From Hellea sp. (lineage in GTDB: Bacteria; Pseudomonadota; Alphaproteobacteria; Caulobacterales; Maricaulaceae), in the NCBI GenBank assembly GCA_020629545.1, contig JAHDDC010000003.1, positions 1 through 64,000 of the forward strand: a stretch of 64,000 nucleotides of DNA, given 5' to 3'. Position 1 is the first letter of the stretch. Each line of letters begins with the position of its first letter. Below the pieces are notes generated by a model. That model made no database searches and was not told the DNA's origin. It saw nothing but the letters and a program-made list of their open reading frames with translations. This document shows, piece after piece, positions 1 to 64,000 of the stretch. The translations under genes were made by a program, and so were the position numbers.

Positions 1-92
1 CCCGCGACTAATACCGGGATCGACACTATCCGGCTAATCGTCAGAATATTCGGTAGCTTGGCCCGAAAGCCGATAACGGGTTTATCCGTCAT
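1..92 (-). CDS. pgsA: CDP-alcohol phosphatidyltransferase (PgsA-like), N-terminal fragment running off the window edge
   Basis: Reverse complement of 1..92 reads MTDKPVIGFRAKLPNILTISRIVSIPVLVA; the LPNILTxxRIxxIPVLV N-terminus is typical of PgsA. Not in the ORF track. Overlaps the stop of the upstream gene by 11 nt. Confidence 0.7.
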   Translation of the reverse strand, partial: MTDKPVIGFRAKLPNILTISRIVSIPVLVA

Positions 93-750
93 TAGCTGGC
101 AGGTTCTTTTGAGTTAAAAGACTAAGCCCGGTCAATAGTGACAACAAAGCGCCAAACCACAAAAGGCCTAAGCCAATATTCCAGACCTGATTTGTAGTAC
201 GGCCGTAAACATCCATGACGTTTTCATCATTGGACATTATTGTTTCAAGCCAGACGGATAACCATGGTGCCGCCAAGAGCAAACATACAGCCAGCATGAT
301 AGTTGCGGTCTTGAGATTACCAAGTCGCGTTTCCGGCCAACCGTGACGTGAAAGTTCGAACCCTTTGACCAGGCCGACTATAATCTCTCGAAAAATAATG
401 ATGCCTGCGGGCACAGCTAAAAGCCAATTCAACGACCCTTTTGTCATGACGACGTATAAAATTGCTGCAAGTGTCCCCGTCATAAGTACAGTGTCGGCTA
501 TATCATCAAACCAACCGAATTTGCGAAATCGTGATGTTTCTGCGCCGCCGGTGACATCGTCAAAAAAATCAGTCAAAGCTGCTATGGCAAAGATTATAAA
601 TGCCAATAAGGCCGTATTCGTATCAGGCCAGCCTTTGGCAATTACTAAAAACATAATAACCGGGGTAAGCAATAGTCGTATGAGCGTCAGGCCGTCTGCA
701 AATGCCCCGCCTGCGCGTTTCATTTCATTGTCATTCGTGGAAGTATTCAT
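82..750 (-). CDS. CDP-alcohol phosphatidyltransferase family protein (PgsA paralogue with degenerate motif)
   Basis: Multi-TM protein with DFFDDVTGG...FGWFDDIAD, REIIVGLVKGF and GNLKT segments resembling PgsA; located just after uvrC. Confidence 0.8.
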   Translation of the reverse strand: MNTSTNDNEMKRAGGAFADGLTLIRLLLTPVIMFLVIAKGWPDTNTALLAFIIFAIAALTDFFDDVTGGAETSRFRKFGWFDDIADTVLMTGTLAAILYVVMTKGSLNWLLAVPAGIIIFREIIVGLVKGFELSRHGWPETRLGNLKTATIMLAVCLLLAAPWLSVWLETIMSNDENVMDVYGRTTNQVWNIGLGLLWFGALLSLLTGLSLLTQKNLPANDG

Positions 751-2587
751 AAATAATATCCGCCAGTTTTTGGCTTACCCCTTCGACTTTTATCAGCTCC
801 GCTTTGGTCGCGTTTTTTACTGCTTTGGCAGAACCAAAATGCGAAAGCAATGCTCTTTTGCGTCCTGATCCTACGCCCGGAATACCATCAAGCGGATTGG
901 ATTTCATCTGTTTTTTTCGGCGCGCGCGATGCGTTCCGATCGCAAATCTATGAGCTTCATCTCGTAATCGTTGCAAATAATACAATACGGACGTTCGAGG
1001 CGGGAGCGTAAACTCTGTACGTCCGGGCATATGAAATGTTTCCCGCCCAGCATTTCGGTCAGGCCCTTTGGCAATGGCAACCAAGGTGGTTCTTTCAAGT
1101 GCGCCAAGCTCTTCGAGTGTTTCCCGAACCGCTGATAATTGTCCCTTTCCGCCATCAATGACAACGAGATCGGGCCATATAAGCGCGTCGTCTTTCAATA
1201 AGCGCGAAAACCGCCGGCGCATAACTTCGCGCATCATCGCGTAATCATCTCCGGGTTCGGTCTCTACGTCTTTGATATTGAAGGTCCGATATTCTTTCTT
1301 TTCAAGTCCTTCCGGTCCCGCGACGATGAATGCGCCGATCGCATTTGTACCCTGAATATGACTGTTATCGTATACTTCTATTCGGTCAGGCGGCGCCTCC
1401 AAATCCAGACTGTCGGCCAGTTGCTTGAGAAGTTTGGTTTGCGACGCTGTTTCAGCCAATTTACGGGCAAGGGCTTCTTCGGCGTTTTTAACAGCCATGT
1501 TGACAAGTTTTTTCTTTTCGCCGCGCTTTGGTGTGGAAATAGAAATATTTAGGCCCGAACGTTCAGAAAGCGCGGTCTGTAATAGTTCGTTGCTGGGGAG
1601 GTCTTCACTAACAAAAATAGACTTTGGAATCGGCTTGTTCATGTAAAACTGTGCTAGGAAAGCATCGAGGACCTTGGCCGGATCATCGTCTTTGCTGTGC
1701 CGCGGGAAGTAAGCATTATTGCCCCAGTTTTGACCCGCTCTAAAAAAGAAAACCTGAACGCAGCTTTGTCCGCCGCCCGAATAGATTCCGATAACATCGC
1801 CTTCGGCAAAGCTCTCACTCGTTGCACCTGTTGAACTGCCTGTAATCTGCGCTAGCGCATTGAGCCTGTCTCTAAATTCAGCCGCTTTCTCAAAATTTAA
1901 GTCCTTGGATGCGGCGTGCATATGGTCTTGCAACCGATTTCTAAGTTTGTCTGATTTGCCCTGAAGGAAATCCTCTGCATCACGAATAAGCTCTCCATAA
2001 CCAGCATTATCGATTTCGCCGGTACAGGGGGCTGAACACCGTTTTATCTGATGGAGCATGCAGGGGCGTGTTCGTGCGTCATAAACACTATCGGAGCAAT
2101 TCCTGAGTCTAAAAGCCCGTTGTAGCGTATCCAGTGTGCGGTTAACGGCCAGGGCGCTGGCAAAAGGACCGTAATAGTCGCCTTTTATCTTTTTAGCTCC
2201 ACGGTGTTTCTTAATCTGAGGTGCGTCATGGTCTTTTCGAACGAGAATATATGGGAAGCTTTTATCGTCGCGTAGGAGTATATTGTAACGCGGCTTGAGT
2301 TTTTTAATGAGACTCGCTTCCAGTAAAAGAGCTTCGGTTTCACTTCCGGTGACGACAAATTCCATGCGTCTTGTTGCTCTGATCATGCGCTGCAATCGTA
2401 TGGGGTGACGCTTATAACTGGTATAGGCCGTAACCCTTTTTTTGAGATGTTTGGCTTTGCCGACGTACAGAACGACCTCATTCTCGTCATACATGCGATA
2501 CACGCCTGGTTTTAGCGGTAGGCGTTTTACGTAATCTGCTATCAGCGCAGGGCCGAATAAATTTTCTGTGTCTGGATTTTCCGACAT
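731..2587 (-). CDS. uvrC: excinuclease ABC subunit UvrC
   Basis: GIY-YIG N-terminus (KPGVYRMYDENEVVLYVGKAKHLKKRV), UVR motif, EVYDNSHIQGT, VIDGGKGQLSA, C-terminal HhH. Confidence 0.97.
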   Translation of the reverse strand: MSENPDTENLFGPALIADYVKRLPLKPGVYRMYDENEVVLYVGKAKHLKKRVTAYTSYKRHPIRLQRMIRATRRMEFVVTGSETEALLLEASLIKKLKPRYNILLRDDKSFPYILVRKDHDAPQIKKHRGAKKIKGDYYGPFASALAVNRTLDTLQRAFRLRNCSDSVYDARTRPCMLHQIKRCSAPCTGEIDNAGYGELIRDAEDFLQGKSDKLRNRLQDHMHAASKDLNFEKAAEFRDRLNALAQITGSSTGATSESFAEGDVIGIYSGGGQSCVQVFFFRAGQNWGNNAYFPRHSKDDDPAKVLDAFLAQFYMNKPIPKSIFVSEDLPSNELLQTALSERSGLNISISTPKRGEKKKLVNMAVKNAEEALARKLAETASQTKLLKQLADSLDLEAPPDRIEVYDNSHIQGTNAIGAFIVAGPEGLEKKEYRTFNIKDVETEPGDDYAMMREVMRRRFSRLLKDDALIWPDLVVIDGGKGQLSAVRETLEELGALERTTLVAIAKGPDRNAGRETFHMPGRTEFTLPPRTSVLYYLQRLRDEAHRFAIGTHRARRKKQMKSNPLDGIPGVGSGRKRALLSHFGSAKAVKNATKAELIKVEGVSQKLADIIYEYFHE

Positions 2588-2638
2588 GATGTTAAGTTAA
2601 GCAGAACCGGGCACGGCGCAAGAGCGTCAGAGAAAAAT

Positions 2639-3040
2639 CTATCGCCGCCTAATTACTTCGACTCCCGCTGCATCAGCTTTTAGCAGGGCCTGAGGTTTAG
2701 CGATACTTACAGCACATGACTTGACCCGTGGATCAGCTAATGCCCAATCGGCAATGCGCCCAGCGAGGGTTTCGACCAATTGCACGTGAGCTTCCAGCGC
2801 AATTTCTTCAGCTTTCTCCGCAACGGTCGCATAATCAAGAGTTTCATGAAGCCGATCCTGTTTCGGGATCGGCATATCACCCATGTCAAGTTCGACATCA
2901 ATAATTACGGGTTGGGTTTCCTCGTGTTCATGAGGGTGCACTCCAATAGATGCTTGGACCAAGAGGCCTCGAACATAAATTCGGGTTGTCCGCCCCGAGC
3001 TTTCACCTTTGATCCGGTTCAGAAAAGATTTTCGAGCCAT
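2639..3040 (-). CDS. folB: dihydroneopterin aldolase
   Basis: IYVRGLLVQASIGVHPHEHEETQPVIIDVEL and C-terminal KPQAL; FolB/FolX family. Confidence 0.88.
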   Translation of the reverse strand: MARKSFLNRIKGESSGRTTRIYVRGLLVQASIGVHPHEHEETQPVIIDVELDMGDMPIPKQDRLHETLDYATVAEKAEEIALEAHVQLVETLAGRIADWALADPRVKSCAVSIAKPQALLKADAAGVEVIRRR

Positions 3041-3053
3041 AATTCTTCTCTCG

Positions 3054-3791
3054 CTAAGTGTTTGACCAGATTAGATGTTGGCCGCCATCGATTGCGATCA
3101 TTTGTCCTGTCACTGACTTTGCCGCCAAAAGATATCTGACGCCGTGAAGAATGGTATCTGGTGGCGATCCTTCTCCCAATAGGGTTGAGGCACTCTCATT
3201 CGCAAACATCTTTTCGTCCTGTACCTTGTTTTGGAGCGTCGGGCCTGGGCCTATGCCATTAACTCGAATGTTTGGGGCCAGCGCCTGAGCCATTGTCTTG
3301 GTCGCCGACAGAAGAGCCGCTTTCGATATCCCATAAGTAAAATAGGTTGGGTCCGGCGCTAGGACGCGTTGATCAATCATATTGATGATAGAGCCAGATT
3401 GATTCTCGGGCAATTGCGCGGCGAAATCTTGTGAAAGCTTTACCGGTGCGTGCAGATTGATTTCCATGTGGTGGTCATAGCTACCGCGAGAGAAACTGGC
3501 TATCCGGTCGTCCTGAAAAGTAGAGGCATTATTTATCAAAGCCGTCAGAGGCCGATTGGCCAGTTCTCTGGCTTCGTCTACTAATTCATTGCGTTCTGAC
3601 GGAATAGCTAGGTTGGCAGAAAGGGCGAAGGCTTTTCCGCCGCCGCTGTTAATTGCATTTACAAGTGCTTCTGCTTTTTTTGCAGAACGGTTGTAATGAA
3701 TGACAACCGTCCAGCCATCATGAGCTAAACCTTTTGCTAAATGAGCACCAATGCGAGCTGCCGCCCCCGTTATCAAAACGGTTCCACTCAT
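3054..3791 (-). CDS. SDR family oxidoreductase, pteridine reductase/FolM-like
   Basis: TGAAARIG nucleotide-binding motif, YxxxK (YGISKAA), TGQMIAIDGGQHL; next to folB. Start placed at MSGTVLITG, giving an ATGA overlap with the upstream gene. Confidence 0.8.
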   Translation of the reverse strand: MSGTVLITGAAARIGAHLAKGLAHDGWTVVIHYNRSAKKAEALVNAINSGGGKAFALSANLAIPSERNELVDEARELANRPLTALINNASTFQDDRIASFSRGSYDHHMEINLHAPVKLSQDFAAQLPENQSGSIINMIDQRVLAPDPTYFTYGISKAALLSATKTMAQALAPNIRVNGIGPGPTLQNKVQDEKMFANESASTLLGEGSPPDTILHGVRYLLAAKSVTGQMIAIDGGQHLIWSNT

Positions 3792-4177
3792 GTTTTTGGA
3801 GCCCGTTTTATTCGGGCGCGTTCGCCGCAAGATGGCCGTCCAACTTCAACACATGAAAGACCTGGAAGTTTGGGCTCAAGTCGATCAAAAATCCAGAGCG
3901 CTATTTGCTCTAGGGCAGGCTGCTCTAGGCCCTCAATTTCATTCAATACGGTATGATCTAGAGGAGCGATTTCAGCTGTAATGATTTGATCAATTTTCCA
4001 AAGATCCCGAATCCAGCCTTTTTCCTCTTGAGCATTGCCTTCAATCCTGACCGTGCCATTGAAAGAGTGTCCGTGAATTTTTTTAAACAAATCGTTCGCA
4101 TCGGCATGGCCAAAATAGTGTGCCGCTTCAAACTGGAAATCTTTTTCGATTTCAAATGTCAGATCAGTCTTGTCCAT
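3788..4177 (-). CDS. 6-pyruvoyl/6-carboxytetrahydropterin synthase-like protein (QueD/PTPS family)
   Basis: FEAAHYFGH...IHGHSF...GWIRDL...LDHTVLNEIEGLEQPALE matches the QueD fold pattern. Confidence 0.82.
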   Translation of the reverse strand: MDKTDLTFEIEKDFQFEAAHYFGHADANDLFKKIHGHSFNGTVRIEGNAQEEKGWIRDLWKIDQIITAEIAPLDHTVLNEIEGLEQPALEQIALWIFDRLEPKLPGLSCVEVGRPSCGERARIKRAPKT

Positions 4178-4202
4178 AATGATAGAGCCATATCACAATG
4201 GC

Positions 4203-5174
4203 TTAAGCCATGCCAAACTTGGCTTGAGCGCCCAGATATAACATGTATGCGATGACGAATGCTAATCCGGTTTTCCGCCCGATAGGACTACGCCCTAAGA
4301 TAAACACAAGTAAAACAATAGACGTGATTAGCATGACCCAAAAGTCGAAAACGAAAAACTCTTTCTTTATCGACAGCGGACCAGCCAGCGCAGCTGCGCC
4401 GCCAACCGCGAAAAGATTAAAGACATTTGATCCCAGTACGTTACCGATTGCGACTTCAGGATGACCGCGATACGCGGCTACAACGACGGTCGCTATTTCC
4501 GGTAGCGAGGTTCCAATTGCGACGATCGTTAGGCCGATGACGGCCTCGGGAACACCTAAAATTTCTGCGATATTTGTTGCGTGGTCGACAATCAATTTTC
4601 CTCCGACAACGAGACCAACTAAACCGATTAAAACAAATAGTACTGACTTGAGTTGGTGCGCGGGAAGACCGTCTTCGCCTTCCTCGATTTCTGTCATTTC
4701 AGCGAGTATTGGGTCATCAGCTCCGGCTTTTGCCAGTCTAAACATATACACCAGATAGGTGATTATCCCAAAAAACAAGATTGCCCCCTGCCAAATTTGT
4801 AATGGATTGGCGAGAAAGGCGAGGAAAATAAAAATGATAGTTGCAGCCACGCAAATAAATGCGTTTCTGGCAACGCCGGGCATATTGGTCGGAATAGCCA
4901 TGATCATGGCCGGAATACCCAGCGCCAATAAAACATTGGCGACATTTGATCCAACAATGTTACCCGATGCGAGCTGACTGGCGTTGTCCCATACGGCTTG
5001 TACCGCAACAACAAGTTCCGGTGCCGACGTTCCGAAAGCAACAATAGTTAAACCCACAATAAGGGGCGGTACGCCCCAGTGTCGCGCCAGTGATGCGGCT
5101 CCTCTGACCAGGAGGTCGCCACCGACGATAAGGACAACAATCCCTATGACGAGAAGTAACGAACTAAGCGCCAT
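4203..5174 (-). CDS. calcium/sodium antiporter (YrbG/CaCA family)
   Basis: Two alpha-repeats (VAFGTSAPELVV...GNIVGSNVANVLLALG and VAIGTSLPEIATVVVAA...GNVLGSNVFNLFAVGG). Confidence 0.92.
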   Translation of the reverse strand: MALSSLLLVIGIVVLIVGGDLLVRGAASLARHWGVPPLIVGLTIVAFGTSAPELVVAVQAVWDNASQLASGNIVGSNVANVLLALGIPAMIMAIPTNMPGVARNAFICVAATIIFIFLAFLANPLQIWQGAILFFGIITYLVYMFRLAKAGADDPILAEMTEIEEGEDGLPAHQLKSVLFVLIGLVGLVVGGKLIVDHATNIAEILGVPEAVIGLTIVAIGTSLPEIATVVVAAYRGHPEVAIGNVLGSNVFNLFAVGGAAALAGPLSIKKEFFVFDFWVMLITSIVLLVFILGRSPIGRKTGLAFVIAYMLYLGAQAKFGMA

Positions 5175-5189
5175 TACGCTATAACTCGA

Positions 5190-5324
5190 CTAGTCGAACC
5201 GCTTGAATTCAAGAATATTCAAACCGCCAAACAGTAGAATAAGAACAATGAATCCAAACATAGCTGGATTAATTGAGAACAGACCGAAAATACTTAGTCC
5301 GCCGCCTGCCAGGATAAGGCCCAT
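5190..5324 (-). CDS. 44-aa predicted small membrane protein
   Basis: Reverse complement translates to MGLILAGGGLSIFGLFSINPAMFGFIVLILLFGGLNILEFKRFD*; GGAG Shine-Dalgarno-like sequence about 7 nt upstream of ATG; one to two hydrophobic segments. Confidence 0.6.
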   Translation of the reverse strand: MGLILAGGGLSIFGLFSINPAMFGFIVLILLFGGLNILEFKRFD

Positions 5325-5432
5325 TTGAAACTCCAAAAAATATTTCGCGGTCTATAACGTGCTTTACTAAAAAGGCAAAGCGTTGTTGAAAATATGCGTC
5401 ATTTTACCATTAATAGGTGAACGGGAGATTAT

Positions 5433-5792
5433 ATGGCTAAAGTTTTAGGTTTGGGGGGCATTTTTTTTACCTGTAATGATGTGGATGCATACAGAAAATG
5501 GTGGGCTGACCACATGAGAGTGGATGTTACGGACTGGGGTAGCTTTGAGTGGTCCGCAGACGGGAAGGGGCAGACGATGATGTCACCATTTAAATCTGAT
5601 TCGGACTACCTATCGCCGTCGCGGGAAAGATTTATGATCAATCTACGGGTAGACGACGTTGCAAAGCTGATTGAGCGGGCCCGGAACGGAGGGGCAACTG
5701 TTATTGGCGAAGTCGAAGACACTGATTACGGTATTTTTGGCTGGTTTATTGATCCGGAAGGGATAAAGATAGAATTATGGCAGGAAGCATAA
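5433..5792 (+). CDS. VOC family protein (glyoxalase/bleomycin resistance fold)
   Basis: GGIFFTCNDVDAYRKWWADHM ... GIFGWFIDPEGIKIELWQ. Confidence 0.88.
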   Translation: MAKVLGLGGIFFTCNDVDAYRKWWADHMRVDVTDWGSFEWSADGKGQTMMSPFKSDSDYLSPSRERFMINLRVDDVAKLIERARNGGATVIGEVEDTDYGIFGWFIDPEGIKIELWQEA

Positions 5793-5817
5793 AGCTTCCG
5801 TTTATGAGGAGACAAAC

Positions 5818-6273
5818 ATGTTTGGAATGGTTCCATTTGTAAAAATGGCGGGGCGCGGCCTTGGCAAAATTTTTAAAGGCCGTGAAGCCAAAGAAAAATT
5901 AGAAAACGAAGTTAAAGAAATGGGCTTACCGCAAGACGGTATTGAGATCGATGTCGATGATGACGGAAAAGTCAAAGTTTCTGGAAAAGCGGCGACGCAG
6001 GAAATGAAAGAAAAGATTATTCTGGCCGTCGGAAATGTGGAAGGCGTTGGTGAGGTTGAAGACGGTATCGAAACCGAAGATAATGCGACGGCATCACAAT
6101 TCCATACGGTTGTATCAGGCGATACTCTCTGGAAAATCTCAAAGACTTACTACGGGAAGGGGTCCCGCTACCCGGAGATATTTGAAGCCAATCGTCCTAT
6201 GCTGAGCCACCCGGATAAAATTTATGTTGGGCAAGTTCTGCGCATACCGGCCGATAATTCAGAAATGGCGTAA
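5818..6273 (+). CDS. BON and LysM domain protein (Kbp/YgaU-like)
   Basis: BON-like middle (IEIDVDDDGKVKVSGKAATQEMKEKI) plus C-terminal LysM (HTVVSGDTLWKISKTYYGKGSRYPEIFEANRPML). Confidence 0.9.
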   Translation: MFGMVPFVKMAGRGLGKIFKGREAKEKLENEVKEMGLPQDGIEIDVDDDGKVKVSGKAATQEMKEKIILAVGNVEGVGEVEDGIETEDNATASQFHTVVSGDTLWKISKTYYGKGSRYPEIFEANRPMLSHPDKIYVGQVLRIPADNSEMA

Positions 6274-6279
6274 TTTTAA

Positions 6280-7011
6280 ATGAGGGTATTCCGATCGTTC
6301 GGATTGCTCCTTTCAGCAATATTGCTCGCGGGTTCAGCCTGCGAGCAAGCGCGGTCAGATCGTTCGAAATTCGCGATTGAACGCCAAACTCCAAAAATCA
6401 CGACGACACTTCAAAACCAAGGCCAAAAGGTCGGCGCCCCTGTCTTTATACGCATAATTAAATCGGTTGATGGGTCGCTGAGCGACGGATATCTGGAACT
6501 TTTTCTCGCTGATGAGTCTGGGGCTTTTCAAATATATAAGTCGTGGCCCATTTGCACCTACTCAGGCACGTTAGGTCCAAAACTTAAAGAAGGCGATGGG
6601 CAGTCGCCCGAGGGGTTTTATTTTGTAACACCAGGCCAAATGAATCCAAATTCGAGCTATCATCTGAGTTTTAATTTGGGTTTCCCGAATGCTTATGATC
6701 GGGCCCATGGCCGAACGGGTAGTTTTTTGATGGTCCATGGCAATTGTGTTTCCATCGGCTGCTACGCCATGACCGACCCGGTTATTGAAGAGATCTATAC
6801 AATTATGAGTTCGTCTTTTGATGAAGGTCAGCCTTTCATAAGAGTCCATATTTTTCCGTTTCAAATGACAGAGGAAAATCTGGCAAAAGTCGTCGACAAT
6901 AGAAACGTCGAGTTCTGGTTAAATCTGAAAGAGGGATGGGACCATTTTGAACACTATAAGCGCCCACCAGGTGTATCGGTCGAAAATCGAGCTTATGTGT
7001 TTAGCCACTAG
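6280..7011 (+). CDS. L,D-transpeptidase family protein (YafK-like)
   Basis: MVHGNCVSIGCYAMTD catalytic His/Ser/Cys motif; lipoprotein-like signal (LLAGSAC). Confidence 0.85.
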   Translation: MRVFRSFGLLLSAILLAGSACEQARSDRSKFAIERQTPKITTTLQNQGQKVGAPVFIRIIKSVDGSLSDGYLELFLADESGAFQIYKSWPICTYSGTLGPKLKEGDGQSPEGFYFVTPGQMNPNSSYHLSFNLGFPNAYDRAHGRTGSFLMVHGNCVSIGCYAMTDPVIEEIYTIMSSSFDEGQPFIRVHIFPFQMTEENLAKVVDNRNVEFWLNLKEGWDHFEHYKRPPGVSVENRAYVFSH

Positions 7012-8078
7012 CCAGCATCGCAGCTGCCGCTTAGCGAGGTTATCCAGTCGGATATAAGCGAAACGCCCTCTTCATCGGCCAGTGCTCGGCCCAGTTCAGG
7101 CATCATTTCGGCGGGGTTTGTGGATGCCATTCGGTAAATGAAAATTGATGCTTCTGGCTTACCGGGAACAATTCCGTATTTTCGATTTCCTGTCCCGGTT
7201 CCAGCAGCAATAGGGGTTTTGCAAAGCCCTAGATGGGGCCCCATCGGTGTGCCGGGTTCCAAATGGAGCCCTGAGGTGTCAGCAGGTCCCACTTCATTGT
7301 GACAATGGGAGCAATTAATATCGAGATAAGCGCGCGCACGTAAGTCGAGTGTTTGGGATTCGTCTGCCCAGTTCACATTCTTAAAATACTGTGTTGAGGG
7401 TTGATCCAGGCCAAAGCTTTTAATTGATTTTAGATGCCGAAGTTTAGGGCCTATCGGTACAATATCACGGGTCGTATTGTTTGTTGCATGACACCCAGCA
7501 CATTGATTGACGTTCGGAACAAGATACGGAAACTTGCTGTGTTGATCATTGTCGACCAGAGTCAGATGTTGAAGATCGCCAGTCCGGGCAAGTTTGGCCG
7601 TCGATTGGTCGTCATCCCAAATATAAGGCAAGGCGTCCCAACCGTCATCACGATGAACGAGTAAACGTGTCTCAATCAATCTAAACCCTGAGATATCAAT
7701 TCTATTGTCCGCCATGTCTGGCGCGTGCTTACTTTTTAGAACGTGATCGAGTTGATCCCCTCTGGGGTAATAAAATGTCTTCGAAATAACTGTTCCAACA
7801 GGAAAGTTTATCGTGTCGCCATCTTCATCTATTTCTGCGTTCTCACCACTTGGAATATGGATAGTTCTAAGCTTAAGAGCGTAATCGCTAAAAAGCGGGC
7901 TTTGAAGCTCATAGACAAAGCTAGTTGAGGCTAATGTAATCTGGTCGTTCTTGAGGTTAAAAATACCCCAATCGCTTAGCAATTTGGGGTTTTCCTCGGG
8001 GTGGAATTTAACGTCTGGGGCGTTGGCCTTACACGCGCTGAGAATGAGGCATATGCCGAAGAGGAGTATTCGCATCAA
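7008..8078 (-). CDS. diheme c-type cytochrome lipoprotein (SO2930/HNE_0200 family-like)
   Basis: Two CxxCH motifs (CAGCH, CSHCH), lipobox ILSAC; paired with beta-helix gene by ATGA overlap. Confidence 0.85.
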   Translation of the reverse strand: MMRILLFGICLILSACKANAPDVKFHPEENPKLLSDWGIFNLKNDQITLASTSFVYELQSPLFSDYALKLRTIHIPSGENAEIDEDGDTINFPVGTVISKTFYYPRGDQLDHVLKSKHAPDMADNRIDISGFRLIETRLLVHRDDGWDALPYIWDDDQSTAKLARTGDLQHLTLVDNDQHSKFPYLVPNVNQCAGCHATNNTTRDIVPIGPKLRHLKSIKSFGLDQPSTQYFKNVNWADESQTLDLRARAYLDINCSHCHNEVGPADTSGLHLEPGTPMGPHLGLCKTPIAAGTGTGNRKYGIVPGKPEASIFIYRMASTNPAEMMPELGRALADEEGVSLISDWITSLSGSCDAG

Positions 8079-9322
8079 TTCGAAAAAGTAGCTTTCGCGA
8101 GTTTTGGCAATTTGCAGTCATGTTGGCTCATATCTGACAGGGATGGGTTTTTGTACTCATTGGGACCATCCGCGTTGAACATTTTGGCGTCGCCATTCTG
8201 AATGCAAATTCTGTCACCGGGCTTGGGCTTTCCATCGACGAGTTTCGCAGGGTCAATGTAGCCATCCCATAGGACATCAGGAAATGACCCAGTTGGCCCA
8301 AATTTGACGGTTTTCAAAAGCTTTAGATCAGCTCCGTCCGGTTTATTTCCGCCACCTTCAAATGTGTTGCCGTAAATGAAAATACCCTCTGGGTATGGAT
8401 CAAACCCTTCGGCCTTGTTCAGGTCATTATAGCCGGTCGAATAAACACTCGAAATAATCACATTTGCTGTTCGGTTGTTTCGGATAGAGTTATTAAAAAC
8501 TTCGACTTTGTCATTGGAGTTGATAACGACGCCGGACCCGGCCGGAACGCTTGCCACAGGCGTGCCTTCATGACCGAAGTTTTTAGTGTTATTGTCAAAT
8601 ATCTGATTGTCAAAAACGCGTGTGCTATGACCTTCCATAGTAAGGTTTGGCATGTTGAACACCAGAATTCCCCCAGTGTTGTTTGTCGCAACATTATTGT
8701 AGACATCCGCGCCGATCGAATTTTCGATCTCAATTCCGGCTACATTATACTCGGCGCGGTTTTCTCTAAGGATGATGTTTTTGGATTGGCCAACATAAAT
8801 TCCGGCATCGGATGCGCCGATGGCAACAGAGCCTTCGATTAATACGTTTTCACACTGCACAGGATAAATTCCATAAGCGCCGTTTGAGGTTTTGTGCCCA
8901 CCGGTCCACTCTGTACGAACGCCCATTATTGTAATGTTTTTGCCTTCATTTATCTTAAGCGCATCGCCCTTGCTATCTTCGATCGCCAGGTTCTCAATCA
9001 TAAAGTCATTGGCGGTAACAAGTAGACCCTCAGCTCCCGCGAGCTGCCCTTTGAACGATAGGATCGTCTTATCCATCCCGGCACCCGAAAGAGTTACGCC
9101 GTCCGCCGTGAGAGATAGGCTTCTATCAAAATGATAAGTTCCGGCCGGAATTTCAATGATATCGCCATATTGGGCGTCCAGGAGTTTTTCCTGGAGGCTT
9201 GCGGCAAATGCAGATGTGTCTTGATTTGAATTTGGTAATTCAGAAGATGTATCTTTGGACGCTGTTTCGCCACACGCCGAAAACGTTATAATAGCCACTG
9301 ATAAAAATAGTGTTTTACGCAT
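8075..9322 (-). CDS. parallel beta-helix repeat lipoprotein (right-handed beta-helix)
   Basis: Repeated ITI/NIILRENRAEYNVAGIEIENS-type coils, lipobox TFSAC; start placed at MRKTLFLS. Confidence 0.85.
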   Translation of the reverse strand: MRKTLFLSVAIITFSACGETASKDTSSELPNSNQDTSAFAASLQEKLLDAQYGDIIEIPAGTYHFDRSLSLTADGVTLSGAGMDKTILSFKGQLAGAEGLLVTANDFMIENLAIEDSKGDALKINEGKNITIMGVRTEWTGGHKTSNGAYGIYPVQCENVLIEGSVAIGASDAGIYVGQSKNIILRENRAEYNVAGIEIENSIGADVYNNVATNNTGGILVFNMPNLTMEGHSTRVFDNQIFDNNTKNFGHEGTPVASVPAGSGVVINSNDKVEVFNNSIRNNRTANVIISSVYSTGYNDLNKAEGFDPYPEGIFIYGNTFEGGGNKPDGADLKLLKTVKFGPTGSFPDVLWDGYIDPAKLVDGKPKPGDRICIQNGDAKMFNADGPNEYKNPSLSDMSQHDCKLPKLAKATFSN

Positions 9323-9404
9323 AAGTCCTCCCAATTGGGAATAATGACAAACCTTTCCAGTCTTTGCAATGCATTAGCTATTCGAAAAAGCGCTGATTTT
9401 AGAA

Positions 9405-9540
9405 TAGACAAGCGCGGGAGCGTTACCGAGAGAGGGAAGTAACGCTTCACCGCGCTTGCTGCGTGTTCTGCGGGCCGGGAGTTTAATTCGGCCTCCCTGG
9501 GGGGGATTAGGGACGTCACAGAGGGGACGCACGCAAGTTT
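9405..9540. other. GC-rich intergenic region with a long hairpin; candidate structured RNA or 5' leader
   Basis: Inverted repeat CAAGCGCGG (9409-9417)/CCGCGCTTG (9450-9458) enclosing AGCGTTAC (9419-9426)/GTAACGCT (9439-9446); further G/C-rich complementarity to 9538. Confidence 0.4.
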
Positions 9541-9625
9541 TGTATACGGGATTGGCCTTGAACTTTTCCTGAATAAGCTTGTTATTTTTCGTTCATTTTA
9601 ATGACAAATTGGTCAGGTTTAGCTT

Positions 9626-10093
9626 CTATTTTATGGGCTGCATTGAAGGGTCTATGAGATCTTCTTCATCTTCGGGTATTGCCTTTTCATCCCATTTATA
9701 AATCGACTTTATACTGCAGCGTTCAACTGAGTTTGGAGATGTCCGCGATCCAAAAGCACTTTCATAAATGACGATATTATCAAATTCAGATAGGCAACTT
9801 AGGTTGCTGTCAAGCTGGATTGCTTGGGCATTCCGAAGATTAAAACAGCTTCCATGCACTTCGACAATATACTCATCTCGTACTCCGGCGTCCAAAATGA
9901 CAGTGTCTTTTGTCGCATTTCGGAAGCCGTCTATATTGCGTTTAAAGCAAATTTTTCCGACCTCGGATCCAAGCCTGGGGTCTTTTTCGAAAGCGGCAAT
10001 TCCCCGTGGCTTATCCTCTGAGGTTTCAATAGTTGTGCAACCCAGAAGGGTTGCCGTTACGGCAATAACTGAAAGCGTGATTTTTAAATTCAT
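9626..10093 (-). CDS. putative lipoprotein (DUF6491-like)
   Basis: Signal peptide with lipobox LLGC; conserved-looking NIxGFRN / Cys pattern. Confidence 0.6.
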   Translation of the reverse strand: MNLKITLSVIAVTATLLGCTTIETSEDKPRGIAAFEKDPRLGSEVGKICFKRNIDGFRNATKDTVILDAGVRDEYIVEVHGSCFNLRNAQAIQLDSNLSCLSEFDNIVIYESAFGSRTSPNSVERCSIKSIYKWDEKAIPEDEEDLIDPSMQPIK

Positions 10094-10150
10094 TTCTATC
10101 TCCGTCCGGAATTGATAGCATGGAAATGAAGGCGAAGAAAGGTTGCTATT

Positions 10151-10990
10151 TTAGGGCTGCCGAGCCGGGTCGAGCGTAATCCGATAATCATCATCACCGC
10201 GAAATGGTTCAGGGCTCAGATTCTCATAGATTCGACGTCCTGCCCAATCCGTAATTTGAACCCGAATTATGCGAGACTTTCCGGTTTGAGGCGGTGCGAC
10301 ATAATCCAGCTTAAACTTAAACGGAGACTTTTCCTGATCCAAATCGACAAATGTTTGTCCGATTATCGTCTCGGTTGCTCCCCCAGCAAGGCTGCTGGCA
10401 TCAATTTCAACCAAATCTACAGTCATGGAGGCTCCCCGCATGAGCTCTGGTGAGTTCTTCGGTAAATAAATTTTGCCTTTGAGTTGTTCGATCTTAGCGT
10501 TGTGCGCAGAGCCTGTTGGGTTTTGTGATAAATTTCCCGGCGTGACTAAGTCTAACCTGACATCGCCGCGTCCCCGATAAAATTCATCTTGGCGAGAGAT
10601 CAATACTTCTTGGTCTTGTTCATCCAGTACAACACCATTGACGACAACAAAGTCCAGGTCACGGGTAACCGGCTCGGGCACCGCAACGACTAAGCCCAAA
10701 TTTTCTGGTAGACCTGTCAAAAGCATGCGTGTCTGGCCAATCAATAGAGGACGGTTCATTCCGGGCTGAACTGGCTTATAAACATTAATGATTACGCTAT
10801 GGCCGTCCATAGACCGCAAACTTTGCATATCGATGTTTACTGGAATTGTTTCGATCACGCTTTGGACAGGGATATGCTGATGCGGAGACCCGATAATATC
10901 CTCGATTATGTCGTCAATTGGTCCGAGTTGCGCCGTAGCGGGGACGCCTAACATGAGCGCGGCCATTGAAGCCAGCAATAACTTACGCAT
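10151..10990 (-). CDS. secreted protein with YbaY-like domain
   Basis: Signal peptide; KIYLPKNSPELMRGASMTVDLVEIDASSLAGGATETIIGQTFV resembles YbaY-type beta domain. Confidence 0.55.
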   Translation of the reverse strand: MRKLLLASMAALMLGVPATAQLGPIDDIIEDIIGSPHQHIPVQSVIETIPVNIDMQSLRSMDGHSVIINVYKPVQPGMNRPLLIGQTRMLLTGLPENLGLVVAVPEPVTRDLDFVVVNGVVLDEQDQEVLISRQDEFYRGRGDVRLDLVTPGNLSQNPTGSAHNAKIEQLKGKIYLPKNSPELMRGASMTVDLVEIDASSLAGGATETIIGQTFVDLDQEKSPFKFKLDYVAPPQTGKSRIIRVQITDWAGRRIYENLSPEPFRGDDDYRITLDPARQP

Positions 10991-11082
10991 AAATAACTCC
11001 GATTTTAGATAAGCTTATAACAGCAAACCCCAACCAAGGCTGAACGGTTTTTTCAGCTATTGTTCAGCTTAAGTCCGAACGT

Positions 11083-11709
11083 TTAGCTCTGCCAAAGCGG
11101 ATATTTTTGCATAACTTTGATAAACAATTCAGAGTTGATGTGTCGGTCCAGCCAATCTCGGGTCTGGTGATAAGGAGAGGAGTTCCACCAGTTAATGTCC
11201 GTGTTTGCAAACTGACGAATAAATGGAAAAATTGCGATATCAGCTATCGTTTGCTTGTCACCGAGCAGATAGGCACTGGTTCCCAAACGTTTTTCATAAT
11301 TTGCAATATAAAGTTCGGCCTGCTCGCGATGTTTCAAATCCGTATCCCCACGGTTGGCATCTTCGCTATAGCGACTGGCATATTTATATCGATCTAGATG
11401 ATGTTTAAATGGACCATCATTGTCGGAAATAAGGCGTTGCGCCTCTTCAAGATCACAGTCAAGCCATCCAAAAGGGTCGTATACCTCTAGGGAATAGCCT
11501 AAAAGGTCCAAGCTTTCCTCAATAACAGTTCCGTCGCTTTTGATGAATACCGGCACCGTTCCTTTGGGCGAAACCTCAAGCATATGAACCGGCTTATTCC
11601 GCAAAACGATTTCCCGGTGTTCATATTTCAAACCCGATGCGCATAGCCCCATTCGGCCGCGCATCGCATAGGGACACCTGCGGAAGGAATATAGAATAGC
11701 CTCAGGCAT
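11083..11709 (-). CDS. glutathione S-transferase family protein
   Basis: N-terminal [16 protein letters not shown] thioredoxin-like fold; C-terminal GST helical domain. Confidence 0.9.
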
Positions 11710-12613
11710 CACGTCCAATGTGGGCCTCACCCCGCTTTTTCGCTAATTCGATTTGTTTTTGACGCTCAGCAAACCTGGCTCGTTGTTCGTCGCTCATTTT
11801 ATTATGACATCGAGGGCATGACACGCCTTTGACATATAAGTCATGTTGCTTATCGGCCTCGGTTATGGGGTAACGGCAGGCATAGCACTGATCATATTGA
11901 CTTTGCTTGAGGCCATGGCCAACAGCGACGCGCTGATCAAAAACAAAACAATCACCGTTCCACATACTATTATCGGCTTTGACAGTTTCCAGATATTTTA
12001 GAATGCCGCCTTTAAGGTGATAAACTTCATCATAGCCTTGCTGCTTCATGTAAGAGCTGGCTTTTTCACACCGAATTCCGCCCGTGCAAAACATAGCGAC
12101 CTTGTGTTTGGTGAGCCGCTCTTTGTTCTGCTCAACCCATTGCGGGAACTCGCGGAAAGTCTCGGTGTTCGGATTAAGGGCCCCTTCAAAGCTGCCAATT
12201 TCCACCTCATAGTCATTTCGAGTGTCAATTAAAACCACGTCGGGGTCGGAGATAAGCGCATTCCAATCATTGGGATCGACATAGGTTCCAACGATTTCAT
12301 TGGGATCAACGCCCTCAACGCCCATCGTCACGATCTCTTTTTTAAGACGTACCTTCATCCGGTAGAATGGCATGTCTTTTGAGCGACTTTCCTTATGCTC
12401 TAGCTTTGTAAGCCGTGGATCCGCCCTTAAAAACGTAAGCATTTCTTTGATCGCGAAGTCCGAACCGGCAACAGTCCCATTTATGCCTTCGCGGGCCAGA
12501 AGAATTGTGCCCTTGATCTCAAACATTTCGCAGAGCATCAGAAGCGGCTCTTTGAGGCTCTCAAAATCCGATAATCTAGTAAAATGATATAAGGCAGCGA
12601 CGCAATAAGACAT
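11702..12613 (-). CDS. trhO: rhodanese-related tRNA uridine hydroxylase TrhO (YceA)
   Basis: [36 protein letters not shown] and Cys-rich C-terminus (CYACRYPIT...CPRCH). Confidence 0.93.
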
Positions 12614-12658
12614 GGCGCGCGCTTTAACCTTGCGCGCCGCTCAGGTCAATTCAGCTGA

Positions 12659-13117
12659 TTACTTTATAGCACGCGGCGCTATGTCTCTGAGATGGGACTC
12701 GATAATATTTCGATATTGAGGAAGGCTTTCCACGATACGAACCATTTGCGGCGGAAGGCCCATGTCATCGACAAATGCCGTAAGGCCGTCAGTCATAATC
12801 TTTGGATTGTTGCAAGTTTTGGCGACGGTTTTCAGATCTCTAATTCCGCTACCGCGTGTAAGCTCTTTTTCGAGACTTTTTAATGATCTTGAGAGGGCGA
12901 ACATCTGAAGCGGGCCAGGTGTCTTGCCCTCAACATATGATCCGGCAACCTTGCGAATTGATTTTACAGCCCCTTGCGTGTCTCCTGTGATATCAGCGAC
13001 AGCTTTTCCAGCCCGTTTGCTGATCCAATCCGATGTACAGACTTTTGCAGGATCAGGTGTTGATGCGCAGCCTGTTAGAAGCATGCCGCAAATTGCTAGT
13101 AAAAATAACTTTCGCAT
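12659..13117 (-). CDS. hypothetical lipoprotein
   Basis: Signal peptide with lipobox LLTGCAS; ORF with no antisense competitor of quality. Confidence 0.7.
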   Translation of the reverse strand: MRKLFLLAICGMLLTGCASTPDPAKVCTSDWISKRAGKAVADITGDTQGAVKSIRKVAGSYVEGKTPGPLQMFALSRSLKSLEKELTRGSGIRDLKTVAKTCNNPKIMTDGLTAFVDDMGLPPQMVRIVESLPQYRNIIESHLRDIAPRAIK

Positions 13118-13203
13118 CCAAATCCTCCTAGAAACGACGATATTCCTATCTGGGCGTGCTTAAATAACAAGTGAACGACACATCTAAATCACAGATTAGC
13201 TTC

Positions 13204-14589
13204 TCAAATCAAAACACGAGGATTCATGATATTGTCGGGATCAATAGCTTGTTTGACCGCGCGCATTAGTGCCATCTTTGTCGGATGGGCTCGGTTTGCG
13301 AGTGTTTCGCGTTTCATAATCCCAATCCCGTGTTCTGCAGATATCGAACCGCCCATTTCCCCAACAATATCAAAAACAGTTTCGGAGATTAAGTCCCATT
13401 GGCTCAAAAAATCGTCTCTGTTGCTGCCGATAGGCTGGGCGATATTATAATGAATATTCCCATCGCCGAAGTGTCCAAAAGCAACCGGTCGGCAATTGGG
13501 AACCACTTGATCTACGGCTTTGTCTGCCACTTCCAAAAAATCTGCGATTTTGTCGATAGGTAACGTAATATCTTGTTTGATTGATGCGCCATTATGTTTT
13601 TGAGCTGCGGACATGTTTTCGCGTAATGATAAAAGCCTTGCAGCCTGCTGGCTTGATTGAGCGATGACCGCGTCTTGAATTAGCCCTGATTCCATTGCTG
13701 GTGATAAAATTGTCTCTGCTATTCTATTTCCGTCAAGCTCGGTGTCAGCTTCCCAATCAATTAATGCAAACCATTGATGCTCGGATTGAAAAGGATCTGT
13801 TTGGTTGGGGATGTGGGTGGTTACGAGATCAAGCCCAATTTTGGGCATGACCTCGAACATTGTCAAACTGTCGCCGTGACGGCATCTATCCAGCAGAGCC
13901 ACCGCATCCTTCGCAGTTTTTAGTCCGACCATTGCCCGTTGAATGAAACCAGATTTTGGAAACAGTTTTAAACTGGCCGCTGTGATAATGCCTAAGGTAC
14001 CCTCGGCCCCTAGGAAAAGACGTGACAAATCATATCCTGTATTGTCCTTTCGCAGATCAGTCAGACCATCAAAAACTTCGCCATTTGGCAGGACAGCTTC
14101 GATGCCTAATACAAGATCCTTAGTCGTCCCATATTTTAGAACATGAACACCACCGGCATTCGTGGATAGGTTTCCGCCAATTGTGCAGCTGCCTTCCGAA
14201 GCCAATGAAAGCGGAAATTTGCGATTATGTTTTTCGGCGCGTTCTTGCACCGTAAATAATGTGGCGCCTGCCTCGGCGATCATAGTGTTTGTAACTGTAT
14301 TTACATCTCGGATCGCTGACATGCGCCGGGTTGAAACCAGAATTTCGCCTTGCGGAGTCTGGCCGCCTACTAGACCGGTATTGCCGCCCTGAGGGACAAG
14401 TTTAAGGCTGTTTTCTCGTGCAATACTTACAATTTTCGCCGTCTCATCCACGGACTCCGGCATTACCATGATTGGCGTTTGGCCTTCATATTTATCGCGC
14501 CATTCGGTAAGCCAAGGCGCAATAATGTCCTGATCTTCAGTCCAACTCGCGCGCGGAAGAGCGGATTTCAAAGCATCAATCCCGGACAC
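13204..14589 (-). CDS. FAD-binding oxidoreductase (GlcD/D-2-hydroxyacid dehydrogenase type)
   Basis: PQGGNTGLVGGQTP FAD-binding motif, GSCTIGGNLSTNAGG, FGHFGDGNIHYNI, SAEHGIG. GTG start at 14589 preceded by GGAG. Confidence 0.92.
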   Translation of the reverse strand: MSGIDALKSALPRASWTEDQDIIAPWLTEWRDKYEGQTPIMVMPESVDETAKIVSIARENSLKLVPQGGNTGLVGGQTPQGEILVSTRRMSAIRDVNTVTNTMIAEAGATLFTVQERAEKHNRKFPLSLASEGSCTIGGNLSTNAGGVHVLKYGTTKDLVLGIEAVLPNGEVFDGLTDLRKDNTGYDLSRLFLGAEGTLGIITAASLKLFPKSGFIQRAMVGLKTAKDAVALLDRCRHGDSLTMFEVMPKIGLDLVTTHIPNQTDPFQSEHQWFALIDWEADTELDGNRIAETILSPAMESGLIQDAVIAQSSQQAARLLSLRENMSAAQKHNGASIKQDITLPIDKIADFLEVADKAVDQVVPNCRPVAFGHFGDGNIHYNIAQPIGSNRDDFLSQWDLISETVFDIVGEMGGSISAEHGIGIMKRETLANRAHPTKMALMRAVKQAIDPDNIMNPRVLI

Positions 14590-14590
14590 G

Positions 14591-15526
14591 TTACTCTCCT
14601 TTATCTGCCGCAGCGCGTCGCAGCCGATCATTTATGGCGCTCCCTATCCCTTTGGTTGGAATGGGCGCAATTGCTATAACAGGTTTTCGGTCAAGTATTC
14701 GAAGCGCGGCATAAAGTTTGCGAGCCGCTTCATTGAGATCGCCCGAAGGTGAAAGATTGTAGTCTGCCTCGATGTGTGTAGGGCCAAAGGCAAGAAAAGC
14801 TTCGCCGGCTTTCTTGCTTTTTGCATTTAATCGAACTTTGGCATTGGGCGCATAATGGCTTTCAAGCATTCCGGGAGCGCTAATGCGTTCTGATTTTTCG
14901 GGGAGTCGTAAATCAGATATATACGGCACAAAATGTGATACCGGAATGGCACCAGGCCGTAATAGCACCGCGTGATCAGACTCTATTTTTAGGACCGTAG
15001 ACTCTATTCCACTTGGACATGGTCCAGCATCGATAATCAAGTCGATTTTATCACCTAGGTCATCTGCAACGTGACGAGCCGTTGTTGGGCTGATATGGCC
15101 CGATCTATTCGCGCTTGGCATGTAAATAGGGCCTCGATAGCCGAGATCTAAAAATGCATCTGCCCATTTGGCTTTTGGACAGCGAATGGCAAGTGTATCG
15201 AGGTCAGCTCCCGCAACATCGCTTAAATTCACAGAAGTCTTCGGCAAAACCAATGTAAGCGGGCCTGGCCAAAACGCCGTGATCAAAGTTTTAGCTATAT
15301 CATTGAGCGCGACATACATGCCCGCGTCTTTTGGGTCAAAGATGTGAGCAATTAATGGATTGTGGGGCGGTCTATTTTTTACTGCATAAATTTGGCGAAC
15401 AGCATCATCATTTTTGGCGTCAGCCGCCAAGCCGTAAACGGTTTCCGTCGGCAGGGCGACAAGACGACCCAGTCGCAACAAGGATACGGCTTTTTCATAG
15501 CTCTCTTTTTTAGAATTTAAAATCAC
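14591..15526 (-). CDS. L-threonylcarbamoyladenylate synthase (Sua5 type)
   Basis: LPTETVYGLAADA, KNRPPHNPLIAHI, PSANRSGHISPT; C-terminal Sua5 domain (APGMLESHYAP). Confidence 0.94.
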   Translation of the reverse strand: MILNSKKESYEKAVSLLRLGRLVALPTETVYGLAADAKNDDAVRQIYAVKNRPPHNPLIAHIFDPKDAGMYVALNDIAKTLITAFWPGPLTLVLPKTSVNLSDVAGADLDTLAIRCPKAKWADAFLDLGYRGPIYMPSANRSGHISPTTARHVADDLGDKIDLIIDAGPCPSGIESTVLKIESDHAVLLRPGAIPVSHFVPYISDLRLPEKSERISAPGMLESHYAPNAKVRLNAKSKKAGEAFLAFGPTHIEADYNLSPSGDLNEAARKLYAALRILDRKPVIAIAPIPTKGIGSAINDRLRRAAADKGE

Positions 15527-15662
15527 GTTTTGGAGCCTGTTTATCCTGCAAATGTATTTGCGTCTCTACCGTCATCGCTATAAGGCTTTGCGAAACTGAA
15601 TCCTATGAAAATATGACCAAACTCTAACTTGAGTATCGGTTACACATTTGACAAGAGAAACC

Positions 15663-16556
15663 ATGGCCGGGTCAAACGACGACAAATCTAGAGTTACTAA
15701 ATCCAAAGCGAAAGCAAAGATGGACTCTATTACTAATTCAGAAAAGGCTTCGACAGAAGAATCAGCAGGTACTGAGAAATCCAACACGGATAATCGGACC
15801 CTTAAGCAAAAAATTATGTCTGAAGTTAAGTTTTTCAGCGGGCTTGCGGCTTTTCTATTGGTGTTTTGGACAACTGTTTTCGGGAATTTTAAAATTCCAA
15901 GTGAAAGCATGCTGCCGACATTAGAGGTCGGGGACCATTTATATGTGTCAAAGTTTGCTTATGGCTATTCCCGGCACTCCATGCCATTTAATCTCCATAA
16001 GCTTCCTTTTTTACCAAAGAATGGCAAAATATTTTCGCGCCTTCCAAAACGCGGCGATATCGTAGTTTTTAGACATCCCTTTACCGACATGGTTATGATC
16101 AAGCGCGTGGCAGGGCTTCCAGGTGACACGATAACGGTTAGGGGAGGTCGTTATCTCATAAATGGAACTCTTCTTAACAGAGAGGACGCCGGGCCCGTCA
16201 CTTATCGTGATCACAAAACCAAATCGCGGACAATTGTTCAAAGTTATAAGGAGCAGTTCGAGGGAGAGAAAAAACCTCATATGATCTATGAGGTATCTGA
16301 TCGACAAAGCCTTGATAACGTTGGTGTGTTCAATGTGCCAGATGGCATGGTATTTTTTCTCGGGGATAATCGAGATAATTCAATCGATAGTCGAGCGATG
16401 ACTGTTCCAGATGTCCCTTTGTCAGCTACCGGACCCGGATTCGTACCACTTGATCATCTGATGGGGCGAGCAGATCTTATAATGTTTTCTTTCAAGCGAT
16501 GTAAGACGGAGCCCGGTTTTTATTGTTCGGGAAAACGTTTTTTTAAATCGCTCTAA
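15663..16556 (+). CDS. lepB: signal peptidase I
   Basis: IPSESMLPTLEVGDHLYVSKFAYG, KRVAGLPGD, FFLGDNRDNSIDSR motifs. Confidence 0.96.
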   Translation: MAGSNDDKSRVTKSKAKAKMDSITNSEKASTEESAGTEKSNTDNRTLKQKIMSEVKFFSGLAAFLLVFWTTVFGNFKIPSESMLPTLEVGDHLYVSKFAYGYSRHSMPFNLHKLPFLPKNGKIFSRLPKRGDIVVFRHPFTDMVMIKRVAGLPGDTITVRGGRYLINGTLLNREDAGPVTYRDHKTKSRTIVQSYKEQFEGEKKPHMIYEVSDRQSLDNVGVFNVPDGMVFFLGDNRDNSIDSRAMTVPDVPLSATGPGFVPLDHLMGRADLIMFSFKRCKTEPGFYCSGKRFFKSL

Positions 16557-16597
16557 AAGACTCGACAGCCAGCAAAAAATCATATCAAAAGCCCGCC

Positions 16598-17182
16598 ATG
16601 ACTAAGGACGTCATAATACTGGTTCGCCACGGTAAGCCTGCCTTGTCCCGAAAAGTTCGGTTGAACTGGCAGGAGTATCGCGCGTGGTGGGATAAATATG
16701 ATGACGGTGGTTTGGCCGATAAACAACGGATCCCCAAAAAAGTTCAAGCCTATGCGAATGAAGCCGATGTCTTGATATCCAGCCCACTTCGTAGAGCCGT
16801 TGAAACTGCGAGACTTTTAAGAGGACGCGAGCCAGACCTTACAGATAAAGGGCTTGTGGAGGCTGCCTTGCCACCTCCGCATTTAGGTCGTTTGAAGTTT
16901 AGGCCTAAAACCTGGGGTACTTTTGCTCGGGTTGTCTGGTTTGTTGGATGGTCCGATGGTATGGAAAGTCATTCGGCAGCTCGAGTGCGCGCCAATACAA
17001 TGGCGGAAACTCTCGCAGACCATGCGTCCGGTGGGAAATTGATATTGGTTACAGCACATGGATGGTATAATCGGATGTTAAAAGGCTCCTTGATGAAACA
17101 GGGCTGGAAATGTGTGAGCCAAAATGGCGACTTACATTGGAGCCATCGACGGTTAGAGCGTGAAACGAAAGAAAAATTATGA
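16598..17182 (+). CDS. histidine phosphatase family protein
   Basis: [30 protein letters not shown]. Confidence 0.88.
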
Positions 17183-17421
17183 CCAAAACTGAAACGGATC
17201 TAAAGAATTTGAGTTTTGAACAGGCTCTTGAAGAACTCGAAACAATCGTCGAAAAGCTTGAGCGCGGGGATGCACCGCTAGAAGAAAGCATAAATATTTA
17301 TCAACGCGGCGCTCAGCTTAAGGCACATTGTGAAACTAAGTTGAAAAATGCCCAGCTTAAAGTCGAGAAAATCGTTTTGGGGAAAGACGGCTCGGTCGGT
17401 ACGAAGGACTTCGATAGTTAG
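17179..17421 (+). CDS. xseB: exodeoxyribonuclease VII small subunit
   Basis: [55 protein letters not shown]. Confidence 0.95.
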
Positions 17422-17428
17422 GCTTATT

Positions 17429-18316
17429 GTGGATTTCAATAAATTCAAAGTAAGATTGACCGAAGTTCAACAACGGATAGAGACCGAACTTAGCTCAGTT
17501 TTGCCGGACCCAGATGGGCATCAAGCCGTCATTATGGAGGCGATGCGCTATGCAACATTAGGCGGTGGTAAGCGGGTAAGGCCATTTTTATTAGTCGAAA
17601 CTGCGCAAATGTTTAATGCGGATTTATCCGCTGTCTGGCCTGCTGCTTGCGCCCTCGAATGTATCCACGCTTACTCGCTCGTTCATGATGACTTGCCATG
17701 TATGGATGATGACGACCTCCGCCGAGGAAAGCCAACTGTACACAAAGCCTTCAATGAGGCTATTGCAGTGCTTACTGGAGATGCATTACTGACACATGCC
17801 TTCGAAATTCTAGCGAATATTGACGCGCCGGCTGTGGTGCGGATTGAATTGGTACGGGAACTTACCCGTGCCTCTGGCGCATTCGGCATGATTGGCGGGC
17901 AGGTTATTGATATTCAGGCCGATGAAAATGCGAGAAATTCAGACATAATTACAGAACTCCAACGCTTGAAGACAGGTGCTTTAATTAAATCATCAGTGAT
18001 AATGGGCGCAAAGATAGGTAATGCGACTGAAAGACAGTTGAGTTCTCTAGCTTCTTACGCTGACGACCTAGGCCTAATTTTTCAAATAACAGATGATATT
18101 TTGGATGTCGAAGGAAAAGCTGATCGGGTCGGGAAGGCTGTTGGAAAGGACGAAAATCATGGAAAAGCCACATTTGTGTCAATCCTTGGCCTAGAGAGCG
18201 CGAAACAAAAAGCGCGAGAATTAGCAGGTACGGCAAAAGGACGCCTTGAACCGTTTGGAGAAAAGGCCCAAATGCTATCTGAAACGGTTGACTATATTCT
18301 TGTGCGAGACCAATAG
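17429..18316 (+). CDS. ispA: polyprenyl synthetase (farnesyl diphosphate synthase type)
   Basis: GGGKRVRPFL, DDLPCMDDDDLRRGKPT, second Asp-rich region DDILD; GTG start at 17429 likely. Confidence 0.93.
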   Translation: MDFNKFKVRLTEVQQRIETELSSVLPDPDGHQAVIMEAMRYATLGGGKRVRPFLLVETAQMFNADLSAVWPAACALECIHAYSLVHDDLPCMDDDDLRRGKPTVHKAFNEAIAVLTGDALLTHAFEILANIDAPAVVRIELVRELTRASGAFGMIGGQVIDIQADENARNSDIITELQRLKTGALIKSSVIMGAKIGNATERQLSSLASYADDLGLIFQITDDILDVEGKADRVGKAVGKDENHGKATFVSILGLESAKQKARELAGTAKGRLEPFGEKAQMLSETVDYILVRDQ

Positions 18317-18341
18317 GCTCGGGCTGTAATAAGAGACAAAC

Positions 18342-20252
18342 ATGACGAAAACGCCATTATTGGACACGGTCAAATATCCTGCGGATATGCGAGAATTCTC
18401 CAGAGACGAGTTGAAACAACTTGCTGATGAGCTTCGCACAGAAGTTATTGACGCTGTTTCGGTTACAGGTGGACATTTGGGAGCAGGTCTAGGCGTCGTC
18501 GAACTTACCGTGGCTATTCACAATGTATTTAATACGCCCAAGGATATTTTAATTTGGGATGTTGGCCATCAATGTTATCCGCATAAAGTGTTAACCGGTC
18601 GCCGCGATCGTATAAGAACGATAAGACAAGGTGGCGGCTTGTCTGGATTTACCAAAAGGTCTGAGAGTGAATATGACCCTTTTGGAGCAGCTCACTCATC
18701 GACATCAATTTCGGCGGGTCTGGGATTTGCAACGGCTCGTGACCTGGCGGGTGATGATAACCATATTATTAGCGTAATCGGGGATGGATCGATTACGGCT
18801 GGAATGGCCTATGAGGCTATGAATAATGCGGGGGCCTCTGACTCGCGTATGATCGTGATTCTCAATGACAATGATATGTCGATTGCGCCCCCAGTCGGCG
18901 CGATGAGCGCATTGCTGGCTAAGATGGTGTCCTCACATAGCTATCAGGCTGTTCGAGGGTTTGCTAAAAATATTGTAAAAGACGCTCCGCGCCCTGTATT
19001 TGAAACAGCCAAAAAAGCCGAGGAATATAGCCGCGGTATGGTCACAGGCGGGACCTGGTTTGAAGAGCTCGGTTTTTATTACGTCGGCCCGGTTGATGGA
19101 CACGATCTAGATCATCTCTTGCCCGTTCTTGAAAATGTCAAAGACATGAAAAATGGGCCGGTATTGATCCATGTGGTCACTCAAAAAGGGAAGGGTTATG
19201 CGCCTGCAGAAAATTCAGCCGATAAATATCATGGCGTTTCAAAGTTTAACGTTATTACGGGCGAGCAGGATAAATCAGTCGCAAACGCACCCAAATATAC
19301 AACTGTTTTTGCTAATCAGCTCATCAAAGAAGCGGAGAAAGACGACAAGATTGTTGGGATTACAGCCGCAATGCCTGGTGGCACGGGGCTAAATCTGTTC
19401 GAAAAGCGCTTTCCCGAGCGTATGTTTGATGTCGGTATCGCTGAGCAACATGCTGTAACATTCGCAGCAGGGCTTGCGGCAGAAGGGTATAAGCCCTTTG
19501 CAGCTATTTACTCTACCTTTCTTCAACGCGGATATGATCAGGTTGTTCATGACGTGGCTATACAAAACTTACCCGTTAGATTTGCTATGGACAGAGCGGG
19601 ACTGGTTGGTGCTGACGGGCCTACACATGCAGGATCATTTGATATCGCATATTTGGGGTGCTTGCCGAACTTCGTTTTGATGGCCGCCGCAGACGAAGTT
19701 GAACTCGCGCGTATGGTCGTAACGGCGGCGCAACACGACTCGGGTCCAATAGCGTTTAGATATCCGCGGGGCGAGGCTACTGGAATTGAAATACCAGAAA
19801 ATCCGATGCCTCTTGAAATCGGTAAAGGCCGGATATTACGCGAAGGGTCTAGGATCGCTTTATTATCTTATGGAACGCGTTTGGGTGAAGCCATTCGGGC
19901 CGCGGAACAGCTCGAAACGTTGGGGTTGTCAGCAACCGTAGCGGATGCACGGTTTGCAAAACCACTTGATATGGAGTTGATTTCCCGATTGGCAGATGAA
20001 CATGAGGTATTGATAACTCTAGAAGAGGGCTCGATTGGAGGGTTTGGCGCATTTGTTTTGCAAGAACTCGCAAAAGCTGGGAAGCTCGATCATGGTCTAA
20101 AAATTCGCAATATGGTTTTGCCTGATTATTTTATTGATCACGACAAACCCAATAAGATGTATGAAATCGCGGGGCTCGACGCCGATGCGATTGTAAAAGA
20201 AGTTTTCAAAGTTCTTGGAACTGATTTTGCTCAGCAAAGTGTGATGGCTTAA
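18342..20252 (+). CDS. dxs: 1-deoxy-D-xylulose-5-phosphate synthase
   Basis: [52 protein letters not shown]. Confidence 0.98.
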
Positions 20253-20259
20253 GTTCTGC

Positions 20260-20991
20260 GTGGAACGAGAAAGATTAGATAGCTTTCTCTTTGGTCAGGG
20301 GTTTTATGATAGCCGAGCACGTGCGGCATCAGCCATTAAGGCGGGCCGGGTCGTAGTAAACGGTAAAGTTCAGAAAAAACCGTCAGCCAAAATTCGAAAA
20401 ACGGATGATATTCGAGCTCAAGAGGAACATCCATGGGTTTCTCGCGGCGGAATGAAGCTTGATCATGCTTTCAGAGTTTTTGATATTGAAGCTAAAGGTC
20501 GTGTCTGTCTGGACGTGGGCTCTTCAACGGGTGGATTTACAGAAGTCCTGCTATCTCGGGGCGCTCGACTTGTATATGCTGTTGATGTGGGTAGAGCGCA
20601 GCTTCATAGGAAACTGATTGGTCACCCCAAAGTCGTATCCATGGAATCGACCGATGCTCGAGAATTAAAATCATCTGATTTTGAGATTGTTCCGGACTTC
20701 ATCGTCTGTGATGCGAGTTTTATCTCTGCTTCAAAGGTACTGGAAAGATCGATTTCAATTGTTGAGGCAGACGCTGAATTGTTGACACTCGTTAAGCCGC
20801 AATTTGAGGTCGGGAAAGCTAATATCGGCAAAGGTGGGATTGTTCGAAATCAGGAATTGGCCAAAGAAGCGCTTTTGAATTTCTCAGCTTGGTTAGAGGT
20901 CAAGGGATGGCTGACAATTAAAACTGCGGCATCACCCATTAAAGGTAGTGATGGGAATTCTGAATTTCTTTTACATGCCAGAAAAAAATAA
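20260..20991 (+). CDS. tlyA: TlyA family RNA methyltransferase (S4 domain)
   Basis: S4-like N-terminus (RLDSFLFGQGFYDSRARAASAIKAGRVVVNG) and DVGSSTGGFTEVLLSRGA; GTG start. Confidence 0.93.
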   Translation: MERERLDSFLFGQGFYDSRARAASAIKAGRVVVNGKVQKKPSAKIRKTDDIRAQEEHPWVSRGGMKLDHAFRVFDIEAKGRVCLDVGSSTGGFTEVLLSRGARLVYAVDVGRAQLHRKLIGHPKVVSMESTDARELKSSDFEIVPDFIVCDASFISASKVLERSISIVEADAELLTLVKPQFEVGKANIGKGGIVRNQELAKEALLNFSAWLEVKGWLTIKTAASPIKGSDGNSEFLLHARKK

Positions 20992-21013
20992 ACCCGGCTA
21001 AGGCCGGGTTTTG
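20990..21013. terminator. bidirectional Rho-independent terminator between tlyA and glycine-zipper gene 1
   Basis: AAACCCGGCTAAGGCCGGGTTTT hairpin flanked by A/T-tracts. Confidence 0.85.
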
Positions 21014-21017
21014 TCGT

Positions 21018-21626
21018 TTAATGCCCGCAATGACGGCTATGAACGTGATGGTGACGTCTGCGATGAGTTCTGTAACGTGGACGATAATAATGGTTGCCAC
21101 CAAATAAACCGCTTCCACCATAATAACCGCCAGATCCGATGCTAATGCTGACGCGTGGACGGCTGTAGTATGATGAACCATAATATGGTGTCCGGTAGCT
21201 CGATCCATAATAAGTCGGTCTGTAATAGTTACTATGCGTGTAGGTCGGGTAACTAGGGTAGCTATAGCTTGGATAGCTATAGTTATGCCCATAACCTGTA
21301 TTATAGTAACTTCCGCCACCGCTATAGTAGTTTCCGCCGCCATAATAATTACCGCCATGACCGCTTCCGCCGCCTGCGATTGCGTATCCGGCTACGCCTC
21401 CAAGAACTGCGCCAAGCGCTGTGCCTTCTTGTTGGACATCGCCTGCGGCCAGGTTCGATCCAAGGACGCCGCCTGCAATTGCGCCTATCGCTGTCCCCAA
21501 GAGGCGATCACCGCCACTATTGCTCTGATGACGATGGTGGTACCCGTTGTCATGTGCAGAAGCTGTTATCGGAGCGGCGGCCATAAGGGCTGCGGCACCT
21601 AAAACAAATCCAATTCTAGTTTTCAT
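21018..21626 (-). CDS. glycine-zipper 2TM secreted protein, Tyr/Gly/His-rich (paralogue 1)
   Basis: Signal peptide; GTAIGAIAGGVLGSNLAAGDVQQEGTALGAVLGGVAGYAIAGG; low-complexity YYGGG/PSYSYPSYP tail. Confidence 0.85.
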   Translation of the reverse strand: MKTRIGFVLGAAALMAAAPITASAHDNGYHHRHQSNSGGDRLLGTAIGAIAGGVLGSNLAAGDVQQEGTALGAVLGGVAGYAIAGGGSGHGGNYYGGGNYYSGGGSYYNTGYGHNYSYPSYSYPSYPTYTHSNYYRPTYYGSSYRTPYYGSSYYSRPRVSISIGSGGYYGGSGLFGGNHYYRPRYRTHRRRHHHVHSRHCGH

Positions 21627-21695
21627 TGAGTTTCTCCTTGAAACGATATGAGTGTCAGGCGTGCGTCCCAGCTCCCCTGAACATCCCCCGCAATT

Positions 21696-21710
21696 TTAAC
21701 TATGCATTAA
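21696..21710. promoter_or_regulatory. CtrA-like box TTAA-N7-TTAA
   Basis: TTAACTATGCATTAA, 70 bp upstream of glycine-zipper gene 1. Confidence 0.4.
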
Positions 21711-21740
21711 TCATTCCAAGAAATCAAAGACTAGAGTCAC

Positions 21741-21770
21741 ATAAAAAAACGGCCCTGAAAGAGGGCCGTT
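21741..21770 (-). terminator. Rho-independent terminator for glycine-zipper gene 2
   Basis: Minus strand reads AACGGCCCTCTTTCAGGGCCGTTTTTTTAT. Confidence 0.85.
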
Positions 21771-21793
21771 TGAAATTCATTATTGTGCTAAAT

Positions 21794-23161
21794 CTAGCAA
21801 ATACGACGTCCGCGGTTGTCGTAACGGTGAGAACTACCGGAGTAGCAATATACACCGCCATGTCCGCCGCCGGTTGTAGTCACATTACCAAGCGGTTGTG
21901 TTACTGTTTCAGGAACCGTTGTCGTTACAGGTTTTTGTACTGTGACGGGCTTCATAACTGTTTGCTGCTGCATTTCTGTAACCGACTTCATCACGGTTTC
22001 AGACTTATACTCTGTGTGCGGCTGCATTTCAGTATACGGCTGCATTTCAGTATGCGGTTGCATCTCAGTGTGCGGCTGCATCTCAGTTGTTTGCTGCATC
22101 TCAGTTGTTTGCTGCATTTCTGTGTGAGCCTGCATTTCGGTATGAGGCTGCATCTCAGTGGTTTGCTCCATATCCATATAAGTCTCGTAATCTGTGTAAG
22201 ACTCGTAGTCTGTATAGGTCTGGGTTTCAGTATGCGGCTGCATTTCAGTTACTGGCTTCATAACTGTCACCGGCTTCATGACTGTGACAGGCTTCATGAC
22301 TGTTACTTCTTTTGTCTTTGTGACAGGACGCTGTTTTGTCACTGTCCGTTGACGCTCAACAGGCTTCATAACAGAAACCGGCTTCATAACTGTTACAGGT
22401 TTTTGAACCGTCACAGGCTTAGAAACTGTTACAGGTTTCATAACAGAAACCGGCTTCATTACCGTTACAGGCTTTTGCACTGTGACGGGCTTCATAGTAG
22501 TGACAGGTTTCATAACCGTGACAGCGCGCTGAACGGTTTCAGGCTTTTGAACAGTTACAGGTACTGATACTGTATGAGGCTGCATTTCAGTTGTGGTTTG
22601 CATCGTTGTAACCGGACGCTGAATTGTGACAGTTCTGTAGGCTGGCTGAGTCGTGTAGCTCTGAGTTACAAACTGACCGCTATGGACTGCAGATGGTGCC
22701 GGCATAGCAGGCGCCGTTACAACCGTACCGCCATAGCTTCCGCCGCCATAATATCCACCGCCAGCATAGCCGCCGCCATTATATCCATAACCGCTACCGT
22801 AACGGCTAGAGCCTACAAATCCGCCGCCGTGATGACCACCGCCATAACTGCCGCCGCCGTAATAACCTCCACCGTAGTGGCCACCGCCGTAATGACCGCC
22901 GCTATGGCCTGTGCCGTAACGAGATGACTTTGATAATTTATTCGCTAATCCGTAGCCAACAAGTCCGCCGACTGCCGCGCCTAACGCTGTTCCTTCTTGC
23001 TGGACGTCGCCAGCTGCCAGGTTTGATCCGAGAACTCCACCGGCCACAGCACCAATTGCTGTCCCCAGGACGTCTCCGCTACTTACGCCCACTTGGGCAT
23101 TTGCTGTTGCCGGAATGGCAAGAAGTGCCGCAGTTGCAGCGCTCATAATAAAACGATTCAT
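21794..23161 (-). CDS. glycine-zipper 2TM secreted protein with hexapeptide repeat domain (paralogue 2)
   Basis: Signal peptide; GTAIGAVAGGVLGSNLAAGDVQQEGTALGAAVGGLVGYGLANK; GGG[YHS]-rich region; repeats of [T/S]V[MQ]KPV and TEMQPH. Confidence 0.9.
   Translation of the reverse strand: MNRFIMSAATAALLAIPATANAQVGVSSGDVLGTAIGAVAGGVLGSNLAAGDVQQEGTALGAAVGGLVGYGLANKLSKSSRYGTGHSGGHYGGGHYGGGYYGGGSYGGGHHGGGFVGSSRYGSGYGYNGGGYAGGGYYGGGSYGGTVVTAPAMPAPSAVHSGQFVTQSYTTQPAYRTVTIQRPVTTMQTTTEMQPHTVSVPVTVQKPETVQRAVTVMKPVTTMKPVTVQKPVTVMKPVSVMKPVTVSKPVTVQKPVTVMKPVSVMKPVERQRTVTKQRPVTKTKEVTVMKPVTVMKPVTVMKPVTEMQPHTETQTYTDYESYTDYETYMDMEQTTEMQPHTEMQAHTEMQQTTEMQQTTEMQPHTEMQPHTEMQPYTEMQPHTEYKSETVMKSVTEMQQQTVMKPVTVQKPVTTTVPETVTQPLGNVTTTGGGHGGVYCYSGSSHRYDNRGRRIC
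21893..22640 (-). repeat. 18-bp period coding repeat (hexapeptide TVMKPV / TEMQPH)
   Basis: Successive AC(A/N)GTCATGAAGCCnGT and ACTGAAATGCAGCCnCAC units, varying mainly at synonymous positions. Confidence 0.92.
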
Positions 23162-23304
23162 GGCAATAAGCTCCCTATTCGCCTAACATTCGCTTCGGCT
23201 ATGCAAAATGCACGCCAAAGTCATAATTTTATTCAGACCCCGGTCTCTCGAGGGTATTTAGAACTGTCGCTTTTATATTGTAAACGTTCAAATACAGTTA
23301 CTAA

Positions 23305-23332
23305 ACGAAAAAACCCGGCAAAGCCGGGTTCA
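23305..23332 (-). terminator. Rho-independent terminator for glycine-zipper gene 3
   Basis: Minus strand AACCCGGCTTTGCCGGGTTTTTTCG. Confidence 0.85.
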
Positions 23333-23353
23333 TTCTTCTTGTAGGAGAGTTAC

Positions 23354-24112
23354 CTAGTAACTCGTCTTGTAATAGGCGCGATCATAGTGACGGTCACGAT
23401 CTTTGATACGTCTTTTCTTGTCTTTCAGCCGAGCTAACTCATCACCTATTTGCCATAATCGGCGTTCAATTGAGCGATCATATCCCGCATAACGTCTTTG
23501 TTTTTCCAAATATTCGCGTTCGCGGCGTAACTCGCTGATTTCCCATTTGATATGATCCAATCGGGATTCGTTACGGCTACAAACGTGAGAATGTCGCTCA
23601 AATGGAGTGTATCCACGGTTTCTGTGGGGATTGCCAACAGCACGGCCACGGTTATGGGATGCCGGGTGTGACCGATATCCATAAGAGTTGCGATAGGTGG
23701 TTCCGGTTCGATAAGGTGTGCCATATTGGGACGAACCGTAAGTGCGGCTACCGTAATTCCTGTTGGTTGGGTAATAAGTATTTGTTCTATAGCCCGAATT
23801 ATATCCCGAACGATATCTTTCGGCGCAATCTTTGTCAGCAATGGCGATGCCAGCTGCAGCGCCCAATGCGGCTCCGAGTGCAGATCCTTCAGATCGTGCG
23901 CCATTCCCAGCGACTTGCGAACCGGCGACGCCGCCAGCAACCGCGCCAATCACACCACCTAAAATTTGTGCTTCGGTGTCAGCTTTTCGGCACTCATCAT
24001 ATCTGTAATTGGAATTATGTGAATTTCCGGCGTATGCCATCGTCGGTAATCCGACAGTAGCCGCGCCAAGAAAGACGGCGGCCATGAGTTTTTTGCGAGA
24101 GAGTGTTTTCAT
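23354..24112 (-). CDS. glycine-zipper 2TM secreted protein, Tyr/Arg-rich with charged coiled-coil-like C-terminus (paralogue 3)
   Basis: Signal peptide; GGVIGAVAGGVAGSQVAGNGARSEGSALGAALGAAAGIAIADKDC; C-terminal RLDHIKWEISELRREREYLEKQ. Confidence 0.85.
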   Translation of the reverse strand: MKTLSRKKLMAAVFLGAATVGLPTMAYAGNSHNSNYRYDECRKADTEAQILGGVIGAVAGGVAGSQVAGNGARSEGSALGAALGAAAGIAIADKDCAERYRSGYNSGYRTNTYYPTNRNYGSRTYGSSQYGTPYRTGTTYRNSYGYRSHPASHNRGRAVGNPHRNRGYTPFERHSHVCSRNESRLDHIKWEISELRREREYLEKQRRYAGYDRSIERRLWQIGDELARLKDKKRRIKDRDRHYDRAYYKTSY

Positions 24113-24224
24113 TGTATTGCTCCTTTCGTCTCGCGGATCGGCCTTTCCAATCCGTATGGGAGCTTATTACCAATGATTCTCTGAATTGGTTCTGAGACTA
24201 AGGTTCATTTTCGGTTCACCAACA

Positions 24225-25271
24225 TTACCGCCCAACACCATGGGTTTTGAGGAAACTAGCGATTTCGTCTAGGGCTTGATGGGCTTCTGGCAACATGTCA
24301 TCGAAAATATGCCAGACATGACACATGTGAGACCAAGATTGTAAAGTGGCATCACCACCTTGCGCCTGCATTTTGGCAACGAACCGCACACTATCATCAT
24401 AGATCATTTCACTTGTGCTGGCGTGCAAGAGCGTCGGTGGAAGATTTGATAAATCCCCATGCAGTGGAGATATAACCGGATTTGAAGGCCTGATTTTAAG
24501 CTTTTGAAAAACGAGCCAAGCCAAAACAGGACGTGGAATTTTTATCATTGGGGCAACCAATGGCTTTAACATTAAGTCCGACTCGAAGTTTCTTTTGATT
24601 GACGGACTACCATAAGTGCTATCGGTAAGCGCCGAGATGCCAATGATCGCATCGGCTGGTTTGACTTGATTATCACGGGCCCATTGCGCCATGACGAGGG
24701 TAAGGTTTCCACCAGCTGAGTCCCCTGCAATTGCCAGTTTATTGACGGGTGAGGGGCCTTGGGGGCCGTTTTCCAGAATCCATTGATAAGCCGCCTGACA
24801 ATCCCTGACCGATGCCATTCGGGAGTTTTCGGGCATGAGCCGATAGTTGGGCGCAAATACAGAGCACCCAGTTTTCTCAGATAAATTGCTAGTTATGGCT
24901 CTGTGACTGATCGCACTTCCAACAGTGAAAGCGCCGCCGTGTATATAGAGTATACGCTTGGTCGGGTCTGCGCCTTTGGTTAAAGACCACTCGCCTGTCA
25001 TCGAAACACCATTAAACTCGGCATAATCAGTTTTGAACTCGCCGGAAATTGTACGCTCAAGACCAACTTTCTCGAACCGTGCTCGTTTCGCTGACAATTT
25101 GTCAGTCACTGAACCGGCATTTGACGCAGGTTTAATAAAGTTTTCGATCAAATATGCTTCAACGGCTTTTGCGCCTTTCGAATTTGGATCCGCTTCAAAC
25201 GTAGCCGGCCAATCTTTGTCATATTTGGATAGATTTTTCCCGAGCAAACCAAACTTTGTAAAGAAAACCAT
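24225..25271 (-). CDS. alpha/beta hydrolase (HSL-like esterase)
   Basis: YIHGGAF (HGG oxyanion motif), GDSAGGNL nucleophile elbow, C-terminal Asp/His region; start likely at MVFFTKFG. Confidence 0.92.
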   Translation of the reverse strand: MVFFTKFGLLGKNLSKYDKDWPATFEADPNSKGAKAVEAYLIENFIKPASNAGSVTDKLSAKRARFEKVGLERTISGEFKTDYAEFNGVSMTGEWSLTKGADPTKRILYIHGGAFTVGSAISHRAITSNLSEKTGCSVFAPNYRLMPENSRMASVRDCQAAYQWILENGPQGPSPVNKLAIAGDSAGGNLTLVMAQWARDNQVKPADAIIGISALTDSTYGSPSIKRNFESDLMLKPLVAPMIKIPRPVLAWLVFQKLKIRPSNPVISPLHGDLSNLPPTLLHASTSEMIYDDSVRFVAKMQAQGGDATLQSWSHMCHVWHIFDDMLPEAHQALDEIASFLKTHGVGR

Positions 25272-25275
25272 GACT

Positions 25276-26349
25276 TTATCTCCCGGTTTGTCCCCGGTGC
25301 CTGAGTTTATGGTCAGCAAGTACGCAAGCAATCATGGCTTCGGCAACAGGTACGGCACGAATACCCACGCATGGATCGTGGCGCCCTTTGGTTCTGACTT
25401 CTAATTCCTCGCCTTTCGAATTGATCGACTTTACAGGTGTCAAGATAGAGGAGGTTGGTTTGATAGCCATTCGCGCAATGATGACATCGCCGTTTGATAT
25501 CCCGCCGAGAATTCCACCCGAATTATTTGATAGAAATTTTGGGGAACCATTTTCTAGCCGCATTTCATCGGCGTTTTCAACACCTGTTAAAACCGCGCTT
25601 GCGAACCCAGTACCGATCTCGACTCCCTTTGCGGCATTAATTGACATCAGTCCATTGGCGATGTCACTATCTAGTTTACCGTAAACAGGCGCTCCCCATC
25701 CGGCCGGGACGCCTTTAGCTTGGACTTCAATTATCGCTCCGACCGAATTTCCGGATTTCCTTGTCTCATCAAGGTAAGTTTCCCAGTCTTTAGCTGCTTT
25801 CGCATCAGGGCACCAGAACGGGTTTTTGGGTACTTCATCCCAATCCCAATTATCGCCATCGATCATTGATGTCCCAATTTGGATGACGCATCCTCTAATA
25901 GATACGTCATTTCCCAGTACTTTTCGAGCAATCGCGCCAGCAGCGACCCTGTTGGCTGTTTCTCGGGCGCTAGACCTTCCGCCGCCGCGATAATCTCTAT
26001 GCCCATATTTGGCGTCATAGGTGAAGTCGGCATGACCAGGGCGGTAACGATCTTTGATCTCAGAATAGTCTTTACTGCGCTGATCTTTGTTCTCGATCAG
26101 CAGGCTAATTGGAGTTCCGGTGGTTTTACCTTCGAAAACACCAGACAGAATTTGAACTTTATCAGGTTCATTACGCTGAGTAACAAAACGGCTCGTGCCA
26201 GGCCTGCGGGCATCCATAAAGGGCTGAATATCTTTTTCGGATAATTCTATCCCGGGAGGCGTACCATCAACAACGCAGCCAATTGCTGGGCCGTGGCTTT
26301 CGCCCCAGGTTGTAAACTTGAATAATTGTCCGAATGAATTATGTGACAT
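25276..26349 (-). CDS. aroC: chorismate synthase
   Basis: [79 protein letters not shown]. Confidence 0.98.
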
Positions 26350-26385
26350 CCGCCGTTCTTAACGACAGGCCCCAAAACATTCCAG

Positions 26386-26601
26386 TTAAAAAGCTCTTGA
26401 TCCAGCTTGAACGCGAAAAGCTTTTGGCGCAGGCGGAATTAGAGTTTCATAAGCCGACTTGGCCTGCATAAAGGCTCCAATATTGCCGTAGGGGCTGTCA
26501 GGGTGAAAAAATTTGGCTTTCTTACGCCACGCATCTTTAATTTCAGATTCTCGGGCTGACATATTTAATCCCAATGTCATCAATGCATCTTGGCGTGTCA
26601 C
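26386..26601 (-). CDS. J-domain protein (71 aa)
   Basis: ALMTLGLNMSARESEIKDAWRKKAKFFHPDSP...AKSAYETL; HPD present. Confidence 0.8.
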   Translation of the reverse strand: MTRQDALMTLGLNMSARESEIKDAWRKKAKFFHPDSPYGNIGAFMQAKSAYETLIPPAPKAFRVQAGSRAF

Positions 26602-26720
26602 ATTTATCTCCCCGGTTATGGCTTTAACTTATCGTCAATCACCCGTAATAAAGTCTTGAACCCTAACAAAGTTAACAGGTTACTGATAATTATGGTTAAT
26701 GACGTGTTTAAGGATAAAAA

Positions 26721-27398
26721 ATGAGCGATTCTAAACTGCCGCCAACGCCGAGCAGGAAAGACTATACCGAAGACCCACTATATAGAGTGCAAGCCGAAGG
26801 GAACGCCAAACCAATTTTTCATCGCGAAGATCCAATTGAACTTTTCGGCGAATGGATGGCGGACGCAAGGCACCTCGAGCCAAACGATGCCAATGCAATG
26901 TCGCTTGCAACCGTTGATAACTTGGGTCACCCAGACGTCCGAATTGTCTTACTTAAAAGTTTTGATCAGACGGGCTTCGTTTTCTATTCCAATGGTCAAA
27001 GTGTGAAGGGTGAACAGCTTTCTCATAATCCCGTAGGCGCGCTTTGTTTTCATTGGAAGTCGTTAAGGCGTCAGGTTCGGATAAGAGGCAGCATTGCTCC
27101 CGTCAGCGATAGAGAGGCAGATAGCTATTTCGCGAGCCGTGCGAGAGGATCGCAAATCGGTGCGATTGCCTCAGATCAATCCCGGCCACTTTCTAGCCGA
27201 GAATTTTTCGAACAGCGGCTAAAAGAGGTCGAGGCTTTGTACAAAGACCGGCCTGTTTCACGGCCAAGTCATTGGGGCGGGTGGCGTGTCACTCCCGAGT
27301 CTATCGAGTTCTGGCGAGATCGCCCTTTCCGTTTACATGATAGGCTAGTGTTTAAGAAATCTGACAATGCCTGGGCTAAAGAAAGACTTTTTCCATAG
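26721..27398 (+). CDS. pdxH: pyridoxamine 5'-phosphate oxidase
   Basis: [34 protein letters not shown] ... RLHDRLVF. Confidence 0.95.
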
Positions 27399-27422
27399 CG
27401 CAAACTGGGTTACGAATACAAC

Positions 27423-27863
27423 ATGAGCGGCTTCGTATTTTTTATATTCTTTATCATATTTATAAACGTCGTAGGATCGATTTTCAAATCGCCGTCAAAG
27501 CCGAAAGTCAAATCATACAGACCCAAGCCAAACTCTGATAATCCCTGGAACAAGCCCATATCTACCGATCAAGGTCAAAATGAAAGAGCGCTGTTTAAGG
27601 CGCAAGCGCAAGCAGCTGGAAAGAAGTTTGCAAAAAGTACAGCGGCAAAAAAGATCGCCCGTCAGCGCCAAGACACTATCGATGCACGGGCCAATAATCG
27701 TAGAAATATCAATGACAATAATAGAAATCGAATTTATAACTGGGGCGAAAGAGCTGGACCTGGATTTTTCACACTGACGAATATGTTTGTATTGCTTTTA
27801 CTAGGATTGCTCGCTCTTTACGTTCTAAGTTTGTTACCATCGGATTTTGGGAGTTCGAAATGA
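27423..27863 (+). CDS. hypothetical membrane protein
   Basis: N- and C-terminal hydrophobic helices with basic linker; ATGA overlap with the next gene. Confidence 0.7.
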   Translation: MSGFVFFIFFIIFINVVGSIFKSPSKPKVKSYRPKPNSDNPWNKPISTDQGQNERALFKAQAQAAGKKFAKSTAAKKIARQRQDTIDARANNRRNINDNNRNRIYNWGERAGPGFFTLTNMFVLLLLGLLALYVLSLLPSDFGSSK

Positions 27864-28675
27864 ATACTGAAATGATTACTCGCCCGGATCTCGAGGTTAC
27901 AAAACGGCATAAATTACGCAATGGCGTGCAAAAAATCGGATTTTTGTTGGCTATCCTGGCGCCGCTTACATTTATTATTGCTGGACTTGGTTCCAAAATA
28001 GGATTGTGGCACTGGTCTTTTGGTTTATCCAAATTGTCTTTGAAGCTTGGTCCACTGCTTTTATTATTGGGATTAGTTTTCGGAATCGTCGGAATTTTAC
28101 TTTGGTTTTTCGTACGTCCCCGCAAAGGTATTGTTTTAGCGTCTATCGCGACGATTATTCCGCTTTTGGGTCTTGTTCAGCTGGGGAGTGCTAAGTCCAA
28201 GGTCGAGAGCTTGCCATATATTCATGATATAACGACCAACACTCAATCTCCGCCCGTATTTTCTCAGGCGATAATTGACGCGCGATCCGCAGATGGTGCA
28301 ACAAATACATTGGATTATGTTGGAAAAACGGATCGCGAGGGCGGGACGCTCGTTTCGGTACTGCAAAATAAGGCCTATCCCGAAATTCGCCCGGTTTTGC
28401 GGTCTGAAGATAAAGCTGTTGTTTTCGGAGAAGCTCTCTCTTTGGTCAAGCAAGCGGGATGGGACATCGTGACGGAGGATGCCAATTCAGGCGTAATAGA
28501 GGCCACAGCGTCTACATTCTGGTATGGTTTCAAAGATGATGTGGTTATTCAGGTCAGGGAATCTGAAGGCGGGGGAACAATTGTCAATATGAGATCAGTC
28601 AGTAGAGTTGGCCAATCTGATATTGGGGCCAATGCAAGACGCTTAAGCGCTTTAATTGATGGTCTGAACCAGTAG
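27860..28675 (+). CDS. DUF1499 domain-containing membrane protein
   Basis: Three N-terminal TM segments; C-terminal GWDIVTEDANSGVIEATASTFWYGFKDDVVIQV...VNMRSVSRVGQSDIGANARRL. Confidence 0.85.
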   Translation: MNTEMITRPDLEVTKRHKLRNGVQKIGFLLAILAPLTFIIAGLGSKIGLWHWSFGLSKLSLKLGPLLLLLGLVFGIVGILLWFFVRPRKGIVLASIATIIPLLGLVQLGSAKSKVESLPYIHDITTNTQSPPVFSQAIIDARSADGATNTLDYVGKTDREGGTLVSVLQNKAYPEIRPVLRSEDKAVVFGEALSLVKQAGWDIVTEDANSGVIEATASTFWYGFKDDVVIQVRESEGGGTIVNMRSVSRVGQSDIGANARRLSALIDGLNQ

Positions 28676-28738
28676 CATTTTCAGTTCATTCATTGCGAAA
28701 TTTCCGATGCAGCCTAAATAGGAAGCAGGAGATATTCT

Positions 28739-29650
28739 GTGGCTAAAGATCCATACAAATTACTAGGCGTTCCACGAACTGCGAGCGACGCTGATATTCG
28801 AAAAGCTTATCGGGCGCTTGCAAAAAAATTGCACCCGGATGTTAATCCCGGAAATAAAGTCGCGGAAACTAAGTTCAAAGAAGTCACCGCGGCATATAAT
28901 TTGTTGTCAGACAAAGATCTGCGAGCCCGATACGACAGCGGCCAAGTTGACGCATCTGGTCAACAGCAAAATCCATTTGGCGCAGGCGGGTTTGGCGGAT
29001 TCCGGCGCACGGGAGCAGGCGGCCCGGGAGGGAATGATGACATGGCGGATCTGTTTTCCAGTCTGTTCGGTATGAATATGGGTGGAATGAATCCGAATCG
29101 CGGCGGTTTTGGGCAAACGGCCCGACGTCCTAAAAAAGGTGCAGATATCCGATATAAACTCAATCTGACTTTTATTGAGGCGCTTAAGGGCGGTAGTAAA
29201 AAAGTTCGGATGGGGGACGGTAAGACACTCAACGTCAAAATTCCAGTCGGTGTTGAAGATGGAGTAACCTTACGGCTGCGCGGTAAAGGGCAAGCCGGCG
29301 TCAACGGCGGCGCCCCTGGTGATGCTAAAGTTGATATTAGTGTTGGTAGCCATAAATATTTCTCCAGGGACGGCAACAAATTGCGACTCACACTGCCAAT
29401 ATCGTTGGAAGAGGCGATTTTAGGGGGTAAAATCAAAGTGCCAATGCCTGATGGTTCCGTTCAGTTAACGTTGCCACCCGGAACAAATTCTGGAAAAACT
29501 TTTCGGTTGAAGGGAAAGGGAATAAAAGGCGGTGACTTGCTTGTGACAACACAGATCATACTAAAAGACCCTAAAAACAAAGACTTAAAGGCGTGGGCAG
29601 AGGGAGAGAGCGACGGATCAAGCGGCAAAATTCGCGATAAACTGCTATAG
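28739..29650 (+). CDS. DnaJ/CbpA-type J-domain protein
   Basis: [35 protein letters not shown] plus DnaJ C-terminal domains; GTG start. Confidence 0.92.
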
Positions 29651-29676
29651 GTCTTGATAGCTGAAGTCTGAACCCC

Positions 29677-29698
29677 ATATTCAGACTATATTCAGGGG
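29677..29698 (+). promoter_or_regulatory. 11-bp-spaced direct repeat, putative OmpR-family response-regulator site
   Basis: ATATTCAGACT|ATATTCAGGGG about 20 bp upstream of the PepSY-RR-HK genes. Confidence 0.5.
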
Positions 29699-29719
29699 TA
29701 AAGCTGTACTGATAAGACA

Positions 29720-30073
29720 ATGAAAAAATCAGTTCGACATATCAGTGCGGTCGCAATCACCGCTTTTGCAGCCATCGCGATGGCCATGCCTGCTGCCGCG
29801 AAGCCGAATAAAGGGAAAGCAAAAGGGCATACCAAGTATCATCAGCCCGTGCTTACCCAGTCATATATGCCGGCGGAGCGTTATCAAATGCCACAATGGG
29901 CTGAGCAAAAAATTTCGTACAGCCAGGCAAAATCTATCGCCAGATCCCGTTATCCAGGTGCCGAAATTGTTGATATTCGCCTGAAAGGCAATACATATCG
30001 TGTCCGCTTGGTTTTACAAAATAGCCAAATGGTTGATGTTTTGATTGACGCGGTCTCTGGTCGTATCCGATAA
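29720..30073 (+). CDS. PepSY domain protein (secreted)
   Basis: ISYSQAKSIARSRYPGAEIVDIRLKGNTYRVRLVLQNSQMVDVLIDAVSGRI. Confidence 0.85.
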   Translation: MKKSVRHISAVAITAFAAIAMAMPAAAKPNKGKAKGHTKYHQPVLTQSYMPAERYQMPQWAEQKISYSQAKSIARSRYPGAEIVDIRLKGNTYRVRLVLQNSQMVDVLIDAVSGRIR

Positions 30074-30101
30074 TCATCTGAAATTCTGAATCGGGGTATC
30101 C

Positions 30102-30779
30102 ATGCGCATTTTAGTTGTTGAAGACGATCCGGACCTGTCCAGGCAGTTGTCTGAGGCCTTGAAAGACACGGGCTATGCGGTTGATGTGGCCGACAATGGC
30201 GAAGACGGTCATTTTATGGGCGATACTGAGCCATATGATGCGGTTGTTCTTGATTTAGGTTTGCCCGTGATTGACGGGATTAGCGTCCTGCAAAAATGGC
30301 GTGCAGATGGTAAAAAGTTCCCCGTTCTTATTTTAACGGCGCGGGACCAATGGAGTGAAAAAGTTTCTGGTTTTGACGCTGGAGCTGATGATTATTTGAC
30401 CAAGCCATTCCATCACGAAGAACTTCTTGCCCGTCTTCGTGCTTTGCTGCGACGGGCCGCGGGACACACAACTGACTCGATAGATATTGGCGGGCTTTTG
30501 GTGGATAATCGCGCCGCGCGTTGTTTTGTCGACGGTATGCCAATAAAACTAACGTCGCATGAGTTTAGATTACTAAGCTACATGGCCATGCATAAAGGGC
30601 GCGTAATTTCGCGGACTGAGCTAGTCGAACATATTTACGATCAGGACTTTGATCGCGACTCAAACACTATTGAGGTCTTCGTCGGTCGCTTACGCCGGAA
30701 AATCGGTACAGACCGTATCGAAACCGTCCGCGGACTTGGTTACCGACTGATCGACCCTGAAAACGCTGTCAAGAAATAG
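30102..30779 (+). CDS. OmpR/PhoP-family response regulator
   Basis: MRILVVEDDPDLSRQL receiver; winged-helix C-terminus (SNTIEVFVGRLRRKIG). Confidence 0.95.
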   Translation: MRILVVEDDPDLSRQLSEALKDTGYAVDVADNGEDGHFMGDTEPYDAVVLDLGLPVIDGISVLQKWRADGKKFPVLILTARDQWSEKVSGFDAGADDYLTKPFHHEELLARLRALLRRAAGHTTDSIDIGGLLVDNRAARCFVDGMPIKLTSHEFRLLSYMAMHKGRVISRTELVEHIYDQDFDRDSNTIEVFVGRLRRKIGTDRIETVRGLGYRLIDPENAVKK

Positions 30780-30787
30780 CGCTTTCT

Positions 30788-32188
30788 TTGGAAACGGGGA
30801 CTGACAGGCATAATCCCTCACTCGTCACGCGACTCATTCGTAGTGCGGTGTTATGGACAGTCCCCATACTCTTCATCACAGCGCTGCTTCTAACTTGGTT
30901 TTACCGGTCTTCGACATATCGACTATTTGATGATCCGCTGGAAAACGCGATTACAGACCTAATTGCGGCCGTTGAAACAGGCGAAGCTTCGCTTCCTGCC
31001 AATACGCTATTTCTCACGCGCGAACCTATTGATCCTCGCTATCAACGCGCTTTGTCTGGTCGATATTGGATGATCGGAAAATATCTTAGCGACGGACAAC
31101 TCGTTCCTAGCCGCGCGTCAAGATCATTGTCTGGAGAGACCATAAGTTTGGCGCCATCCATTAAAAAGGCCATTGATGCGCAAAGCCAGAGTGAATTTCG
31201 AACGACCGCGATCGGACCAGATGATGAACCTCTTCGGGTTTTAGCCAGGCCCGTTATTCTGCCAAGCGGCGAGCTTTTGGTTATGATTGCAGCCGCAGAT
31301 ATTCGGGAGGCTCAGCGTGATGTAAGGCGGTTTGCCTTTCTGGCGACCGGATTAATGTTTCTGTTATCAGCTGCTGTCGCGTTTGCCGTATTTTGGCAGG
31401 TAAGGCTTGGATTAAGACCTATTTTCGATTTGAGGCAGCGCGTCGTTGATGTCCGTGAAGGGCGAATAGAAAGAGTCGACGGGATTTATCCGTCTGAGAT
31501 AGCCCCCCTTGCCAATGAACTCAATTCTTTGATTGATCATAATAAGGATGTGGTAGATCGAGCCCGAACTCATGTTAGTAATCTGGCTCATGGACTTAAA
31601 ACACCGCTTGCGGTCTTGATCAATGAAGCCGAAACATCCCGGTCCGGTTTGTCCGAAATTGTGATGCGCCAGGCCAACTCGATGAAGCGTCAGGTTGATC
31701 ACCATCTTCAACGTGCACGGGCGGCAGCCCGGGGGCAGGCAATTGGCGTTGTAACCTCTGTTGAGGAAACCGTGTTCCCGCTGGCTCGAACACTTGAAAA
31801 AATCTATCGCGACAAAGATATCGCATTTGATATTGATATTCCGGATGGTCTGTTGTTTCGAGGTGAAAAGCGGGATTTTGAAGAAATAACAGGAAACTTG
31901 CTTGATAACGCGTGTAAGTGGACACAGTCCCAGGTCAGAGTTTGGGCTAAATTGATTGATGAGGGTCAATTCACTTTGGAGGTCGGTGACGATGGTCCTG
32001 GTCTTGAGGAAGATCAGTATAGTGAGGCCTTAAAACGGGGCGCGCGGCTTGATGAAGCTACACCCGGAACAGGATTTGGACTTCCAATCGTTGAGGATCT
32101 GGCAAAGGCTTACAAGGGCGATTTAAAACTCGGCCGTTCTGAACTCGGTGGCCTCAGTGTGGTTTTAACATTGCCTGGGCGAGTGTGA
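30788..32188 (+). CDS. sensor histidine kinase (PhoQ-like)
   Basis: Two TMs, HAMP, HGLKTPLAVL H-box, NLLDNACKW, GDDGPGL, TGFGLPIVEDLA; TTG start. Confidence 0.93.
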   Translation: METGTDRHNPSLVTRLIRSAVLWTVPILFITALLLTWFYRSSTYRLFDDPLENAITDLIAAVETGEASLPANTLFLTREPIDPRYQRALSGRYWMIGKYLSDGQLVPSRASRSLSGETISLAPSIKKAIDAQSQSEFRTTAIGPDDEPLRVLARPVILPSGELLVMIAAADIREAQRDVRRFAFLATGLMFLLSAAVAFAVFWQVRLGLRPIFDLRQRVVDVREGRIERVDGIYPSEIAPLANELNSLIDHNKDVVDRARTHVSNLAHGLKTPLAVLINEAETSRSGLSEIVMRQANSMKRQVDHHLQRARAAARGQAIGVVTSVEETVFPLARTLEKIYRDKDIAFDIDIPDGLLFRGEKRDFEEITGNLLDNACKWTQSQVRVWAKLIDEGQFTLEVGDDGPGLEEDQYSEALKRGARLDEATPGTGFGLPIVEDLAKAYKGDLKLGRSELGGLSVVLTLPGRV

Positions 32189-32826
32189 TGGCGAAAGATC
32201 CTATACATCTTGAAAATCGGGAAAGTCTTGCTCGGCGTCAGATGTCGCCGACAGCTGGCCGGAATTCAAAACCGATTGCCGGAATTTTGAAAGATATCTT
32301 GCCGCAAAATGCAAAGGTCTTGGAAATTGCGAGCGGAACTGGTGAACATGCTGTTGCCATGTGCAATACGCGTCCAGATATTTTGTGGCAATCAAGCGAT
32401 CCAGATGCGAGATCCAGATTGAGCCAAGATGCGTGGCGAACGACGTGTCCAAAACAGATTTACCCATCTCTCGATATCGACACGACCAAGTTAGAGTGGT
32501 GGGGTGGGTTTTCCAGTTTTGATGTAATTTTTTGCGCCAACATGATCCACATAGCACCTTGGTCCGCTGCATTGGGTTTAGCAAAGGGCGCTTCACAGCT
32601 TTTGTCGGAAAACGGACTTGCCATTTTATATGGCCCCTTCCTTGAAGGGGCGAAAACAGCAGAATCTAACCTAAAATTCGACCTAAATCTCAAAGCCAGA
32701 AATCCGCTTTGGGGAGTGCGTTCGTTAGATTCTGTTAAGCATATGTTTGCAGATGTGGGTTTTAATCTGAGGGCACGTTATGAAATGCCCAAGGAAAACC
32801 GAATTTTGATTTTCTCCAGGCCATAA
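32188..32826 (+). CDS. DUF938 SAM-dependent methyltransferase-like protein
   Basis: VLEIASGTGEHAV, DVIFCANMIHIAPW, LYGPF. Confidence 0.88.
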   Translation: MAKDPIHLENRESLARRQMSPTAGRNSKPIAGILKDILPQNAKVLEIASGTGEHAVAMCNTRPDILWQSSDPDARSRLSQDAWRTTCPKQIYPSLDIDTTKLEWWGGFSSFDVIFCANMIHIAPWSAALGLAKGASQLLSENGLAILYGPFLEGAKTAESNLKFDLNLKARNPLWGVRSLDSVKHMFADVGFNLRARYEMPKENRILIFSRP

Positions 32827-32831
32827 TGGGT

Positions 32832-32858
32832 AAACATGACTCTTTTGTCATGTTTTAG
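32832..32858 (+). terminator. terminator-like hairpin after the DUF938 gene
   Basis: AAACATGAC TCTTTT GTCATGTTTT, 9-bp stem followed by short T tract. Confidence 0.6.
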
Positions 32859-32912
32859 TAAGAATTAGGATAGTCGCCCGCTTTCACACTGCGCCTGTAC
32901 GAGGAAAATATT

Positions 32913-34388
32913 GTGTTAAATCCCTCTTTGAGAATCACGTCCATTACAAGGACCTTAATGTTGGCGTCGTGTTTGACGTTTGCCGGTGGAATGGCCACTG
33001 CGCAAACACCGCCTCTTCAAGCGCAAAATTCGGTGGCCGACCTCGTGGAAGTTGTGAGCAAGGCCGTCGTTAATATTGTTGTCACAACAGACGATGGAGA
33101 AACTACATCTGAAGGTCAGGGTTCAGGTTTCGTAATTTCGAATACCGGGGAAGTCGTCACCAATTATCATGTGATCGACGGAGGAGACCGGATCACAGTT
33201 GTTTTCAATAACGGCGAGACATTTCCCGCCAAGATAATTGGTACGGATGAAGAAACTGATCTGGCACTACTGAAAATTTCGGCCAATGCAGCTTTTCCCG
33301 CAGTGAATTGGCATCACGGAAAACCGATTAGAATTGGAGACTGGGTAATCGCGATTGGTAACCCATTTGGTATCGGTCAATCGACAAGTCTCGGGATTAT
33401 TTCCGCGATTGGTAGAGATCGAGTGGAATCAGGCGCCTATGTTGATTACATTCAAACTGATGCAACAATAAATCGTGGTAATTCCGGCGGTCCATTGTTC
33501 AATCCTGCCGGAGATGTAATCGGCGTCAATTCAGCAATTTTCTCACCTACAGGCGCAAGTGTCGGTATTGGCTTTTCCATTCCCCATCAGACTGCTGAAA
33601 GCGTCATCAATGCTATTCGTAAAGATGGCCGAGTGCGCCGGGGGTGGCTTGGTGTTGGCTTACGAACCGCTGAGTTTTCAGGTGGTCCATCCGCAGCTGG
33701 TGCGAACGTCAATAATGTGATGAGCGGAAGTCCTGCACAGTTAGCAGGCCTTCAGGTTGATGATATTATTCTGAGGATAAACGGACGGACAATCGCAAAC
33801 TCGGTAGAAGCCACTCGTATCATAGGGGCATTGGGACCGGATGCACGTGTTTCGATGGATATCGAACGCAACGAAGCACCGATGACATTGACCATCCAAA
33901 TGGCAGAACGTCCTACCAAGGATCAAATAGATATTGCCATGGCTGGTGGTACTTATAGCACGGTCCCAGATGCAGCGCCGTCATATCCAAGTGCGCCATC
34001 ATATCAGGCGCAAGGCACGCCGGCACCGGCCGTGCCGCCAGGTGCCAATTCAAATTTAATGGCAACGGGTCTGAGTGTGGTAGATTTGTCCGCGTCCTTC
34101 CGTCAAACAATCGGTATGCGCCCAGACCAAGTCGGTGTTTACATTGAAAGCGTCGCGCCTGGCAGTACAGCCGCGAGCGTCGGGCTTGCACGTAATATGG
34201 TCATCATGGAAATGGAACAAGAACCACTTCCAAGCGTCAGACATCTAAGTGCTTTAATGCAGAAAGCTGCTGAGAATGGCCAATCCGAAGTGTTGTTTCT
34301 CGTGCGAATGGAAAGTGGCAGCGAGAATTACGCGGTTATGCCGCTCAGTGATTATTATATGGGACAAGCCGTTTATCAGCTAGAATAA
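32913..34388 (+). CDS. Do/DegP-like periplasmic serine protease with PDZ domains
   Basis: TNYHVIDGG, TDLALLKI, GNSGGPLFN (Ser), GRVRRGWLGV PDZ linker. Confidence 0.95.
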   Translation: MLNPSLRITSITRTLMLASCLTFAGGMATAQTPPLQAQNSVADLVEVVSKAVVNIVVTTDDGETTSEGQGSGFVISNTGEVVTNYHVIDGGDRITVVFNNGETFPAKIIGTDEETDLALLKISANAAFPAVNWHHGKPIRIGDWVIAIGNPFGIGQSTSLGIISAIGRDRVESGAYVDYIQTDATINRGNSGGPLFNPAGDVIGVNSAIFSPTGASVGIGFSIPHQTAESVINAIRKDGRVRRGWLGVGLRTAEFSGGPSAAGANVNNVMSGSPAQLAGLQVDDIILRINGRTIANSVEATRIIGALGPDARVSMDIERNEAPMTLTIQMAERPTKDQIDIAMAGGTYSTVPDAAPSYPSAPSYQAQGTPAPAVPPGANSNLMATGLSVVDLSASFRQTIGMRPDQVGVYIESVAPGSTAASVGLARNMVIMEMEQEPLPSVRHLSALMQKAAENGQSEVLFLVRMESGSENYAVMPLSDYYMGQAVYQLE

Positions 34389-34399
34389 AGGAGCAAGGT

Positions 34400-35071
34400 A
34401 TGAGGATTTTGGTTGTTGAAGATGATGAGGTTGCTGCGGATTACGTTCGCAAAGGCCTGATGGAAGCCGGTCATGTTGTAGACTTGGCGCCTGATGGTGA
34501 TCTGGGCTTGGAAATGGCCCGTGCAGCCGACTACGACGCCATGATTCTGGACCGTATGTTACCAAAACTTGATGGCTTGGAGCTCCTGGAGGCGCTTCGC
34601 GAGGACGGGGACAAAACACCGGTTCTCATTTTATCGGCTCTCGGAGAGGTCGATCAAAAAGTTGAAGGCCTACGGGCCGGAGGCGATGACTATTTGGCCA
34701 AGCCTTATGCCTTTACTGAGCTTTTGGCGCGTGTCGAGGCCATTGGGCGCCGAAGTGATCCTACAGCCGCGGTTACCAAACTCAAAGTGGGTTCGCTTGA
34801 AATGGATCTTTTAGCCCGAACCGTGCGTCGGGATGATCAGAATATTCTTTTGCAGCCCCGGGAATTCCGTCTTCTGGAATGTTTGATGCGCAATGCAGGT
34901 CAGGTTGTCACTAGAACAATGCTTTTGGAGAAGGTTTGGGACTATCACTTTGACCCCCAAACAAACGTTATCGATGTTCATATCTCGCGTTTACGCGGTA
35001 AGATTGATAAGGAGTTTGAGACTCCAATGCTCCATACTGTCAGAGGGGCAGGTTACCGCTTGCAGGTCTAA
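34400..35071 (+). CDS. OmpR-family response regulator
   Basis: MRILVVEDDEVAADYVRKGL ... NVIDVHISRLRGKID ... VRGAGYRL. Confidence 0.95.
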   Translation: MRILVVEDDEVAADYVRKGLMEAGHVVDLAPDGDLGLEMARAADYDAMILDRMLPKLDGLELLEALREDGDKTPVLILSALGEVDQKVEGLRAGGDDYLAKPYAFTELLARVEAIGRRSDPTAAVTKLKVGSLEMDLLARTVRRDDQNILLQPREFRLLECLMRNAGQVVTRTMLLEKVWDYHFDPQTNVIDVHISRLRGKIDKEFETPMLHTVRGAGYRLQV

Positions 35072-35095
35072 CGGCAAGGGGATAGCTAAGGTCTT

Positions 35096-36616
35096 ATGCT
35101 ACGCGCATTATCTAAGCTGTTTCGAAACACGATTTTCAGGCTCAGCCTCTTGGGGGCTGTGCTTTTTGTTGTCTCGCTTTTTTTCAGTCTGGGTTATGTC
35201 TATTACGCCACAGTTACGACGGAGCTTCGGGAGGTCGATAGGGATATCGAAGCGGAGGTTGAGGCGCTTAAAACAGCCTATGAGGAAAACGGACTCGCTT
35301 ATATTGCCAGGATTATAAATATCCGATCAGGTGCTTATGAAGGGCGTTACCTTCTAGAAACACGGACGAGATATCTTGGAAATCTTGCGTCTACGAGTAT
35401 GGATGAAGAGGGATATAAGCCCTTTACGCTCATTAACGGCGAGCCTGGAAAACCTTTTGTTTCCATGCGCATCGAATACACGCTTGAAAATCGAGATCTA
35501 GGTGATTCGTCTGATGCAGTATCAAGTTCCGATATCAAGGGATTTCAAAACCGGAGAATTAATGCTCTGTCTGGTTTTTTAGTCAATGATAATGGGGACC
35601 CAGTCGCGGGCCTGATTGTCGGGCGAGATGTTGAAGAGATCATGAGCAAGGCTGATATTGTCCGAAACGCAATTGTCACGTCGTCTTTGATTGCATTCGT
35701 TTTAGGACTTCTTTCCAGTATTTTTGTATCTCGTCGGTTTTCACGCCGGATTGAAGCCTTCAACCGTTTGGCGACTGATGTCCGAAGTGGACAGCTCGAT
35801 CGTCGAGCGCCGCGTAATTACAGCGAGGATGAACTTGATCTACTTGCAGACCATCTTAACAACATGCTGGATCACATTGATCGCTTGATGAAAGCAATGC
35901 GTTATGCTGGCGATAGTATTGCCCACGATTTGCGTTCACCGTTAACGCGTCTTCGAACCCGGCTCGAAAGCACAGCGGGCGAACTGAACAATCAAGAAGC
36001 ATCAGAAGCCCTATATGCGGCTGCTGACGACGCTGATCAACTTCTGAGCACCTTTGACAAAGTTCTGCGAATTGCCCGTCTTGAAGCCGGAGAACAGCGG
36101 GAAATGTTGCAGGAGCTTGATCCGAAGATCGTACTCGAAGACATGGCTGAATTTTATGAGCCGGCCTGCGAAGATGCCAAGTTGGAGTTTTCTGCAGATA
36201 TTCCAAGCGGACTCGTCATCCTGGCTGATCGCGGTTTGCTTTCGCAAGCGGTTTCGAATTTGCTGGAGAATGCTATCAAATATACGCCGGAAGGCGGAAA
36301 GGTTAAGCTTCAACTCGAAAGAAATAGTGCGAACCGTGTCGTGATATCCGTGACAGATGATGGACCTGGAATTCCGGCACCTGATCGGGAACGGGTCAAG
36401 GAACGATTTGTAAGATTAGACAAGAGCAGAACTGCGCCCGGAAGTGGTCTAGGGCTGGCGATGGTAGACGCAATTGCGACGCTCCATGAAGCAGAATTTG
36501 AGCTCAAAGATGGTATGGAGTCTGAACTCGGGCCGGGGCTATCCGTTCAAATTGTATTTCCCCGGCGTCGTCATCTCAGGCCGGCTGGGCGGCAAAAAAC
36601 GAAAACCGTTCAATGA
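35096..36616 (+). CDS. sensor histidine kinase
   Basis: Two TMs, HAMP, SIAHDLRSPLTRLRTR H-box, NLLENAIKYTPEGG, SGLGLAMVDAI. Confidence 0.95.
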   Translation: MLRALSKLFRNTIFRLSLLGAVLFVVSLFFSLGYVYYATVTTELREVDRDIEAEVEALKTAYEENGLAYIARIINIRSGAYEGRYLLETRTRYLGNLASTSMDEEGYKPFTLINGEPGKPFVSMRIEYTLENRDLGDSSDAVSSSDIKGFQNRRINALSGFLVNDNGDPVAGLIVGRDVEEIMSKADIVRNAIVTSSLIAFVLGLLSSIFVSRRFSRRIEAFNRLATDVRSGQLDRRAPRNYSEDELDLLADHLNNMLDHIDRLMKAMRYAGDSIAHDLRSPLTRLRTRLESTAGELNNQEASEALYAAADDADQLLSTFDKVLRIARLEAGEQREMLQELDPKIVLEDMAEFYEPACEDAKLEFSADIPSGLVILADRGLLSQAVSNLLENAIKYTPEGGKVKLQLERNSANRVVISVTDDGPGIPAPDRERVKERFVRLDKSRTAPGSGLGLAMVDAIATLHEAEFELKDGMESELGPGLSVQIVFPRRRHLRPAGRQKTKTVQ

Positions 36617-39318
36617 GCAAGTTAAGCGCAGCTATAGAGTGCGCCAAACTAAACGCGCCCTATCTACGAGAAAGCTTTGAGTTGTTCCCTGATTTGGAAC
36701 CGATTTTGCGCCGCAGTAATGTTGATACGATACTTAATGGCCTTATGCAGGCCGTCCCGGCCAAGATCGGGGAATTTGATCACGAAATGTCTTTTCTGCG
36801 TGTGTTGAAGCGAAAGCTACATTTGGTTGTCGCCATTGCTGATATCGCGAAAGTTTGGGATTGGGTCAATGTCACTGAAGCTTTGACACAACTTGCCGAT
36901 CTATGTGTCCACCGGATTCTCTCTTCGGCCGCTCGCAGTCTGGGGATTGAAGGGACTGATAATAATCCAGTTCCAGGTCTTTTTGTTCTTGCTGTTGGGA
37001 AATATGGCGCTCGTGAGCTCAATTATTCCAGCGATATTGATTTCAATGTTTTTTACGATCCCGACGCCATAGTAGTACCCAATCCTGCGCGGGCGGAACG
37101 AACTCTCATTAAGCTTATCCAAATGCTAGTGAGAGGTCTCGAGGGAGTCACTGAAGATGGTTATATTTTCAGAACCGACTTACGATTAAGGCCGGACCCA
37201 CGGTCAAATGCGATTGCTGTTTCAACCCGAACGGCGGAGCGATATTATGAAACGTTAGGGCAAAACTGGGAACGGGCCGCCATGATAAAGGCACGTGTAT
37301 GTGCTGGTGATTTGCCAATTGGTGAAGAATTTAAATCTAACGTTCTGACTCCGTTTATTTGGCGCCGAAATCTCGATTATGCTGCCATCGAAGACATTCT
37401 CGCGATCAAAAGACAAATCCATGCCAAAATAGGGCAGGGCGAAATAGATATTGCCGGCCATCATTTAAAGCTCGGTACAGGAGGGATAAGAGAAATCGAG
37501 TTTTATGCTCAGGTTCAACAACTTATTCTCGGGGGCCGTCATAAAGAGCTAAGGTCAATGAGAACTGTGGATGCGCTTAAGGCTTTGTCGACTGCTGGTT
37601 TTACAAAACCATCTGAAACTGATCGTTTATCCGAACACTATGCCACGCTTCGTGATTTGGAACATGTCAGTCAAATGATGGATGATGAGCAAACTCATCT
37701 GGTGCCTGTCGATACAGAAAAAAGACAATCCTTCGCGAGACTTGCTGGGTTCAAGGCTATAGAAGACATGGAGCAAACAGTTCAAGCCGTTATAACGGAT
37801 GTTCATAAGATCTATACTGATCTTTTTCCTGATGCGTCATCTCTATCATCTGAGCATGGGAATTTGGTGTTTACTGGCGTAGAGCCCGATCCGGCGACTT
37901 TGGCGGTTTTGAATGAATTGGGTTTCCGGAGCTCTGAACAGATTTGGCAGGATATGGCGGCCTGGCTAGGAGGCCGTATTAAGGCTACTCGCGCAGAGCG
38001 ATCACGAGAACTTCTCACGGCGATTGCTCCAAATATTATTGAGATTTGCGGACGGCAAGTCGACCCGGACGCGGCCTTTTCGGCATTTGGCTTGTTTATG
38101 GGAAGTCTCAATAGTGGAATATCCGTTTTGTCTATGTTTGCCCAAAGACCAGACCATTTGGAACTCGTTATATCTCTATTGGCGAAATCCCCATTCATTA
38201 CCGAAGCAGTTGCGGCAAAACCGGCAATATTAGATGCTTTGTCTGTCCCCGACTTTCTAGATATTTCGGAGAATCAGATTCTGTTAGGGGCCGTTGAAAT
38301 CGGTAAAGCTGATGATCTTGAGGGTGCGATGAATGCCGCACGGAGATGGGTCAGAGAGGAGCGCTTTAGGATTAGTGCTGCGCTTTTGAGCGAACGGATT
38401 TCGCCAAAGACTGCCAGCCGGCTTTTCTCGGCGCTGGCGGTCAGCTCCATTCGAAACTTACTGCCATTTGCGGTTCGAGATGTGGAGCGTAGAACGGGAT
38501 CAATAAAGGGCAGTATCGCAGTTTTAGGCATGGGAAAGCTTGCCACACACGATCTTAATGCCACGTCCGATGTTGATATCATGGTTCTTTATAAGCCTGA
38601 TGAGAGTGAAACGAATGCGCAGCAAATCTATGCTCGAATTACCCAGCGATTAATCAGTGCATTATCCGCGACGACGGAAGAGGGTAGTTTATTCGAGGTT
38701 GATATGGCGTTGCGCCCATCGGGACGATCTGGACCAGTCGCCGTAACAACAGAATCTTTTTTGCGGTACTATCAAGAAAAAGCCTGGACTTGGGAGTTCA
38801 TGGCGTTGACGCGGTCCCGAATACTAGCTTCCATTCCAGAAGATTCTAGACGGGAATTTGAAGACGATAGGCGCAATGCCTTGTCAACATATCGAGACGA
38901 TCTCGATATTTCCGCCGATATCACTTCAATGTTATTGCGACTTCGAAAAGAGAAGCCCGCTCAACATGAGTTTGACTTGAAGAATATAGTCGGGGGTATT
39001 CGTGATATCGAATTTTTGGCGCAAAAGTCGTTCTTGCTAAACGCAGGAATGGACCGAGCAAAGACATTCTCAATCGGCGAAATATTGGCTCAATCAACTT
39101 CGGAATTTTCGCCGGAGGAGAGCCGGGCACTGCGTGATATCTACGAGTTCTTTCTTGGATTTTTACAATTGGCGAATGTTCAATTCGGCAATGATGAGCC
39201 TGCCACGCTTTCCACGATTGCAGAGTATTTAGGGTACGAATCCGAGACGGATTTATTAGATAAAATATCGGAGAATTGCCAATTCGTCAGCGAGATCGTT
39301 GATCGATATATCTTTTAA
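36613..39318 (+). CDS. glnE: bifunctional glutamine synthetase adenylyltransferase/deadenylase
   Basis: Two nucleotidyltransferase halves (ELNYSSDIDFNVFYD; DLNATSDVDIMVLY), TGGIREIEFYAQ and GGIRDIEFLAQ. Confidence 0.97.
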   Translation: MSKLSAAIECAKLNAPYLRESFELFPDLEPILRRSNVDTILNGLMQAVPAKIGEFDHEMSFLRVLKRKLHLVVAIADIAKVWDWVNVTEALTQLADLCVHRILSSAARSLGIEGTDNNPVPGLFVLAVGKYGARELNYSSDIDFNVFYDPDAIVVPNPARAERTLIKLIQMLVRGLEGVTEDGYIFRTDLRLRPDPRSNAIAVSTRTAERYYETLGQNWERAAMIKARVCAGDLPIGEEFKSNVLTPFIWRRNLDYAAIEDILAIKRQIHAKIGQGEIDIAGHHLKLGTGGIREIEFYAQVQQLILGGRHKELRSMRTVDALKALSTAGFTKPSETDRLSEHYATLRDLEHVSQMMDDEQTHLVPVDTEKRQSFARLAGFKAIEDMEQTVQAVITDVHKIYTDLFPDASSLSSEHGNLVFTGVEPDPATLAVLNELGFRSSEQIWQDMAAWLGGRIKATRAERSRELLTAIAPNIIEICGRQVDPDAAFSAFGLFMGSLNSGISVLSMFAQRPDHLELVISLLAKSPFITEAVAAKPAILDALSVPDFLDISENQILLGAVEIGKADDLEGAMNAARRWVREERFRISAALLSERISPKTASRLFSALAVSSIRNLLPFAVRDVERRTGSIKGSIAVLGMGKLATHDLNATSDVDIMVLYKPDESETNAQQIYARITQRLISALSATTEEGSLFEVDMALRPSGRSGPVAVTTESFLRYYQEKAWTWEFMALTRSRILASIPEDSRREFEDDRRNALSTYRDDLDISADITSMLLRLRKEKPAQHEFDLKNIVGGIRDIEFLAQKSFLLNAGMDRAKTFSIGEILAQSTSEFSPEESRALRDIYEFFLGFLQLANVQFGNDEPATLSTIAEYLGYESETDLLDKISENCQFVSEIVDRYIF

Positions 39319-42104
39319 GCCGCGTACGGATTTGGATTAGACGGCGTTTGCATCGTTGCCTGCGGATTTACATCGCTTTGTACGACATAGGCCGGTTCTG
39401 ATTGGGGCGGTTCTACGCTGCCATCTTTCAGGACATCGGCAATATCTTGTGCCAAGCGAGAAATCTCATCAGCAACTTCCGAATCGGGCTCTTCTTCAAC
39501 TTGTTTGATCGGCTTATTGGGTAGCGTGAATATGACGGACGTGCCTTCTCCCACAGTCGACTCCATGCGGAAGTTGCCGCCGTGAAGTTCAACGAGAGAT
39601 TTGGACAAGGCGAGGCCCAATCCAGTACCTTCGACCTGTCGTGTTTCTTTATTTTCGACTTGTTCAAATGGTTGAGCTAGTCGGGCGAGATCTTCGGGTG
39701 ATATTCCAATTCCCGTATCTGAAACCTGGACGATTACACCTGCCGATTTTACGCTAACATCAACACTAACGATGCCGCCCTCAGGCGTAAACTTAATCGC
39801 GTTTGTGATTAGATTAAGAAGAACTTGTTTAACTGCTCTCGGGTCTGCCTCGATCTCACGAGTGTTCACAGCATCATAAACGAGTTTTTGACCATTATCT
39901 TCTGCCCGTCCGCGAACAATCCGAATAACCTGTTGGATCAAATCATTAATATCAAGGCTTTCGACATGAAGTGTCATCTTACCAGCTTCAATTTTGGACA
40001 TGTCCAAGATGTCATTGATCAAAGAAAGGAGGTGTTGCCCGGAAAACAAAATATCGCTGACATACTCCTTGTAACGAGGATCCCCTAGGGGGCCGAACAT
40101 CTCTTTTTGCATGATATCAGAGAAGCCATTGATCGCATTTAATGGTGTTCTAAGCTCATGACTCATATTGGCTAAGAATTCACTTTTGGATTGATTGGCT
40201 TCTTCGGCCCGAATTTTTTCTTGCTCATAATTTTCAGCCAGTTCTACGATGCGGCTCTGTGATTTACGAAGGACATTGACCGTTTTCTGCAGAGCCTGTT
40301 CGTTCTCACGCAGCTGATGCTCGCGTGTGCGGATTGCCGTAATCTCCGTTCCAATTGATACGCGTCCACCGTCGGCCGTTGGTGTCTCGAGATACCTAAT
40401 CCATCGACCATCTTTGAGCAAAATTTCATAACCCTGTTCAGTATTATCACCGATCTTATCAGCGATTGCATTACTAGCGTGATATTCAACGGTCGCATGA
40501 TCCAAGCCTGGAGTAAGATTGCCTGGCTGAAAGCTAAAAAAGTCTTCAAACTTTGCGTTCCAAAGGGTTATCTGATCCCGCTGATCCCAAATTACGAAGG
40601 AGTCATTCATCGCACGCAAAGCGTCGTGTAGTCTGGCTTCAGCGGATTGAAGGCGAATTTGCGCTCCGCGTTGCTCGGTTACATCCAGCGCCATTCCGAT
40701 GATAACGCGTGTGTGTTCTGCACCCCGCGTAGATGGGCGACCGCGGCAAGAAATTGTGAGCGGTAATCTTGCAACATTAACTTCTACATCAAAATCTCCG
40801 GACATGTGCGCTCGGCGAATATGGTAAAGAAGTTTTTCACGATCTGCGTCATGGAATAATGCCAAGAACTGCGGAAAAGGTAGGGTGTGCTCCTGTTGTG
40901 GGAGGCCTAGTAGTGAAGAAAGAGACTGACTTATATAAGCTTCATTATCAGAGAGATTGACTTCCCATACGCCGCCGCGCGATCCATCTAACGCGGCTCG
41001 ATAACGTTGTTGAGATACTTCGCTCTGAGTCGATGTATTTTCGATTTTCTTGACTTGCCGACGCATATTCTTGAACAATGATGCCACCATCGCGAGTGTA
41101 CCAAGAAACAAGAGAGACAAAAACATCAACGTTTGTTTCCACTTTGAACCACTGTCGAAGCTTCGTGTTCTGATGACCGACAGAGAGGAGTTTGGGATAT
41201 TTTGATGGCCGAGCCACACTTTAGATCCGTTAACTTTGTGAGAAATTCCACCTTTATCGCTATTGCGGATCATGGATTTCAACTGATCGGCCGGCATATC
41301 ATAAAACCGTGCAGAATCGGACTGTCCCAGCGCAACTGGGCCGTCTATGGCCCGCCCGCTATTCTCTATGAGCGCAAGATTGTGTGAATTTGGCCCAATT
41401 ATCGCGCCGGGCGACAAAGCAACAATGAGTATCGCATCGTTTAAGGAACGAATTATCAGCGGATTAATTTGACCATTATTTCCGACCAAAGATGAAATGA
41501 GGACGCCAGACTGCGGTAGACCAGAAAAGTTCACGCCAGAGAGAACATCTGCATTTGGCGTGCCCGCAATTAGCTTATTCTGTTTGTTTGTAATAGCCAC
41601 ACCAGCTACGTCTTTTCCTCTTGAGATCAGATTGACGATTTGGTTGGCATTAGATCCCCCTACCATTGCGTTATCAATCCATTGCAATTGATTGTTCAAA
41701 GCGGTTTCAGCGGTGTTGGCGTCAATATGTAAATTCGCATTTAACTCACTTCGACCGGACTCAGATGCTTGTGCACGCTGGTCATTGACAATCAAAAAAC
41801 TGGTTAAAATGAAAAACAGTAAAAATGTAAGGATCGCTAGAAGTATGTTTCTAAGCGAAGAGTCATCAATATCGTCTGAAAGTCCAAGACGTTCGCTTGT
41901 TGATTTCCGGCGTCGGTCTTCAACTTCTACTCTGTTAGGTTGATAATCACTTTGAGTTATGGTTGTTCTATTGGGTACTGAACGTCCAATCGGTCGGCCT
42001 GCGGAATAGGCATGATGGCCTTGTTGTCCGGCAGGCATAGGCGGGGGCGCGGCTTGGCCGTGCGGCCCGGCCGGCGGGCGTCGATATGCATGCGGATTAT
42101 TCAC
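39315..42104 (-). CDS. PAS-domain sensor histidine kinase (PleC/DivJ/PdhS-like H-box)
   Basis: Pro-rich N-terminus, two TMs, PAS, FLANMSHELRTPLNAINGFSDIMQKEMFGPLGDPRYKEYVSDI, NLITNAIKFTPEGG. Confidence 0.92.
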   Translation of the reverse strand: MNNPHAYRRPPAGPHGQAAPPPMPAGQQGHHAYSAGRPIGRSVPNRTTITQSDYQPNRVEVEDRRRKSTSERLGLSDDIDDSSLRNILLAILTFLLFFILTSFLIVNDQRAQASESGRSELNANLHIDANTAETALNNQLQWIDNAMVGGSNANQIVNLISRGKDVAGVAITNKQNKLIAGTPNADVLSGVNFSGLPQSGVLISSLVGNNGQINPLIIRSLNDAILIVALSPGAIIGPNSHNLALIENSGRAIDGPVALGQSDSARFYDMPADQLKSMIRNSDKGGISHKVNGSKVWLGHQNIPNSSLSVIRTRSFDSGSKWKQTLMFLSLLFLGTLAMVASLFKNMRRQVKKIENTSTQSEVSQQRYRAALDGSRGGVWEVNLSDNEAYISQSLSSLLGLPQQEHTLPFPQFLALFHDADREKLLYHIRRAHMSGDFDVEVNVARLPLTISCRGRPSTRGAEHTRVIIGMALDVTEQRGAQIRLQSAEARLHDALRAMNDSFVIWDQRDQITLWNAKFEDFFSFQPGNLTPGLDHATVEYHASNAIADKIGDNTEQGYEILLKDGRWIRYLETPTADGGRVSIGTEITAIRTREHQLRENEQALQKTVNVLRKSQSRIVELAENYEQEKIRAEEANQSKSEFLANMSHELRTPLNAINGFSDIMQKEMFGPLGDPRYKEYVSDILFSGQHLLSLINDILDMSKIEAGKMTLHVESLDINDLIQQVIRIVRGRAEDNGQKLVYDAVNTREIEADPRAVKQVLLNLITNAIKFTPEGGIVSVDVSVKSAGVIVQVSDTGIGISPEDLARLAQPFEQVENKETRQVEGTGLGLALSKSLVELHGGNFRMESTVGEGTSVIFTLPNKPIKQVEEEPDSEVADEISRLAQDIADVLKDGSVEPPQSEPAYVVQSDVNPQATMQTPSNPNPYAA

Positions 42105-42175
42105 CCGGACCCTTTTCGAATCAAAATCAAATCTGTGATAGTTTCGCTCATCTTCGAAAAAATTCCAGTAAATTG

Positions 42176-42907
42176 CTAGCCGTCTAGTCTTGTCTCGGGT
42201 GCAGGTTTACCAATCGCGTATCCCTGAGCCGCGTCAAATCCCTTTTTGCGCACAAAATCCAGGATTTGATCCGTTTCAACGCCTTCTCCGATGAATTTGA
42301 ATCCTAGTGAATCGCGAAGAGTAAAAAGCGCGTCTAGAATTGCCTCCTCGCGTTTGTCGGTCATAGCTGAGACAACAAACTCTCCATCTATTTTAAGATA
42401 ATCTGCAGGCAATGCCCGTAAGTATCGGATTGAGGCTGCACCGGCCCCGACATCATCAAGGCAAATCTTGTGACCACGATCTTGAAGCTTGGACAAAATA
42501 TCTTTGGCCTTGTGCAAATTGTCCAGATTCCATGTCTCGGTGAGTTCGATCATCAGTTTGCTAGGAGGGCCTTCAAGAGCAGAAAGACAGGCCATCAGCG
42601 CATGTTCAAACCCAGGTAAATCTATTGAGGCACCGGAGAGATTGACAGCCATGCCGTGACCATCTGGAAACTTATTGAGTGTCAGCACCGCTCTTGCCAG
42701 CATTGAAAGGTCAAGATCCTTGATGGCTCCAGACAGTTCTGCCGGACGTATAACGCCTTGAACGCCTGCTTCATGTTCAAATCTTACTAGCCATTCATAA
42801 TGCGATATTTCCCCATCTTTTAGATTGATGATGGGTTGTTTCATAACGCTATACATGTGCTCAGAGACATGTTCGCGAAAACCATGAAATGTTCTAGGGT
42901 CAACCAT
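42176..42907 (-). CDS. EAL domain protein
   Basis: EWLVRFE, NLSG, ELTET, LDDVGAGAASI, DYLKIDGEF, GEGVET, QGYAIGKP. Confidence 0.9.
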   Translation of the reverse strand: MVDPRTFHGFREHVSEHMYSVMKQPIINLKDGEISHYEWLVRFEHEAGVQGVIRPAELSGAIKDLDLSMLARAVLTLNKFPDGHGMAVNLSGASIDLPGFEHALMACLSALEGPPSKLMIELTETWNLDNLHKAKDILSKLQDRGHKICLDDVGAGAASIRYLRALPADYLKIDGEFVVSAMTDKREEAILDALFTLRDSLGFKFIGEGVETDQILDFVRKKGFDAAQGYAIGKPAPETRLDG

Positions 42908-42958
42908 ATGCCTTTATAAAGGAACAGGCCTAAACAAAGTCCTTACGAAAGCGGTTGT

Positions 42959-45532
42959 TTACCCCAATATTTTGCTGGCAATCTCCATGACATTTTTGGA
43001 CGGTTTTTGGGAAATAATCCGTGACAACTGGTCTCGGATTAAATTTTGGCGCTCATCGTCTAATCGGGGCCAAATATCGAATGCCCCAACTAGCCTTGCG
43101 GCTACCTGTGGGTTTCGATTGTCCATATCAATGACCTGATCCGCGAAAAATTCATATCCTGCGCCATCTGGTCGATAGAAACCTGCGGGATTATTCATTG
43201 CAAAAGTGCCGATTAAAGCCCGAACCCGGTTGGGATTAGAGCTATTAAAAGCGGGGTGTCCGGTTAATTCAATAACATGATTAAGCGCATTTTTACCGGG
43301 CCTGGATGCGCCGACGGCAAACCATTTATCTATGACTAGAGGGTTGTTCTGCCATTTGTCATAAAAGTCAGACAAAGATTGATCGATCCGTCTCCCGCCT
43401 AAATGGGTCAAAGTTATCAGCGCTGAAAGTTCATTGGTCATATTGGACGCAGCGTTTAATTGAGCGATTGCGAGGGGCGCGGCCTGAGGATCTTGGCGAG
43501 CAGCCAGAAGACTTAAGGCCCGATTACGTAATGATCTCTGTCCTGCGGCCACTGCCGAAGGAGAAAACTCGCCATCATCCGTCATCCTGTGATAAGTATC
43601 AATCAAGTCATCGCGTAAGTGATCACCAATCGCTCTGCGTAACCATTTTCCGGCGAGGTTAACAGCAATTGGATCAACATCGTTCAGCCCTTGAAGAATT
43701 TCCCGGTCGCCTGGCGGTGTCAGAACCAGAGCTTTATAAGCGGGCTCAAAATTTTCATCTGAAAGTGTTTGGGTTAACGCATTGAGATAAGACTTTAGGG
43801 CCTTGTTTGGCGCCCCAATATTCCCGGATTGAATGGACTTCGTCATGCTTGAAACAAGGCCGCGAGCTATCGTTTGTCCCGCTTCCCAACGATTAAACCC
43901 ATTTTGGTCATACGCCATGAGGCGCAGATAATCGTCAGTTTCAAAGTCTGTCTCTATGATAACCGGTGCGGAAAAATTTCTAAACAATGACGGTGTCCCA
44001 TTTTCATTGGGCAAGGTCATTGTGGATGTGTCTAAAATCGATAGATTTTCGCTATCATTGGCGCCGTCTGAACTGACATTTGACCAAAGAACCGGTATGA
44101 CTCGATTGTCTTTTATCGGCTGACCGGGGGTTGGATTGTTCGTTTGTTGAATTTTAATCCCATCATTGGTTCGTTTCACAGTTATGATTGGGGTGCCTGC
44201 CTGCACATACCATCGCATAAATTGCGATAAATTCTGTCCTGATACATGCTCAAAACAACTGATAAACTGCTCGACAGTCGCTGCGGTGCCATCAAGAGAC
44301 TCGAAATAGTAATCACATCCCTTACGAAATAATTCCGCACCCAAAATTATCTTGAGCATTCGGATAAGCTCAGCCCCTTTTTCATAAATGGTCGACGTAT
44401 AAAAATTGTCGATTTTCATGTATGAATCCGGTCGGACAGAGTGTGCTAGGGGGCCCTGGTCTTCGGGGAACTGCCGAGACCTTAGTGCCCGAACGTCTTT
44501 AATCCGTTGTACCGTTGCACCGCGCATATCCGCAGAAAATTCCTGATCCCGAAAGACTGTAAAGCCTTCTTTAAGGCATAGTTGAAACCAGTCGCGACAG
44601 GTGATGCGATTTCCCGTCCAATTGTGAAAATATTCATGCGCGACCACGCTTTCAATCCGTTCAAAATTCATATCCGTTGCGGTCGCTGCGTCAGCCAGCA
44701 AAAGAGAAGAATTAAATATATTTAGCCCCTTATTTTCCATGGCACCAAAGTTAAAGTCACGCACCGCGACAATCATAAAACGATCAAGATCATATTCACG
44801 CCCAAACACATCTTCGTCCCATTTCATCGATCGTTTAAGGCTATCCATGGCGTAAAGTGCGCGATCTGCATCACCCGGGTCGACATAGATGGTAAGGGGA
44901 ATTTCTCGACCGGACATCGTTGTGAAGCTGTCCTCAAGGAGATCAAATTCTCCAGCCACGAGAGCAAACAAATAAGCTGGTTTTTTAAAAGGGTCTTCCC
45001 AAATGGAATAATGGCGTCCACTGTCAAGATCCCCGCTCTCGACACAATTTCCGTTCGCCAATAGATAAGGATAAACTGTTTTAGAAGCTTCAATACGGAC
45101 CTTAAAAACTGACATAGCGTCCGGACGGTCAATATAATAGGTTATGCGCCGGAAACCTTCGGCTTCGCACTGTGTGCAAAAACGTCCGCCTGACACATAA
45201 AGCCCCATCAAAGTTGAATTAGCCGCGGGATTACAAACCGTTTCTATTTCCAATATACAATGATCTGGTAAGTCCGACAGGATGAGTTGCGTTTGCGTTA
45301 GGCGGTAGCCCGTGCGTTTCAAGAGTTTGCCGTCAACTTTAACAGATTTCAGCGATAAATCTTCGCCGTCAAGTTCAAGCGGTCCAGGCGCCGTCCGTGA
45401 CAACACAATTCGGGATTTTACGCGGGTCGCATTGGGTGTTAAATTAAAGTCAAGAAAGACACTTTCGATTTCGAAATTTGGGGGTTTGTAATCTTCTAAA
45501 AGAGTTGGGGTCGGGGCCGTATCAGTACGCAT
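42959..45532 (-). CDS. pepN: aminopeptidase N
   Basis: GAMENKGLNIFN, VVAHEYFHNWTGNRITCRDWFQLCLKEGFTVFRDQEFS. Confidence 0.97.
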   Translation of the reverse strand: MRTDTAPTPTLLEDYKPPNFEIESVFLDFNLTPNATRVKSRIVLSRTAPGPLELDGEDLSLKSVKVDGKLLKRTGYRLTQTQLILSDLPDHCILEIETVCNPAANSTLMGLYVSGGRFCTQCEAEGFRRITYYIDRPDAMSVFKVRIEASKTVYPYLLANGNCVESGDLDSGRHYSIWEDPFKKPAYLFALVAGEFDLLEDSFTTMSGREIPLTIYVDPGDADRALYAMDSLKRSMKWDEDVFGREYDLDRFMIVAVRDFNFGAMENKGLNIFNSSLLLADAATATDMNFERIESVVAHEYFHNWTGNRITCRDWFQLCLKEGFTVFRDQEFSADMRGATVQRIKDVRALRSRQFPEDQGPLAHSVRPDSYMKIDNFYTSTIYEKGAELIRMLKIILGAELFRKGCDYYFESLDGTAATVEQFISCFEHVSGQNLSQFMRWYVQAGTPIITVKRTNDGIKIQQTNNPTPGQPIKDNRVIPVLWSNVSSDGANDSENLSILDTSTMTLPNENGTPSLFRNFSAPVIIETDFETDDYLRLMAYDQNGFNRWEAGQTIARGLVSSMTKSIQSGNIGAPNKALKSYLNALTQTLSDENFEPAYKALVLTPPGDREILQGLNDVDPIAVNLAGKWLRRAIGDHLRDDLIDTYHRMTDDGEFSPSAVAAGQRSLRNRALSLLAARQDPQAAPLAIAQLNAASNMTNELSALITLTHLGGRRIDQSLSDFYDKWQNNPLVIDKWFAVGASRPGKNALNHVIELTGHPAFNSSNPNRVRALIGTFAMNNPAGFYRPDGAGYEFFADQVIDMDNRNPQVAARLVGAFDIWPRLDDERQNLIRDQLSRIISQKPSKNVMEIASKILG

Positions 45533-45611
45533 GGAGTGCTCCTATTGGACACGCGCAAAATGGCGATTTTCAGATAAAAGGCAAGAGCAATCCTAAAATG
45601 GAAACAGCTCT

Positions 45612-47465
45612 CTAACTCTCCAAAGCTTCTAATCGACGCTGCTCTTTCTTACGCTCATGTTCAAGAAGATAGCGTTTTCGGATGCGTATGGATTCAGGAG
45701 TTACTTCTACCAGTTCGTCATCATTGATGAATTCGAGAGCGTATTCGAGCGTGACTTGAATAGGCGTTGTAAGAACAACGGCTTCGTCGGATCCTGCGGC
45801 TCGAATATTAGTGAGTTTTTTGCCCTTCAACGGGTTAACCACCAGGTCATTCTCGCGCGAATTAATGCCGATAATCATGCCCTCATAGACTTCAGTCGCG
45901 TGCCCTATGAATAATTGACCGCGTTCCTGCAAGTTCCAAAGCGCGAATGCCAGAGCTTTTCCGTTGTCTTTGGAGACCAGAACGCCTTTTTGCCTGCGTC
46001 CAATACCGGCTTTTGTTCTAGGGGCATAGCGGTCAAAAATATGATACATCAACCCGGTGCCAGACGTGAGGGTTAGGAATTCAGATCGAAATCCAATCAT
46101 GCCTCGGGTCGGAATGTCATAGTCGATCCTTACCCGCCCATTTCCATCCGGCACCATATCTTTAAGTTGACCTTTGCGCTCGCCGAGCTTTTCCATAATC
46201 GAACCTTGATGCTCTTCTTCGACGTCGACGGTTAAGTTCTCCCAAGGTTCGCAAATTTCGCCATTGATCTCTTTATTGACGACTTGCGGGCGCGAAATGG
46301 CCAGTTCAAATCCTTCGCGTCGCATATTTTCGATTAAAATCGAAAGATGTAGTTCCCCACGACCTGATACTCGAAATTTATCAGCATCATCGAGTTGTTC
46401 GACCTTTAGCGCGACATTGTGGATGAGCTCTTTATCGAGACGGTCTTTAATATTTCGCGAAGTTACGAATTTTCCCTCTCGTCCTGCAAAAGGGCTGTCA
46501 TTAACTTGGAATGTCATTGACAAAGTGGGTTCGTCAACGGTTAGAGTTGGAAGTCGTTCAACATGATCAGGATCGCAAATTGTATCGGAAATACCCAGGC
46601 CCTCAATGCCTGTAAAGGCGATGATGTCCCCGGCAGAAACACTTTCCATTTCGACCCGGTCAAGTCCCATAAATCCATAGCATTGCAGAACTTTGCCTTT
46701 CCTTTCTTTCCCATCCGGAGAAGCGATTATAACCTGGGTGTTCTTACCGAGTGATCCGCGGACGACCCGGCCAATTCCAATAACTCCCTGATAAGAATTA
46801 TAGTCGAGGGCAGAAACTTGTAACTGTAGCGGTGCGTCTGGATCGACATTTGGAACAGGGACATGTTCGGTGATCGTTTGAAATAAGGGCGTCATGTCGC
46901 CATCACTCGCTTCGACATCAAGACTGGCCCAGCCATTAAGACCCGACGCATAGACGACCGGGAAATCCAATTGTTCATCAGTTGCGTCGCATCGGTCAAA
47001 TAGATCAAACGTCTGATCTACTACCCAATCGGGCCGAGCACCTTGACGGTCGACTTTGTTGACAACAACGATGGGTTTAAGGCCCTGGGCCAGAGCTTTC
47101 TTCGTTACGAATGTTGTTTGGGGCATCGGTCCCTCAACGGCGTCTACCAACAGGACAACCGAATCCACCATCGATAAAACACGTTCAACCTCTCCACCAA
47201 AGTCGGCGTGTCCTGGTGTATCGACAATATTTATTCGCCACTCCTGCGCATTGGTGTCCGTCCATCGAATGGCGGTGTTCTTGGCCAAAATTGTAATCCC
47301 GCGCTCTTTTTCAATATCGCCGCTATCCATAACGCGCTCGGCTTGTTCACCTCGTTCTTCAAGGGTGCCCGATTGGCGTAAAAGTTGATCCACAAGTGTT
47401 GTTTTGCCGTGGTCAACGTGGGCGACTATTGCCACATTGCGCAGAAATTCGATCGAGTCGGTCAT
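45612..47465 (-). CDS. typA: translational GTPase TypA/BipA
   Basis: AIVAHVDHGKTTLVDQLL, DTPGHADFGGEVERVL, VNKVDRQGARP, ERGQLFIGHATEVYEGMIIG. Confidence 0.97.
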   Translation of the reverse strand: MTDSIEFLRNVAIVAHVDHGKTTLVDQLLRQSGTLEERGEQAERVMDSGDIEKERGITILAKNTAIRWTDTNAQEWRINIVDTPGHADFGGEVERVLSMVDSVVLLVDAVEGPMPQTTFVTKKALAQGLKPIVVVNKVDRQGARPDWVVDQTFDLFDRCDATDEQLDFPVVYASGLNGWASLDVEASDGDMTPLFQTITEHVPVPNVDPDAPLQLQVSALDYNSYQGVIGIGRVVRGSLGKNTQVIIASPDGKERKGKVLQCYGFMGLDRVEMESVSAGDIIAFTGIEGLGISDTICDPDHVERLPTLTVDEPTLSMTFQVNDSPFAGREGKFVTSRNIKDRLDKELIHNVALKVEQLDDADKFRVSGRGELHLSILIENMRREGFELAISRPQVVNKEINGEICEPWENLTVDVEEEHQGSIMEKLGERKGQLKDMVPDGNGRVRIDYDIPTRGMIGFRSEFLTLTSGTGLMYHIFDRYAPRTKAGIGRRQKGVLVSKDNGKALAFALWNLQERGQLFIGHATEVYEGMIIGINSRENDLVVNPLKGKKLTNIRAAGSDEAVVLTTPIQVTLEYALEFINDDELVEVTPESIRIRKRYLLEHERKKEQRRLEALES

Positions 47466-47577
47466 TGTATATTCCAAAAAAGCGGGAAGACGCGTGCGCT
47501 TTAGGGGAATTGCTGGAAAAGTCTAGACTTTTTTCAAGAGTAGAGATCGCCGATTGACGGCGAAGTTAGCTACTGGA

Positions 47578-47922
47578 TTAGATGGCTCGATCCATGAAAC
47601 AAACCAGTTTTCCATCTCTCATAATTAATGTCAGGGAATTTGTTGTCTTTTTTCGGCCCTTTGATGTTTCTAAATGATAGACAGCATGGTTGTCATTTAC
47701 ATAGGCGTGTTCAATTTTATTGATCGATAATGTTTTGCCGCTTTTATTGTCGTTCAAAGATGCTCGAAATTTTTCTGGTGCTTCTTCGCCAAAATAGGTT
47801 TTGTTGACGCCCATTACCTGGGAAGTGAAAATCTCAAGTTCATCACAAACCGTCATGATTTGTGTTGTATCTCCTGTAGCCAGGTAATGATTATATACCT
47901 CGAAAAATTCAGATACTAACAT
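47578..47922 (-). CDS. hypothetical protein, SnoaL/NTF2-like
   Basis: 114-aa protein with N-terminal FFEVYNHYLATGDTTQIM helix and C-terminal beta pattern. Confidence 0.5.
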   Translation of the reverse strand: MLVSEFFEVYNHYLATGDTTQIMTVCDELEIFTSQVMGVNKTYFGEEAPEKFRASLNDNKSGKTLSINKIEHAYVNDNHAVYHLETSKGRKKTTNSLTLIMRDGKLVCFMDRAI

Positions 47923-48020
47923 TGTGCCCTCGTTTGATTATTCATTTCATCAATAAATTGTACTTGGAACTATCTAAAAATCAATACACCGCATGTGACT
48001 TTAGTCACGGAACGAGATTT

Positions 48021-48464
48021 TTAAGTCTGGCTTCGAAGTCGATCTATAAGCCTCGTCAGTTCTTTGTTGAACTCCGAAGGATTTGAATGAAGCGAGTTTC
48101 GATCAGAGAGCTCCAGCGCTATTCGTGCATAAATATCGCGGCCAGTAGACGTAAGGTATAATCTTGCGCGGCGGCGGTCTTCTGTGTCGGTGACTTTCTC
48201 TAGAATACCGTTATCAACCAATGTCGCCGTAGCTCGGCTGACAATTCCTTTGTCCATAGGTGTTACCGTCACGACCTCGGCAGACGTTCGCCCCTCTTTG
48301 TCGGCTACGGCCGCGAGTACGCGCCATTGTGAAAGGTTTATGTTGCCGTGTTTTTTAAGAACTGAGGTTGTGTGCTTAGCAATCAGATCAGCCAATACCA
48401 CGACTTGGTAGGGCCAATAGTCATCAAGCTTTATGGGTTCCGAGATAGTCATAAAAAACTTCAT
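48021..48464 (-). CDS. MarR family transcriptional regulator
   Basis: GNINLSQWRVLAAVADKEGRTSAEVV...DKGIVSRATATLVDNGILEKVTDTEDRRRARLYLT. Confidence 0.92.
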   Translation of the reverse strand: MKFFMTISEPIKLDDYWPYQVVVLADLIAKHTTSVLKKHGNINLSQWRVLAAVADKEGRTSAEVVTVTPMDKGIVSRATATLVDNGILEKVTDTEDRRRARLYLTSTGRDIYARIALELSDRNSLHSNPSEFNKELTRLIDRLRSQT

Positions 48465-48474
48465 GACAGAAAAA

Positions 48475-48490
48475 GGTTGTAATGACAACC
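48475..48490. promoter_or_regulatory. putative MarR operator 1
   Basis: Perfect inverted repeat GGTTGT-AATG-ACAACC in the MarR/hppD divergent region. Confidence 0.65.
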
Positions 48491-48500
48491 AATATATCCT

Positions 48501-48516
48501 AGTTGTTATCACAACC
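48501..48516. promoter_or_regulatory. putative MarR operator 2
   Basis: AGTTGT-TATC-ACAACC, same half-sites; centre 26 bp from operator 1. Confidence 0.65.
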
Positions 48517-48535
48517 AACGAGGTGGAGTATTTCT

Positions 48536-49624
48536 ATGGCCGATATTTTTGAGAATCCGATTGGCCTTGATGGGTTCGAATTCATTGAATTTTCTGCGCC
48601 TGAGCGCGGTCATCTTGAGAGAATATTTACAACCATGGGATTCGCAAAAGTCGCAACGCATCGGTCGAAAGATGTTGATCTTTGGAAACAGGGCGGAATC
48701 AACCTGATTACAAATTATGAGGAGAAGTCCCCGGCGGGATATTTCTGTCGTGAGCATGGTCCATCCGCTTGCGGTATGGGATTTCGGGTAAAAGATGCTG
48801 GCAAGGCTTATGCAGAATTGATCAAGCGTGGGGCTGAGCCGGTTAGAAACCATCCAGGCCCGATGGAGCTTTCAATTCCGGCTATTCGCGGAATTGGGGG
48901 TGCTGTGATTTACCTGATTGATCGCTACGGAGATGATCTCAATATATATGATATAGATTTTATAGAGATCGAAGGCGTTGATCAGAATCCGGTAGGCTAT
49001 GGTTTTAACATTGTCGATCATTTGACACATAACGTATATCAAGGCCGAATGGATTATTGGGCCGAATATTATGAGCGCTTGTTCAATTTTCGCGAAATTC
49101 GGTATTTCGACATTAAGGGGGAATATACTGGACTAACCAGCCGCGCTCTGACGGCTCCGGATGGAAAAATCAGAATTCCGCTGAACGAAGAGGGCGAAAA
49201 CGGTAAGGGACAGATACAGGAATATTTGTTGGAACACCGTGGTGAGGGCATTCAGCATATCGCCTTGGCCTGCGATGATTTATATGATTGTGTGGACAAA
49301 TTGCGCGCCGGCGGGGTTGAGCTCATGACTGCTCCGCCAGATACGTATTATGAAATGTTGTCCGAACGCTTGCCTGGGCACGGCGAGGACGAAGCGGGGC
49401 TTAAGTCGCGCGGAATTCTACTCGATGGAACAACGGAACATGATGAGCCAAGGTTGCTATTGCAAATTTTTGCGGAACCTAAGATCGGGCCCGTATTCTT
49501 TGAGTTTATTCAGCGTAAGGGCGATTACAAAGAAGGCTTTGGTGAGGGCAATTTTAAAGCCTTGTTTAAATCAATCGAACGCGACCAGATAAATCGGGGC
49601 GTTCTCGAAGTTGCCAGACAGTAG
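48536..49624 (+). CDS. hppD: 4-hydroxyphenylpyruvate dioxygenase
   Basis: [70 protein letters not shown]. Confidence 0.95.
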
Positions 49625-49645
49625 CTGAAGGTAAGAGAGACAGCC

Positions 49646-50194
49646 ATGGGCAAACCCGATATACAAGGATTTCATCACGTGGCGTATCGCTGCAAAGATG
49701 CCAAGGAAACAGTCGATTTTTATAACGGTATTCTGGGCATGGATTTTCAGCTTGCTATTGCCGAGGACCATGTGCCGTCGACCGGCGCTTATGATCCCTA
49801 TATGCATATCTTTCTCGACGCGGGAAATGACAATGTATTAGCGTTTTTCGAATTGCCAGAGCAGCCAGAAATGGGCCGAGATGAAAATACCCCAGTTTGG
49901 GTTCAGCATATCGCCATGCGGGTCGAAAGCTTGGAGAAACTGCTCGAAATCAAAGCTTATCTTGAGAAAAATGATATCGAGGTTTTGGGACCGACGCATC
50001 ACGGTATTTTTAAATCAATTTATTTTTTCGATCCCAACGGACATCGCCTGGAACTTGCGGCCGATATTGGCACGCCCGAACAAATGGCACAGCTCCATGA
50101 GGTTGCCCCAGCTATGCTGGCTGAATGGTCTGAAACCAAAAAAGCTCCGCGTCATGCCGCCTGGCTTCACGAAAAAATCAAGGAAGAATCATAA
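49646..50194 (+). CDS. VOC family protein (possible metal-dependent dioxygenase)
   Basis: GFHHVAYRCKDAKETVDFYNGILGM; putative H-H-E ligands (FHHVAY, VQHIAM, HRLELA). Confidence 0.88.
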   Translation: MGKPDIQGFHHVAYRCKDAKETVDFYNGILGMDFQLAIAEDHVPSTGAYDPYMHIFLDAGNDNVLAFFELPEQPEMGRDENTPVWVQHIAMRVESLEKLLEIKAYLEKNDIEVLGPTHHGIFKSIYFFDPNGHRLELAADIGTPEQMAQLHEVAPAMLAEWSETKKAPRHAAWLHEKIKEES

Positions 50195-51207
50195 TGAAAC
50201 TCGCATCTTTAAAGTTTGAACGGGATGGTCATTTAATCGTAGTGTCTCGGGACCTGACCAAAGCCGCAAGCGCGGGTACGATTGCTGGAACTCTACAAGA
50301 GGCCCTGGATAATTGGGATGAAGTCGCCCCAAAGCTTGAGCAGCTTTATGCTGATGTGAATGCGGGAAAGGGCGATTTGTTTGATTTCAGAGCCGAAGCT
50401 TGCGCCTCACCATTACCGCGTGCCTATCAATGGGTTGATGGTTCGGCTTATCTCAATCACGTGGAGCTTGTGCGTAAAGCGCGCGGCGCCGAAGTGCCAG
50501 AAAGCTTCTATTCAGATCCACTCATGTATCAGGGTGCTGGCGACACTTTCATAGGGCCGCGCGATGATATCGTGGCAGAGAGTGAAGACTATGGGATTGA
50601 TATGGAAGCTGAGCTAACCGTTATAACGGATGATGTTCCTATGGCTGTTTCCGCCAAAGATGCCGAAAAGCACATAAAGCTTATTATGCTGGTCAACGAT
50701 GTGTCGCTACGGGGATTGATACCGAATGAACTTCGCAAAGGTTTTGGCTTTTTGCACGGCAAAGCGTCGTCCGCATTTTCACCTGTCGCCGTAACGCCTG
50801 ATGAACTGGGTCAAAAGTGGAAAGACAACACAATCGACCTCCCTTTATTGGTTGAGTATAATGGAAAGCCGTTTGGTAAAGCCAATGTCAAAACTGATAT
50901 GACTTTTGATATGGCAGAGCTCGTCGCTCATGCTGCGAAAACCCGCAATCTGTGCGCCGGCACGATTGTTGGTTCTGGAACCGTCTCAAACAAGTTTGAA
51001 GGCCGCGAGGGTAAAAAAATTGAGGACGGCGGTGTCGGTTATAGCTGTATCGCCGAAATCAGAATGATCGAAAAAATTCAAGACGGTGAATTTAAAACAC
51101 CTTTCATGCGGTTTGGAGACACGGTCGCAATCGAGATGAAAGATACCGACGGCAATTCTATATTTGGACGAATTGAGAACAAGGTCGTCAAATACGAGAA
51201 GAGCTGA
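50194..51207 (+). CDS. fumarylacetoacetate hydrolase family protein
   Basis: DYGIDMEAELTVITDDVP, LVNDVSLRGLIPNEL, GTIVGSGTVSN. Confidence 0.93.
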   Translation: MKLASLKFERDGHLIVVSRDLTKAASAGTIAGTLQEALDNWDEVAPKLEQLYADVNAGKGDLFDFRAEACASPLPRAYQWVDGSAYLNHVELVRKARGAEVPESFYSDPLMYQGAGDTFIGPRDDIVAESEDYGIDMEAELTVITDDVPMAVSAKDAEKHIKLIMLVNDVSLRGLIPNELRKGFGFLHGKASSAFSPVAVTPDELGQKWKDNTIDLPLLVEYNGKPFGKANVKTDMTFDMAELVAHAAKTRNLCAGTIVGSGTVSNKFEGREGKKIEDGGVGYSCIAEIRMIEKIQDGEFKTPFMRFGDTVAIEMKDTDGNSIFGRIENKVVKYEKS

Positions 51208-51231
51208 TTTGCATCAGTTCTGGAGGGGATA

Positions 51232-51624
51232 ATGCTCAGATATTTGATGATATTCGGGATGTTTGCACAGGGGGCGTGCATGACGCCAACAACCAGTGTG
51301 GACGAAGCAAATACCTATTCGCCGATAACATTCGCATCTTCAAAGGCATCAGCCGATGAAATTCAGCAATGCAAAAACGCGGGCGGCGAAGTGATGCGAG
51401 TCGGTCGCCTTGGGAATGAAACTTGTGTCCAGAATCTTCCTGATGCGGGCAAGGCTTGCAGCGATAAAGCCGATTGTGTTGGACGCTGCGTGATGGAAAA
51501 TGAAATGTCAGACCTTGTACCGGGGACAGAAGCAACTGGCGTCTGTGAAGCCACAGATAACCGTTTCGGCTGTACGACACTTATTGCAAATGGCACGATT
51601 GAAGGCACGCTTTGCATCGATTAG
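51232..51624 (+). CDS. small Cys-rich lipoprotein, unknown function
   Basis: Short signal with AQGAC lipobox; eight or so Cys in about 90 aa mature region. Confidence 0.65.
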   Translation: MLRYLMIFGMFAQGACMTPTTSVDEANTYSPITFASSKASADEIQQCKNAGGEVMRVGRLGNETCVQNLPDAGKACSDKADCVGRCVMENEMSDLVPGTEATGVCEATDNRFGCTTLIANGTIEGTLCID

Positions 51625-51634
51625 GTTTTAGATT

Positions 51635-51907
51635 ATGGAAAAGATTTTAACTTTACATCCTGATGCCTCCAAAAAAGGCGTGAATATTAGTCGAGACAAA
51701 TATGATTTGGTTCGGGGCGGAATACAACACGTTCTAACCGAAACGCCTTCTATGAAGCCGATGAAAATGTTTGAAGCTGTGGCGGAGCATTTGAAAGGTC
51801 AAATGGAAGGATCCATTTCCTGGTACGCCGTAACCGTAAAACTCGACATGGAAGCGCGGGGATTAATCAAACATGACCGAAAAAAAGGTCTGCTATCATT
51901 AGCCTGA
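51635..51907 (+). CDS. DUF6958-like small protein
   Basis: LHPDASKKGVNISRDKYDLVRGGI ... SWYAVTVKLDMEARGLIKH. Confidence 0.65.
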   Translation: MEKILTLHPDASKKGVNISRDKYDLVRGGIQHVLTETPSMKPMKMFEAVAEHLKGQMEGSISWYAVTVKLDMEARGLIKHDRKKGLLSLA

Positions 51908-51908
51908 T

Positions 51909-52301
51909 TTAGCCAATTATCTTGAGCGGTGGGCGCTGAAATCCCCAAATCGACGCGGCCGACCTGATTAGTTCGGACTCTTCTCGTCGGTATTCTTTGT
52001 CAGCTACTGATATCGTAACCATTGCATCATACATGGCTTCGACATGGGCATCGTCACTAAATCGTGTCAATGTCCTTAGTATGATCGTGTTCTTGCGGCG
52101 CCCTTGGAGCGTGTCTTGTAGCTTGGCTTCTTGAGCGTTAAACCATTCGATCAGCTCATCTTCCGTTTTGGATTCTAGTCCAAACAAAGCGAATAGAGCA
52201 TTACCCTGCATCCTGAACTCACGAAGTTCAGGGTCTTTGATCTTATTGTCGATCATTACCGTCAATGCGAGCGGCATTAATATGTCATCATGTGTGAACA
52301 T
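51909..52301 (-). CDS. TerB-like hypothetical protein
   Basis: All-helical, acidic, TISVADKEYRREESELIRSAASIWGF resembles TerB-type repeats. Confidence 0.55.
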   Translation of the reverse strand: MFTHDDILMPLALTVMIDNKIKDPELREFRMQGNALFALFGLESKTEDELIEWFNAQEAKLQDTLQGRRKNTIILRTLTRFSDDAHVEAMYDAMVTISVADKEYRREESELIRSAASIWGFQRPPLKIIG

Positions 52302-52462
52302 GAAAATGTTTCTCTCTCAATTCCCCACAATATCTTAACAGATGGCAGAGATTAAGTACAAGGTGAAAAATCAGACGATAAATATTCTTGATACCCCGTA
52401 CGAATTAGGCATTGCCGCAAGACGTTGAGACATTTATGTGGTGGGGGAAAGAGGGGAATCTT

Positions 52463-53800
52463 ATGCTATCCATTTTTGAAATCGTAGCCCTGTTGTTAGT
52501 TTTGTCGGCAATATTTTCGTGGTTAAATAAGGTCTTTTTCAAACTACCCCATACCATCGGACTTTTGGTTATCGCTCTTATTGCGTCAATGGTGTTACTC
52601 GCTCTTGAGATTTTTATTCCGTCCCTCGGAATGACCGAAATGCTCAAAGGGGCGATCGGACAGATTGATTTCAACGAAGCCTTAATGAAGGGCATGTTGG
52701 GCTTCTTGCTATTTGCGGGTGCTTTGCATGTGGATATGAGTTTTTTGAAGTCTGAAAAATGGGCGATCGGCCTTATGGCGACCTTTGGTGTTATTCTCTC
52801 AACATTTATTGTCGGAACGGGATTTTTCTTTATTTGTAAGATGTTTGGCGTGGAAATGCCTTATATCTGGGCATTGGTCTTCGGCGCGCTTATCAGTCCA
52901 ACCGATCCAGTTGCCGTTCTGTCGATTCTGAAAACCGTCAACATGCCACATGCGCTCGAGGCCAAAATTGCGGGCGAAAGCCTGTTCAATGACGGTGTCG
53001 GTGTTGTTGTTTTTTCGATAATTGCGGCGCTGGCTGTGGCTTCTTTGGGCTATTCGGGCGGACACGGACCAGAGGGGGTATTGGGAGTTTTGGAGCTATT
53101 CCTGGTCGAAGCTGTAGGCGGCGCAATTTTAGGCCTGATTGCAGGTTGGATTACCTATCGCGCCATGGCAAAACTTGACGATCACGCTATCGAAATTTTG
53201 ATAACATTAGGCGCCGTAGCCGGTACTTACGCGCTTGCATCACGTATCGAGATATTGGGTCACCATTTGTCAGGACCATTGGCCGTTGTTGTTGCAGGGC
53301 TGATGATAGGGAACAAGGGCGCAGAATTTGCCATGAGCGAGCGAACGAAAACTTATCTATTTGGGTTTTGGGAAATGATCGACGAAATTTTAAACTCTGT
53401 TTTGTTTCTGCTTATCGGTCTCGAACTATTAGTTCTATTTGGGGCCGAGGGGTCTGTAACCCGCTATTTTGTGGCCATCGCTTTGCTCTCAATCCCGCTG
53501 GTTTTGTTCGCGCGCTTTACGGCTGTTTCCATTCCTATGCGCTTCCTTGGTATGTTTAAACGGTTCACTAAAGGTGCTATCCCAGTGCTGACCTGGGGCG
53601 GTGTACGCGGCGGTATATCAGTGGCTTTAGCCCTGTCATTGCCGAGCCAACTAAAACAAGCCGACGGCTCTTTTATCTCAAATGATTATTACCCGATTAT
53701 ATTGGCAGCCACTTATGGTGTTGTCGTGTTCTCGATTATTGTACAAGGTTTGACCATTAAAAAAGTCGTTGAAAGCAAGGTTGATCCAGAGCTATTTTAG
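52463..53800 (+). CDS. cation:proton antiporter (CPA1/NhaP type)
   Basis: GALISPTDPVAVLSILK, AGESLFNDGVGVVVFSI, TWGGVRGGISVALALSLP. Confidence 0.94.
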   Translation: MLSIFEIVALLLVLSAIFSWLNKVFFKLPHTIGLLVIALIASMVLLALEIFIPSLGMTEMLKGAIGQIDFNEALMKGMLGFLLFAGALHVDMSFLKSEKWAIGLMATFGVILSTFIVGTGFFFICKMFGVEMPYIWALVFGALISPTDPVAVLSILKTVNMPHALEAKIAGESLFNDGVGVVVFSIIAALAVASLGYSGGHGPEGVLGVLELFLVEAVGGAILGLIAGWITYRAMAKLDDHAIEILITLGAVAGTYALASRIEILGHHLSGPLAVVVAGLMIGNKGAEFAMSERTKTYLFGFWEMIDEILNSVLFLLIGLELLVLFGAEGSVTRYFVAIALLSIPLVLFARFTAVSIPMRFLGMFKRFTKGAIPVLTWGGVRGGISVALALSLPSQLKQADGSFISNDYYPIILAATYGVVVFSIIVQGLTIKKVVESKVDPELF

Positions 53801-53866
53801 GAAAAATGCAAAACCGCACGGACGCTATTTGAAATAAAAGCGTTTCGCCATTACCGACTATGTGCC

Positions 53867-55270
53867 ATGGAACCTACCATGACCATTTCTCTTAAGACAG
53901 ATTATCTGATTGTGGGCTCTGGCGCAGTTGGGATGGCCTTTGCCGATACGCTTTTACACGAAACAGATGCTAATATTATCCTGGTGGATCGCTATCCGAA
54001 ACCTGGCGGACATTGGAATGTCGCTTATCCTTATGTGACTTTACATCAACCATCGCAATATTACGGCGTAAGTTCTGCAGAGCTGTCTACGGGCAAAAAA
54101 GATCAAGTTGGGCTGAACAAGGGTCTGTCGGATCTGGCCAGCGGGCAGGCGGTCTCTGCCTATTATGACGACGTGATGAAACAAACATTTCTACCAACTG
54201 GCCGGGTACAATATTTCCCCATGTGTGACTACAAAGGCGATGGCGGGTTTGAATGCATGTTGTCAGGCAAAACCTATTCCATAGAGAGCCAAAAAGAAGT
54301 TGATGCCACATGGCTCAAAACTTCAGTGCCCGCAACTCACGTTCCTAATTTTAAGGTAGATAAGCGTGTAAATTTTATCCCGCTCAATGATCTGACTAAA
54401 ATTGAAAAAGCGCCTGAAGGCTATGTGGTCATTGGTGCCGGTAAAACGGGTATCGATGCCGTATTATGGCTGCTTGAGAACCGGGTTGATCCGGATGATA
54501 TTCGGTGGATCATGCCGCGCGATGCGTGGCTGCTGGATCGGGAAAACACCCAGCCCGGTATCGAGTTTTTTCATAAAACCATGGAGTCTCAAGCCGCTCA
54601 GTTTGAGGCAATCGTGAATTCTACGTCCATAGAAGACATGTTCGACCGTCTGGAATCTTGTGGTTATTTCTTGCGGATTGATAAAAGCGTAAGGCCTAAA
54701 ATGTTCCACGGTGCGACTATCAGTAGAGCCGAAGTTAGGGAATTACAGAAGGTCAAAAATATTATCCGCATGGGCCGGGTGAAACATATCTCGGAGAACG
54801 AAATAATATTGGACAAAGGGATTATTCCAACTTCAAAAACAATTATACATGTTGATTGTTCCGCGCGCGCGGTTGCCAATGAGGAAATCGTTCCTATTTT
54901 TCAGGGCAATAAGATTGTCCCGCAAATGGTCCGCTCTTATCAACCCGTTTTTAGTGCTGCACTGATTGCCCACGTTGAAGCAGCCTATACGGACGAGGCC
55001 GAAAAGAACAGGCTTTGCGGTGTCGTGCCGCTCCCTAATCACGATACAGACTATATCAAGTTTACGTCCGCCTTTATGATGAATCAATATAATTGGGGAC
55101 AAGACAAAGGCTTATCCAAATGGTTGCTTGGCAATCGCCTAGATGGGTTCTCTGATATGGTTGCGGGCGTTGACAGGTCGGATAGTCAGAAGATGGTTGT
55201 TCTTAAACGTATTCGTCAAAACGCCCCGATGGCTGTGATGAAGCTCCAGCAATATCTGTCAGTGCTTTGA
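53867..55270 (+). CDS. FAD/NAD(P)-binding oxidoreductase
   Basis: YLIVGSGAVGMAFAD, DRYPKPGGHWNVAYPYVTLHQPSQYYGV, second GAGKTGID dinucleotide site. Confidence 0.85.
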   Translation: MEPTMTISLKTDYLIVGSGAVGMAFADTLLHETDANIILVDRYPKPGGHWNVAYPYVTLHQPSQYYGVSSAELSTGKKDQVGLNKGLSDLASGQAVSAYYDDVMKQTFLPTGRVQYFPMCDYKGDGGFECMLSGKTYSIESQKEVDATWLKTSVPATHVPNFKVDKRVNFIPLNDLTKIEKAPEGYVVIGAGKTGIDAVLWLLENRVDPDDIRWIMPRDAWLLDRENTQPGIEFFHKTMESQAAQFEAIVNSTSIEDMFDRLESCGYFLRIDKSVRPKMFHGATISRAEVRELQKVKNIIRMGRVKHISENEIILDKGIIPTSKTIIHVDCSARAVANEEIVPIFQGNKIVPQMVRSYQPVFSAALIAHVEAAYTDEAEKNRLCGVVPLPNHDTDYIKFTSAFMMNQYNWGQDKGLSKWLLGNRLDGFSDMVAGVDRSDSQKMVVLKRIRQNAPMAVMKLQQYLSVL

Positions 55271-55276
55271 CGTCTA

Positions 55277-56689
55277 TTAATCGACCGTAGCGACCTTCAG
55301 TGTATCGGTTGATCCAGGGCGTCCAAACGGGATTCCTGCTGAAATCATGATCCGGTCACCTTTTTCAAGACCCATATAATCTCGAGACAGGTGTTGAATG
55401 TGGCGCAGCATTTCGTCAAAATTGGCGGGATCCATCGTCTTAAGTGGACGCACTCCCCATGATAATGCCATCCGATTAGCGGTCGCTTGACTCGGCGTCA
55501 ATCCGACGATCTGACATGGTGGACGTTCTCTTGATATACGTTGCACAGTTGACCCTGATGCTGTGTATCCAAACACGGCTTTACAGGACATCATTTGCGC
55601 GATGCCTCTTACCGAATGGCTGATTGCGTCTTCTGAATTGGCGTCATGCGGAAGGCGGCGATTGCGAAAATAATCCCAGAATTCGGGGTCTGTTTCCGCG
55701 GCCCGGATAATTCTATCCATGATCGCGACAGCGGTAGCTGGATGCCTCCCGACCGCTGTTTCCGCGGATAGCATAACAGCATCAGTTCCAAGATAAACGG
55801 CTGTAGCGACGTCTGAGGCTTCGGCCCGCGTTGGTGTTGGGCTATCAATCATCGACTCCAGCATATGGGTCGCGACGATGACCGGTTTCCCCTGAGCCCG
55901 AGCTTTACGAATGATTTGTCTCTGAACCACTGGCACGCGTTCTAGCGGTAGTTCAACGCCTAGATCGCCGCGAGCGACCATAACAGCATCAGCGAGTTCG
56001 AGGATTTCATCTAGCTGTTCAACAGCTGATGGTTTTTCGACCTTAACGATGATACCGGCTTTGTCACCGATAATAGCGCGGGCCTCTCTCACATCCTGAG
56101 GTGTTTGCACGAACGAGAGGGCGATATAGTCGACGTCTTGTGTCAAAGCAAAAGCCATGTCCTCACGATCTTTTTCTGTCATCGCAGACATTGGGAGAAC
56201 AGCGCCAATTACGTTTAGGCCTTTCCGGTCTGATAGTTTTCCTGGAACGTTGACGGTGGCTTTTATTTCTTTCCCGGAATTACTCTCAACTGTGACCATG
56301 AGCTTTCCATCGTCAAATTTCAGAACATGGCCTTTTTCAAGAACGGCGAATAACTCCGGGTGAGGGACCATGATCTTGGTGTCATTGCCTTCTTCGTCGC
56401 CTAACTTCAAAGTGACCGTTTCGCCGTAGCGAAGTTCAATCGATCCGTCTTTAAAAGGGCCGACGCGAAGTTTAGGGCCTTGCATATCTGCGACAATGCA
56501 GATCGGATTACCAGAGCTTTCCGAGATTTGACGGATACGGGTGACGGCTTTTCCGTGATCTTTATGAGATCCGTGCGAGAAGTTGAGGCGAAATGCGTTC
56601 ACGCCGACATCATGCAAAAGACGGAGTGTGTCCGGAGCCGAACTTGCTGGGCCGATGGTTGCGAGAATTTTTGTGAACCGATGTTCCAT
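55277..56689 (-). CDS. pyk: pyruvate kinase
   Basis: TKILATIGPASS, RLNFSHGSHKDH, MVARGDLGVELPLERVP, ATHMLESMIDSPTPTRAE. Confidence 0.97.
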   Translation of the reverse strand: MEHRFTKILATIGPASSAPDTLRLLHDVGVNAFRLNFSHGSHKDHGKAVTRIRQISESSGNPICIVADMQGPKLRVGPFKDGSIELRYGETVTLKLGDEEGNDTKIMVPHPELFAVLEKGHVLKFDDGKLMVTVESNSGKEIKATVNVPGKLSDRKGLNVIGAVLPMSAMTEKDREDMAFALTQDVDYIALSFVQTPQDVREARAIIGDKAGIIVKVEKPSAVEQLDEILELADAVMVARGDLGVELPLERVPVVQRQIIRKARAQGKPVIVATHMLESMIDSPTPTRAEASDVATAVYLGTDAVMLSAETAVGRHPATAVAIMDRIIRAAETDPEFWDYFRNRRLPHDANSEDAISHSVRGIAQMMSCKAVFGYTASGSTVQRISRERPPCQIVGLTPSQATANRMALSWGVRPLKTMDPANFDEMLRHIQHLSRDYMGLEKGDRIMISAGIPFGRPGSTDTLKVATVD

Positions 56690-56805
56690 TAGGATGTCTC
56701 TCGTAAAGCTAAAAGTATGACAGCGCTGTCATGACACATGTTAAACGAAAGATACAGCCAAAACTGTGGTTATTCCAGTTTGAATGATGGTGGCCGATAA
56801 TGGCC

Positions 56806-57933
56806 CTAACAACGCGAAGCGGGTAATCTTATATATTCATCAAGGCGGATATTAAAGGCGCCGTTTAAATTATTGAGCTGTCGAATATCTTCAACACCTA
56901 CGCAAAGTTTCCGGGATAGTGAATAGACCGTATCGCCTTCGACCACTAAATGCATATTGCCATCGCTTTGGGCCAATTGCTGAACAGGAGCAGGCGCTGG
57001 TGCGGCCTGCGGTAGGCTTTGATATTGCGGCGTCGATGGTGTGCTTGGCGCCGGATAGGCTTGAGATGTATATTGAGGGTATCCCGTGTTAGGGCGGGCC
57101 GCCGCAACAGGCGCGGGCTCAGGCGAAGGAATAGGGGTTGCCGGGACATTCATAGGTGATGGATCCGGTAGAGAAATTGATGCTGTTCTCGTTTCATCGA
57201 GCTCTCCATTGGCCTGCATAGCATGATAGCCTGGCGTACCGATTGTATCACCATAGGCCATATCTGTCGGTGCATTATAACTTTCGCTGGTAACAGTCGC
57301 GCTTGGGGCCGCTGTGACAGTTTCCGCTTGAACTGTTGTTGGATATCCAGTGTGAGCGGTCGAAGCTGCATAAGTTGTTGAAGAATAGGATGTTGTCGCG
57401 GGCACGCTCTGCTGCGACGTGTAACTATAACTTGCGGGCATCGATGAATGTGTTTGCGGCTGAACAGGTATTGGATCGCAATTAACCGATATGTCACCAG
57501 CGCCGTAACCAGCTGCTCCGCCAACAACCGCCCCGATGATAACCCCTTTAGTGCCCCCTATAATTTCATTACCGGCTAGCGCACCAACGGCGCCGCCAAC
57601 TCCTGTCCCGATAAGTTTCCGATTGCCTTCTTTGTCAAGGCAGCTGTGATTGACTTGAGTATGGGATACTTCACCAAAATGATTAGTACTGGCATGGTAG
57701 ATTTGAGGGGTCGAACTATTCGTATATACCGTTGGCGTGCTGTTTGAGTATGAGGCGTAAGACGTGGTTGCTTGCCCTGCGGTAGATTCGCTTGAGGTCG
57801 AATAGGGCGAGTGAACCTTATATTTAGCGTTTTGCTGGTAGATAGGATTTTCCTGCGTAGTCGAGCAGGCAGAAACCAAGGCGCTAATTGCGATAGATAT
57901 AAACAGAATACGAGCGGACATGACGGGCCTCAA
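56806..57933 (-). CDS. lipoprotein with glycine zipper, low-complexity linker and C-terminal LysM
   Basis: Lipobox VSACST; GTGVGGAVGALAGNEIIGGTKGVIIGAVVGGAAGYGAG; VVEGDTVYSLSRKLCVGVEDIRQLNNLNG. Confidence 0.88.
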   Translation of the reverse strand: MRPVMSARILFISIAISALVSACSTTQENPIYQQNAKYKVHSPYSTSSESTAGQATTSYASYSNSTPTVYTNSSTPQIYHASTNHFGEVSHTQVNHSCLDKEGNRKLIGTGVGGAVGALAGNEIIGGTKGVIIGAVVGGAAGYGAGDISVNCDPIPVQPQTHSSMPASYSYTSQQSVPATTSYSSTTYAASTAHTGYPTTVQAETVTAAPSATVTSESYNAPTDMAYGDTIGTPGYHAMQANGELDETRTASISLPDPSPMNVPATPIPSPEPAPVAAARPNTGYPQYTSQAYPAPSTPSTPQYQSLPQAAPAPAPVQQLAQSDGNMHLVVEGDTVYSLSRKLCVGVEDIRQLNNLNGAFNIRLDEYIRLPASRC

Positions 57934-58000
57934 CTAAAGTTGGGCACCAGAATGAGCAAATATGGCTAATTTTGTCTTAATTCATTCCAATCGGTATGCA

Positions 58001-58025
58001 TAAAAAAAGGCCCGATAAGGGCCTT
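58001..58025 (-). terminator. Rho-independent terminator of the S9 peptidase gene
   Basis: Minus strand AAGGCCCTTATCGGGCCTTTTTTTA. Confidence 0.85.
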
Positions 58026-58047
58026 TCCGACTTTATTGTGAAATTTC

Positions 58048-60063
58048 TTAATCTAGGTGTTTTGCGAAAAGCTCTTCGCTGACTTGAAGTAACTTTCGAC
58101 GAGATTCCGCAAGAGTCAGATTGTGATCGTCGTTTTTTAATTCAATAATCTTACCGCTTTGACCTAGTTTTTTTAATCCCTTGGCCATGATCTCGGCCTG
58201 CTCATAAGGAACTGTAAGGTCGTCTTCTCCGTGTACAACTAGTACTTCAGCCTTTAGCTTATCGATGTGATTAATCGGAGATTGATCGCGCATTTTGTCC
58301 CGATCTTTATTGTAGTCGCCGATAACGCGGTTCCAAAATTTCAATACACCACTATTCTGTCCGCCGCTACGCGCGGATTCAAACTTTAATATAGCGACGA
58401 TATCGGAAACGCCATTCACGGCAATTGCACACTTAAACATATCAGGTTCGACTACTGGCAATTGAAGGGCTTGGTACCCACCATAAGAACCACCTGTCAC
58501 GCAAATCTTATTTTCATCGACTAAACCTCGGTCGATTAAGTTTCTTACGCCATCGATACTGTCTTCGACCATTCCGCCGCCGAACTCACCATACCCTGCT
58601 GCGAGGTGATCATATCCAAAACCACCTGATCCTCTAAACTGAGGCTTGAACACTGCGTAACCCCTGTTGGCAATAAATTGAGCCCAAAAATCGAATCCGG
58701 CGTTATCACGTGGACCCAATGGACCACCATGCGGCATGACAACAAGAGGGAATGGGCCTTGGGATTGGCTTTTTCCAGTCGGTAAAGTCAAATACGCCGG
58801 AATTTTTAACCCGTCGCGGGCGGTGTAATCGACTCGAATGGTGCGCCCGATATCCGCCGAGCTTAACTCAGGATACTGTTTTCCAACAGTCGAAACTGTT
58901 CCGGCTCCGGGTTCAAATAAGAAGTATTCTCCAGGCTCACTGCCTTGGGTTACGTAAATAGTAACCGCGCTATTGTCCTCGGTCCGAGACAGTATTGAAA
59001 CACGTTTTCCCGGAAAAGTCTTTTTAAGTTTACTTTGCCAAGATTTATACGGTTCTGCCGTGTAAATAGTCTTATAGTGATCGTCGGTGTAACCAATTCC
59101 GATCATATCATCTGTATGAGGGTCGCTAACAGGGCTAAAATCATAGCCGGTTGGGAGGGCTACCCCAAAATTATATGAACTTTTACTGCCCGTTGCAGGG
59201 TCAATTGTGAAAAAGGCTTCAGAGGCCCTGGAGTCAGGTGTCTCACTATCATACATTAAGATTTTACCAGAACCCGGTAGTACGCTAACCGCGGATAAAG
59301 TCGGGTTTTTACTTGTATCAAAAACCTGTTCATAGACCTTTTTTTCGTCAGTTCCGATCCGCGAGAAAACCTTGTACTTTCCAGTTTTACGATCATACTC
59401 AGTTCGCGCCAGAACGTCTTCACCGTCAGGACTTGTTAAAATGCTTCCGGTTTCAATCGGAAAAGTTTTGTACTTGCGACTTTTTCCTGTGTCCAAGTCT
59501 ACCTTGTAGGCTCGTGTATAAGCATTACCCGTGTATTCGGCCCTTCTCATTAAAATCTTGTTGGGCTCGTTTGGCAAAATATGCATGAAGCTTCCGGTAG
59601 ATGACGCATTTTTTTTGTCTTGAACGCTGCTTTCACGGTTCAGCTTGTCATTCATTAGAATGACTGATTTGCCTGTGTTTACATTCAGTGACATGGTTCT
59701 TGTGAAACGTGATCCATATTTTGTCATTTTGCCGCCGCCGCGACGATTAAACTGCGCGATAAAAATCAGGTGGTCATTGCTGCCCCAACCAATGCCTTTC
59801 AAGCGTGCGCCTTCCGGATTAGGTAGAACTTTTGGTTTGCTCCCATCCAGCGGATATATAAAAATGCCTTTGCCGCCTTTGTATGGAGACAAAAATGCTA
59901 ATCGTTTACCATCAGGCGATACTGAAACGCTAGCTGTTCTCGCGAGTTCCGCATAGACCTCCAGGGGCTTTTCAGCCGCGAACGCTGGCGTAGATGATAC
60001 GCTGGCCAAGGCGCCCAGCGCCAAAATAGTTCCAGTAAAAAGTTTGCAAAGTCTGCTTGTCAT
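58048..60063 (-). CDS. S9 family (prolyl oligopeptidase) peptidase, secreted
   Basis: GGSYGGYQALQLP nucleophile, HGEDDLTVPYEQA, DDHNL; signal peptide from MTSRLCKLF. Confidence 0.94.
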   Translation of the reverse strand: MTSRLCKLFTGTILALGALASVSSTPAFAAEKPLEVYAELARTASVSVSPDGKRLAFLSPYKGGKGIFIYPLDGSKPKVLPNPEGARLKGIGWGSNDHLIFIAQFNRRGGGKMTKYGSRFTRTMSLNVNTGKSVILMNDKLNRESSVQDKKNASSTGSFMHILPNEPNKILMRRAEYTGNAYTRAYKVDLDTGKSRKYKTFPIETGSILTSPDGEDVLARTEYDRKTGKYKVFSRIGTDEKKVYEQVFDTSKNPTLSAVSVLPGSGKILMYDSETPDSRASEAFFTIDPATGSKSSYNFGVALPTGYDFSPVSDPHTDDMIGIGYTDDHYKTIYTAEPYKSWQSKLKKTFPGKRVSILSRTEDNSAVTIYVTQGSEPGEYFLFEPGAGTVSTVGKQYPELSSADIGRTIRVDYTARDGLKIPAYLTLPTGKSQSQGPFPLVVMPHGGPLGPRDNAGFDFWAQFIANRGYAVFKPQFRGSGGFGYDHLAAGYGEFGGGMVEDSIDGVRNLIDRGLVDENKICVTGGSYGGYQALQLPVVEPDMFKCAIAVNGVSDIVAILKFESARSGGQNSGVLKFWNRVIGDYNKDRDKMRDQSPINHIDKLKAEVLVVHGEDDLTVPYEQAEIMAKGLKKLGQSGKIIELKNDDHNLTLAESRRKLLQVSEELFAKHLD

Positions 60064-60158
60064 ATATATGTGCCTCATCGATGAACTTGTAATTAAAACC
60101 GCTTGTTGTATTACTCCCAACTAGTCTATTTTGCGTATGAAACTCAAGGAAAAATGGC

Positions 60159-60899
60159 ATGACGATAACGACCAAACCTGTTGAATATATGGATGGCAAA
60201 CAAAAATGTGTTGGGCTCTTGGCCTGGGATGAGACATTTGCAGACCCAAAGCCTTGTGTGATGGTCAATCATGCGTGGGGAGGACGCGATGGATTTGCTG
60301 AAGACAAAGCGATACAAATGGCTGCCCTCGGCTACGTTGGATTTGCGATGGATAATTACGGCGACGGTGCACTGCCAGAAACTGTAGAAGACAAGCAGGC
60401 CATGATGATGCCGCTCAAGGACGATCGCAAAGCGCTCCTAAAGCGTTTGAAGGCGGGCGTAAAAGCCGTATCCGGACTTGATCAAGTTGATGAGACCCAT
60501 CTGGCTGCAATTGGTTATTGCTTTGGCGGCCTTTGCACACTTGACATGGTTCGGGCAGGTCTCGGGCTAAAAGCAGCGGTGAGTTTCCATGGTCTATTGG
60601 ATGCTCCAGATTATACGACAAAGAAAAGTAAGACCAAGGTGCTTGTCGCTCATGGCTGGGATGACCCAATGGCTGATCCAGCCTCTGTCGTCGCGCTCGG
60701 GAAAGAACTGACAAAGTCAGGTTGCGACTGGCAGATCCATGCTTACGGGCAAACCACCCATGCTTTCACAGTTCCGGGCGCTGATAGCAAGGACGGGGTG
60801 TTAAAGTTTAATTCAGACTCCGAACGTCGGTCATGGTTGGCAACAATTGATTTGCTAGCTGAAGTCTTTTCACTTCACGGTACTGACGCTGCAGCCTAG
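60159..60899 (+). CDS. dienelactone hydrolase family protein
   Basis: GYCFGGLCTLDMVRAG, HGWDDPMADP, YGQTTHAFT. Confidence 0.92.
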   Translation: MTITTKPVEYMDGKQKCVGLLAWDETFADPKPCVMVNHAWGGRDGFAEDKAIQMAALGYVGFAMDNYGDGALPETVEDKQAMMMPLKDDRKALLKRLKAGVKAVSGLDQVDETHLAAIGYCFGGLCTLDMVRAGLGLKAAVSFHGLLDAPDYTTKKSKTKVLVAHGWDDPMADPASVVALGKELTKSGCDWQIHAYGQTTHAFTVPGADSKDGVLKFNSDSERRSWLATIDLLAEVFSLHGTDAAA

Positions 60900-60903
60900 G
60901 TCT

Positions 60904-61638
60904 CTAGAGGAAAAATTTAAGCAGGCTAACAGGTAGAATAAAAAGAAAGAATACGATGATAACGGCTGCATAAACAAGCGAAAGCTTTAGCTGTTGTGCT
61001 TCATATTCATGATATCCGGCGCGAATTTTTATCCATTCGCGCTGGTTTTCAAGACCAGGGTCATGAGGCGTGCGACCGTTCCAATTCATCTCATCAAACA
61101 AAAATTCGATTATGCGCGGCGGAACAGGTGGCTCGTCCATCTTTGATCTGTCAGAATAGCCAAGCGGCTTAGACAAATCCAGCGCCCTAAATCCATATAT
61201 GTTCAATAGTTTTTCATGAAGATTCGTTTCGAAAAAAGCATGATCATCAATGCCGAGCGTACCGGCTTTCGCCATGATAGCTTCCCAATGTTTCATCTTG
61301 CGGCGTTTCTTGCTATGGTTGAACAGTAATTCAAGATCCTGAACAATTGACGGAGGCAGCGGAGCAAGCGTTTGATTGGATTCTGTCTCAATCTCAATAT
61401 CTCGTTGGAAAATCTCCTGCGAGGGCGCGATTTTAGCGCGTTCGATAAAAGACTTTTCTTTGAACCGTTGACCTTCCGCCCAGGCTAGGGCCTCTTCATA
61501 GGCCTTGCGTAAGGCTTGAAAAGCATCCGGACTATCTTCGAGAGATGTCTTTTTTAGTCGCTTGGCGTAGGCCTTTTTGATGGCCTTTTCTTTCGTTGTG
61601 GGCTCAGCAAGCCCTAATATGTCCCAGATGTTATCCAT
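60904..61638 (-). CDS. J-domain-like protein lacking HPD, with C-terminal TM (DjlB/DjlC-like)
   Basis: IWDILGLAEPTTKEKAIKKAYAKRLKKTSLEDSPDAFQALRKAYEEAL; C-terminal hydrophobic helix. Confidence 0.75.
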   Translation of the reverse strand: MDNIWDILGLAEPTTKEKAIKKAYAKRLKKTSLEDSPDAFQALRKAYEEALAWAEGQRFKEKSFIERAKIAPSQEIFQRDIEIETESNQTLAPLPPSIVQDLELLFNHSKKRRKMKHWEAIMAKAGTLGIDDHAFFETNLHEKLLNIYGFRALDLSKPLGYSDRSKMDEPPVPPRIIEFLFDEMNWNGRTPHDPGLENQREWIKIRAGYHEYEAQQLKLSLVYAAVIIVFFLFILPVSLLKFFL

Positions 61639-61858
61639 TGTTTCAACGCATATGCCCGAAGATGATCAACTGCAAGCGTTGTCTTAGGTTTATGTCGTCG
61701 GCTGTTCGTTTAATCACCGGTCTCATGATTTATGAGGCGTATCGTTTAGGTCAACAATATTGGTGTTTGAGGCTGATAAGGCCTTGATATTTGTTCGTTC
61801 GCGTCGCATATGCGGCGCGTATTTTGCTTTACGCATAGCCACCGAGAGGATCAACGCC

Positions 61859-63517
61859 ATGGCGCGCCAATTCTGTTACCATATGCAAGGCCTGACTAAG
61901 AAGTTTGGCAATAAAACTATTCTCGACAATGTGCATTTGTCATTTTACCCGGATGCTAAGATTGGCTTGGTCGGGATTAATGGTGCCGGTAAATCGACCT
62001 TAATGAAAATTATGGCCGGACTAGATAACGAAGTGACGGGCGAACACTGGGCTGCGGAAGGCGTAAAGGTTGGCTATCTACCTCAAGAGCCTCGTCTCGA
62101 TACTGACAAAGATGTCTGGAATAATGTCATTCAGGGGTGTGAAGATAAACAGATATTTGACCAATATAATGCGGTCGCGGCGAAAATGGCCGAAGAATAT
62201 ACCGACGAGATCATGGAAGAAATGACGGCTCTCCAGGAGCAGGTAGACGCCCGGGATGCCTGGGATATTGACAGTAAAATCGAAATGGCCATGCAGGCTC
62301 TACGGTGCCCTCCGGCTGACTCGCCAGTGGATAATCTATCCGGGGGTGAAGCCCGGCGCACGGCGCTGTGTCAGCTGTTATTGTCAAAGCCAGATTTGCT
62401 TTTACTCGATGAACCGACCAACCATTTGGACGCTGAAACTGTTGCCTGGTTGGAAAACTATCTAATCAATTACAAAGGTGCGATAATTCTGATTACGCAC
62501 GATCGTTATTTTCTGGATAATATTACAGGATGGACTTTGGAACTGGACCGGGGACGCGGGCTACCGCATGAGGGGAATTATTCTTCCTGGCTCGCCGCCA
62601 AAGAAAAGCGAATGGTTCAGGAAGGACGCGAATCCGACTCTAAAACGAAAGCCCTCAAGAGAGAGCTTGAGTGGATTAATCAAAATCCGAAGGCCCGGCA
62701 AAGCAAATCTAAGGCTCGGATTAAAGCCTATGATAAATTGCTAGAGGAAGCGGAGAACGAGCAGGTCGGTCATGCAGATATTCGAATTCCTATGGGCGAA
62801 CGCCTTGGCGGTGTTGTAATTGAAGCTAATGATATCTCTAAAGGTTTTGAAGATAGGCTTTTAATCAATGATCTATCATTTCGATTGCCGCCGGGTGGTA
62901 TCGTTGGGGTTATTGGGCCAAACGGTGCCGGTAAAACCACATTGTTTAAAATGATAACCGGACAGGAAAAGCCGGATGAAGGAACCTTCAAAGTCGGTGA
63001 GACGGTGCAGCTAGGTTATGTAGATCAAATGCGTGATAATCTCGATCCAAGCAAAAATGTTTGGGAAGCGATTTCAGACGGTCTGGATATCATCACAATG
63101 GGCAAACGGGAAGTTCCTAGCCGGGCTTATGTGGGCGCTTTTAATTTCAAAGGCACAGATCAACAGAAAAATGTGGGACAGCTTTCCGGTGGTGAGCGGA
63201 ACCGTGTCAATCTGGCTAAAATGTTATCCAAGCCTTGTAATGTCCTCCTTCTTGATGAGCCGACAAATGATCTGGACCGGGAAACCCTGGCGTCACTCGA
63301 AGTTGCACTGGAAAAATTCCCGGGATGTGCCGTGGTCATTTCTCACGATAGATTCTTCCTTGATCGTCTGGCTACTCACATTTTGGCTTTTGAAGGCGAT
63401 AGTCATGTCGAGTGGTTTGAAGGGAATTTCGCTGATTATATCGAAGATAAGAAGCGACGCTTGGGACCTGATGCCGATATTCCTAAAAAGCTGAAATTCG
63501 TTAAGTTTGAGCGATAG
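61859..63517 (+). CDS. ettA: energy-dependent translational throttle protein EttA (ABC-F)
   Basis: Two ABC cassettes (GINGAGKSTLMKIMAG; GPNGAGKTTLFKMITG), LSGGEARR / LSGGERNR, EttA-typical linker. Confidence 0.96.
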   Translation: MARQFCYHMQGLTKKFGNKTILDNVHLSFYPDAKIGLVGINGAGKSTLMKIMAGLDNEVTGEHWAAEGVKVGYLPQEPRLDTDKDVWNNVIQGCEDKQIFDQYNAVAAKMAEEYTDEIMEEMTALQEQVDARDAWDIDSKIEMAMQALRCPPADSPVDNLSGGEARRTALCQLLLSKPDLLLLDEPTNHLDAETVAWLENYLINYKGAIILITHDRYFLDNITGWTLELDRGRGLPHEGNYSSWLAAKEKRMVQEGRESDSKTKALKRELEWINQNPKARQSKSKARIKAYDKLLEEAENEQVGHADIRIPMGERLGGVVIEANDISKGFEDRLLINDLSFRLPPGGIVGVIGPNGAGKTTLFKMITGQEKPDEGTFKVGETVQLGYVDQMRDNLDPSKNVWEAISDGLDIITMGKREVPSRAYVGAFNFKGTDQQKNVGQLSGGERNRVNLAKMLSKPCNVLLLDEPTNDLDRETLASLEVALEKFPGCAVVISHDRFFLDRLATHILAFEGDSHVEWFEGNFADYIEDKKRRLGPDADIPKKLKFVKFER

Positions 63518-63635
63518 AACACGAGTTTCAAGACCGTTTTTAAAATCTTTGTTCTTGTCGAATCTATATCGCTAGACATTCGCACTGAAATTCTGTAAAG
63601 CTAGTTGAGAATAATTCGCAACTGGAAGAAGTATT

Positions 63636-64000
63636 ATGGAAAACCCGAAACTCAGACGGTTGTTGGTCACGCTACACCTCATTTTTGCAGGGCTTTTAAC
63701 GCCGGCTTTCTTATTGGTCGCGATTACAGGGGGCAATTATCTGCTTGGCAATAAGGGGAGTATTGAAAGAACGTCGATTGCGTTGAATCAAGGCGCGAGC
63801 CTGAATTTCAAATCTAATAGCCTTGAAGACGACGTTCGAAAATTACTTGTCGCCAATAACATTGATCATAAATTCGAATATGTAAAAAATCGGGGTACCA
63901 CGATTCAATTAAGGCCCACCTCCAAGACCTATATTGAAATGAAGCAAACACCTAATGGCCTAACAGCCGACTGGATGAAGCCTAGCTTGCAAGCCGGCCT
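63636..64000 (+). CDS. membrane protein N-terminal fragment, possibly PepSY-associated; runs off window
   Basis: ATG at 63636: MENPKLRRLLVTLHLIFAGLLTPAFLLVAITGGNYLLGNKGSIERTSIALNQG... open to the end. Confidence 0.6.
   Translation, partial: MENPKLRRLLVTLHLIFAGLLTPAFLLVAITGGNYLLGNKGSIERTSIALNQGASLNFKSNSLEDDVRKLLVANNIDHKFEYVKNRGTTIQLRPTSKTYIEMKQTPNGLTADWMKPSLQAG

Follow-up and report, generated by a model that had tools for sequence, protein, structure and literature searches.

Mirror-paired hexapeptide arrays, probably forming a giant beta-hairpin, in secreted proteins of Robiginitomaculaceae

The window, that is, the whole 64,000-nucleotide stretch of contig JAHDDC010000003.1 that was analyzed, contains three tandem genes encoding secreted glycine-zipper proteins (21018-24112), each followed by a terminator-like hairpin. 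The cluster is flanked by a TlyA-like gene and an alpha/beta-hydrolase gene, both named from their sequences, and the identical cluster order in identical surroundings was found in Hellea balneolensis (L076). The middle gene, which starts with ATG at 23161 and ends with a stop codon at 21794-21796 on the minus strand according to its open reading frame and translation, encodes the hexapeptide domain described here. The features of the locus are as follows.

23354..24112, minus strand: upstream glycine-zipper paralogue without the hairpin domain (PF05433, 25.7 bits)
23311-23331: terminator-like site of the upstream paralogue
21797..23161, minus strand: whole middle gene, encoding a 455-residue secreted glycine-zipper protein with the predicted giant hairpin domain (open reading frame, translation)
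23096..23161, minus strand: signal peptide, residues 1-22 (MNRFIMSAATAALLAIPATANA), read from the sequence
22952..23068, minus strand: glycine zipper 2TM domain (PF05433), residues 32-70 (Pfam)
22682..22936, minus strand: linker rich in Gly, Tyr, His, and Ser, residues 76-160, of variable length (alignment)
22268..22627, minus strand: N arm, residues 179-298, 20 hexads, net charge +16 (rung table, arm lengths, AlphaFold2 strands)
22304..22357, minus strand: R-type rungs 3-5 of the N arm (ERQRTV TKQRPV TKTKEV), opposite the Tyr/acidic rungs
22253..22279, minus strand: putative tip, or mirror axis, residues 295-303 around T299 (MKPVTVMKP), at the AlphaFold2 turn
21905..22264, minus strand: C arm, residues 300-419, 20 hexads, net charge -15 (rung table, arm lengths)
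22175..22228, minus strand: Tyr/acidic rungs 3-5 of the C arm (YTDYESYTDYETYMDM insert), whose rung numbers match those of the R-type units across homologues
21797..21853, minus strand: C-terminal motif VYCYSGSSHRYDNRGRRIC, with two Cys conserved in most members and present also in hairpin-less members
21747..21771, minus strand: terminator-like hairpin 3' of the gene
21018..21626, minus strand: downstream glycine-zipper paralogue without the hairpin domain (PF05433, 35.3 bits)

The signal peptide has no lipobox Cys and is kept in the orthologues, as read from the sequence and the alignment. The match of residues 32-70 to PF05433 scored 26.2 bits against a curated cut-off of 24.2, which places the protein in this family, and the glycine zipper is presumed to be a membrane anchor. 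The sequence-only reading had pointed to a terminal Cys; it is indeed the last residue, but it does not stand alone, being the second Cys of a conserved pair in the C-terminal consensus VYCYxGSSxRYDxxGrxIxC, which is possibly a disulfide-closed element. The motif CYxGSSxRYDxxGrxI(x)nC also recurs in orthologues of the middle gene that have no hairpin domain (L076, L032, L033, L042, and L064).

The hexapeptide domain spans residues ~174-423 (21893-22640) and is one domain of the 455-residue protein. The hexapeptide pattern with an 18-bp period that had been proposed from the sequence proved to be real, with its units and insert as described: Tandem Repeats Finder detected periods of 18, 36, 54, and 72 bp with scores up to 216, and the translation contains TVMKPV/SVMKPV/TVQKPV and TEMQPH/TEMQQT units, 14 KPV, and the insert YTDYESYTDYETYMDME. 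The main unit types are TVMKPV and TKxRPV in the N arm, and TEMQPH and YTDYES in the C arm. Both the basic and the acidic flavors noted earlier are thus present, but they do not form simple blocks, as some acidic TEMQPH units are found in the N arm and some basic TVMKPV/TVQKPV units in the C arm, each facing the opposite type. The earlier view that neighboring units differ mainly at synonymous positions, with selection on the protein, was borne out (pS 0.85 versus pN 0.18 in the N arm, and 0.69 versus 0.19 in the C arm). Strong purifying selection on the domain was also found between species (e.g., dN/dS 0.022 for L010 versus L011). Among the units, synonymous divergence has reached or nearly reached saturation, and the arms of L010 and L011 are equal in length at a domain dS of 1.1; there is therefore no sign of rapid length change.

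Relatives of the domain were found in eight of the ten searched genomes of the window's own genus, including whole-gene orthologues in seven further genomes, and in five genomes of a second genus, Hellea balneolensis included. The domain was thus found only in these two genera of Robiginitomaculaceae, either fused to a glycine zipper or free-standing, and none was found outside the family among 298 sampled genomes of the order. In a third genus, weak matches were confined to the C-terminal portion of the profile; the inspected protein, L064, has the C-terminal motif without hexad arrays. On inspection, weak class-level matches turned out to be unrelated repeat sequences or repeat reading frames, and tblastn matches in phages and plasmids, whose alignments spanned under half of the domain at 25-42% identity, were read as low-complexity. 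An orthologue within the genus (L028, 1321-2082) keeps the zipper, the linker, and the C-terminal motif without the repeat domain and without the last Cys; since both flanks occur there without it, the domain is a module. In Hellea, the domain stands free behind a signal peptide (L014-L017 and L055), and the zipper gene at the syntenic position in H. balneolensis contains different repeats. That the zipper and the domain are fused in one genus and separate in the other hints that they may act in one place. Repeats of the form CPxGTTxQxxGxC fill the hairpin slot in L033 and L076 (2008-3540), and articulin/alveolin-like repeats (VDRPVVKEVIKHVDRVQ, EVPKIIEKPVVQYVDRVQ) fill it in two further genomes of the family, L029 and L036, where the reading frames reach the end of the stretch examined.

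The fold was predicted with AlphaFold2 from an alignment of 11 rows. The model of the H. balneolensis homologue L016 is one giant beta-hairpin, with strands at residues 38-138 and 148-248 (101 residues each) and block pLDDT values mostly of 85-92. For the domain in the window, four long strands were predicted, with a middling mean pLDDT of 68, and the breaks lie opposite each other across the same axis as in L016, so that the model can be read as a kinked hairpin centered on T299. The pTM values were only 0.25-0.26. The extended, stalk-like shape suggested earlier is supported. AlphaFold2 can yield confident but false beta structures for repeats, as shown for beta-solenoids (PMC11795689), and because of this over-confidence the hairpin was checked against facts that do not depend on the model. 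Foldseek provided no real structural match: the best E value against the PDB was 3.8e-4, yet TM-scores were below 0.2 among the matches listed, and matches to viral models at E<=0.001 had TM-scores of <=0.20.

The lengths of the two arms are matched. Measured from fixed landmarks, the C arm minus the N arm is -2 in all eight fused orthologues, whose N arms take six values (126, 120, 138, 150, 150, 90, 90, and 84 residues), and -3 in all five free-standing homologues, with an N arm of 114 residues once and 96 four times. Counted from base landmarks common to all 13 proteins of both groups, the numbers of rungs are 13, 14, 14, 16 (four proteins), 19, 19, 20, 22, 24, and 24, and the corresponding base rung faces the corresponding partner unit in each of the 13. 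The proteins are not independent, since all 13 come from two genera; in the fused group, at least five length changes are needed on the tree, each matched on both arms.

The identities of the units are matched as well. When the hexads were listed outward from the axis, arm versus arm, TKxRPV-type and Tyr/acidic-type (DYESYT) runs were observed to face each other, both starting at rung 3 and ending together at rung 5, 6, 8, or 10 in nearly all proteins (rungs 3-5 in most, 3-6 in L013, 3-8 in L014, and 3-10 in L012). Departures are limited to a few isolated rungs and to L009, in which the unit TLQRPV at rung 5 on the N side was not counted as TKxRPV. The Tyr/Asp insert singled out earlier is present and can be reread as the partner of the TKxRPV units. 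In L009 and L011 together, EVMKPV faces the Arg units EMQRAT/EMQRTT, with six rungs having both, two having E only, none having R only, and 16 having neither (Fisher p=2e-4). In seven of the eight fused orthologues, the N arm contains a TEMQPH-type unit with VMKPVT or IMKPVT opposite it in the C arm; the eighth, L012, has no TEMQPH-type unit at that place. The short middle stretch of L012, taken by itself, did not show a significant association (p=0.46).

When charge pairs were counted at successive register shifts, the peak lay at about register 0 to +4 but was broad, since each arm is a charge block (net charges of +10 to +17 versus -7 to -19 in the fused group), and mutual information with circular shifts, which preserve block structure, was used instead. 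With the register fixed beforehand from the AlphaFold2 turn, not from the mutual information, the cross-arm value over six direct pairs was 5.07 at register 0, compared with <=3.73 at shifts of 1-6 rungs, and in each of the 13 proteins register 0 exceeded every other circular shift. With seven representatives from which the conserved tip and base rungs had been removed, the values were 4.68 versus <=3.23. The un-mirrored order reached 4.37 at its best shift, this value being the maximum over all shifts. The prolines in the arms of the 13 proteins lie exclusively at even distances from the axis (241 even, 0 odd), on the face that also carries Thr and Met (Met 17-20% of this face), and none of these arms contains Gly or Cys. 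As the insertions and deletions are multiples of six, proline parity is partly inherited and is taken as supporting evidence only.

The pairing of the basic and acidic arrays as antiparallel mirror images about residue 299 is thus well supported. The segregation of charge, which had been proposed as a possible driver of self-association, does not primarily point to self-association or phase separation and is better explained by one-to-one mirror pairing, given the lockstep lengths and the rung covariation. The domain is probably a giant antiparallel beta-hairpin, a charge-zipped two-stranded ribbon that serves the envelope as a stalk or spacer and bears a conserved tip. Each rung would consist of two hexapeptides distant in sequence, a basic one in the N arm (TVMKPV, TKxRPV, or EVMKPV) and a matched acidic or polar one in the C arm (TEMQPH, YTDxES, or TEMQRA). 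One face would carry Thr, Met, and Pro, and the other would set V/K/V against E/Q/H, or V/R/K against D/E/Y, pairs that would zip the ribbon by complementarity of charge and size. With proline on one face only, the outer edges would be poor in hydrogen-bond donors, and the ribbon could stay two-stranded without extending sideways into an amyloid-like sheet. In the window, arms of about 120 residues with 20 hexad rungs would extend about 40 nm at 0.33 nm per residue, and the best reading of the homologues gives predicted lengths of 26-48 nm. The base would be held in a membrane, presumably the outer one, by the glycine zipper, with the axis region as the far tip; the axis is near-invariant in the 13 homologues and, with its flanks, is more conserved than any other part, a pattern that fits a functional tip. 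From the shape, secretion, and anchor, we infer that the most likely role is that of a variable-length envelope stalk or spacer holding the tip at a set distance. A lone two-stranded ribbon of 40 nm would be unusual, and lateral partners may be needed.

The main rival to the closed hairpin, because the axis has no turn residues, is a strand-swapped antiparallel dimer of about 80 nm with an anchor at each end, which could bridge two membranes or cells. The dimer would explain the covariation equally well, since position i would pair with 2c-i of the partner, and it suits a hexad periodicity that runs continuously through an axis without Gly, Asn, or Asp. However, K faces K near the axis, which would make a poor dimer center but is tolerable in a loop, and the free-standing homologues have no recognized anchor. 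AlphaFold2 also gave a closed hairpin, although a single-chain prediction cannot show a dimer. The dimer is considered unlikely, and the closed hairpin is preferred because AlphaFold2 predicts it and because both chain ends would then lie at the anchored base.

An extended, unpaired low-complexity chain, such as a disordered or polyproline-like spacer whose mirror order comes from another constraint, would agree with the composition and with the tendency of AlphaFold2 to invent order in repeats (PMC11795689); as it predicts neither the matched rungs, the peak at register 0, the coincidence of E with R units, nor the prolines on one face, it seems improbable. It is very improbable that the repeat is a sponge whose Met/His-rich units (MxxH in TEMQPH) bind copper or silver. 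The C arm has repeated M-Q-P-H and the even face is rich in Met, but M and H three residues apart would sit on opposite faces of a beta strand, the free-standing homologues and L012 obey the pairing rules with few MQPH units, and none of the neighboring genes seen is a metal gene. Hardly any weight falls on the beta-solenoid of hexapeptide coils (left-handed beta-helix) that the sequence-only reading had suggested. The six-residue period and a very weak LpxD-type match (NF002060, E=0.23) would speak for it, but no hexapeptide family of Pfam matched at E<=5, AlphaFold2 gave paired long strands of a hairpin instead of a solenoid, and a solenoid does not require equal arms or mirrored units.

The giant hairpin leads to a broader proposal, towards which we lean with some reserve: the family may represent a new class of repeat proteins with a non-contiguous rung and a pairing code (K:Q, R:E, and E with R), which lengthens only by matched insertions and forms free-standing two-stranded ribbons of up to ~48 nm on or in the envelope. 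To our knowledge, the repeat proteins described so far lengthen by the addition of consecutive units, whereas in this family the two halves of a unit lie in distant arrays that are obliged to change together. The natural variants of 13 to 24 rungs show that evolution made such coupled changes several times and offer a natural test of how coupled insertions arise. Protein design could make use of the sequence code for two-stranded beta ribbons that are long and do not aggregate, and marine prosthecate bacteria may possess a new kind of envelope stalk.

Searches of Pfam, NCBIfam, PHROG, and the PDB returned nothing that explains the hexapeptide domain. A reading as a Cementoin/transglutaminase substrate was rejected: the Cementoin profile (PF10511) passed its cut-off here (35 versus 27 bits; residues 231-257, 22391-22471) but reached E<=1 in only four of 12 homologues, and the match is apparently a chance similarity of K/P/V hexapeptides. 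The protein shares with SlyB and other PF05433 proteins an N-terminal zipper above the cut-off, secretion, and tandem paralogues; it differs from SlyB in having no lipobox and an inserted hairpin domain, and the SlyB structure matched weakly (E=0.087). Articulin/epiplastin-like proteins, including those noted in Caulobacter (PMC6212826), are likewise low-complexity and rich in V, P, and charged residues and have been reported in Caulobacterales. Their long predicted beta strands and low A+G content are found here as well (AlphaFold2 strands; A+G 0.8%), but the enrichment of their medial domain in acid/base dyads is not, with only two adjacent dyads in 241 residues, and here the charges are segregated by arm in mirrored arrays. 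The YTV proteins of Planctomycetia (PF07639) are also envelope proteins with repeat motifs and are described as Cys-rich (PMC10632474, PMC8567305), whereas no Cys was found in the arms of the 13 proteins. The YTV profile gave a sub-threshold match in one of 12 homologues (E=0.014) and no match at E<=0.01 in 137 genomes, where the controls likewise gave none. The stalks of periscope proteins and fibrillar adhesins (SasG, Rib, and SHIRT; PMC8201768) resemble the predicted ribbon as elongated rods whose unit number varies between homologues, 13 to 24 rungs here, and could set a projection length. They differ in being built of consecutive domains, not of rungs from two distant hexapeptides; in the present family, synonymous divergence of the units near saturation gives no sign of rapid length switching. 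No ligand-binding domain was recognized in the protein.

Periscope stalks, articulin-like proteins, and YTV proteins are the nearest in kind, and articulins and YTV proteins each have a compared feature that is absent here. Among giant or longest beta-hairpins in the literature, only a phage chaperone hairpin of ~8.8 nm was found. On computational evidence only and an open-access literature search of limited reach, the architecture appears to be new. In the antiparallel coiled coils of SMC/Rad50 proteins, two arms of one chain pair with each other and hence have matched lengths. Although the family described here has beta-strand hexad repeats in place of alpha helices and has no ATPase, SMC-type arms provide a conceptual precedent for its matched arms.
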